A stretch of DNA of 34,699 nt from Bacteroidales bacterium (GTDB lineage Bacteria; Bacteroidota; Bacteroidia; Bacteroidales; P3), in contig JAFSLX010000034.1 in assembly GCA_017448185.1 (NCBI GenBank), positions 1 to 34,699 on the forward strand, in the 5' to 3' direction. The position numbers were made by a program, and so were the translations under genes. The notes under the pieces are model-generated. The model searched no databases and had not been told where the DNA came from. It saw only the letters and a program-made list of their open reading frames with translations. Of this stretch, positions 1 through 34,699 are shown piece by piece; position 1 is the first letter of the stretch; the number at the start of each line of letters is the position of its first letter.

Positions 1-56
1 GTTCAGTCAAACACTGAACAACGACTGAACAACGACCGAACATCGGCTGGACATCG
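1..56. repeat. 11-nt tandem repeat with inverted copy (locus 1)
   Basis: Four consecutive 11-nt units lie at 13-23, 24-34, 35-45 and 46-56, the first two being ACTGAACAACG exactly and the last two degenerate. Bases 1-7 (GTTCAGT) are the inverse of 13-19, so a hairpin with a 5-nt loop can form; the left arm is cut by the window edge. The element lies just after the rimO stop. The same unit recurs at 21214-21306. Origin and role are not known to me. Confidence 0.8.
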
Positions 57-89
57 GAGGGTGGGGCTGTGTAAAAAAGAAGGATGGTT

Positions 90-1398
90 TTAGGCCAGTT
101 TGCCGAGGAGGTCGTGCTCGGTGGCGTCGGTGATTCGTATGTCGATAAAATCGCCGGGGGATAATGCGTTAAGTTGTGAAGGCGATAATGTTTCGGTGGG
201 GATGAGGACTTCGTCGTCGACTTCGGGACTGTCGTACTGTGTGCGGCCTACAAGATAGTCGCCTTCGCATCGGTCGATGAGGCACTGGTATGTTTTGCCG
301 ATGCGGGCCTGGTTTTTTTTCAAGGGAGATTTGCTCCTGAAGGGCCATCAGTTCACCGACTCGGCGCTGCTTCTCGTCGTCGGTGACGGGATCGCCGAGG
401 TTTTCGGCAGGGGTGCCTTCCTCGGGCGAGTAGGCGAAGCAGCCCATGCGGTCGAAGCGTGCGGTGCGAACGAAGTCCTTGAGTTCTTCGAACTCGGCCT
501 CGGTCTCACCGGGGTAGCCGACGATGAGGGTGGTGCGGATGGCGGCGTCGGGCAGTTTGGCGCGGAATTTGGCCAGCAGCTCGAGTGTGCCCTCGCGGTC
601 GATGCCACGCTGCATCGAGCTGAGGATGCGCGAGTTGATGTGCTGCAACGGGATGTCGATGTAGTTGCAGATGTTGGGGTGGCGGGCGATGGCGTCGATG
701 GCATCTTCGGGGAAGGAGGAGGGGTAGGTGTAGTGGAGTCGGATCCAAGGTGCTTTGCTCTCGGTGGCGAGGCGGTTGAGCAGTTCGCCGAGGGCGCGGC
801 GGTGGTAGAGGTCGAGACCGTAGTAGGTGGTGTCCTGTGCGATAACGATGATTTCTTTCACGCCGTCGGCGACCATACGTTTGGCTTCGTCGAGTATATC
901 TTCCATGGGGCGCGATACGTGTTTGCCTCGTATCAGCGGTATGGCACAGTAGGAGCAGGTGCGGTTGCAGCCTTCGCTTATTTTCAGGTAGGCATAGTGC
1001 CGGGGGGTGGATTGCATGCGTTCGGCTTCAAGCGCGTCGTGGTATTCTGCCGATAGCGAGCGGACCAGTTCACCCCACTGGTGAACGCCGTAGAAGGCAT
1101 CGATTTCGGGCAGTTCTTGGCGCAATTCTTTTTCGTAGCGCTGGATAAGGCATCCGACGGCTATGAGACGGCGCTGCTTGCGGCTGCGCTTTTTGACGGC
1201 AATCTGTTCGAGTAGGACGTTGATCGACTCCTCTTTGGCGTCGCCGATAAAGCCGCAGGTGTTGACGATGACGATGTCGCAGTCGTTGCGGGTACGGTCG
1301 AAGTAGAGGTCGAAGCCCGCTTTGCGCAAGTGCCCTGCAATATGCTCGGAGTCGACGATGTTTTTCGAGCAGCCGAGGGTGATGATGTTTATCTTCAA
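90..1398 (-). CDS. rimO: RimO, ribosomal protein S12 methylthiotransferase (frame broken by a one-base homopolymer change)
   Basis: Radical-SAM methylthiotransferase that adds a methylthio group to an aspartate of ribosomal protein S12. Visible in order: the N-terminal UPF0004 domain starting TLGCSKN, the radical-SAM cluster motif CNRTCSYC, and a C-terminal TRAM domain (GRTQYDSPEVDDEVLI). The reading frame breaks at 313-320, where eight T (A8 on the coding strand) put the last 70-odd residues in another frame. With seven A the sequence would read LEKNQARIGKTYQ, giving about 435 residues, the normal RimO length. The upstream piece alone is 169-1398 and the TRAM piece 90-323. The start is TTG at 1398; a stop lies five codons upstream and no ATG is available. 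It follows ftsY by 20 bases at the end of a long operon. Either a sequencing error or a true or slippage-rescued frameshift. Confidence 0.93.
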
Positions 1399-1418
1399 TG
1401 CGATAATGTGTTAATGCG

Positions 1419-2378
1419 TTATTCGAAGAGTGAGTCGACGAAGGTGTCGGGGTTGAAGAGCTGGAGGTCGGTCATCTTCTCGCCGAGGCCGATGTAGCGG
1501 ACGGGGATGTGGAACTGGTCTGAGATGCCGATGATGACGCCGCCCTTGGCGGTGCCGTCGAGCTTGGTGAGGGCCAGTGCGTTGACATCGGTGGCCTCGG
1601 TGAACTGGCGTGCCTGTTCGATGGCGTTCTGGCCGGTGGAGGCATCGAGGACGAGGAGGATTTCGTGCGGTGCGTCGGGGACGAGTTTCTGCATCACCTT
1701 GCGAATTTTGGTCAGCTCGTTCATGAGGCCTACTTTGTTGTGGAGGCGGCCTGCGGTGTCGATGATGACCACGTCGGAGCCTTTGGCGAGGGCCGACTGG
1801 AGGGTGTCGTAGGCCACGGAGGCCGGGTCGGCCCCCATACCCTGCTGGACGATGGGCACACCGACGCGGTCGGCCCAGAGCTGAAGCTGTTCGACGGCGG
1901 CTGCACGGAAGGTGTCGGCCGCACCGAGCATCACCTGCTTACCGGCCTGCTTGTAGCGGTAGGCGAGTTTGGCGATGGTGGTGGTTTTGCCCACGCCGTT
2001 GACGCCGACCACAAGGATGACGTAAGGTTTGTGGGGCATGGGCGAACTGAAGTCGGCCGGGAAGTTGGTCTGCGGCTGGCGCAGCAGCTGTGCTATCTCG
2101 GCCCGGAGAATGGAGTTGAGCTCGGAGGTGGAGATGTATTTGTCGCGTTTTATGCGCTCCTGCAGGTGGTCGATGACTTTGAGGGTGGTTTCGACTCCCA
2201 CGTCGCTGGTGACGAGGGTTTCTTCGAGGTTGTCGAGCACGGTGTCGTCGACGGTAGAACGGCCAATGATGCTCTTGGTGAGTTTCTCGAAGAAGCTGGT
2301 TTTGGTCTTGGCCAGTCCGTTGTCGAGGGTCTGGCGTTCTTCGCTCTTATCTTTTTTTATGAAGTTGAACAGTGCCAT
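1419..2378 (-). CDS. ftsY: FtsY, signal recognition particle receptor GTPase
   Basis: SRP receptor that docks SRP-ribosome complexes at the inner membrane for co-translational insertion. The 319 residues hold a short N domain followed by the NG GTPase: P-loop GVNGVGKTTT (about residue 125), DTFRAAAVEQL, the DTAGR G3 motif and the TKLDGTAKGG G4 motif. The acidic A domain found in enterobacterial FtsY is absent, as is usual in Bacteroidota. ATG at 2378. It lies 26 bases after the thioredoxin-like gene and 20 bases before rimO, so it is probably co-transcribed with both. Confidence 0.97.
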   Translation of the reverse strand: MALFNFIKKDKSEERQTLDNGLAKTKTSFFEKLTKSIIGRSTVDDTVLDNLEETLVTSDVGVETTLKVIDHLQERIKRDKYISTSELNSILRAEIAQLLRQPQTNFPADFSSPMPHKPYVILVVGVNGVGKTTTIAKLAYRYKQAGKQVMLGAADTFRAAAVEQLQLWADRVGVPIVQQGMGADPASVAYDTLQSALAKGSDVVIIDTAGRLHNKVGLMNELTKIRKVMQKLVPDAPHEILLVLDASTGQNAIEQARQFTEATDVNALALTKLDGTAKGGVIIGISDQFHIPVRYIGLGEKMTDLQLFNPDTFVDSLFE

Positions 2379-2404
2379 GGTGCTATACGGTTAATGGATG
2401 ACGG

Positions 2405-2995
2405 TTATTTTGCAAGGGCTTTTTCCATTACGGGGCGTATTTCCTTGTCGAAAATCTGCGAGTAGCGTTCGAAAGGATATTTGTCGCAGTCGCCCGAGGC
2501 GAAATACCAGAGGATGACGGTGAAGTCTTTGGCAGGATAGAAGCCGGGGATGGACTGCATCAGCCGCCGGTTGCTGTTGAAGAGGGCGAAGGTGGGGAAT
2601 CCCATCTGTCGGCCGAGGGTGGCGACGGCGAAGGAGTGGACGTTGCCGCGTGCGCCTTTCTGAGGACCGTAGGTTTGGTCGTTCCATTGGAACTGGCTGT
2701 TGCCTTCGGCATTGAATTTGACGGGGTAGTAGTATTTGTTCATGATGGCCGCCACGGTGGGGTCGGAGAAGGTTTCGCGATCCATCTTCTTGCAATAGCC
2801 GCACCAGTTGGTGTAGAAGTCGAAGAAGAAGAGTCGGTTGCCAATCTTGGCGGTCGAAGCCTCTTCGGGGGTGTGCCATTTCACTTGCGCTTGTGCAGAA
2901 TGAGGAATTAAGAATGAAAAACCAAGTATCAGGCTGACGCATATTATCTTGCACAGTCTGAGATTATCATTCTTCTTTTTTGATTTACCATTCAT
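2405..2995 (-). CDS. Secreted thioredoxin-fold protein
   Basis: A signal peptide (basic n-region, core around CVSLILGFSFLIPHSAQAQ) is followed by a thioredoxin-like domain with the redox motif WCGYC and the cis-Pro region GFPTFALF. Probably a periplasmic thiol oxidoreductase of the thioredoxin_7 type; the substrate is unknown. Start choice: ATG at 2995 overlaps the SpoIID-like gene by 11 bases; an ATG at 3025 in the same frame would add ten residues (MNKTTKKIGN) and overlap by 41. Three 7-nt repeats at 2898-2918 encode part of the hydrophobic core of the signal peptide, which is odd (see findings). The gene sits between the SpoIID-like gene and ftsY in the long leftward operon. Confidence 0.85.
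   Translation of the reverse strand: MNGKSKKKNDNLRLCKIICVSLILGFSFLIPHSAQAQVKWHTPEEASTAKIGNRLFFFDFYTNWCGYCKKMDRETFSDPTVAAIMNKYYYPVKFNAEGNSQFQWNDQTYGPQKGARGNVHSFAVATLGRQMGFPTFALFNSNRRLMQSIPGFYPAKDFTVILWYFASGDCDKYPFERYSQIFDKEIRPVMEKALAK
2898..2918. repeat. 7-nt tandem repeat inside a signal-peptide coding region
   Basis: Three heptamers in a row: GAATGAG, GAATTAA, GAATGAA. On the coding (minus) strand they encode the FSFLIPHS stretch of the thioredoxin-like protein's signal peptide. Confidence 0.7.
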
Positions 2996-4313
2996 ATTGC
3001 CAATCTTTTTCGTTGTCTTGTTCATCTTCTATGTATATTTCTTCGCGCTCTTCGCGGTCGCGGACACGGAACAGTCGGCCGAGCCAGTCGTCTTTCTTGG
3101 AGCGCACTTGAGTTTGTTTCTGTTTGTCCTCCTCGATGATACGTGCAATCTGGGTGACATATTTCTCGACATAGCTACGGTTGGCAGTGGGGTCGTGGTG
3201 GAGAATGGCCCCGGTGTAGTAATGGTGGAGGATGCTGTCGTAGCTGTAGCCGAGGCGTACCATGCGGATGGCACCTTCCTGGCTGAGTCCGACCCCATGC
3301 CCATAGCCGTGTCCGTTGAGGATGACGGAGTTGGAAGCGCTGTCGACTTTGACAGAGAAGAAGGTGGATTTGAGTTGGAAATCGACGCGCACGCGGGTCA
3401 GCGGCACACCGAGGATGCGGGCACAGCGCCGATCCTGTGTGAAGTGCAGCAGGGTGTCGAGGTTGGCACTGTCTTGGATATTGATTTTGTGTGTTTTGGC
3501 AAAGTAGTTGAGCCAACGGTCGAGGCTGATGTTTTTGACCCAGTCGCTCTGACGCATGCGGAAGGAGAAGGTGTCCTCGACCGAGCGAAGGTAGGGTAAG
3601 GCAGCGCGCCACACGTCCTCGGAGTTGGCGGTCTGTCCGCCAGAGTTGGAGTGGAACGGGGTGTCGATAAGGTCGCCGTTTTCGTCGACGAGGGTTTCAC
3701 CGCTGCTTTGGATGGCTCCCATCATGATGTCGGGCCGGATGCAGCGGTTGAGGTAGGCCTGGCAATGCACCTGGTCGCAGAAGTTGTAGTCGTCGTTGCG
3801 GTGTTTCTGAATGTTGCGCAGGGCCCAGGTGCGGCTGATGATGGCCTGGATGCGGAAGATGTCGGAGTGGTCGCCGTAGATTTCGCTTTGCACGACGCCG
3901 GCGATATAGGTCTCGAATTCGACATCGTTCACTATCTGCAGGTTGCCGTTTTTGAGAGGCTTCACTTCGAGGTTGCCCTCGTAGGTGCGCTGTTTGCACC
4001 CTTCGGGATTTATGCAGAGGATGCAGGCGGTGTCGGTGGCTTCGAGACGGATGCTGCCGAACAGGCCATAGTCGTCCTCGTTGACACTGACATGGATTTT
4101 GTTTTTCTCGACGCGGATAAGCACCGAACGACCTTCGCCAATCATGTCTTCGAGCAGGTTGTTGTTGTCGGCGTAGAGGTTGTACTGGCCCAGGTCGAAC
4201 GAGATGTTGAGTGTTTTGATGTTGTTGGTTGAGTAGAGACGGACCCGCACCTTTTCAGCGTTGGCTGTGAAGGCGAGGAGGAGCAGCAGCAGTATGGAAA
4301 GTATGCGTTTCAT
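2985..4313 (-). CDS. SpoIID/LytB-domain protein (putative secreted peptidoglycan lytic enzyme)
   Basis: 442 residues with signal peptide MKRILSILLLLLLAFTANA and a SpoIID domain. In family terms this is a lytic transglycosylase or amidase-enhancer domain acting on denuded glycan strands. Visible family features: the likely catalytic Glu in VVQSEIYGD, the ISRTWALRN helix, the paired cysteines FCDQVHCQAY, the HSNSGGQTANSEDVW segment and GHGYGHGVGLSQEGA. Cys and His at those places bind zinc in some SpoIID proteins. A charged tail of about 60 residues follows the domain. It overlaps lpxB by 4 bases (ATGA) and the thioredoxin-like gene by 11. The role in a non-sporulating Bacteroidales cell is inferred to be wall remodelling. 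Confidence 0.88.
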   Translation of the reverse strand: MKRILSILLLLLLAFTANAEKVRVRLYSTNNIKTLNISFDLGQYNLYADNNNLLEDMIGEGRSVLIRVEKNKIHVSVNEDDYGLFGSIRLEATDTACILCINPEGCKQRTYEGNLEVKPLKNGNLQIVNDVEFETYIAGVVQSEIYGDHSDIFRIQAIISRTWALRNIQKHRNDDYNFCDQVHCQAYLNRCIRPDIMMGAIQSSGETLVDENGDLIDTPFHSNSGGQTANSEDVWRAALPYLRSVEDTFSFRMRQSDWVKNISLDRWLNYFAKTHKINIQDSANLDTLLHFTQDRRCARILGVPLTRVRVDFQLKSTFFSVKVDSASNSVILNGHGYGHGVGLSQEGAIRMVRLGYSYDSILHHYYTGAILHHDPTANRSYVEKYVTQIARIIEEDKQKQTQVRSKKDDWLGRLFRVRDREEREEIYIEDEQDNEKDWQYEW

Positions 4314-5410
4314 CGGATGGTTTCAATGATTGTTTGGGCTGTATTGTCGCTTGCACCGCCGTCGCCGAGCAGTTGGCGCATGTGGGCGTATTGGTCGAGC
4401 ATTCTGTTGCGATTGGCAGTGTCGACGGTTATCTTTTCAAATTCGGATTCAAGACGTTGTGGGTTGAAGTCTTCCTGAATGAGTTCGGTGACGATGGGCA
4501 GGTCGGCGATAAGGTTGACCAATGAGATGTATTTGATTCGTTTGCCGACAAGTGTCTTGGCGATGGCAATGGATATGGGGTTGGCTCGGTAGCAAACTAC
4601 TTGCGGCACGTTGAAAAGTGCTGTTTCGAGGGTGGCAGTGCCTGAGCAAACCACGGCTGCAAAGGCAGTGGACAGCAGGTTGTAGGTCTGGTCGTAAACG
4701 ACATCGATATGGCTGTCGGAGGGTATCAGTTCATTATATATTTTAGGACCAAGCAGGCTCATACCGGCCACCACAAAATGGTATTCGGGATGCCGATGGG
4801 CAAGCTTTACCATCTGAGGCAGACTGTTTTTCAACTCCTGCCTACGGCTACCGGGAAGTAAGGCGATGGTCTTCTGGGGATTCGGATTAATCTGAATATT
4901 CTGTGACTTTATTGCGTCAAGCAGGGGATGGCCGACGTAGACGGCTTGTGGAAGGTCGTTTTTGGCGAAGAAATCTTGTTCGAACGGAAGTATGAAACAG
5001 AGTCGGTCGAGGGTACGACGCATTCCTTTGATGCGCCCTTTTTTCCAAGCCCAAAGGTTGGGCGAGATATAATGTATGGTCTTGATGCCTTGCTTGTGTG
5101 CCCATGCTTCGATTTTGAGGTTGAAGCCCGGATAGTCGACACCGATGACGGCGTCGGGTTGGTATTGCAGGATGTCGTGTTTGCAGAAGCTGATGTTGCC
5201 CAATACGGTGCGCAGATGCATGACCACTTCGACAAAACCCATGATGGCGAGGTCGCGAATGTGACGTACCGGAGTGCCACCTATCTTAGCCATGGTGTCG
5301 CCGCCCCAGAAGCGGAATTGCGCTTGAGGGTCGCGTTCGAGAAGCGCTTTCATCAGATTGGCTCCATGAAGGTCGCCCGAGGCTTCGCCGGCTATGATGT
5401 AGTATTTCAA
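4310..5410 (-). CDS. lpxB: LpxB, lipid-A-disaccharide synthase
   Basis: Joins UDP-diacylglucosamine and lipid X to make the lipid A disaccharide, a membrane-associated step of LPS synthesis. The 366 residues start KYYIIAGEASGDLHGANLM, the family's N-terminal signature, and include GVDYPGFNL, YYISPNLWAWKKGR and the ALLPGSRRQEL motif, with CSGTATLETALF near the C-terminus. The start is TTG at 5410: the codon two places upstream is a stop and there is no ATG. That TTG lies inside a 7-nt repeat run. The gene is 24 bases after the small membrane protein and overlaps the SpoIID-like gene by 4. Confidence 0.96.
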   Translation of the reverse strand: MKYYIIAGEASGDLHGANLMKALLERDPQAQFRFWGGDTMAKIGGTPVRHIRDLAIMGFVEVVMHLRTVLGNISFCKHDILQYQPDAVIGVDYPGFNLKIEAWAHKQGIKTIHYISPNLWAWKKGRIKGMRRTLDRLCFILPFEQDFFAKNDLPQAVYVGHPLLDAIKSQNIQINPNPQKTIALLPGSRRQELKNSLPQMVKLAHRHPEYHFVVAGMSLLGPKIYNELIPSDSHIDVVYDQTYNLLSTAFAAVVCSGTATLETALFNVPQVVCYRANPISIAIAKTLVGKRIKYISLVNLIADLPIVTELIQEDFNPQRLESEFEKITVDTANRNRMLDQYAHMRQLLGDGGASDNTAQTIIETIR

Positions 5411-5450
5411 GGTTTAAGGTTTAGGGTTTAAGGTTTAAGGGTTAAGATTT
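5409..5450. repeat. 7-nt tandem repeat at the lpxB start
   Basis: Six heptamers in exact register: AAGGTTT, AAGGTTT, AGGGTTT, AAGGTTT, AAGGGTT, AAGATTT. The run covers the last codons and stop of the upstream membrane-protein gene (LNLNP), the whole intergenic gap and the first base pair of the lpxB TTG start. Any change in copy number would shift the distance to the lpxB start. Confidence 0.85.
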
Positions 5451-5725
5451 AATGAGTGGGTTTTGAACAATAGGAACATGAAGGCGATGAAGGTGATGAA
5501 GAGGCTTACGATTATCGTCTTGACGACGGTGATATGTTGCTGTTTGACGTAGTAACGCATGATGAGCAGAGGAGGGACGAAGCAGCCGGCATAAAGGGAG
5601 AGGTGGGTGCTCGTGTCTCCCGCAATGAGCATTGCAACGGTGATGAGCGCAGCGGTGGCGAGTATTGAGCCGAGACCTGCGACGAGGCCTACAATCACTT
5701 TGTTCTGTTCGAAAAACTTCTTCAT
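5435..5725 (-). CDS. Small three-helix membrane protein of unknown function
   Basis: 96 residues starting MKKFFEQNK. Three hydrophobic segments are visible: about residues 10-34 (VGLVAGLGSILATAAL...), 40-58 and 67-90. No catalytic motif is seen. I chose ATG at 5725 because it overlaps the surE stop by four bases (ATGA), the junction style of this operon; the longer frame starting at 5821 lies wholly within surE and its extra residues look like surE shadow. I do not recognise a family. Confidence 0.75.
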   Translation of the reverse strand: MKKFFEQNKVIVGLVAGLGSILATAALITVAMLIAGDTSTHLSLYAGCFVPPLLIMRYYVKQQHITVVKTIIVSLFITFIAFMFLLFKTHSLNLNP

Positions 5726-6480
5726 AGGCTGTAGTTTTTTTTCAATGTGGCGATTGCTGCGTGGTTGGTGTAGTCGATATGTACTGGTGTTATGGCTACA
5801 TAGCCGTTGGCCAGTGCCCATTCGTCGGTGCCTTCCGGAGGATTGTCACAAATGAATTTGCCGGTTAGCCACCAGTAGGGGACCCCTCTCGGGTCGATGC
5901 GTTGCTCGAAGCTGTCGACCCATTGTGACTGTGCCTGATGGCAGATGCGAATACCCTTGAGGTCAGTCTCTCTCGGAATGTTGACATTAAGGGATGTGCA
6001 CTTGGGTAATCCTTTTTCGAGCGAGGTGCCGATGATTTGGCGGATATACGGCAGGCAATGAGTGAAGTCTGCTTCGGGACTGTGATTCAGCAATGAAAAG
6101 CCGATGCTGTTGAGTCCGAGCATGGTGGCTTCGAGCACGGCACCCATGGTGCCGCTGTACAGGATGTTGATTGAACTGTTGCTGCCATGGTTGATGCCCG
6201 AGAGCACAAGTTTTGGGCGGCAAGTGCAGAAGTGTTCGAAGGCCAGTTTAACACAGTCAACAGGGCGACCGTCGCAACTGTAAATGGTCAAACCTTCAAT
6301 TGAACTCACTTTGTGGACTCGGATGGGACGAGAGGAGGTGATGCTATGGCTAACCCCCGAACGGTTGTGGTCGGGGGCCATGACAATGACATCACCAAAT
6401 TCGGCTGCCACTTCATATAGTGCACGCAGCCCTTTGGCGTTCACTCCGTCGTCGTTGGTTATGAGTATCAGTGGCCTCAT
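5722..6480 (-). CDS. surE: SurE, 5'/3'-nucleotidase (survival protein)
   Basis: Metal-dependent nucleoside 5'-monophosphate phosphatase. The 252 residues start with the family signature ILITNDDGVNAKGL (acidic pair Asp-Asp binds the metal), followed by MAPDHNRSGVSHSIT (Ser and Asn ligands) and LVLSGINHGSNS. Length matches the family. It overlaps the genes on both sides by four bases. The order surE then lpxB, with one small gene between, is common in Bacteroidales. Confidence 0.97.
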   Translation of the reverse strand: MRPLILITNDDGVNAKGLRALYEVAAEFGDVIVMAPDHNRSGVSHSITSSRPIRVHKVSSIEGLTIYSCDGRPVDCVKLAFEHFCTCRPKLVLSGINHGSNSSINILYSGTMGAVLEATMLGLNSIGFSLLNHSPEADFTHCLPYIRQIIGTSLEKGLPKCTSLNVNIPRETDLKGIRICHQAQSQWVDSFEQRIDPRGVPYWWLTGKFICDNPPEGTDEWALANGYVAITPVHIDYTNHAAIATLKKNYSL

Positions 6481-7553
6481 CTGGCGAATCCAGTTTTGTC
6501 CTGTCCCAAGAAGTAACTTGCAGGTTGCAGTATATTGTCGAAGATAAAGTATTGAATCAGCACGGTATCGTTGTCGTCGATGATGGCGTACAATCTATTA
6601 AGGTCGAAACTCTCCACCAGTTGGTCGTCGCCGAGAGCCTCAATGTCGTTGGGGTCGGTGTACTTGATGTATGTCTTCAGTTGACGGGTGATGCCTGCGG
6701 TATCTGTGATGCTGAGGATGGCACGGGGTGTACCGGTTACACAGCTGTCGGCGTGGCTGTTGGGAACAATCGACGCGAATTCGTCAAAGTTCAGGAAGGC
6801 GAAAGCGGAAAGCATCTGTGCCACACGGGCGGTGTCGAAACCGTTGACACGCTGATGGTTGGCAAGTATTTCCATGGCAAAACCTTCGCCGTCGCGGACA
6901 ATGGCAAACGATTCGGTCGGCGATTCGGGTATCTGCAATTCGACGCGCTCGATTTGTCTTACATTCAACTCCACTATACGGTGGCTGCGCCATTTGATGG
7001 GTTCGGTGACGAAACGCGGGGTAACGAATCCACGGAATCCAGGGATGTGGATGATGTAGGGCACCTTGTCGCCTTCGCGGAACATGAACGAGGCCATCAT
7101 GTCTTGTGTTTCGCGGCCGACATAGTAGGTTACTGTGTGTTTTTCGCGAGGGAATAGTTTCAGTTTGCCACCAAACCAATTGATGAGTGGCTTGTGCTGA
7201 TAAACTTCCACCTTGATACCATGGGCAGCGATATCTTTCACCACGTTGGGGATGGCCTGGCGGTTCACCTGTTGGCGGATACGCATGGTGTTGAGTGTCT
7301 CGAGCAGAAGGTCAACCATGGCTTTGTTGGCCTCATAGCGTCCGTCGATAATCCATATCGAGTCTTCTCCCCGGGTAAGGGTTACTTCGTTGTTTTGTTT
7401 GTCGGCAAGAAACAGTTTGGTGACAGTGCTGATATCCTCAACATGGTAGTCTTGTGCGAAGGTCGATTTCTTCGAGCCGTTCAGTGCTACAATCAGTGCT
7501 ACAAGACCAATGATGGCTACGGCTGCGATAATGATTATGTTGCGTTTCTTCAT
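6477..7553 (-). CDS. DUF4340 protein linked to a GldG-type ABC system
   Basis: 358 residues: one N-terminal membrane anchor (IIIIAAVAIIGLVALIVAL), then a soluble extracytoplasmic region containing a DUF4340-like fold (VTKLFLADKQNNEVTLTRGEDSIWII and later YVGRETQDMMASFMF). DUF4340 genes usually follow GldG-type ABC auxiliary genes, as here, with a 4-base overlap. Likely a subunit that works with the GldF-GldG protein just upstream. The exact role in gliding, secretion or another export task is not known. Confidence 0.82.
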   Translation of the reverse strand: MKKRNIIIIAAVAIIGLVALIVALNGSKKSTFAQDYHVEDISTVTKLFLADKQNNEVTLTRGEDSIWIIDGRYEANKAMVDLLLETLNTMRIRQQVNRQAIPNVVKDIAAHGIKVEVYQHKPLINWFGGKLKLFPREKHTVTYYVGRETQDMMASFMFREGDKVPYIIHIPGFRGFVTPRFVTEPIKWRSHRIVELNVRQIERVELQIPESPTESFAIVRDGEGFAMEILANHQRVNGFDTARVAQMLSAFAFLNFDEFASIVPNSHADSCVTGTPRAILSITDTAGITRQLKTYIKYTDPNDIEALGDDQLVESFDLNRLYAIIDDNDTVLIQYFIFDNILQPASYFLGQDKTGFAR

Positions 7554-10018
7554 TTGTTGTATTTCTTTTTTCTAATCGTTACGATTACACCGCCTGCAAG
7601 GGCAAGAATGATGAGTGGTAAAATGGTGTTGATTGCTTGATATTTGCTGCGTTCTTCATGCACTTTAACGACATTCAATTTGCGTAGTTTGATAGTGCGA
7701 GCACGCGAGTCCAACAGACCGTTGTCGCCTACAAGATAGTTGATGGCATTCAGCAGCAAGTCTTTGTTGGCGTAGAAGGTCTGGGTGTAGTAGTCGTAGC
7801 CCAATGGGAATGTGGCACCTTCAGAGGCATTGAATCGGTTTTTGATGATGTCGCCATCCGAGATAACAATCATCTTGTTTTCTGGGCTGCTCTCCTTGTA
7901 ACCCATGGCATCAAGTGAGGTGAACTGTGGTGTCAGTCGGTTGCGCCAGGCAGACTTGAATTCACCTTCGAGCAGAACGGCAACGGGTACGTTGCTGCGG
8001 GTGAAAAGTCTGCGATCGGGTTCGATTTGAGCATCGGCCAAATCGACCATGGCAGGAGCATTCTTGCCACGGGTATATTCTGAGGTGGTAAGCAGCACGG
8101 TTTTCTTGATGTCGTTGTCGATCAGGTCGATACTGCTGACGAAGTCGGTCTTGATGAGGTCGAGGTTGCGTACAATTGGGTGTTGTGACAGCGGCACAAT
8201 TTCGGGGAAATAGTACCAAGGACAGAATTTGAACTGCGGTTTTTCACCCACCATGCCCACCTGTATCGGGATGGGGCGGCAACGCATATCCATCAGCAAG
8301 TCAGCATTGATACGCACACCATAGTTGAACAGCATCTCGTCCAGCCCCAGTGTATAGCGGGTGGATAGCATTTGGCCGCGATTGGAGAGACTGTCAAGGT
8401 CGGCATTGAGTTCGTCAATCAGCCAGAGCACTTTTCCGCCATACATGATGTATTGGTCCAGTATGTAGAGGTCTTGTTCGGAGAAGGTCTGTGTGGGCTT
8501 GGCAATAATCAACAGGTCGTACAGGTTGTAGAAGTTATAGGTGGAATCTTTTTCATTCTTTCGATGGGCGGTGAGCGATTGTATTTTGCCGTCGATAGTG
8601 ACATAGTCGAGACTGTAGAATTCCTGCAGCGAACGCTGTATGTCATAAAGCACGCCACCGGTCAGTTCACCATGCCCTTGAAGGAATCCTATCGATTGTT
8701 TCATGCCTTTGCTCAAGGCGCGGATGGCACTTGAAAGGGTGTACTCCAGATTTTGAATCGAGTTGTTCAGCAGGTCGGCCTCGCTGACATATTTCTGGTT
8801 CTGTAGCAGTTGTACCGAGGTTTCACGTCCGCGGTAGAATACGTCGGCTGCCGGAATCAGTATCTGTGTGGTTACACCGCCGTCGCTGTTCACCTGTATC
8901 TGTGTGGGTTGTATGCCCTTTGAAGCCAGTTTCTGATAGAATACTTGCTGTTCTTGGCGGTCTTCGAAGTTATTTGGGTTGACAAATTCGTATTCGATAT
9001 TGCGGTTGTAAGCACGGAACTGGTTCAGCATCTCTTTGGTTTCGTTTTGCAACCGTTTAAAATCGGCAGGGAATTCGCCCTCGAGGTAAACCCGGAACAG
9101 CACGGGCTCGTCGATGTCTTTTAGCATTGTCTTGGTCGATTTCGACAGGGTGTAGCGGTGCTCCGAAGTCAGGTCGAGGCGGGCGAAGAAGTAATGGTCG
9201 ATAACATTGGCGAAGATGATGATGAGCACTGTGGCTCCCATCTCAAGCCAATGACTGCGTTTGAGGTTTTTACGGTTTTTCCAACCGCTCCATTTGCGGC
9301 TTTGTAGAACCATGCGTGTGGCCATCAGGAACAAAGCCATGACGCTGAGGAAGTAGAGCACATCGCGCGTGTCGATTACACCACGGCTGATGCTCTCGTA
9401 GTGGTCGGTCATGCCAAGCCGTTTGATAAACAAGTCGGCACCGCCGAACAGTCCCATGTGATAGACCGATTCAAATCCGAGATAGGCCACTGCACACAGA
9501 ACCGCTGCCGCGATAAAGGAAACAATTTGGTTTGAGGTCAGCGAACTGCAGAACAATCCGATGGCCACAAACGCACCACCAAGCAGCAAAAGGCCAATGT
9601 ACGAGCCGATGACGCTGCCAGTATCGATATTGCCCACAGGGTCGCCCAGCGACACCACGCTGAAATAACATACCAATGTGGGCAACAGTGAGATGAATAC
9701 CAGCGTCCATGCGGCGAGGAACTTGGCCCATACAATAGTCCAGTCGCTCACGGCATGGGTCATCAGCATCTCGATGGTGCCGTTGCGCCGTTCTTCGGCA
9801 AAGGTACGCATTGTGATGGCCGGCACAAGGAACAGGTAGAGGAATGGCCCAATCAGGAACAGACCATCCATTCCAGCATAGCCATAGTCGAGGATGTTGA
9901 AGTCCGATTTCAGCACCCACAGCATCAGTCCGGTCAGCAGCAGGAATACCCCGATGGTGAGGTATCCAATCAGTGAGGAGAAGAAGTTGCTTAGTTCTTT
10001 TTTGTATAATGTTAACAT
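7550..10018 (-). CDS. gldG: GldF-GldG fusion: ABC-2 permease joined to the GldG auxiliary domain
   Basis: 822 residues. Residues 1 to about 240 are an ABC-2 permease of GldF type: six hydrophobic segments and the cytoplasmic motif ITMRTFAEERRNGTIEMLMT. Residues about 255 to 800 are GldG: a membrane segment near MGATVLIIIFANVIDH, then YFFARLDLTSEHRYTLSKST and a large extracytoplasmic domain, with a final membrane segment before IVTIRKKKYNK. In Flavobacterium gldF and gldG are separate genes; here they form one frame without a stop. No gldA ATPase gene is adjacent, so the ATPase must be elsewhere. Start ATG at 10018. Downstream comes the overlapping DUF4340 gene. Confidence 0.9.
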   Translation of the reverse strand: MLTLYKKELSNFFSSLIGYLTIGVFLLLTGLMLWVLKSDFNILDYGYAGMDGLFLIGPFLYLFLVPAITMRTFAEERRNGTIEMLMTHAVSDWTIVWAKFLAAWTLVFISLLPTLVCYFSVVSLGDPVGNIDTGSVIGSYIGLLLLGGAFVAIGLFCSSLTSNQIVSFIAAAVLCAVAYLGFESVYHMGLFGGADLFIKRLGMTDHYESISRGVIDTRDVLYFLSVMALFLMATRMVLQSRKWSGWKNRKNLKRSHWLEMGATVLIIIFANVIDHYFFARLDLTSEHRYTLSKSTKTMLKDIDEPVLFRVYLEGEFPADFKRLQNETKEMLNQFRAYNRNIEYEFVNPNNFEDRQEQQVFYQKLASKGIQPTQIQVNSDGGVTTQILIPAADVFYRGRETSVQLLQNQKYVSEADLLNNSIQNLEYTLSSAIRALSKGMKQSIGFLQGHGELTGGVLYDIQRSLQEFYSLDYVTIDGKIQSLTAHRKNEKDSTYNFYNLYDLLIIAKPTQTFSEQDLYILDQYIMYGGKVLWLIDELNADLDSLSNRGQMLSTRYTLGLDEMLFNYGVRINADLLMDMRCRPIPIQVGMVGEKPQFKFCPWYYFPEIVPLSQHPIVRNLDLIKTDFVSSIDLIDNDIKKTVLLTTSEYTRGKNAPAMVDLADAQIEPDRRLFTRSNVPVAVLLEGEFKSAWRNRLTPQFTSLDAMGYKESSPENKMIVISDGDIIKNRFNASEGATFPLGYDYYTQTFYANKDLLLNAINYLVGDNGLLDSRARTIKLRKLNVVKVHEERSKYQAINTILPLIILALAGGVIVTIRKKKYNK

Positions 10019-10050
10019 GTTGAAATGCTAATAGTTATCGGGTTCGGTGA

Positions 10051-11544
10051 TTAGAATCGGAAAGCGCGGCTTCTCGGGCTACGGCCTTGATACAGGCCTT
10101 CGCCCAGTTCACAGGTGGCCTCCACCAGCAGTTGGGCTGTCATGGTAAGTATGCGACGGTCGATGTTCTCCCAGATATCGCTCGACACGCGGTTGTGTTG
10201 CATGCCGTTATGGGTGGTGAACACCATCGAGGGAATACCGATGGCATCGAATGCCTTGGCATCGCCGCGGGGATTGGTTTTCTCTGGGTTGTGCATAATG
10301 TTGTGACGGCCGGGAATCGAATCGCGGTTGACTGCGATGTCGGTCAGAGTAGGGTACTTGTTGTCGCCAAGCAGGACAATGCTGTCGCCACAGCCGATAT
10401 TCTGCACGTTGAGGAATGCTTCTATTTTGCGCAGTTTGGTGTAGTTCTCGAGGAAAACGCGCGAACCGAGGAACTGCTGCTCACTGCCGCTGAACAGAAC
10501 AAATACCACGCTGCGTTTCGGACGGTAGTCGGGTTTTGAAAGTAGTCGGGCCGTTTCCAGCACGGCTGCTACGCCAGAGGCGTTGATGTCGGCTCCAGGG
10601 AACAGGCAAGTTTCTCCCTGCATGCCGACACCGTCGAGACTGGCCCCGATAACAATCAGTTCGTCGCTGATGCGGCTGTCGGTGCCTGGTAGCATACCCA
10701 CCACGTTGGTGGTGGCGGCCGTGGGACGGTAGAAGGCGTTGACGTCGATTTCGGCCTTCTTGAGCAGGGCGAACGAGCAGGGCTTGCGGGTGCGTGTAAT
10801 CTGCGATATTGCACTGTCAATCCCCATCAGCTCTTCATTGAAAATCTCGCGAGCGCAGTCTAATGTCAGTTGGAGAATGGGGAACGTGGTCAGGTGGGGC
10901 AGTTCACCGCAGAAGACACGTCCTTGGGGCTCGTTGGCACGGCAGCTGTTGCTTATGTTGACAGCCATCATACCGATGGCACCGTGTTTCTCGGCGGTAC
11001 GTGCCTTGTCGCGCAGGGTGGCATAGTGCTCGGCAATGTTGCTGGCCACAATGCCCTCTTCGGGCAAGCCGGTCAACACCACGGCAATCTTACCCTGCAC
11101 ATCGACCTTTTTGAACTCGTCGAAGACACCGTTGTCGATGCCGTAGCCGCAGAACACCATCTGTGCGTCGACATAGCCGCGTCCAGTCATACCTGCACAA
11201 CAGAATTCGTTACCCAAAGTGAAGACGCGCTTCTCCTTGCTACCGGGACGATAGACGTTGAACTTGCAGTTCTCAACCTCGTTGCATTCCACACGGAACT
11301 CCTGCCTTACGGGATGTGCCCCATAGCGGCGAAGCAGCCGTTCGGCATAGCGTGCGGCCTTGTCGTAGCCATTGCTGCCTGCCATTCGGCCGGCATAGGT
11401 CTCAGAGGACAGTTCGATGATGTGCTTCATCAGCGAATCGGTGCTCACATCGGGTATCGGCACTTCCTTCTGGGCCTGTGCCATGGGCAATGCGAAAACG
11501 ATAAATAATGCCGCTAAAGCAGCCAACTTATAGTTTTTTATCAT
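10051..11544 (-). CDS. Secreted M28-family peptidase-like protein, probably without catalytic activity
   Basis: 497 residues with signal peptide ending AQAQ, a PA domain (about residues 130-215, GKIAVVLTGL...EKHGAIGMMAVN) and an M28 fold. The usual metal and catalytic positions look replaced: GAHxD reads GASLD, GADDN reads GADIN, GEE reads GSE, and the later LDMxG reads VQNIG. Only the last His region (MQHNRVSSDIWENID) looks intact. In active M28 enzymes these positions hold two zinc ions and the general-base Glu. I infer a pseudo-enzyme, perhaps binding peptides or glycans. It is the first gene of the long leftward operon, 32 bases before the GldF-GldG gene. Confidence 0.85.
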   Translation of the reverse strand: MIKNYKLAALAALFIVFALPMAQAQKEVPIPDVSTDSLMKHIIELSSETYAGRMAGSNGYDKAARYAERLLRRYGAHPVRQEFRVECNEVENCKFNVYRPGSKEKRVFTLGNEFCCAGMTGRGYVDAQMVFCGYGIDNGVFDEFKKVDVQGKIAVVLTGLPEEGIVASNIAEHYATLRDKARTAEKHGAIGMMAVNISNSCRANEPQGRVFCGELPHLTTFPILQLTLDCAREIFNEELMGIDSAISQITRTRKPCSFALLKKAEIDVNAFYRPTAATTNVVGMLPGTDSRISDELIVIGASLDGVGMQGETCLFPGADINASGVAAVLETARLLSKPDYRPKRSVVFVLFSGSEQQFLGSRVFLENYTKLRKIEAFLNVQNIGCGDSIVLLGDNKYPTLTDIAVNRDSIPGRHNIMHNPEKTNPRGDAKAFDAIGIPSMVFTTHNGMQHNRVSSDIWENIDRRILTMTAQLLVEATCELGEGLYQGRSPRSRAFRF

Positions 11545-11596
11545 ATTTTTATTATATTATATTGCTCTATCTGTTTGTACTACAATAAACTAACCC

Positions 11597-11630
11597 AAAC
11601 CCTACAATGAGGGTTTAACATACAAATTTA
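11597..11630 (-). promoter_or_regulatory. Promoter -7 box and leader hairpin of the long leftward operon
   Basis: On the minus strand TAAATTTG (11630-11623) matches the Bacteroidota -7 box TAnnTTTG; no clear -33 TTTG sits at the usual 19-20 base distance. Just downstream, AAACCCT (11597-11603) and AGGGTTT (11610-11616) form a 7-bp hairpin that would lie near the 5' end of the transcript. The first start codon is about 80 bases further on. Confidence 0.5.
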
Positions 11631-11687
11631 CACAAAAAATCTAATATTGCCCTTATAAAGTGAAAAAAAACATATTTACAGGACAAT

Positions 11688-11770
11688 TCACCTCCGTATC
11701 GGCACCATATTTTATCGGAGATGACACGGAGATGATACGGAGGTGAGTCGAAGATGATACGTAGATGATG
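11688..11770. repeat. 11-nt tandem repeat with inverted copy (locus 2)
   Basis: Five units of 11 nt lie in exact register at 11716-11770 (CGGAGATGACA, CGGAGATGATA, CGGAGGTGAGT, CGAAGATGATA, CGTAGATGATG). TCACCTCCGTATC at 11688-11700 is the perfect inverse of 11734-11746, so a 13-bp stem can form. The run begins one base after the OmpA stop codon. The sequence differs from loci 1 and 3 but the period and the inverted-copy layout are the same. Confidence 0.8.
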
Positions 11771-11771
11771 C

Positions 11772-12785
11772 TTACTGCTTCATCTCTTTCAGCAGCTCGT
11801 CGATGTTGGGAGTGAGGACTATTTCGGTTCGGCGGTTGATGGCCTTGTTGGCAGGGCTGTCGTTGGGCACCTTGGGGGCGTATTCGCCATGGCCACAGGC
11901 CTCGATACGGGTAGGATTGATGTTGGGACCCGACTGCAGCAGCAATTTGACAATGGCAGTGGCGCGCATCACACTGAGGTCCCAGTTGTCCTTGACGGCG
12001 GTCGAACCGCGGTAGGCATCGTTGTCGGTGTGGCCTTCAACCATGATTTTCAGCGTGGAATCTTGTTCCAGCACTTTGGCCAACTCTTTGATAGCGTTGG
12101 CACCTTCTTTCGATACGGTCCAGCTGGCCGAGGGAAACAGCAATTTGTTCTCCATCGAAACATATACTTTTCCGTCGCGGGTTTCCACCTTCAAACCTTT
12201 GTCGGCGAAGCCCACCAGGGCGCGGGTCACCGAATTGCGTACAGTCTCGAGTTCTCTTTGCTTGGCTTCGAGTTTGGCTTTGGTGGCAGCCTCTTCTTGC
12301 TCGAGCTGTTTCTGTTTGGCTATCAATTCGCTGCGCTGCAGTTGGAAATTCTCCTGCTGCAATTGGAAGTTCTCCTGTTGGGTCTTCAGCTGGGCCTCTT
12401 TGTCGTTGAGTTCCTTGGTGCGAGCGGTGAGTAGGTTCTGGGCACGCGTCAGGTCACGGTTCTTGCCGGCCACCTCCTGGATATAGTTCTCCATAGTGGT
12501 GTCGTAATGGTGTCGCATCTGCTCGATGCGTCGGGTCAAGCTGTCGATGGTCGATTCGGAGCGGTTTTTGGCAAGGGCCATCTCGCTCATATCGGTGTTG
12601 AGTGCTTGGTTCTGGCGTGTGAGTACGGAATTCTCCTCCTTCAGCTCGGCAAGTTCTTGTTTAGTGAGCAGGTACTGCTTCTCGGTTTGGTCGTAGCGGG
12701 TCTGCAAAGTCTCGAATTCGGTGAGCGACACGCATGACGAGGCCATCAGTGCTACGCTGCTTGCTATAATGATTGTTTTTTTCAT
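11772..12785 (-). CDS. OmpA-family lipoprotein with long coiled coil
   Basis: 337 residues starting MKKTIIIASSVALMASSC, with a lipobox Cys at about residue 18. A coiled coil follows (about residues 30-185), including a near-exact 21-nt duplication encoding LQQENFQ twice, then an OmpA C-terminal peptidoglycan-binding domain (KVYVSMENKLLFPS, VEGHTDNDAYRG, NWDLSVMRATAIVKLL, ACGHGEYAP, NRRTEIVLTP). It should tie the outer membrane to the wall. A longer frame reaches 12980, but its extra 65 residues run into the divergent ClC gene and lack a signal, so ATG at 12785 is used. Transcribed away from the ClC gene. Confidence 0.93.
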   Translation of the reverse strand: MKKTIIIASSVALMASSCVSLTEFETLQTRYDQTEKQYLLTKQELAELKEENSVLTRQNQALNTDMSEMALAKNRSESTIDSLTRRIEQMRHHYDTTMENYIQEVAGKNRDLTRAQNLLTARTKELNDKEAQLKTQQENFQLQQENFQLQRSELIAKQKQLEQEEAATKAKLEAKQRELETVRNSVTRALVGFADKGLKVETRDGKVYVSMENKLLFPSASWTVSKEGANAIKELAKVLEQDSTLKIMVEGHTDNDAYRGSTAVKDNWDLSVMRATAIVKLLLQSGPNINPTRIEACGHGEYAPKVPNDSPANKAINRRTEIVLTPNIDELLKEMKQ

Positions 12786-12833
12786 TTTTTTGAGTTTTTT
12801 TCTTTGATAGTAACGCAATTGGAAATTATTTCG

Positions 12834-12841
12834 TATTTTTG
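12834..12841 (+). promoter_or_regulatory. Bacteroidota-type -7 box for the ClC gene
   Basis: TATTTTTG followed by CACC fits TAnnTTTG, 24 bases before the ATG at 12866. A TTG lies 12 bases upstream, closer than the usual 19-20, so the -33 box is unclear. Confidence 0.55.
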
Positions 12842-12865
12842 CACCGGATTTTTTTAAGAAAAAAG

Positions 12866-14662
12866 ATGAATTTCTACATGTCGATACACCGTTGGCGTTT
12901 GCGCCACGTGAGCGAACAGTCGATGCTTCTACTGTTGGCTGTGGTGGTGGGTCTGCTTTCGGGTTTGGCGGCGGTGGCACTGAAAACCTTGGTGCACTAT
13001 GCTGGCGCTTTGGTGACCCGCTTGTCGACCGGCGGTTGGCAATTGGCCACAGGCAGTTGGCAGGTGGTTGTCATCTTTTTCCTGCCCCTCGTCGGCATTT
13101 TGCTGACTATGTTGTTTGTCAAGTATGTGGTTCGAGGCGATATCGGGCACGGATTGCCCAGCGTGTTGCTGGCCATCAGCCGCAACCGTTCCGCCCTGCC
13201 GGCCAAGAATATGTGGACTTCGTTGGTGGCTTCCACTTTGACGGTTGCCTTTGGTGGTAGCGTGGGTCTCGAGGCCCCAATTGCCTCTACCGGTTCGGCC
13301 ATCGGCAGCAATGTTGGCCGCTGGTTCCGCCTCTCGCCCAAGAGTGTACGTCTGCTGTTGGGCTGCGGTGCCGCCGGTGCTATTGCCGGCATTTTCAAGG
13401 CTCCGCTGGCGGGTATCCTTTTCGTGCTCGAAGTGTTCCTGTTCGATCTTACCGCCACCACGGCGCTGCCCTTGCTGATATCGGCTCTGACGGCCTCCAC
13501 AGTGGCCTATTTCCTGATGGGTACGGGTGTGCAGTTCAAGTTCACTGTCAGTGAGCAGTTCGCGCTCTCACAGATTCCCTATTATGCTGTGCTTGGTGTC
13601 TTCTGTGCCGCTGTTTCGGTCTATTTTCTCCGTGTTACCGACCGTGTTGAAGGCTGGTTTGCCCAGCGTCGCAATCCGTGGTTGCGGATGGTCATCGGCG
13701 GCCTGATGCTGGGTGTCTTGGTGGTGCTCTTCCCACCGCTATATGGTGAGGGATATTCGTCACTCACAGAGCTTTTGCATGGCAACCCCGACAGCCTTTT
13801 CGCCGGTGCACCCTACCGCTCGTTGGCCGGCAGCGCATGGGTGACGCTTGCTGTTCTCTTTGCCCTTATCGCGCTTAAGGCCATCGCTACCGCCACCACT
13901 ATCGGTGCAGGCGGTGTGGGTGGTACCTTCGGCCCTTCATTGGTCATCGGTGGCCTGTCGGGCTATTTTATCGCCATGTTCTGCAACCAGTTGGGTCTGC
14001 CGCCGCAAAACACAGCCAACTTCGCCCTGGTGGGCATGGCGGCCGTGATGACGGGCGTGATGCATGCCCCGTTTATGGCCACCTTCCTCATCGCCGAGAT
14101 TACGGGTGGCTATGCGCTGCTTGTGCCTCTGCTGACGGCCGCAGCTGTCACCTACCTTTGCGTCAGTCCTTTCGAGCGTCATTCCATCTATGCACGCAAG
14201 CTGGCCGCCAAGGGCGACTTGCTGACTCACGACAAAGATGCTTCGGCGTGGAACCTGATGAACATGCAGAGCCTCATTGAGAACAACTTTGTGATTGTCC
14301 GCACCGGTGATCACCTGCGCGACCTGGTCGAGGCTATCAAGACCTCGCGTCGCAACCTCTTCCCAGTGCTCTCCGACGACGACAAGTTCCTTGGTGTCAT
14401 CGTCTTGGACGATGTGCGCAAGATTATTTTCAATACCGAGAAGTACGACACCGTCGTGGTCGACGACCTGATGCACCCCCTCTCAGAGGGCGATCTTGTA
14501 CGGTCGAGCGACTCGCTCATCGACGTAGTGGAGAAGTTCCGTGTCGGTAACCGTTACAACCTCGTCGTCATCGACGACCAGGACAACTACCTCGGCTTCC
14601 TCTCCCGCGCCAACACCTTCAGCGCCTACCGCCGCTTCATCAGCGACACTACGGACGAGTAA
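12866..14662 (+). CDS. ClC-family chloride channel/antiporter with CBS domains
   Basis: 598 residues; about ten to twelve membrane helices (residues 20-440) then two CBS domains (about 465-590). The three ClC filter regions are recognisable but variant: GHGLP in place of GSGIP, GLEAP in place of GREGP (the gating Glu is kept), and GGTFGPSL. It moves chloride or another halide across the inner membrane; channel or proton-coupled mode cannot be decided here. The CBS pair (LFPVLSDDDKFLGVI and NLVVIDDQDNYLGFLSR) probably binds nucleotides. The start is ATG at 12866; a TTG extension to 12839 would include the promoter. Its last 55-68 bases are repeated at 15560-15627. Confidence 0.93.
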   Translation: MNFYMSIHRWRLRHVSEQSMLLLLAVVVGLLSGLAAVALKTLVHYAGALVTRLSTGGWQLATGSWQVVVIFFLPLVGILLTMLFVKYVVRGDIGHGLPSVLLAISRNRSALPAKNMWTSLVASTLTVAFGGSVGLEAPIASTGSAIGSNVGRWFRLSPKSVRLLLGCGAAGAIAGIFKAPLAGILFVLEVFLFDLTATTALPLLISALTASTVAYFLMGTGVQFKFTVSEQFALSQIPYYAVLGVFCAAVSVYFLRVTDRVEGWFAQRRNPWLRMVIGGLMLGVLVVLFPPLYGEGYSSLTELLHGNPDSLFAGAPYRSLAGSAWVTLAVLFALIALKAIATATTIGAGGVGGTFGPSLVIGGLSGYFIAMFCNQLGLPPQNTANFALVGMAAVMTGVMHAPFMATFLIAEITGGYALLVPLLTAAAVTYLCVSPFERHSIYARKLAAKGDLLTHDKDASAWNLMNMQSLIENNFVIVRTGDHLRDLVEAIKTSRRNLFPVLSDDDKFLGVIVLDDVRKIIFNTEKYDTVVVDDLMHPLSEGDLVRSSDSLIDVVEKFRVGNRYNLVVIDDQDNYLGFLSRANTFSAYRRFISDTTDE

Positions 14663-14663
14663 A
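14595..14663 (+). repeat. Direct repeat, copy 1 (native 3' end of the ClC gene)
   Basis: Bases 14595-14649 are identical to 15560-15614, and the similarity runs on through the stop codon (TTDE here, TSDE there). This is the in-place copy. Confidence 0.95.
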
Positions 14664-14696
14664 TCCCTATTTTTGTGTAAAAATGAGGAATTGATT

Positions 14697-15101
14697 CTAC
14701 ATCGACTTTGAAAGTATAGAGTCAATGGTCTCGATGAGTTCCTTGGTTGGCTCAACAAGTGGCAATACTTCTTCCTCGGTGAGGTCGAAGGTGTCACCGT
14801 AGTCACCAGTCTGTCGCATGGAAAAAAGACGGCCGTATAAAGTTCCCATCTCTTTGCTTATTATACCGGTTTTCACGAAATGAAGTCCTAACATTTGTAT
14901 GATGCCGTGATGAGTCTGTACAGTCAGACCTTGCTGCAGTAAGAGTGCGGACACGGCATAGTATGCTGCATAATACAATCTGTTGGCTGTCATCTCCCAA
15001 TAACCGAGGGAAATAGAGTCAGAGGCTTGTTGGTAAGTCTTGCGTGCTTTTTCCAGGCGGTAGGTGACCAGTGCTCGTCTTTCGTCGTCCGATAAACTCA
15101 T
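14697..15101 (-). CDS. HEPN-domain protein, toxin of a HEPN-MNT pair
   Basis: 134 residues, nearly all helical, of the HEPN/UPF0332 type: SLGYWEMTANRLYYAAYYAVSALLLQQG is the family-like central helix pair (quoted in parts: NRLYYAAYYA, LLLQQGL), followed by THHGIIQML and SMRQTGDYGD. HEPN proteins are usually RNases that cut tRNA or mRNA, held inactive by a nucleotidyltransferase partner. A strict R-x4-6-H motif is not obvious. It overlaps the MNT gene by four bases, so the two are translated together. The pair sits convergently to the ClC gene, 34 bases from its stop. Confidence 0.85.
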   Translation of the reverse strand: MSLSDDERRALVTYRLEKARKTYQQASDSISLGYWEMTANRLYYAAYYAVSALLLQQGLTVQTHHGIIQMLGLHFVKTGIISKEMGTLYGRLFSMRQTGDYGDTFDLTEEEVLPLVEPTKELIETIDSILSKSM

Positions 15102-15415
15102 AGTCTTATTCTGTCTTGCATTACGTTTTTGTAGAACGGTGTGAAACTGCTACGCTCCCAGTCTCGTTTTGTGTAGACTATGGGGCTGATCATGGCGTCA
15201 ATGTCCCAGCCGAGTTCTTGGAAAGGGTAGGCATATTTGCCATAGTCTTCGAGAGTGATATGGCCTTCTTTGTCAATCAGTATCAAAATGTCCCAATCCG
15301 AGTCTTCCCTTGCGGTGCCTCGGGCTTGGGAACCGAACAGCCATGCTTCACCGCCCGAGGGCATGATGCGTTGTGCTGTGGCCGACATCTGTTTTATTTT
15401 CTCGGCTGTATCCAT
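15098..15415 (-). CDS. Minimal nucleotidyltransferase (MNT), antitoxin of the HEPN-MNT pair
   Basis: 105 residues with the nucleotidyltransferase signature GSQARGTAREDSDWDILI (GSxARG then DxD) and a third acidic site in WDIDAM. Members of this group can add AMP to their HEPN partner and silence it. First gene of the two-gene unit, overlapping the HEPN gene by four bases. Chosen start ATG at 15415. The unit lies in a duplicated stretch whose other copy lacks it. Confidence 0.88.
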   Translation of the reverse strand: MDTAEKIKQMSATAQRIMPSGGEAWLFGSQARGTAREDSDWDILILIDKEGHITLEDYGKYAYPFQELGWDIDAMISPIVYTKRDWERSSFTPFYKNVMQDRIRL

Positions 15416-15474
15416 TTGTTTTCATAACGCTAATTATCTCTTTTTATTGTTTGAAGGTGACAAATAAATAAAAA

Positions 15475-15499
15475 AAGGCCCGCGGGATGTGCAGGCCTT
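15475..15499 (-). terminator. Terminator hairpin, copy 1
   Basis: On the minus strand AAGGCCTGC pairs with GCGGGCCTT (one G-U), loop of seven, followed by a run of T. On the plus strand the same position would be a C-A mismatch, so it was built for leftward transcripts. It belongs to the BspA C-terminal remnant at 15521. Confidence 0.7.
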
Positions 15500-15520
15500 T
15501 GTGGTAGGAATGAAATGAAT

Positions 15521-15559
15521 CTATTCCTCTTGTACTGTCCAGCCAGAGGGGATGCCTTT
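15521..15559 (-). pseudogene. Remnant of a BspA-like C-terminus
   Basis: On the minus strand this reads KGIPSGWTVQEE then a stop, closely matching DGIPLGWTVQNQ at the end of the intact repeat lipoprotein (15678-17609). Upstream sequence is lost: the fragment joins the ClC 3' end copy at about 15560. Confidence 0.8.
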
Positions 15560-15627
15560 GCTTCCTCTCCCGCGCCAACACCTTCAGCGCCTACCGCCGC
15601 TTCATCAGCGACACCAGCGACGAGTAA
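15560..15627 (+). pseudogene. Second copy of the ClC gene 3' end
   Basis: Encodes FLSRANTFSAYRRFISDTSDE and a stop, the same as the end of the ClC gene about 965 bases earlier; 55 bases are identical, then two codons differ. There is no gene body in front of it. It is followed within eight bases by the second terminator copy, showing how the ClC/BspA junction looks without the HEPN-MNT pair. Confidence 0.9.
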
Positions 15628-15634
15628 AAAAGAA

Positions 15635-15659
15635 AAGGCCCGCGGGATGCGCAGGCCTT
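15635..15659 (-). terminator. Terminator hairpin, copy 2 (end of the BspA-like gene)
   Basis: Minus strand AAGGCCTGC pairs with GCGGGCCTT with one G-U, then TTCTTTTTT follows. It lies 19 bases after the stop of the BspA-like gene and is nearly identical to the copy at 15475-15499. Confidence 0.8.
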
Positions 15660-15677
15660 CTTGTATTGTTTTTTTTA

Positions 15678-17609
15678 TTATTGGTTTTGTACCGTCCAGC
15701 CTAAAGGAATGCCATCTACACCTCTTCCCCAATTCGCCGACGAGGCTTTGATAAAAGTTCCAGTTGGAGACACATTTTGGAGCCAATACTGGGTATTGAC
15801 AGTAGAAATATTGGTAGTTGCAAGACATTTTACGTGATTTAAATTAGTACAGCCGTCAAACATGAGGTAGTAACAACCGCTGGTTAGTGTTCTTGCAGGC
15901 AGGTCTGGAGCGGAAGTCAAACTTGTGCAGTTCTGGAACATATATTGGTAGCAACCATCTGCCAATGTAGTAGCAGGTAATTCTGGTGCAGTTGTCAAGG
16001 AAGAGCAACCATAGAACATTCTCTCGTAACAACTCGGGGTCAATGTAGTAGCGAGCAGTACGGGTGGAGGAGTTGTCAGTGAGGAACAACCATAGAACAT
16101 ACCTGGATAACAATAATTTGCCATTGTAGTAGCAGGCAGTATGGGCGCAGTGGATAAATTGGTACAACCATAGAACATTTCGTAGTAACAATAATCGGCC
16201 AACGTGGTAGCAGGTAGTGCTGGTGCTGTGATTAGAGCAATGCAACCTAAGAACATCCGCTTATAGCAATTATTTTTAAGTGAAGTGGCAGGTAATGCTG
16301 GTGCTGTTGTCAATGCGGTGCAACCATAGAACATATTATAATAACAATCACTTTGTAATGATGTGGCTGGCAGTATAGGTGATCTGGTTATTCCTGTACC
16401 CTTGAACATGGATTCATAACAATGTTCACCCAATGTTGTTGCGGGCAATAAGATATCTTTTGATGGATGGTTCTTAAAGTGATTACCGTTATTAAATAAA
16501 CCTAAAAAAGCATAATTTGTTACACTTGTTAATGTAACATAATTGGTTGGATTGATAAGACTCATGACATTACCATAGAAGAAACAATCTTTGGTACTGG
16601 TGAATCTGCTACCAGTATAATCTGCATTACCATAAATAGTATTGTCCCCACGGAATGAAACTCTATCACCAACATTGGTAAGGGTAATATTTGTATTTGA
16701 AGTGTAATTTTGCCATCCATTACCATCATACTTGTTGTATTGTACCTCACCGGATAATCCTGTCATTAAGGAAAATGAAATCTGCGTACCAGCGGTTATT
16801 GCCTCGAATGTAAGAGGTTCGGCAATGGGATTATTAAAATATGCATTCCTGCTATAGGTTTGGCCGGCTATGAAATTGGCCTGTGTTGAAGATAGTGTCT
16901 CAGTCTCGGTGATATCGCCGCTGTGGTAGACGAGGGTCTGTTCCCCAGTGTAGTGGCCAGCTGGGATGGTGAGGTAGATGGTATTGATGCCGTCGGTGCC
17001 AACTGTAAAGGTGGCTTTGGCCAGTTCGGTGCTGCCGCTCTTGTAGGTCAGCGTGGCTCCAGTGGTACCTTCCGAAATGCCTTCAGGGGCATAGACCAGG
17101 AATTTCATCATTGAGGTGTTGACGCTGAAGGTGCAGCTGATATTGGTGCCGTCACCGTAGAAACAGGTGCCGTAGTAGAGGTTGCGGCTGGCTGCGCTAT
17201 CCATGGAGCCGTCTTGGGTAAGGAAAGCGTCAGAGGTGTAGAGGTAGTCGCCATTGTCTGAAATAGTAACCGCTCCGGGGTTTTTGCTGTCTTTGACAAA
17301 GCATACAAGCGTCGAGTTGGCTGACGGGGTGCCGGTGATGGCGCCGGTAAAGGTGGCCGACGAGGTTCCTGCACCGCTGCTCAGGGTGAGGGTGTTCTTG
17401 TGGTTGTTCCAGCATACAATGAGCTCGTCATCTGCCTCCCAGGTGGCGGTGATGTTGGCACCATCCTCGGTGTAGGCTACTTTTTCACCTCCGGCATCGT
17501 AGGTGGCACTGATGGTGATCGGGGTCTGAGTCAGATTTTCGAGGTCTTTGTTGCACGAGGCCGCCAGCATACCTATTGCCGCTGCGACCAATAAGATACT
17601 TTTCTTCAT
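15678..17609 (-). CDS. BspA-like repeat lipoprotein with fimbrillin-type N-terminal region
   Basis: 643 residues. Signal peptide with lipobox (GMLAASC) makes it an outer-membrane lipoprotein, probably surface exposed. Residues about 25-260 resemble fimbrillin-type domains of Bacteroidales (TWEADDELIVCW, TLSSGAGTSSATFTG). Residues about 388-595 are eight tandem units of 25-27, mostly 26, residues with the core LPATTLxxxCYxxMFYGC, a variant of BspA/LRR_5 repeats with two or more conserved Cys per unit, followed by a degenerate ninth. It ends GIPLGWTV, a frequent end of these proteins. The repeat part is visibly richer in A and T than neighbouring genes. Likely role: adhesion or ligand binding. 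Preceded by a small ORF and a structured leader. Confidence 0.9.
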   Translation of the reverse strand: MKKSILLVAAAIGMLAASCNKDLENLTQTPITISATYDAGGEKVAYTEDGANITATWEADDELIVCWNNHKNTLTLSSGAGTSSATFTGAITGTPSANSTLVCFVKDSKNPGAVTISDNGDYLYTSDAFLTQDGSMDSAASRNLYYGTCFYGDGTNISCTFSVNTSMMKFLVYAPEGISEGTTGATLTYKSGSTELAKATFTVGTDGINTIYLTIPAGHYTGEQTLVYHSGDITETETLSSTQANFIAGQTYSRNAYFNNPIAEPLTFEAITAGTQISFSLMTGLSGEVQYNKYDGNGWQNYTSNTNITLTNVGDRVSFRGDNTIYGNADYTGSRFTSTKDCFFYGNVMSLINPTNYVTLTSVTNYAFLGLFNNGNHFKNHPSKDILLPATTLGEHCYESMFKGTGITRSPILPATSLQSDCYYNMFYGCTALTTAPALPATSLKNNCYKRMFLGCIALITAPALPATTLADYCYYEMFYGCTNLSTAPILPATTMANYCYPGMFYGCSSLTTPPPVLLATTLTPSCYERMFYGCSSLTTAPELPATTLADGCYQYMFQNCTSLTSAPDLPARTLTSGCYYLMFDGCTNLNHVKCLATTNISTVNTQYWLQNVSPTGTFIKASSANWGRGVDGIPLGWTVQNQ

Positions 17610-17648
17610 ATTGATTTTTACTTTTGTGATTCTTACTTTCTAATTGGT

Positions 17649-17873
17649 TTATTCCCAAGCGCTGCTACCGTTATCGGTCCAGCCGCCGCCGAAGCGGTTG
17701 CCGCTGCTGCCAGAGGGTGAATTGTCCCATGCATCGAGGCTTTCGTTCGTCCAGGTAGTGCCTAAGCCGAACGCTCCCGATGCACCGAGCGAACTTGTGG
17801 CATAGCCTTGTTCTGTCTTGAAGGTCACAACTGTAAGCTGTGGCGCTTCGTACTGTTTCTTCTTTGTTCTCAT
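17649..17873 (-). CDS. Small Gly/Ser/Trp-rich protein upstream of the BspA-like gene
   Basis: 74 residues. The N-terminal third (RTKKKQYEAPQLTVVTFKTE) is like a group of short Bacteroidales proteins that often precede surface-protein genes; the rest is Gly/Ser/Asn-rich and has two related blocks, WTNESLDAWD and WTDNGSSAWE. No signal peptide, no Cys. The ATG at 17873 is used because the residues before it in the longer frame (to 17906) look like leader. Lies 39 bases before the BspA-like gene and 35 after the T9 run of the leader RNA. Function unknown; a secreted peptide precursor or surface partner is possible. Confidence 0.7.
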   Translation of the reverse strand: MRTKKKQYEAPQLTVVTFKTEQGYATSSLGASGAFGLGTTWTNESLDAWDNSPSGSSGNRFGGGWTDNGSSAWE

Positions 17874-17908
17874 TGTTAAAGTGTTTTGGTTGTCATTAAG
17901 GTACAAAT

Positions 17909-18075
17909 AAAAAAAAACCGCGAGGCTTTCTTGTCGGCACTCGAGGTTCTGGACTACCTAACACCCATACAAAGAAGCTCGCGGAAAAGTCCACGAGCGT
18001 CTTGCTTCTTGTTGAGTGTTAGCAAATGGGGAATTGTCCAGATTCCGAGTGCTACGTTGTAAGCAAAAACGCTGG
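17909..18075 (-). ncRNA. Long rod-like structured RNA ending in a hairpin plus T9 (6S-like RNA or attenuating leader)
   Basis: No convincing gene lies in 17874-18191. Nested pairings can be drawn: 17937-17943 with 18046-18052 (7 bp), 17948-17954 with 18036-18042 (7 bp), 17958-17964 with 18016-18022 (7 bp), 17969-17978 with 18004-18012 (9 bp, one bulge), and GCTCG 17977-17981 with 17994-17998. A one-sided bubble (3 against 13 bases) splits the rod. A competing pairing, 17969-17984 with 17918-17934, makes a strong hairpin followed by T9 on the minus strand (17917-17909). A rod with a central bubble and an alternative form is how 6S RNA looks; Bacteroidales 6S-type RNAs are known. It could equally be a termination-controlled leader for the small ORF and BspA-like gene. 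Confidence 0.5.
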
Positions 18076-18153
18076 TCGTTATACTGTTGTTGTTATTCTA
18101 TCTTTCTGTATTTTAATGTTTTATATTGATAATATGATTCCTGTTTACAACTG

Positions 18154-18185
18154 CAAATATATGAATTATATATTATTGTTACAAA
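18154..18185 (-). promoter_or_regulatory. Bacteroidota promoter reading left into the structured RNA
   Basis: On the minus strand TTTG (18185-18182), 20 bases, then TATATTTG (18161-18154) matches the TTTG / TAnnTTTG pair at normal spacing. Transcription would start near 18148, giving about 240 bases before the T9 run. The -33 box lies just after the NlpC stop codon. Confidence 0.7.
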
Positions 18186-18191
18186 AAAAAA

Positions 18192-18842
18192 TTATTCTTG
18201 GAATATGCGGCAGGCACCGATGTAGCGGCTTTTGTAGTAGGGCTCGGTCGAGCGACTGATGATGACACCGTTGCCGGTAGAAGAGTGGATGAAGCGGAAG
18301 CGGCCTGAAACGGTGTCGGTCTCGACCACAATGCCGGTGTGTCCCACCGATTTCGATTTGTGACGTCCGCCGAAGAAGACGAGATCGCCCGGCACCAGGT
18401 TGCGGGTGTCGTTGATGCGTGTGCCCACGCGGTACTGTCCGCCGCTGTAGGGCGGCAGAGTATGGCCGAAGTGCATGTAGAGGTAACGGGCGTAGCCGGC
18501 GCAGTCGAAGCCTTTTGGGGTCTTGCCGCCGTATTTGTAGGGGGTGCCGAGGTACTGCATGCCGAAGGCCACAAGCATGGCTCCCGAGTCGACTGCGATG
18601 CTGGGTGCATAGCGGTTGACGATGACTTGGTCGGTCTGTGGGGTTATGGCGATATCCCAACATTGGTGGTGCACCGCGGGCAGCCGTTGGGCCTGCAAGG
18701 TGAAAGGAGCAAGGTGAAAGGTGAAAAGGATTAAAAGAAAACTCCTACGGAGTAGGTGGGCGGAGGATGCCCCGTCGGGGATTTCTATTAATCGAAAACG
18801 CCTAACGGCGTAGTTTTTTTGTTTAATGCTATCCCGTTTCAT
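18192..18842 (-). CDS. Secreted NlpC/P60 cysteine peptidase
   Basis: 216 residues. The C-terminal two-thirds is an NlpC/P60 domain: catalytic Cys in GFDCAGYARYLY, the first His in VGHTGIVV, and the third position in RFIHSS. Such enzymes cut peptide links in the cell wall. The N-terminal 50 residues are unusual: residues 11-34 are encoded by a string of mini-palindromes, and residues 40-49 (FTFHLAPFTLQ region) by four 7-nt repeats, yet together they end in a usable signal peptide (FLLILFTFHLAPFTLQAQ). The ATG at 18842 overlaps the preceding stop (ATGA), which supports this start. Third gene of the Wzz-polymerase operon. Confidence 0.88.
   Translation of the reverse strand: MKRDSIKQKNYAVRRFRLIEIPDGASSAHLLRRSFLLILFTFHLAPFTLQAQRLPAVHHQCWDIAITPQTDQVIVNRYAPSIAVDSGAMLVAFGMQYLGTPYKYGGKTPKGFDCAGYARYLYMHFGHTLPPYSGGQYRVGTRINDTRNLVPGDLVFFGGRHKSKSVGHTGIVVETDTVSGRFRFIHSSTGNGVIISRSTEPYYKSRYIGACRIFQE
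18697..18724. repeat. 7-nt tandem repeat inside the NlpC signal peptide
   Basis: Four heptamers in register: AAGGTGA, AAGGAGC, AAGGTGA, AAGGTGA. They encode the signal peptide core of the NlpC protein on the minus strand. Confidence 0.75.
18741..18811. repeat. String of mini-palindromes translated in the NlpC N-terminus
   Basis: Three short palindromes: ACTCCTACGGAGT (18741-18753), CCCCGTCGGGG (18770-18780) and ACGCCTAACGGCGT (18798-18811), linked by A/T-rich spacers. The layout looks like an intergenic palindromic repeat of Bacteroidota that has come to lie inside a reading frame. A similar short palindrome occurs at 34367-34382. Confidence 0.65.
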
Positions 18843-20275
18843 TTTTCCTCTTTTTTCTCACTGTAGGTGTCCAGCGCCACGATAACTGCCGTGAAGGCCC
18901 AGAAGGGAACCGAAAGCTTGTCGGTGTCGAGGAAGTTGTTGAACACGCCGTGTATGTAGTAGGTCAGCAGGCTAAGCGTGAAAGCCAATGCCATACGGGC
19001 CACGTCGGGGTCGCGGGCGGTGCGGTACACGCGCACACCGGTGGCGAAGGTGACGAGGAACAGGGCGGCCATGAGCAGCACACCTGGGATGCCCTGCTCG
19101 GTCATCGGGCCGATGTATTCGCTGTGGGCGTTGCCGAGGTTGCCGGCGTTGGTGCTGATGGTCGACAGTTGGTAGCTGCGCTGGTAGCCGGCATAGAGGA
19201 ACTGGTAGGTTCCCGGGCCGCAACCCATTACCGGATGCTCTTTCCACATGCGCATGGCCGAGGCCCAGCGGTTGAGGCGTTCAAGGTTGCTGGCATCGGT
19301 CGAGATATTGGAGATGGACTTCACCTGTCCGGCCAGGTCGTAGGACGAATCCTGCTTGTTCTTGCCCAGCTTGTAGAGCACGTCGCTTTGGTAGATGAAA
19401 AAGGCACCCACGCCCAATCCGAACAGCAACACCATCCATTTCACCTTCATGCCCATGCGCACAAGCACGTACACGCCGATGGCACCCAGCACGCTTATCC
19501 AAGCCGCACGGCAGTAGCTGAAAAACAGGCCGATGCAAAGGCCTGCAAAGAGCAGCAGCGTAAGCGCACGGAGCCATCCCTTGTTGCTGCGTGAGAAGAC
19601 AAAATAGAATGCCGCCGGGAGCATCAGCGCTATGGCGCAGCCGTAGGCTGTGTGGTCGTTGTAGAAGGGGCGCATCACGCGGTGGAGGGTCTGCAGGTCG
19701 CTGAAATTGCCGAGGGTTTTCGAGGTGGCAATCAGTATGACGGTGCCCAGGCCGATGGCATAGGCCCAGAAGAACTCGCGTATGCGGCGACGGTCGCGGA
19801 ATATCTGTGCGTTGGCATAGAAGAAAGGCACCACAAACCATACGCGCGCCAGTGTGTATTTGAGCGACACCCACGGCAGCTGCGAGGTGCACGAGGTGAC
19901 GAACATCCATACCACCGTGGCCGTCAGCAGCAATGTTACCGGATGGCGCAAAAGGCGCTTGTCATAGTTTTTGGCTATCAGTACACGGAAGAAGAAAATC
20001 AGCGTGAAGAGTATCATCATCGGCTCGACGGGCATCGAAAGCTCCATGCCCGGCATCAGCGCCATGTTGACGGCAAAGGGGGTGAGCAAGGCCATGCAGA
20101 GCATGCCGGTTTCGAAACGCTGGACGAACAGCCACGCCACCAGCAGTCCCAAGGGGATGAGCGACAGCAAGTAGCTTCCTTTGTAGAAAAGGAAGAACGA
20201 GTTGGCCACGGCAAACACAAGCGTCAGCGCCAGTGCCAGCAGCAGGCCGCCGTTCTTGCTGAGCCAGGGTTTCAT
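18839..20275 (-). CDS. O-antigen polymerase/ligase (Wzy/WaaL-type)
   Basis: 478 residues with about twelve membrane segments. A Wzy_C-like domain is visible: SYCRAAWISVLGAIGVYVLVR and the later loop GCGPGTYQFLYAGY...NAHSEYIGPMTEQGIPG, with the His-Ser-Glu stretch typical of O-antigen ligases and polymerases. It should join or polymerise surface polysaccharide at the periplasmic face. Whether it is the polymerase or the ligase cannot be told from sequence alone; the Wzz partner just upstream (4-base overlap) favours a role in polymer length-controlled synthesis. Overlaps the NlpC gene by four bases. Confidence 0.87.
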   Translation of the reverse strand: MKPWLSKNGGLLLALALTLVFAVANSFFLFYKGSYLLSLIPLGLLVAWLFVQRFETGMLCMALLTPFAVNMALMPGMELSMPVEPMMILFTLIFFFRVLIAKNYDKRLLRHPVTLLLTATVVWMFVTSCTSQLPWVSLKYTLARVWFVVPFFYANAQIFRDRRRIREFFWAYAIGLGTVILIATSKTLGNFSDLQTLHRVMRPFYNDHTAYGCAIALMLPAAFYFVFSRSNKGWLRALTLLLFAGLCIGLFFSYCRAAWISVLGAIGVYVLVRMGMKVKWMVLLFGLGVGAFFIYQSDVLYKLGKNKQDSSYDLAGQVKSISNISTDASNLERLNRWASAMRMWKEHPVMGCGPGTYQFLYAGYQRSYQLSTISTNAGNLGNAHSEYIGPMTEQGIPGVLLMAALFLVTFATGVRVYRTARDPDVARMALAFTLSLLTYYIHGVFNNFLDTDKLSVPFWAFTAVIVALDTYSEKKEEK

Positions 20276-21120
20276 TCGTCTTCTTTCTTGGCGAAGAGGA
20301 GCAGACCGAAGATGCAGATGACCACGGCGCCGAGGCTACCGCCCAGCACAATGAGGGCGCGCTTGGGATAGGCTTTCTTGTCGGCCGGGGTGGCCACGTC
20401 GACCGTGTATTTGTAGCTGACCGACAGGTCTTTGTCCACGTCGGTCTGTGTGGCGCGGGTCTGCAGGTCGGCCAGCTGTTCGCACTTGTCGGCAATCAGC
20501 TTGGTGCGCCACGGGGTGGCGGGCAGCTTCGAGAGCGAGTCGATTTCCTGCTCCATGGCGGTGCACACATCCGCCATCACCTCGGCGGCCGAGATGGCGC
20601 GGTCGTGGTGAATGGCGTGGCACAGCGTGTCGTACATCGTGGCCATATAGTTGGCTATGTCGGCGGCCCACTGCGGGTCTTGGTCCAGCACGCCGATTTC
20701 CACGCCGAGAAACTCGGTGCGCCTCACCGAGATGTTGCTCTTGTACTGTTCGTCGAGCTTGAACTGGGCATGCTGGGCATCCTCGGGAATGCCGTAGTGC
20801 TCCATCAGCTTGAAGTGGTCGCACACGGCTTTCTGCATGCGTTTCGAACTGAGTATCTGGATGGCGTACTCGCAGTCGCGCTCAATGCCGTAGTCCATAA
20901 AGTCGAGGCTATAGTGGTAGTCCATGATGGCCTTCGACAGACGGTTCGAATTGGTGGGGAAGATAACGGCCGACGACTTGTAGAGCGGTTTGATGAGCAG
21001 CGACACCACCAGCGAGGCGATGGCGGCAACGACAAACACAGCAGTCAGCACTTTCCACCAGCGGCGGAAGAATCGGCGCGTGGCCTCATGGTCGTAGTTA
21101 TTGCCAAAAGTTTGTTCCAT
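20272..21120 (-). CDS. Wzz-type chain length determinant protein
   Basis: 282 residues: membrane helix 1 about residues 25-46 (VLTAVFVVAAIASLVVSLLI), helix 2 near the end (RALIVLGGSLGAVVICIFGLLLF), and a helical periplasmic part between. The FPTNSNRLSKAIMDY segment and the Tyr-Pro-Lys before helix 2 fit the Wzz/GNVR group. It sets the length of polysaccharide chains made by the polymerase encoded next. No Tyr-kinase domain. First gene of the three-gene operon; no matching -7 box is obvious in front of it. Confidence 0.87.
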   Translation of the reverse strand: MEQTFGNNYDHEATRRFFRRWWKVLTAVFVVAAIASLVVSLLIKPLYKSSAVIFPTNSNRLSKAIMDYHYSLDFMDYGIERDCEYAIQILSSKRMQKAVCDHFKLMEHYGIPEDAQHAQFKLDEQYKSNISVRRTEFLGVEIGVLDQDPQWAADIANYMATMYDTLCHAIHHDRAISAAEVMADVCTAMEQEIDSLSKLPATPWRTKLIADKCEQLADLQTRATQTDVDKDLSVSYKYTVDVATPADKKAYPKRALIVLGGSLGAVVICIFGLLLFAKKEDE

Positions 21121-21213
21121 GTTTTATCCTATATATTTATTATGTATTTATTCAATAACGCCATCCCTTTTTTTTTATTGCCCCACCGCTAAAATCTTTT
21201 TGTCCGCAGCGGC

Positions 21214-21306
21214 TGATGCTCAGTTGTTGTTCGGCCGTTGTTCAGTTGTTGTTCAGTCATTCACTGAACAACGACTGAACAACGACTGAGCAACGGCCGA
21301 ACAAGA
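21214..21306. repeat. 11-nt tandem repeat hairpin (locus 3)
   Basis: Four inverted units (about 21214-21257) face four direct units (21263-21306) across a 5-nt loop. The inner two pairs make a 21-bp stem (21237-21257 with 21263-21283) whose only non-Watson-Crick position is T247-G273, a wobble. The outer two pairs match in swapped order. The direct unit ACTGAACAACG is that of locus 1. It lies between the divergent Wzz and outer-membrane protein genes. Confidence 0.85.
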
Positions 21307-21406
21307 GCAAGAGAGGATGCAGACAGGCAAGAAAATTTTTTTAGTTGTTCTATGTGTTGATTTATAGTGTGATATGCAAAATGACGAAAAAAATTTGAAA
21401 AAAAAA

Positions 21407-21437
21407 TTTGGTAGTATTGAAAATTGTATTACTTTTG
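21407..21437 (+). promoter_or_regulatory. Consensus Bacteroidota promoter of the 10-ORF rightward operon
   Basis: TTTG (21407-21410), exactly 19 bases, then TACTTTTG (21430-21437): a full match to the TTTG-N19-TAnnTTTG consensus. Transcription would start around 21443, inside the palindrome at 21441-21460. Confidence 0.85.
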
Positions 21438-21440
21438 CAG

Positions 21441-21460
21441 TGTATTAGTAAACTAATACA
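21441..21460. promoter_or_regulatory. 20-nt palindrome at the transcription start (likely operator)
   Basis: TGTATTAGTAAACTAATACA: 9-bp arms with a 2-base centre, right after the -7 box. A repressor here would block the promoter. The best candidate is the YtrA-type GntR regulator encoded as the ninth ORF of this operon (28338-28688). It could instead be a 5' RNA hairpin. Confidence 0.65.
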
Positions 21461-21481
21461 GAGGTAATGTAAATAAACAAA

Positions 21482-23926
21482 ATGTTGAATATGAGTAATA
21501 TAAACAAAATCATGGTTGCTGCGGTTATCGCAGTATTCACACTGACAGGTGCTGTTCAGGCACAGCAATTGACAGTCAAGGGCACCGTTCGCGATGCCAA
21601 GACGGGGGAGGCCCTTCCCTTGGTGAACGTGGGTCTGATGCGTTCGACCGACACTGTGTTTGTGCGTGGCAACAGCTCGGACTTCGACGGCCGCTTCGAA
21701 ATCAAAGATGTGAAGCCCGGCCAGTATCTGATGCAGGCCAGCTGCGTGGGCTACGAGACGGTTGTAAAAGACATCTATGTCGTCAAGGACCTCAAGGACA
21801 TCGTCATCGAGCTCAAGGGCGGCACGCTTTTGGAGGCAGTGGAAATCACGGCCGAGAAGCCACTCTATGTGATGGACGGTGAGAAGAACATGTACAACAC
21901 CAAGGAGGACCCCAGCATCCAGACAGGAACGGCGAGCGACGCCCTGCAGAACGCCCCTGGCGTTGAGGTGGATGCCGAGGGCAACATCACGCTGCGCGGC
22001 GTGTCGAGTGTCGAGATTTGGATCAACGACCAGCCAAGCCACATGAACGAGGAGGCCCTGAAGCAGTACATCAAGACTATGCCGGCTGGGGCCATCGAGC
22101 GTATCGAGGTCATCACCAACCCCTCGGCGCGCTACTCCACCACTGGCGGCGTCATCAACATCGTCACCAACCAGACCGTGAAGCGCAACGAATTCCTCAG
22201 CCTCGGCTTCCGCGCCAACACCATGCCGAGCTTCTCGCCCTGGGCCTCGTATGTCTATGCCAACGAGCGGTTCGACATGAACATCTATGTGAACGCCAAC
22301 GTCGCTGTACACAACATGTACTCCGACGGCACGTCGACGCTGCTGGACGCTGCGGGCGACACCAGTCGCTATCAGAGTCACTTCGACACCATACGCAGCC
22401 GCAACATCGGAGGCTACACTGGTCTGAATTTCAACTGGAAGATAAGCGAAAAGACCAACCTGGCCACCTGGGCCGGCATCTACCCCTATTGGGGGCGCAG
22501 CCACAGCACTGTCGACCTCGACTACTATGAATATCCCTCGCCGCAGAACCTCGGCTATCGCTATACGCACGACAATGACGACGGCTTCTTCTGGGGCGGC
22601 TACATGGGCGCCTGGCTCGAGCACCGCTTCGACACCACCGGACGCAAACTCTCGCTGTCGCTCAACGGCAACACCTCCAGCAACAGTGGCACCAGCACCA
22701 GCTCCTTCGTCTATCGCGACCCGCTGCGCGACACCCTGCGCCGCCGCGACGGGAGCTACAATCACAACCCGCACCTGAACCTCAGCTTCGACTATGTGCA
22801 CCCGCTGAAGCACAACTTCGAGCTGGCCGCCGGTGCCACGCTGGGCTATGCGCACAGCAGCATCGGCCAGACGATGGACACCATGGGCGCTGCGGGAAGT
22901 TACGACAACATCGCGCTGCGCTCGTTCGATGCGGCGACCGACTTCCAGAACGTGGCGGCCTATGCCACGCTGCAGAAGCGCTGGGGCGGCTTTACGGCCA
23001 AGCTCGGCATGCGCTTCGAGGAGGACTTCGCCCAGGGTTATATCGAGCATCCCGGGATAAACGACCGCGTGCTTATCGATACCGCCTTCCCGGGCTTTGT
23101 CCCTTCCATCCACCTCAGCTACCAGGCCAAGAACTTCACCTCCTACAGCCTGAGCTACACCCGCCGCTTCGCCCACAGTGAAGACTTCTCGAAGTACTAC
23201 GACTTCAACATCTACGACGACTACTCCTACTCGACCGGCAACCCCAATCTGCGCATGTCCTACACCCACAACCTCGAGGCCGCCTGGAGCAAGTACATCA
23301 TGGGCTTCGGCATGCTGAACCTCAGCGCCTACTTCCGCGCCAACACCGACGAGATAGGCACCATGGCCTATGCCGGATACGCCCCCGCCTACTTCCCCGC
23401 CACGCAGCTGGTCAACTATACCCGTCCGGAGAACATCGGCTCCAGCCACACCGAGGGCCTCGAGGCCAACATAACCTACCGTCCCAGCGGCTTCTTCAAT
23501 GTCCGCCTCAACGCCTCGGTGTTCAACTACGCCTACGCCTACGACGGCTTCAGCGACAACAAGGTCAGCTGGAGTGCCCGCCTCAACCTCTGGGCCAAGC
23601 TGTGGAACAAACTGGAGGTCTTCGCTAACGCGCACTATTCCTCGCCGCGCCTGGGCCTCTACAGCCTCACCGTGGCCAACAAGGGCATCGACCTCGGCTG
23701 CTCGGCCGACTTCTTCGAGCGCCAGCTGAGTGTCTACTTCAACGTCAACGACATCTTCGGCATGGCCGAGTGGGGCAGCAACACCACGGCGCCGCAGTAC
23801 CAGACCACTGGCAGCCAGCAGTTCGACAGCCGCTTCGTGAGCCTTGGCCTCACCTGGCGCATCGGCAAGATGGAACTGGAAAGCAAAGCCCGTCAGGGAG
23901 CTACCGACAGTGCACCGAAAATGTAA
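21482..23926 (+). CDS. Outer-membrane beta-barrel protein, TonB-receptor-like
   Basis: 814 residues. Signal peptide (ending VQAQ), a carboxypeptidase-regulatory-like beta-sandwich (about residues 30-110, VKGTVRDAKTGEALPLVNVGL), a TonB plug-like domain (about 115-225, SDALQNAPGVEVDAEGNITLRG, EVITNPSARYSTTGGVINIVT) and a long barrel of the outer membrane protein beta-barrel type. ATG at 21482; an ATG three codons on (21491) is equally possible. Third-position G/C use is very high, which gives a long but false frame on the other strand. First gene of the operon, under the consensus promoter. A transporter or export partner of the ABC system downstream is possible, but not shown. Confidence 0.88.
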   Translation: MLNMSNINKIMVAAVIAVFTLTGAVQAQQLTVKGTVRDAKTGEALPLVNVGLMRSTDTVFVRGNSSDFDGRFEIKDVKPGQYLMQASCVGYETVVKDIYVVKDLKDIVIELKGGTLLEAVEITAEKPLYVMDGEKNMYNTKEDPSIQTGTASDALQNAPGVEVDAEGNITLRGVSSVEIWINDQPSHMNEEALKQYIKTMPAGAIERIEVITNPSARYSTTGGVINIVTNQTVKRNEFLSLGFRANTMPSFSPWASYVYANERFDMNIYVNANVAVHNMYSDGTSTLLDAAGDTSRYQSHFDTIRSRNIGGYTGLNFNWKISEKTNLATWAGIYPYWGRSHSTVDLDYYEYPSPQNLGYRYTHDNDDGFFWGGYMGAWLEHRFDTTGRKLSLSLNGNTSSNSGTSTSSFVYRDPLRDTLRRRDGSYNHNPHLNLSFDYVHPLKHNFELAAGATLGYAHSSIGQTMDTMGAAGSYDNIALRSFDAATDFQNVAAYATLQKRWGGFTAKLGMRFEEDFAQGYIEHPGINDRVLIDTAFPGFVPSIHLSYQAKNFTSYSLSYTRRFAHSEDFSKYYDFNIYDDYSYSTGNPNLRMSYTHNLEAAWSKYIMGFGMLNLSAYFRANTDEIGTMAYAGYAPAYFPATQLVNYTRPENIGSSHTEGLEANITYRPSGFFNVRLNASVFNYAYAYDGFSDNKVSWSARLNLWAKLWNKLEVFANAHYSSPRLGLYSLTVANKGIDLGCSADFFERQLSVYFNVNDIFGMAEWGSNTTAPQYQTTGSQQFDSRFVSLGLTWRIGKMELESKARQGATDSAPKM

Positions 23927-23954
23927 TTATTAACCTTAAAAAACAAGATAGATT

Positions 23955-24269
23955 ATGAAGATTGTAACCGTAGAAACCCTTCAGGGGGTAAATTATGAAG
24001 AGTTAGGAGTCGTGACTGGTAGCACCATCCAGAGCAAGAATATGTTCAGCGACTTCGGTCAGGGCCTGAAAAGTATTGTCGGTGGCGAGCTGAAAAGCTA
24101 TACCGGCATGATGGAGAAAGCTCGTAACCAAGCCACCCAGCGTATGGTGGATCAGGCAGTGAAGATGGGGGCCGACGCCATCATCGGAGTGCGCTACACC
24201 ACCAGTGCCATCATGGCGCAGGCCGCCGAAGTGCTCGTTTATGGAACAGCAATTAAATACAAATACTAA
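23955..24269 (+). CDS. YbjQ/UPF0145 family protein
   Basis: 104 residues covering the whole YbjQ fold: VTVETLQGVNYEELGVVTGST, a central helix (AYxxMMEKARNQATQRMVDQA region) and GADAIIGVRYTTSAIM. Small pentameric domain once called heavy-metal-binding; biochemical role not settled. Second gene of the rightward operon, 28 bases after the outer-membrane gene and 14 before the ABC ATPase gene. Confidence 0.9.
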   Translation: MKIVTVETLQGVNYEELGVVTGSTIQSKNMFSDFGQGLKSIVGGELKSYTGMMEKARNQATQRMVDQAVKMGADAIIGVRYTTSAIMAQAAEVLVYGTAIKYKY

Positions 24270-24283
24270 AAAACAAAAGCCTT

Positions 24284-25111
24284 ATGATTGAAATTAAAAA
24301 TCTTGACTTCAGTTACAAGAAGACGCCGGTCTTCTCGAACATCAACCTGAGTTTCCCGGAAGGGGCCATCTATGGCCTGCTGGGCGAGAACGGTGTGGGC
24401 AAGACCACACTGCTCAAGCTCATCTGCGGTCTGCAACGCCCCACGGTGGGTAACTGCACCGTTGATGGCATGACCAGCCACGACCGACTGCCCGAGATGC
24501 TTCAGCGAATCGTCTTTATGCCCGACGAGGTAACATTGCCCGACGGTGCCACGCCGCAGCAGTATGTCAATGAGTTGGCTCCATTTTATCCCACTTTCTC
24601 GCAGGGCACCTTCCTGCACCTGATGCAAGAACTTGAGGTGGAACCCGACCGCAAATTCAAGGAGATGAGTTTCGGCCAGCAGAAGAAGAGTCTCATCGCT
24701 GCCAGCCTCTCGCTCGGCACCGACTACATACTGCTCGACGAGCCCACCAACGGCCTCGACATCCCATCGAAGAGCCAGTTCCGCTCCAGCCTGAGCAAGA
24801 TTGCCGACGAGGGCAAGACCATCATCATCAGCACCCATCAGGTGAAAGATGTGGAGAACCTGATAGACCCCATCGTCATCTTGAGCCACAACGCTGTGCT
24901 GCTCGACGCTTCGGTGCAGAAGATTACTGAGAAGCTCTACTTCGAGTATGGCGGTGAGAAACGCGACGACGCCCTCTACAGTGAATTGTTGCCGAGTGGC
25001 TATATGAATGTGGTGCCCAACGCCATCGGCGCGGAGAGTCAGTTGAACATCGAGGCCCTCTTCAACGCCGTGCTGCGCAACAAGAACACTATCAAAGAAC
25101 TGTTCAAGTAA
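24284..25111 (+). CDS. ABC transporter ATP-binding protein (YtrB-like)
   Basis: 275 residues: Walker A GENGVGKTTLLK, a modified signature MSFGQQKK in place of LSGGQ, Walker B YILLDEPTNGLD and the switch His in STHQVKD. Works with the two permeases that follow. ABC ATPases next to a YtrA-type GntR gene usually form envelope-stress exporters of the Ytr/BcrA kind. The C-terminal 60 residues are an extra regulatory-looking part. Confidence 0.93.
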   Translation: MIEIKNLDFSYKKTPVFSNINLSFPEGAIYGLLGENGVGKTTLLKLICGLQRPTVGNCTVDGMTSHDRLPEMLQRIVFMPDEVTLPDGATPQQYVNELAPFYPTFSQGTFLHLMQELEVEPDRKFKEMSFGQQKKSLIAASLSLGTDYILLDEPTNGLDIPSKSQFRSSLSKIADEGKTIIISTHQVKDVENLIDPIVILSHNAVLLDASVQKITEKLYFEYGGEKRDDALYSELLPSGYMNVVPNAIGAESQLNIEALFNAVLRNKNTIKELFK

Positions 25112-25120
25112 TTAAGACAA

Positions 25121-25834
25121 ATGAATAACTCGTTTGATATTCAAAGGTTCGGTCGGCTGGTACTGCACGATGTGAAGCGTTGCACGCCGCGCTTCGGCAC
25201 TGTCGGGGCGATGATGATTTCCGAACTGACGTTTACGCCGCTGATGGTGTTGTCCCAAGGCTTCCTGACGCAGGATCCGCACGGTGCTGGCTACCGCTTG
25301 TCGTTGATGGTACTCATGTCGGCTTTCATATCCTCGATGATACCCACGCAGCTTTATTCCAACGTGGGCAAGAAAAAGACGGGTGTCTACTTTGCCATGC
25401 TGCCCGCCTCGAAGTGGGAGAAGTACCTCTCGATGGTGCTGCTGTCGCTGGTGATTGTGCCACTGACGCTGCTGGTGGCCAATGTGGCCATCGACACACT
25501 GCTTACGGCGGTGCATGCGCCCTACTACCACAAATACCTGTGGCAGTCCGAAGCACTGCAGAGGATCGAGCCCGCGATGGTGTGTAACTGCGCGCTGGCA
25601 TTCATCGGCTCGACGCTGGGCTTCATCTATGCCAATGCTGTGCAGAACAAAGCTTGGCGCAACACGATGTGCATCGTGCTGTGGCTATGGCTGATGGTCG
25701 GCTTGTTCGCCATGATAATCTTCGAGATTGCCGGCCTCACCGGCTATGGCTGGTACCTCGTCGCAGCGCAGGCGCTGTTGGCCGCACTCATGGGCTGGCT
25801 AGGCTGGAACAAAATGAATAAAATGAGTTATTAA
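25121..25834 (+). CDS. ABC permease subunit 1
   Basis: 237 residues with six hydrophobic segments. It shares with the next gene the motif GVYFAMLPASKWEKYLS, seen in ABC-2-type permeases of this Bacteroidales system, and a WNKMNKM end resembling the RLNRMAY end of its neighbour. Ten bases after the ATPase gene; likely forms a heterodimer with permease 2. Confidence 0.85.
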   Translation: MNNSFDIQRFGRLVLHDVKRCTPRFGTVGAMMISELTFTPLMVLSQGFLTQDPHGAGYRLSLMVLMSAFISSMIPTQLYSNVGKKKTGVYFAMLPASKWEKYLSMVLLSLVIVPLTLLVANVAIDTLLTAVHAPYYHKYLWQSEALQRIEPAMVCNCALAFIGSTLGFIYANAVQNKAWRNTMCIVLWLWLMVGLFAMIIFEIAGLTGYGWYLVAAQALLAALMGWLGWNKMNKMSY

Positions 25835-25848
25835 AAAACAAAACAACT

Positions 25849-26700
25849 ATGAATAACAAGTTTGACTGGAACCGTTTCTGCAAAGTCGTCAACAAAGACT
25901 TCCGCAATATGTGGCCGATGTTCGGCACCACAATGATAATCCTTGCCGTGCTGCCCTTCGCGGTGTGGCTCTTTATGACCGTCATTGGCATCAGCGCTCC
26001 GCTTGACCCCGCTTTCCGCCTGATGATGATACAGGGTGTGGCCTATCTCGCCGCCATGATGGCCCCCTCGCGCATGTACCGCACGTGGAACCTCCGCAAC
26101 GAGGGAATCTACTATGCCATGCTTCCCGCCTCGAAGTTGGAGAAATTCATCAGCGCACTGTTCTTCTCGCTCATCGTATGCCCACTTGCCGTCTATCTGG
26201 GCAGCTTCGTGCTTGATTGCTTCCTCACCGCCCTGCCCTTCGGTGCGTGGGAGGACTGGCTATGGCAGAGCAAGGTGGGATTCCCCTTTATCTTTGACAT
26301 GGGGACCATACTGAGTGAGATGGCTACCGACGACGCAGGCGTCGAGCCCTTCCGTGTCCTGTACTTCGGCACGATGTACAACGTCAGTTGCTGGCTGGGC
26401 TACATCAGCACCGTGCTGATGTTTGTCTTCACCGCCACCCTCTTCAAAAAGCACAAGGTGCTGCAGACCATCCTTTGGCTGTATGTCATCAGCTTCGTGC
26501 TTAGCATCGTGCTTATACCGGTGTTCATGGTCCTCTTTGGCAGTTCCGATTTCATAGATTGGGCCTATGACATGATTACAAACATGAGCGGTCAGCAGAT
26601 GGCAAACTGGTTCTTCGGCATCACCAATGGCTTCAATCTGCTGCTGACGGCCCTCTTCGTGTGGCTCAGCTGGCGTCGATTGAACCGCATGGCGTACTGA
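25849..26700 (+). CDS. ABC permease subunit 2
   Basis: 283 residues, six hydrophobic segments, paralogous to permease 1 (GIYYAMLPASKLEKFIS, LTALPFGAWEDWLWQSK). The last 28 bases (26673-26700, ending RLNRMAY) are repeated at 27579-27606, the left end of the tandem duplication. Confidence 0.87.
   Translation: MNNKFDWNRFCKVVNKDFRNMWPMFGTTMIILAVLPFAVWLFMTVIGISAPLDPAFRLMMIQGVAYLAAMMAPSRMYRTWNLRNEGIYYAMLPASKLEKFISALFFSLIVCPLAVYLGSFVLDCFLTALPFGAWEDWLWQSKVGFPFIFDMGTILSEMATDDAGVEPFRVLYFGTMYNVSCWLGYISTVLMFVFTATLFKKHKVLQTILWLYVISFVLSIVLIPVFMVLFGSSDFIDWAYDMITNMSGQQMANWFFGITNGFNLLLTALFVWLSWRRLNRMAY
26673..26700 (+). repeat. Left end of the tandem duplication (3' end of permease 2)
   Basis: The first 20 bases are identical to 27579-27598; the last eight differ only at silent or stop-codon positions (GCGTACTGA here, GCCTATTAA there). 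Confidence 0.9.
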
Positions 26701-26701
26701 T

Positions 26702-26729
26702 GAGTTAAGAGTTAAGAATTAAGAGTTAT
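26702..26729 (+). repeat. 7-nt tandem repeat before the lipoprotein A start
   Basis: Four heptamers: GAGTTAA, GAGTTAA, GAATTAA, GAGTTAT. The last one overlaps the ATG at 26728. The same place in the duplicated copy (before 27625) has no such repeat. Confidence 0.8.
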
Positions 26730-27447
26730 GAAAAAGATAGCAATTATAGTCGCAATGGTCTCCATGCTGTTTGCAGCCTGCGGCGAGAATACAAAGGTTA
26801 AAATCGAGTATGACCACCCGGAGCTCTACAGCGTTGGCGATGCCACGCTGAGTCAGCCCATCAGCGGCATCAGCGTCGACTGGGTCTGCGGCAACGTGGA
26901 CATACGCTACACCGACGACACGGCGGTGCGCATCTACGAGGAGATACAGAAAGGCTTCCTCCCGCTGACCGACTCGCTGCGGATGTACTACCTGGTGGAC
27001 GAGGACGGCGAGCTGGAGATACGGTTCTGCGGCCCGTACAAATACCGCTACGGCGATATGAAGAACCTGCGTAAGCACCTCTACATCGAAGTGCCGCGCG
27101 GCATGGAGCTCAAGGATATTGAAATCGACGGCTTAGAGACCGGCGTGGTTATCGAGAATGTGGTGAGCCGCGAACTGACCGTGGACGGAGTGAAAATCAA
27201 CGTCAACGCCGACTATCACGACGCTTTGCCCAACGAGATTGATATCGACGGCTTACAATGCCTGCTGGCGCTCCATGTGGTGCCCGAAACGGCGGGCCTG
27301 AGCATCGGGATGTCGGGCATAAAGCCTTTCCTCTCGTGCGATCTGCCTTCGCGCAAGGAAGGCGAGAAGACCATCGTGGGCGACGGCCGGTGCAAGGTGG
27401 AAGCCGACGGCGTTGGCATCAAACTGAGCATCCGCGAACTGAAATAA
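26728..27447 (+). CDS. Lipoprotein A of a duplicated pair (DUF4097-like beta fold)
   Basis: 239 residues: signal peptide and lipobox (MLFAAC), then a beta-rich region with periodic short strands, as in auto-transporter-adhesin-like/DUF4097 proteins. Clearly paralogous to lipoprotein B (27625-28335): both have NTKVKI, YSVGxAT, LTDSLRM, DEDGELEI and GDGxCxV. Probably faces the periplasm or surface and works with the ABC system in the same operon. Function unknown. Confidence 0.82.
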   Translation: MKKIAIIVAMVSMLFAACGENTKVKIEYDHPELYSVGDATLSQPISGISVDWVCGNVDIRYTDDTAVRIYEEIQKGFLPLTDSLRMYYLVDEDGELEIRFCGPYKYRYGDMKNLRKHLYIEVPRGMELKDIEIDGLETGVVIENVVSRELTVDGVKINVNADYHDALPNEIDIDGLQCLLALHVVPETAGLSIGMSGIKPFLSCDLPSRKEGEKTIVGDGRCKVEADGVGIKLSIRELK

Positions 27448-27461
27448 AGAAGGGAGAAACT

Positions 27462-27623
27462 ATGGAATTCAGAAAACAGAAATCAATATACCAGCAGATT
27501 GCCGACCGCCTGATGGAACAGATAGCGGAGGGTACGCCTGCGGCCGACGACCGTATGCCGAGTGTGCGCGATGTGGCTGCGTCGATTGAACCGCATGGCC
27601 TATTAAAAGAGAAAGGAGAATAG
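27462..27623 (+). pseudogene. Truncated GntR gene (N-terminal fragment)
   Basis: Begins like the full regulator at 28338 (EFRKQKSIYQQIADRLMEQI, then DDRMPSVRDVAAS), then at the 8-nt GCGTCGAT junction (27579-27586) switches into the end of permease 2, giving a 53-residue product ending GLLKEKGE. It stops before the recognition helix, so it cannot bind DNA as a GntR protein. A product may still be made; it starts 15 bases after lipoprotein A. Confidence 0.85.
27579..27606 (+). repeat. Right copy of the permease 2 end at the duplication junction
   Basis: Repeats 26673-26700. In the permease frame it still spells RRLNRMAY and a stop, here TAA instead of TGA. It marks the exact joint between duplicated unit 1 and unit 2. 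Confidence 0.9.
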
Positions 27624-27624
27624 G

Positions 27625-28335
27625 ATGAAGAAGATAGCTTTGATAGCCTTTCTGGTGGTTGTGCTGCTCTGCAGCTGCGACGGCAATACAAAGGTGAAAA
27701 TAGCCTATGAACACCCGGAGTGTTATAGTGTGGGCAACGCCACGATTATGCAGCCGGTGAACAAGATAAGCATCGACTGGGTTGCAGGCGCGGTGAGCAT
27801 CCAGTATTCCAACGGCAACAGTTTCCGCATCCGCGAGGAGAGTGACAGCACACTCACAGACAGTCTCCGTATGCGCTACTACATTGACGAGGATGGCGAA
27901 TTGGAGATAAAATTCTGCCAGAACGGTAATTACCGGAACGGCAGGCTGGTTGACATAAACAAGCGACTTGTGGTCGAGGTGCCACATGATGCCAGCCTCG
28001 ACGATGTGAATATCGACATGGTGGACGGCCTGATTAATTACGACAGCGTGTGGTGCCACGAGTTGAACCTCGATGTGGTCAACGTGGCCACCACCGTGTG
28101 GACCCCCACACTGCCCGACGAGATCAATGTCGACGCCGTGAAAGCTACACTCCGCCTTTTTGTGGCAAACACCGCAGGAGTGACCCTTGAGATGGACGGT
28201 ATCAAAACTTCGTTGGACAGCAAGCTGCCCGTGCGCAAGGAGGGTAAAAAGACCGTCATCGGCGATGGGCACTGTAGGGTGGACATCGATGCCGTGAGCA
28301 GCGAGGTGTATATCAACAAACTTAATGAACAGTAA
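27625..28335 (+). CDS. Lipoprotein B of the duplicated pair
   Basis: 236 residues: signal peptide with lipobox (VLLCSC), then the same beta-rich fold as lipoprotein A. About half of the residues match lipoprotein A along the whole length by eye, with blocks such as SLRMRYYIDEDGELEI and GDGHCRVD. The stop lies two bases from the GntR start. Divergence between the pair is much greater than that at the flanking junction copies. Confidence 0.83.
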   Translation: MKKIALIAFLVVVLLCSCDGNTKVKIAYEHPECYSVGNATIMQPVNKISIDWVAGAVSIQYSNGNSFRIREESDSTLTDSLRMRYYIDEDGELEIKFCQNGNYRNGRLVDINKRLVVEVPHDASLDDVNIDMVDGLINYDSVWCHELNLDVVNVATTVWTPTLPDEINVDAVKATLRLFVANTAGVTLEMDGIKTSLDSKLPVRKEGKKTVIGDGHCRVDIDAVSSEVYINKLNEQ

Positions 28336-28337
28336 CT

Positions 28338-28688
28338 ATGGACTTCAAGAAACAAAAACCGATATATCTGCAGATTGCCGACCGGCTGATGGAGCAGATC
28401 CTACGCGGTGAACCCGCCGAGGACGACCGTATGCCGAGTGTGCGCGATGTGGCCGCGTCGATGGGGGTGAATCCCAACACGGTGATGCGCACCTTTGAGC
28501 AGCTGCAGAGTGAAGAGATTATCTACAACCGTCGAGGCGTGGGCTATTTCGTTAGCCCCGATGCCAAGGAGAAGATCCTTGCAGAGCAGCGTCGCGAATT
28601 CCTCGAGGAGGAGCTGCCCTATATCCGCCAACGTATGAAGACACTGGGCATCAGTATAGATGAATTGATATTAGATGATGTGATATGA
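28338..28688 (+). CDS. YtrA-type GntR transcription regulator
   Basis: 116 residues: winged-helix domain (QKPIYLQIADRLMEQI, MPSVRDVAASMGVNPNTVMRTFEQLQ, GVGYFV) followed by a short C-terminal helix pair, the YtrA subgroup without a large ligand domain. Such regulators usually repress an ABC operon that contains their own gene; they are normally first, but here the gene is near the end. The palindrome at 21441-21460 is the proposed target. Overlaps the next gene (ATGA). Confidence 0.93.
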   Translation: MDFKKQKPIYLQIADRLMEQILRGEPAEDDRMPSVRDVAASMGVNPNTVMRTFEQLQSEEIIYNRRGVGYFVSPDAKEKILAEQRREFLEEELPYIRQRMKTLGISIDELILDDVI

Positions 28689-29638
28689 AAACAAATGTCA
28701 TTGTAATTATTGCAGCGGTAGCCATGCTGGCCACGGGTTGCCGCGATATCAGGCGTCAGGTGAACGACCTTCTTGTCTATCCGACCACCGCCGAGGAGGT
28801 GGCTGCCACGGCCAAGGACTATCATTCCGACGCCGCCCTCGTGGTCACCAAGGCCGACACGCAGTATGTGCTCTACCGCCGTGCCAGTGCCTTCTCCAAA
28901 GGCGACAGCATCCAACGTTGCTACACCATGCGCTACGTGTCGCGACACCGCTGCCGTCACGACTTCAGCGCCCGCGGAGGCGAGTTCCGCCTCGACGAGC
29001 CCGAACAGCCTGTGGTGCTCACCCGCACGGCAGATAACGCCCTTGCATTCACTGTCGACAGCGTGGTGATAGCGGTTGCCGACATTGCCGTCACCGACAG
29101 TGCGACCACATTCCACTTCGGCTTTGACGAGCCCGACCGCGAGGCGGTGCTCTACCTCTACGGCAAGGCTCGCGACACGAAGGACATCTTTGCCGAGACC
29201 ACCATCCAGCAGATGCTGAGCCTTGCACTGTCGATGGACGTCCTTATGGCCGACTGGGAGGCCGACATTGACTCCGGCTTTGTCGAGGCAGGGACCGCTC
29301 TGGAGGAAGCTTCGTATGCGTTGGAGGCCGCCGAACTCGAGCTGGACGCGGCTATGTCCACGCTGGACAGTGCTGTCAGCACTATTTCCATCCCGGAGTT
29401 CTATGCCGAGTACAGTTACCTCGACAGTCTGGCCAGTGCGCTGGGTTTCACGGAAAAGAAGTCCGTTGCCTATGGCAATGGACACCTCAAATACACCGTC
29501 AATGGCGGCAAGGGAGGTGGCAAGGCCTGCTATTCCCGTATGGAGACGATGCATGATGCGGCAGCATGTATGCATAGGCGCTGCACTGTTGAACACATGC
29601 AGGGGCACCGCAAGTGCCGCTTCACGGTGGAGTGGTAA
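28685..29638 (+). CDS. Lipoprotein of unknown function at the operon end
   Basis: 317 residues with lipobox MLATGC. N-terminal part Asp/Ala-rich beta-like; about residues 195-240 is an Ala/Glu-rich helix (ASYALEAAELELDAAMSTLDSA, in part) likely to be a coiled coil; the C-terminal 40 residues are rich in Gly, Cys, His and Met (GGKGGGKACYSRMETMHD...CMHRRC), which could bind a metal. No family recognised. Its stop codon lies in the arm of the shared terminator. Confidence 0.75.
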   Translation: MKTNVIVIIAAVAMLATGCRDIRRQVNDLLVYPTTAEEVAATAKDYHSDAALVVTKADTQYVLYRRASAFSKGDSIQRCYTMRYVSRHRCRHDFSARGGEFRLDEPEQPVVLTRTADNALAFTVDSVVIAVADIAVTDSATTFHFGFDEPDREAVLYLYGKARDTKDIFAETTIQQMLSLALSMDVLMADWEADIDSGFVEAGTALEEASYALEAAELELDAAMSTLDSAVSTISIPEFYAEYSYLDSLASALGFTEKKSVAYGNGHLKYTVNGGKGGGKACYSRMETMHDAAACMHRRCTVEHMQGHRKCRFTVEW

Positions 29639-29680
29639 AACAGGGAGGGCCGCCCCGATTGGGGCGGCCCTCCCTGTTTT
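29637..29680. terminator. Perfect 20-bp bidirectional terminator
   Basis: Arms AAAACAGGGAGGGCCGCCCC (29637-29656) and its exact inverse (29661-29680), loop GATT, with T runs on both sides. It ends the rightward operon and the leftward YidC-NhaD operon at once; both stop codons are partly inside the arms. Confidence 0.95.
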
Positions 29681-31002
29681 TATTGGGCTGTATGCTCGAC
29701 AGGGCGTACCCTGCTGTGGTCGACACCGAAGGGGTCGGGCTCCTCTTCTTCGTAAGGTGCGGTGGCAGGTGCTGGGACGCTGTCCTGCTGGCGGTATTCC
29801 AATCCGCGCTCGGGACGGTTGCAGTTGGTCATGCTGGCCTGTATGGCCTCGATATCGGCGGCTTTGTCGGATGTGACAAAATGGTCGCGACGGAATGGAA
29901 ACACCTGTGCCAGCTCGCCGCTGTAGTAGAAGTCGAAGCCTATGGCGCCGAAGGTGTACTCGCGGTCGCCCACTTTGATGTGGCTGCCGCCGGGCATGGG
30001 GTCAGGCTTGGGCACCGACTGGCTGAAGCCCACGTTGAAGAGGGTAAACAGCAGGTCGGGGCGGTCGCTGATGTCGTAGCCGGCGCGGCGCCACTGCAGC
30101 ATGGTCTGGTGCAGGATGCAGCCGGTGTAGATGTAGCTGTAGAGGTGGCTGCCGTAGTCCACCAGACGTTTGTAGCGCTCTGTAATGTGGTCGTCGGTTT
30201 CGAAGTCAAGCAAGTGCTCGTAGGCTTTACCCATGTAAAACTCTGAGGTGGGGTCTTTCATGTGCTCTTCTACCGTGATAGCGGTCTGCTCTTTGATGCC
30301 GTTCACGCCGTAGCTGAACTGGCTCTGCACGCTCAGCACCTTGACGGGACCGAGGTACTTCTTGAACATTTCGCGTTTCGAATTGAAGAGACGAATCTGC
30401 TCACCGATAAGGCAACCGACAATCAGACGCGGTTCGACACCTGTGAGTTGTCCGGCACGGTTGATGAGGGCACTGTCTCGCAGTATGGCATCTTTCAAAG
30501 CAGGCCATTCGGGACCGTTCATCCACGGCACGAGGTTGCCGTGTTGTTGCTGTGGTGTGGCCTTTAGCAGGTTGGCAATTTTGTCAGTCAGTTGGTCGAG
30601 CTCGGTGTCGTCGTCCATATAAATGGATGCTGCGGCCAGCATACGGTCAATCACTAAAGGATCGTTACTGTATTGTGCGGCGCTCAATATCAAGCGTGCA
30701 TTCTCGGGATAGTAGCGGGCCAAAGCAGCCAAACGGCCATATTGCAGTGCCCACTGGTCGTTGATTTGTTCGCGTGTAAGTTTGGCGTGCTTCAGGTCCT
30801 CGATTTCGGACACCGACATAAGCGAACGGTAGTTCTCGTCAATGGCACCGCGGTTGTTGGTCACACCAAGTTGATAGAGTCCCCATGCACCGATGATGGC
30901 AGCACCGGCACCGGCGAAGAGTACCAACACTACATCGAACACTTTACGCCACAGGGTGCGTTGGCACCAGCTGTGCCATGCTATGCTAAGTCTCGAAGCC
31001 AT
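29680..31002 (-). CDS. Membrane-anchored lytic-transglycosylase-like protein
   Basis: 440 residues. One N-terminal membrane helix (about residues 20-45, VVLVLFAGAGAAIIGAWGLY), then an extracytoplasmic helical domain. ALINRAGQLTGVEPRLIVGCLIGEQIR resembles the start of lysozyme-like transglycosylases (in pieces: TGVEPRLI, then a possible catalytic Glu in LIGEQIR), and QSQFSYGVNGIKEQTA matches their second block. The C-terminal 60 residues are Pro/Glu-rich. Exact family not certain; wall cleavage is inferred. It overlaps the NhaD gene by 22 bases. Confidence 0.7.
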   Translation of the reverse strand: MASRLSIAWHSWCQRTLWRKVFDVVLVLFAGAGAAIIGAWGLYQLGVTNNRGAIDENYRSLMSVSEIEDLKHAKLTREQINDQWALQYGRLAALARYYPENARLILSAAQYSNDPLVIDRMLAAASIYMDDDTELDQLTDKIANLLKATPQQQHGNLVPWMNGPEWPALKDAILRDSALINRAGQLTGVEPRLIVGCLIGEQIRLFNSKREMFKKYLGPVKVLSVQSQFSYGVNGIKEQTAITVEEHMKDPTSEFYMGKAYEHLLDFETDDHITERYKRLVDYGSHLYSYIYTGCILHQTMLQWRRAGYDISDRPDLLFTLFNVGFSQSVPKPDPMPGGSHIKVGDREYTFGAIGFDFYYSGELAQVFPFRRDHFVTSDKAADIEAIQASMTNCNRPERGLEYRQQDSVPAPATAPYEEEEPDPFGVDHSRVRPVEHTAQ

Positions 31003-32336
31003 GCCACTTTCTCAAACAGTGTTACATCCATCAGGATGAAGACTATGGCACCGGCAATGTAACCGGCCAAAGCCAGCAGGCTGATTTTTTTAAGATACCA
31101 AATGAAGTCTATTTTTTCCATGCCCATGACGGCCACGCCGGCAGCGCTACCAATAATAAGCAGCGATCCACCTGTACCGGCACAGTAGGCAAGGAACTCC
31201 CAGAAGGGATGGTTGACATCGAAGATGGCACCGTCGCCCAGCGGGTACATACCCATCGAGGCGGCCACCAGCGGCACGTTGTCGACCACCGACGAGAGTA
31301 CGCCGATAATGAGGTCGATGAAGAAGAAGCCGGGGGCTTCGGTGCCAAAAGTGTTGTTCAGGCCAGTGGCGAGGGTTCCAAGAATGCCGGCCACCTTCAA
31401 GCAGCTGACAGCCATCAGGATGCCAAGGAAGAAGAGAATGGTGGGTACGTCGATGTGCTCCAAAGTGGAGACGACGGTGGGCAACTTATGACCATCTTTC
31501 TCGTACTTACGGCTGATGATTTCGGTGGTCATCCACAGGACGGCGAGGCCGAGGAGCATGCCGAGGTAGGGAGGCAGGTGAGTGAGGGTCTTGAAAATAG
31601 GCACAAAAACAAGTGCACCTATACCCATAAAGAGGATGAGTTTGCGCAGATGACCAGGCACCTCGATGCCGCTGTTGCTGTCGGTGGGGCGCTCGATGTT
31701 GCCTTTAAGCGTGGCGCCCACGATAAGCACGGGCACAACCAGGCATACGAGCGAGGCTACGATGGTCTTGACAATGATGTTGACCGTGGTAACCTGACCG
31801 CCAATCCACAGCATAATAGTGGTTACGTCGCCGATGGGGCTCCAAGCACCGCCTGCGTTGGCCGCAAGGATGACCATACCGGCATACAACCAGCGCTCTT
31901 TCTTGTCAGCGATAAGTTTGCGCAGCAAAGCCACCATCACAATGGCGGTGGTCATGTTGTCGAGCAGGGCCGAGAGGAAGAAGGTGAGGATGCTGATGAC
32001 CCACAGCAGTTTCCTTTTGTCGGTAGTGGTAATCTTGTCGGTGATGACGCGGAAACCCTGATAGTCTTCAATCAAGGTGACGATGGTCATGGCACCGAGC
32101 AGGAAGAAGACAATTTCGGCGGTTTCACCGAGGTTCTCAATCAGGTGGTTGCTGATGAATCTGTGCCAGGTGTCGCTGTCCATTTCGGGCTGGGCCGTAC
32201 CATTGCAGAACACGAAGAAGGTCCAAAGGAACGTGCCCAAGGCCAGTGCCGTGGCTGTCTTGTTGATTTTGAGCGGATGCTCCATTGCGATGAAGAAGTA
32301 TCCGATTACGAAGATGGTAATAAGTGTTACAACCAT
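30981..32336 (-). CDS. nhaD: NhaD-type sodium/proton antiporter
   Basis: 451 residues, about twelve membrane helices. The pattern AANAGGAWSPIGDVTTIMLWIGGQ and the DNVPLVAASMGMYPLG segment fit NhaD antiporters of the IT superfamily. Exchanges Na+ (or Li+) for H+ across the inner membrane, for pH and salt balance. ATG at 32336. Follows yidC by 32 bases and likely shares its transcript. Confidence 0.92.
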   Translation of the reverse strand: MVVTLITIFVIGYFFIAMEHPLKINKTATALALGTFLWTFFVFCNGTAQPEMDSDTWHRFISNHLIENLGETAEIVFFLLGAMTIVTLIEDYQGFRVITDKITTTDKRKLLWVISILTFFLSALLDNMTTAIVMVALLRKLIADKKERWLYAGMVILAANAGGAWSPIGDVTTIMLWIGGQVTTVNIIVKTIVASLVCLVVPVLIVGATLKGNIERPTDSNSGIEVPGHLRKLILFMGIGALVFVPIFKTLTHLPPYLGMLLGLAVLWMTTEIISRKYEKDGHKLPTVVSTLEHIDVPTILFFLGILMAVSCLKVAGILGTLATGLNNTFGTEAPGFFFIDLIIGVLSSVVDNVPLVAASMGMYPLGDGAIFDVNHPFWEFLAYCAGTGGSLLIIGSAAGVAVMGMEKIDFIWYLKKISLLALAGYIAGAIVFILMDVTLFEKVAWLRDLA

Positions 32337-32368
32337 TTTGTTTCTTTTTTATTGTATAGTATTGTCGT

Positions 32369-34312
32369 TTATCTTTTTTTCTGCTCTTTTTGCATTTGCT
32401 CGGCCATTTTCTGCATTTCCTCCAGACGTTTGGCAAAGTTGCTCTTCTTTGGGGCTTTGCCGTTGTTCTTTTTGTCGGCTGCAGCCATGCGGGCACGTAC
32501 TTTCTTCTCGCTGGTGAAGCGACGAATAAGAATCATCGACACCATGGTGAAACTAATGGAAATGAACTGGTAGAGGCAGAGGGCGGCCGACTGGCTGTTG
32601 AAGATGAACAGCATCATGAACGGCATGAAGTACATCATGAATTTCATGCCAGGCATCGAGGCTTGTGCCTGCTGGCTCTTCATGGTGTACCACGTGTAGA
32701 AGAACTGCACGGCGAACATCAGCAGGCAGAACAGCGACACGTGGTCACCGTAGAGCGGGATGTTGAAGCCGAAGTCGAGGATGCTGTCGTAGGTCGACAG
32801 GTCGTCGCACCACAGGAAACTCTTCTGGCGCAGCTCGATGGCGATGGGGTAGAACATGAACATGGCCGTCCACACCGGCATCTGCAGAAGCACCGGCAGG
32901 CAGCCGGCCATCGGGCTGTAGCCAGCCTTCTTCTGAAGGGCCATCATCTCCTGCTGCTTCTTCATGGCATCTTCCTGTTTCGGATATTTTTTGTTCAGTG
33001 CATCCATTTCGGGCTTCAGTATGCGCATGATGGCCGAACCTTGATAGCTCTTGAAGGTGAGCGGGAACAGCACGAAGCGCAGCAGCAGTGTGAAGACAAT
33101 GATGATAAGGCCGTAGTTGAAAATAAAATTCTCAAGGAAGTTGAAGGTCGGGATGATAAGCACGCGGCTCACGAAACGTGAGAAAATCCACCAGCCCAGC
33201 GGCAGCATCTTCTCATAGCTGCGGTGCATGGCGCGCAGGTCGCGGAACTTGGTGGGACCATAGTAGAAGCCCATGTGCATCTCGCCTTTGGCGCGGTCAT
33301 AGGGCAGTCCGATGGTGGCACCCATATCGGTCAGGTAGTTGCGGGCTGTGTCGCTCTTATCGGTAATCACGCCCACCTCGGCATTCTCGAACGGAGTTCC
33401 CTCGGCGTTGAGGATGGCGGCAAAGTATTGCTGTTTGAAGGCTACCCACTCGAGGTTGGTCTTTATCTGCTTGGTGGCATCCTGGCCCATACGCAGGTTG
33501 TCGACCGACTTGTCGTTCGGGGTCTTGTAATAGATGTTCGAGTAGAAACGCTCGCGGTCGGCGTTGCGGTTGCCCTTGCCACGGCTGCCTTCGTTCACCT
33601 TCTCCTGACGGTTCATGCGGTTCTGCCATTGGAAGTCCATATAGGGCACGTCGCGCACTACCTGGTTCAGTCCGACGAAGCGGATGTCGAAGCCCACCTC
33701 GTAACTGTCGCCATGAACGGTATAGGCAAACTCCAAGTAGCCTTCCTCAATTTCGGCGCGCATGCTGAGCGTGAGCGAGTCTTCGTTCTCCACTCGCCAC
33801 GCTTCACCCTCCACTCGCTCGCCGTTCACATAAGGTGTGAAGACGAGGTCTTTGGTGTTCACCACACGGTTGTCCTCGGTCGAGAAGACGAGGTTCATAT
33901 TGTCGTTTGACGGGCTGATAAGTACCAACTCGTTGCTGTCGTAGGTAAGGTAGTCGTTCAGCACCACGCGGTTTACCATGGCACCCTGAGTGTTCAGTTC
34001 CACCGTCATACGCTCGTTGGCGATGCTCAGCAGGCGGCTCTCACCGACCGTGGCGGCGTTGAATACACCCATGTCGACAGCGGCATTGCGCTGGGCCACA
34101 GTGGTATCGCCTGCCGCAGCCAGCGAGTCGATACGTGCCTGCTCGGCGGCTATCGAGTCGGCTACGCGCACCGAGTCGGTATAGGCTTGCACCAACGAGT
34201 CGTGCACGCGCTGACGTTCGGCGATTTCTTCCTTCGACGGTGACACCCACCACATGTATCCCACAAAGATACCCATTATCAATACCAGTCCGATAATCGA
34301 TTTTTTATCCAT
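32369..34312 (-). CDS. yidC: YidC membrane protein insertase
   Basis: 647 residues, the long Gram-negative form: N-terminal helix (IIGLVLIMGIFVGYMWWV), a coiled stretch, a large periplasmic beta domain (about residues 90-350), then the conserved insertase core of five helices (LLRFVLFPLTFKSYQGSAIMRIL, GCLPVLLQMPVWTAMF, both quoted in part) and a basic tail (KKVRARMAAADKKNNGKAPK). Inserts inner membrane proteins with or without Sec. Leads the YidC-NhaD-transglycosylase-like unit, with its promoter at 34389. Confidence 0.97.
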   Translation of the reverse strand: MDKKSIIGLVLIMGIFVGYMWWVSPSKEEIAERQRVHDSLVQAYTDSVRVADSIAAEQARIDSLAAAGDTTVAQRNAAVDMGVFNAATVGESRLLSIANERMTVELNTQGAMVNRVVLNDYLTYDSNELVLISPSNDNMNLVFSTEDNRVVNTKDLVFTPYVNGERVEGEAWRVENEDSLTLSMRAEIEEGYLEFAYTVHGDSYEVGFDIRFVGLNQVVRDVPYMDFQWQNRMNRQEKVNEGSRGKGNRNADRERFYSNIYYKTPNDKSVDNLRMGQDATKQIKTNLEWVAFKQQYFAAILNAEGTPFENAEVGVITDKSDTARNYLTDMGATIGLPYDRAKGEMHMGFYYGPTKFRDLRAMHRSYEKMLPLGWWIFSRFVSRVLIIPTFNFLENFIFNYGLIIIVFTLLLRFVLFPLTFKSYQGSAIMRILKPEMDALNKKYPKQEDAMKKQQEMMALQKKAGYSPMAGCLPVLLQMPVWTAMFMFYPIAIELRQKSFLWCDDLSTYDSILDFGFNIPLYGDHVSLFCLLMFAVQFFYTWYTMKSQQAQASMPGMKFMMYFMPFMMLFIFNSQSAALCLYQFISISFTMVSMILIRRFTSEKKVRARMAAADKKNNGKAPKKSNFAKRLEEMQKMAEQMQKEQKKR

Positions 34313-34366
34313 CTTGATGTGTTTATTCTTTCTTTTATAATATGATTTACAAATAAATAATCACTC

Positions 34367-34382
34367 CGTTCCTGTAGGAACG
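34367..34382. repeat. Mini-palindrome near the yidC transcript start
   Basis: CGTTCCTGTAGGAACG: 6-bp arms, 4-base loop. It is of the same kind as the short palindromes in the NlpC gene and would lie right at the 5' end of the yidC mRNA. Confidence 0.6.
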
Positions 34383-34388
34383 AAAATG

Positions 34389-34396
34389 CAAAGATA
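34389..34396 (-). promoter_or_regulatory. Bacteroidota -7 box for yidC
   Basis: On the minus strand TATCTTTG matches TAnnTTTG and is followed by CA, as is usual. No TTTG at the -33 distance. It leaves a leader of about 70 bases before the yidC ATG. Confidence 0.7.
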
Positions 34397-34415
34397 CAAA
34401 AAAAAACAACACGCC

Positions 34416-34434
34416 GCCTAAAATCTTTTTAGGC
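34416..34434. terminator. Short hairpin between the T9SS cargo gene and yidC
   Basis: GCCTAAAA, loop TCT, TTTTAGGC: an 8-bp symmetric hairpin 16 bases after the stop of the cargo gene. A T-rich stretch follows on the minus strand, so it may end the cargo transcript. Confidence 0.55.
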
Positions 34435-34449
34435 TTGGCTTCCGCGGCT

Positions 34450-34699
34450 TCACTCCACCGCCACGCGGCGACGGTACACCTTGCCGGGCGATGCCGCCTG
34501 CAGCAGGTAGAGGCCCGACGGCAACGTGCTCACGTCCACCTTCGTCAGCGGACGCTCCACCTTCGTCCTCAGCACCTCGCGGCCGCCGAGGTCGCTGAGC
34601 GTCAGCTCAGCAACGGCATCGTTCACCTCGCTCAAATCAACCGTCAGCACCCCGTGCGCCGGGTTGGGGTACACCTTCAGCTCGCCGCTCTCGTCGGCA
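34450..34699 (-). CDS. C-terminal end of a type IX secretion cargo protein (partial)
   Basis: Open to the window edge; only the last 82 residues are seen. They are a type A T9SS sorting domain: KVYPNPAHGVLTVDL, LSDLGGREVL, DVSTLPSGLYLLQA and a basic end RRRVAVE. The signal directs the protein through T9SS and is then cut off. The rest of the gene and its function lie outside the window. Confidence 0.9.
   Translation of the reverse strand, partial: ADESGELKVYPNPAHGVLTVDLSEVNDAVAELTLSDLGGREVLRTKVERPLTKVDVSTLPSGLYLLQAASPGKVYRRRVAVE

Follow-up and report, generated by a model that had tools for sequence, protein, structure and literature searches.

The minus strand between positions 18073 and 17909 of the window (the whole 34,699-nt stretch analysed, contig JAFSLX010000034.1 of a Bacteroidales bacterium, assembly GCA_017448185.1) encodes an RNA predicted to fold into a rod that ends in a terminator needing one of the rod arms. 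The question raised by this locus is whether the RNA stands alone, e.g., as a 6S-like RNA, or is a termination-controlled leader of the genes behind it; the original prediction had named both options and, for the latter, proposed an unrecognised type of switch for BspA-like genes. According to the evidence below, the element is probably a cis-acting transcription attenuator, with four serially complementary segments (S0, A, B, and T) arranged around a central domain. Its parts are listed in Table 1.

Table 1. Features of the window element and its surroundings, in the order of transcription
Feature	Positions	Strand	Basis
Promoter, Bacteroidota-type: TTTG (18185-18182), 20 nt, TATATTTG (18161-18154)	18154..18185	-	sequence
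5' leader, A-rich, without ATG in the window copy	18074..18153	-	sequence
S0 (AGCGUUUUUGCUU), forms a small hairpin or pairs with arm A (anti-antiterminator)	18061..18073	-	covariation and own-versus-foreign pairing
P1, 5' strand	18046..18052	-	98.9% paired; 6/6 counted pairs changed on both sides
H5, local hairpin GGAAU-CUGGACA-AUUCC	18030..18046	-	93.6% paired; 14 double-change cells; 0/500 shuffles
P2, 5' strand, within the H5 loop	18042-18036	-	99.7% paired; 7/7 pairs covary
P3, 5' strand	18014..18022	-	98.8% paired; 7/7 counted pairs covary
A: 5' arm of antiterminator P4, pairs with S0 or B	17991..18010	-	covariation and own-versus-foreign pairing
B: 3' arm of P4, pairs with A (rod) or T (terminator)	17970..17984	-	covariation and own-versus-foreign pairing
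P3, 3' strand	17958..17966	-	covariation
H3, local hairpin AGGU-AGUCCAGA-ACCU	17944..17959	-	closing pair U-A in 71, C-G in 13, G-C in 2 of 90
P2, 3' strand, within the H3 loop	17954-17948	-	covariation
P1, 3' strand	17937..17943	-	covariation
T: 3' arm of terminator hairpin, pairs with B	17918..17933	-	94.8% paired; 36 double-change cells; 0/500 shuffles
U9 run of intrinsic terminator	17909..17917	-	sequence
Small ORF, 74 aa, ATG at 17873, 35 nt past the U run	17649..17873	-	protein-cluster matches
BspA-like gene, 643 aa, second gene downstream	15678..17609	-	Pfam LRR_5, 29.7 bits (cut-off 27.7)

The promoter box, the terminator, and the position of the gene can be read directly from the DNA, and the promoter that had been predicted is present, with TATATTTG 80 nt ahead of the element. 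The expected long rod with a one-sided bubble has an MFE of −55.0 kcal/mol and a z score of −6.46, which none of 200 dinucleotide shuffles equals; the predicted 244-nt transcript, with its putative start and end, reaches −4.43 (again 0/200 shuffles as good). The GC-rich terminator hairpin ends in the nine Ts described originally, and B is indeed the segment common to the rod and the terminator, so only one of the two can form. A third competing helix, in which S0 pairs with the 5' arm of the rod, had been missed. As for the genes behind the element, the small ORF has matches in 12 protein clusters (E ≤ 1e-3); P0001, the top one at 95% identity, may be the window's own cluster, and the next has 85%. 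Just downstream of the BspA-like gene lies an MNT/HEPN pair (nucleotidyltransferase and HEPN, toxin–antitoxin-like; window 14697-15415, minus strand).

Relatives in the same genus were found by blastn, and covariance model R1 was built from 14 of them after alignment; a broader model, R2, was built from 92 matches. R1 matches occur in 109 of 120 genus genomes (E ≤ 1e-3) and in 98 of 393 order genomes (E ≤ 1e-4), the latter across 63 of 206 genera. R2 matches are found in 94 of 395 genomes drawn from the class and in 59 of 395 drawn from the phylum, two draws that overlap; the 14 phylum-level genomes outside the class are counted by model score alone. Regarding copy number, scans with strict filters, in which few candidates were scored, yield 426 R2 matches in 40 genus genomes at least 90% complete (mean 10.65, range 0–23, at least one in 39). 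The window's own genome has 16 R2 matches at E ≤ 1.5e-5 and 15 in the 40-genome scan.

Named contigs carrying the core pattern come nearly all from uncultured Bacteroidales or other Bacteroidetes, several of their titles naming horse, deer, goat, or buffalo. Among 53 named stretches with this pattern, 45 were scored by R1 and 44 match; L098, whose record is marked as a contaminant, does not. The single outgroup control, 50 kb of E. coli K-12, gives no match at E up to 10. One plasmid record, pB3-10 of Rhizosphaericola mali B3-10 (Chitinophagales), was retrieved by blastn of element L274 against plasmids and confirmed by R2 (101.6 bits), while the window element and L216 have no blastn match among plasmids and L274 has none among phages. 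A viral origin was considered and set aside, as neither of two viral contigs that carry the short pattern is matched by the models. In the window's own genome, two elements (C87:53141-53301, plus strand, and C87:57818-57976, minus strand) face each other across ~4.5 kb that hold two convergent gene groups. A gene for a PLD-nuclease/SNF2 helicase (MSTKFFNN...) occurs with the leader in different genera and families (L138, L141, L143, and L216-L220), and the two look as if they travelled together.

Conservation was assessed in an order-wide alignment (A4, 90 distinct rows), a genus-centred one (A2), and one of 20 rows from 19 loci, 16 of other orders and 3 of the own order (A7); in A2 and A7, one row each (L090 and L262, respectively) is the reverse strand of another row. 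In A4, which like A2 was fitted to R1, so that its counts lean towards the rod, the 31 rod pairs are standard in 98.2% of cells and 29 of them have changed on both sides, with a covariation score of 0.684 versus 0.181 for shuffled and at most 0.076 for slid alignments. The corresponding values in A7 are 96.1% paired and 0.673 versus 0.174 shuffled. The terminator helix B:T has, in A4, the values given in Table 1 (2.1 double-change cells expected from shuffles) and in A2 97.3% paired cells and 36 double-change cells versus 7.1 shuffled, a number reached by none of 500 shuffles. Triple changes are also visible: one element has A-U-A where U-A-U is the commonest. Together with the covariation of both helices, they suggest that the rod and the terminator, although mutually exclusive, are both under selection. 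The outcome named in advance as speaking against the element, i.e., no covariation in relatives, was thus not observed.

S0 (AGCGUUUUUGCUUUUC in many elements) is complementary to A (GAAAGCAGAACGCU). S0:A is 91.9% paired in A4 (at most 49.2% when slid) with 17 double-change cells versus 4.8 shuffled (0/500), although 34 and 18 of 500 shuffles equal its number of double-change pairs and of pair types, respectively, and a slide by one column still leaves 13 such cells. In A2, 90.9% of cells are paired and 9 are double changes (0/500), with 54 and 71 of 500 shuffles equalling the pair number and the pair types. A small hairpin internal to S0, which competes with S0:A, is 91.6% paired in A4 and 76.3% in A7. 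For H5 (GAAAU..AUUUC), whose values in Table 1 are from A4, the weak spot is that 70 and 25 of 500 shuffles do as well by the same two counts and that a slide by +1 also gives 14 double-change cells. H3 (GGU..ACC) has nearly invariant GG and CC, and only one of its pairs covaries, which 462 of 500 shuffles reach. Taken over the family, covariation thus outlines three mutually exclusive predicted helices and the helices of the central domain.

A cleaner picture was obtained without an alignment, by comparing the binding of each segment to its own partner with the mean for foreign partners. Among 59 non-redundant elements, the own partner is stronger in 58 for A:B, 56 for B:T, and 50 for S0:A (p = 4.4e-8), while the control pairings S0:B, S0:T, and A:T have no such preference (24, 27, and 23 of 59; p = 0.89, 0.98, and 0.90, respectively). 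With longer segments in 43 non-redundant order-level elements, the counts are 43, 42, and 39 for A:B, B:T, and S0:A. With the same segments in other orders, where 17 of 29 elements are non-redundant, they are 16, 17, and 16 (p = 2.3e-5 for S0:A), the same controls having p values of 0.59, 0.81, and 0.26. Since related elements are not independent, all these p values are only a guide. Judged by their complementarity, the segments form a chain, S0-A-B-T.

The surroundings of the element were studied in 101 copies, namely, the window element, 10 from its own genome (including C39 at E 0.024), 50 from the genus, and 40 from the order (both by R1). These are mostly the best of the matches listed, and the set therefore leans to high scores and near-copies. 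TAnnTTTG is present within 220 nt upstream of 86 elements (median 80 nt), versus 188 of 1980 windows, probably mostly coding, placed at random in the same loci. In 86/101, an ATG ORF that has 100 aa or more starts no more than 350 nt downstream, versus 614/950 random same-strand positions under the same rule, and a divergent one lies off the 5' end in 18/98. Lowering the limit to 50 aa gives 97/101, with a median distance of 46 nt past the element; this rule is weak, as it is also satisfied at 782/950 random same-strand positions. In 19 elements among these 97, the longest open frame of the opposite strand is longer.

The 97 first genes were de-replicated to 70, of which 68 were scanned over their first 450 residues, two very short ORFs (L142 and L165) having been removed by hand. 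According to Pfam, whose family counts may overlap, the most frequent are ResIII (7), LRR_5 of the BspA type (6), DEAD (6), N6_Mtase (5), MmeI_Mtase (5), and SNF2 (4), whereas no family occurs in more than 2 of 59 control genes located over 4 kb downstream. LRR_5 genes are thus among the targets, as proposed originally, but they are only 6 of 68 first genes, next to restriction families, and describing the switch by BspA-like genes alone is too narrow. Models for restriction and defence also appear in the PADLOC and NCBIfam tallies, the latter including LRR surface proteins too. All 10 first genes chosen as defence-like match PADLOC models (L179 weakly, E 2.1e-4), part of the PADLOC matches being to shared helicase and methylase domains. 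A crude signal-peptide rule is satisfied by 25/68 first genes versus 8/59 controls. The regulon has been only partly read, since 5 of 10 first genes inspected singly have no Pfam match.

Several further observations concern the same neighbourhood. A small HTH-like protein (MQIHIGNLIRDELRRQGHTNEW...) recurs as the first gene (C39 and C1 of the own genome [L289, L291], as well as L147, L174, L005, and L007) and is a candidate regulator or a mere target. In several distant members (e.g., L235, L239, L243, and L260) another similar stretch, roughly ACCGC...GGGACTG, was noted by eye ahead of the start codon, up to ~75 nt past the terminator, and in elements of another order ATTCTTAGCA...TCGCA recurs, by eye, past the terminator. 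At L187, a SAM-I-IV riboswitch (54 bits; 1347-1244, minus strand) lies on the opposite strand ~150 nt upstream of the element.

Regarding how such a leader may work, the central domain would consist of P1 and P3 together with hairpins H5 and H3, between whose loops P2 forms. In the terminator state, S0:A would form a hairpin tipped by H5 and B:T an intrinsic terminator tipped by H3, and transcription would halt on reaching the U run. The antiterminator state would instead have both halves zipped into the rod P1-P2-P3-P4, so that A holds B, T is left with no partner, and RNA polymerase continues into the gene. The outcome would depend on the central domain being formed, or not, by the time T emerges, and the gene could be switched off or on by a ligand, protein, or RNA hindering or promoting this domain. 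Termination in the cell would thus be the mode of action, and the central domain presumably the place where a signal acts.

Folding the halves apart, in the examples inspected, gives S0:A tipped by H5 or a variant on the left and B:T tipped by H3 on the right. The two tips are complementary because they hold the P2 strands. As modelled, the leader can therefore be either two hairpins with complementary loops or a single rod, and the H5 and H3 loops would be expected to kiss. Arm duplex energies alone favour the terminator state in 100/101 elements (mean 13.5 kcal/mol), which suggests that the central domain P1-P2-P3 decides. When the rod without T and the U run is compared with the two hairpins, it is lower by a mean of 3.6 kcal/mol and in 76/101 elements; this margin is uncertain and the balance appears finely poised.

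MFEs of the growing transcript have S0:A formed before B appears in 100/101 elements and A:B before T in 101/101. Once the polymerase has reached the U run, 100/101 elements have A:B and none has B:T, and unconstrained full-length MFEs contain A:B in 99/101 and B:T in one (L223). As these MFEs choose the rod, termination would need a factor or a kinetic trap. The rod, i.e., the ON state, may accordingly be the default, which a signal would override by blocking the central domain; the energies suggest this weakly. A kinetic trap with a default OFF is a conceivable alternative, because MFEs are not kinetics and omit the loop–loop pairing.

As for known RNAs, Rfam at the gathering score reports no family anywhere in the window, and at E up to 10 over the element only weak matches to unrelated families. 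No family of Rfam 15, including any known riboswitch class, covers the element, whether in the window or at the 45 relative loci scanned, so the original term "unrecognised" holds as far as Rfam 15 goes. Flavo-1 has no match at E ≤ 0.5 in 16 class-level loci. No published description of the element was recognised in the literature searched, which covered few subscription papers.

The features typical of attenuators are found here: a terminator hairpin with a U run ahead of a gene, and a conserved competing helix built with one arm of the terminator. In trp-type transcription attenuators, segments pair 1:2, 2:3, and 3:4. The element resembles them in its serial mutually exclusive helices ending in an intrinsic terminator (S0:A, A:B, and B:T), but differs in having no constant leader peptide, many unlinked non-biosynthetic targets, and a large central domain that covaries and contains hairpins with complementary loops. 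An attenuator with a leader peptide overlapping segment 1 was rejected, as the window leader has no ATG and ATGNNNTA[AG] is seen, by eye, in only part of the other leaders. A start codon with a stop one codon later (ATGGCATAA, ATGAAATAG, etc.) recurs, by eye, in the A-rich leaders of part of the elements (e.g., L128, L131, L182, L225, and L246).

Purine riboswitches have loop–loop pairing, a further likeness to the element. For a transcription-terminating purine riboswitch, co-transcriptional strand exchange is described in PMC9756952, and the exchange between a 5' domain and a terminator is similar; however, the element has no known aptamer match, and its halves are both self-complementary and complementary to each other. 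The cis-regulatory families DUF805 (RF03081) and DUF805b (RF02914), reportedly introduced in a 2017 paper, belong to the same phylum, but they lie downstream of the element and not over it, and their models have only 68 and 35 positions. Both occur between terminator and gene at one locus (L202, the same place as L232), ~30-190 nt downstream, the DUF805b match there scoring just below the gathering score, and DUF805b-like text also follows the element at L241 and L242. As a constant partner, a DUF805-type RNA was discarded, such text being present within 260 nt in only 3 of 130 elements. FopS/GibS RNAs share with the element multiple copies, canonical promoters, and the phylum Bacteroidota; according to PMC11697453, though, FopS are stand-alone sRNAs of Bacteroides of ~65-70 nt, whereas the element is a leader of ~165 nt with an exclusive terminator. 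PMC9723704 describes 64 structured 5' regions in Flavobacterium psychrophilum, of the same phylum, some without Rfam hits, and some of these could be this element. The logic of serial attenuator helices is known; what the element would add to it is a two-hairpin/rod exchange in an attenuator family with unusual targets and no matching Rfam 15 entry.

The attenuator can be specified further by its signal, and three of the competing explanations are versions of it in this sense. An orphan ligand-sensing riboswitch, with the central domain as aptamer and one metabolite or second messenger setting the balance between rod and terminator throughout the regulon, is conceivable but doubtful. The two-hairpin central domain with its complementary loops would suit it, as would the nearly invariant letters around P2 (GG/CC of H3, AA and U of H5), the many unlinked targets, and the lack of a constant leader peptide. 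However, most other positions covary freely, including all seven P2 pairs, while metabolite aptamers are usually more conserved than this central domain, and no shared pathway is apparent among the targets.

Equally tentative is a protein-dependent attenuator, in which an RNA-binding protein or a factor of the NusG/NusA type binds the leader and steers its fold. The conserved letters of H5 and H3 would agree with it, and Bacteroides has a global RNA-binding protein, RbpB, according to PMC11697453; NusG paralogues also appear together with Bacteroides in some papers. Against it, the conservation of S0, A, B, and T is explicable by their serial complementarity. An unregulated throttle, whose fixed low read-through limits costly accessory genes with no signal at all, seems rather unlikely. 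It agrees with the accessory and potentially costly look of many first genes and with a ligand pocket that is hardly indicated, but a plain weak terminator would suffice for this purpose, and three exclusive helices with a conserved central domain would not persist.

It is improbable that the element is a stand-alone structured RNA, such as a 6S-like or other sRNA, which lies before genes by chance and ends at the terminator. The rod with a one-sided bubble does resemble 6S and 6S-Flavo RNAs, and the element has its own promoter box and terminator. 6S RNA, however, typically has one or two copies per genome and is not known to be tied to a downstream gene, whereas the element occurs in several to many copies per genome, and an ORF of at least 100 aa follows far more often than a divergent one flanks the 5' end. 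Moreover, the terminator arm covaries with the rod arm, which the end of a plain sRNA does not need. No 6S model matches the window at the gathering score or the element at E up to 10, and RF01685 (6S-Flavo) gives no match in the own genome, a result that says little as this model is silent in all 14 controls too. The 6S-like half of the original prediction is thus rejected, and conservation supports the termination-controlled leader. Finally, a mobile repeat or DNA-level element such as a recombination site, with palindromes acting as DNA, is very improbable despite the multiple copies before variable genes and the one copy on a plasmid, given the fixed promoter–element–gene order in most loci, the G-U pairs retained in the covariation, the P1-P3 sequences that differ between copies, and the less striking fold of the window copy as single-stranded DNA (z −3.5).

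For the transcription attenuator itself, the widest interpretation, offered tentatively, is a phylum-wide orphan RNA sensor of Bacteroidota, in which one signal, acting via the kissing loops of H5 and H3, would set about 10 accessory units per genome, restriction as well as surface or exported ones, as a single stimulon by exchanging strands between a hairpin pair and a rod. If so, a strongly covarying RNA family with matches across Bacteroidota and, in one gut genus, about 10 copies per genome would be absent from Rfam 15, and defence and surface genes would share one control point after transcription start. It would then become testable how costly restriction systems and surface proteins are restrained and which signal opens them. 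Being compact and self-contained (a promoter, two hairpins, and a terminator), the switch could also be tested as a tool to control genes in gut commensals.
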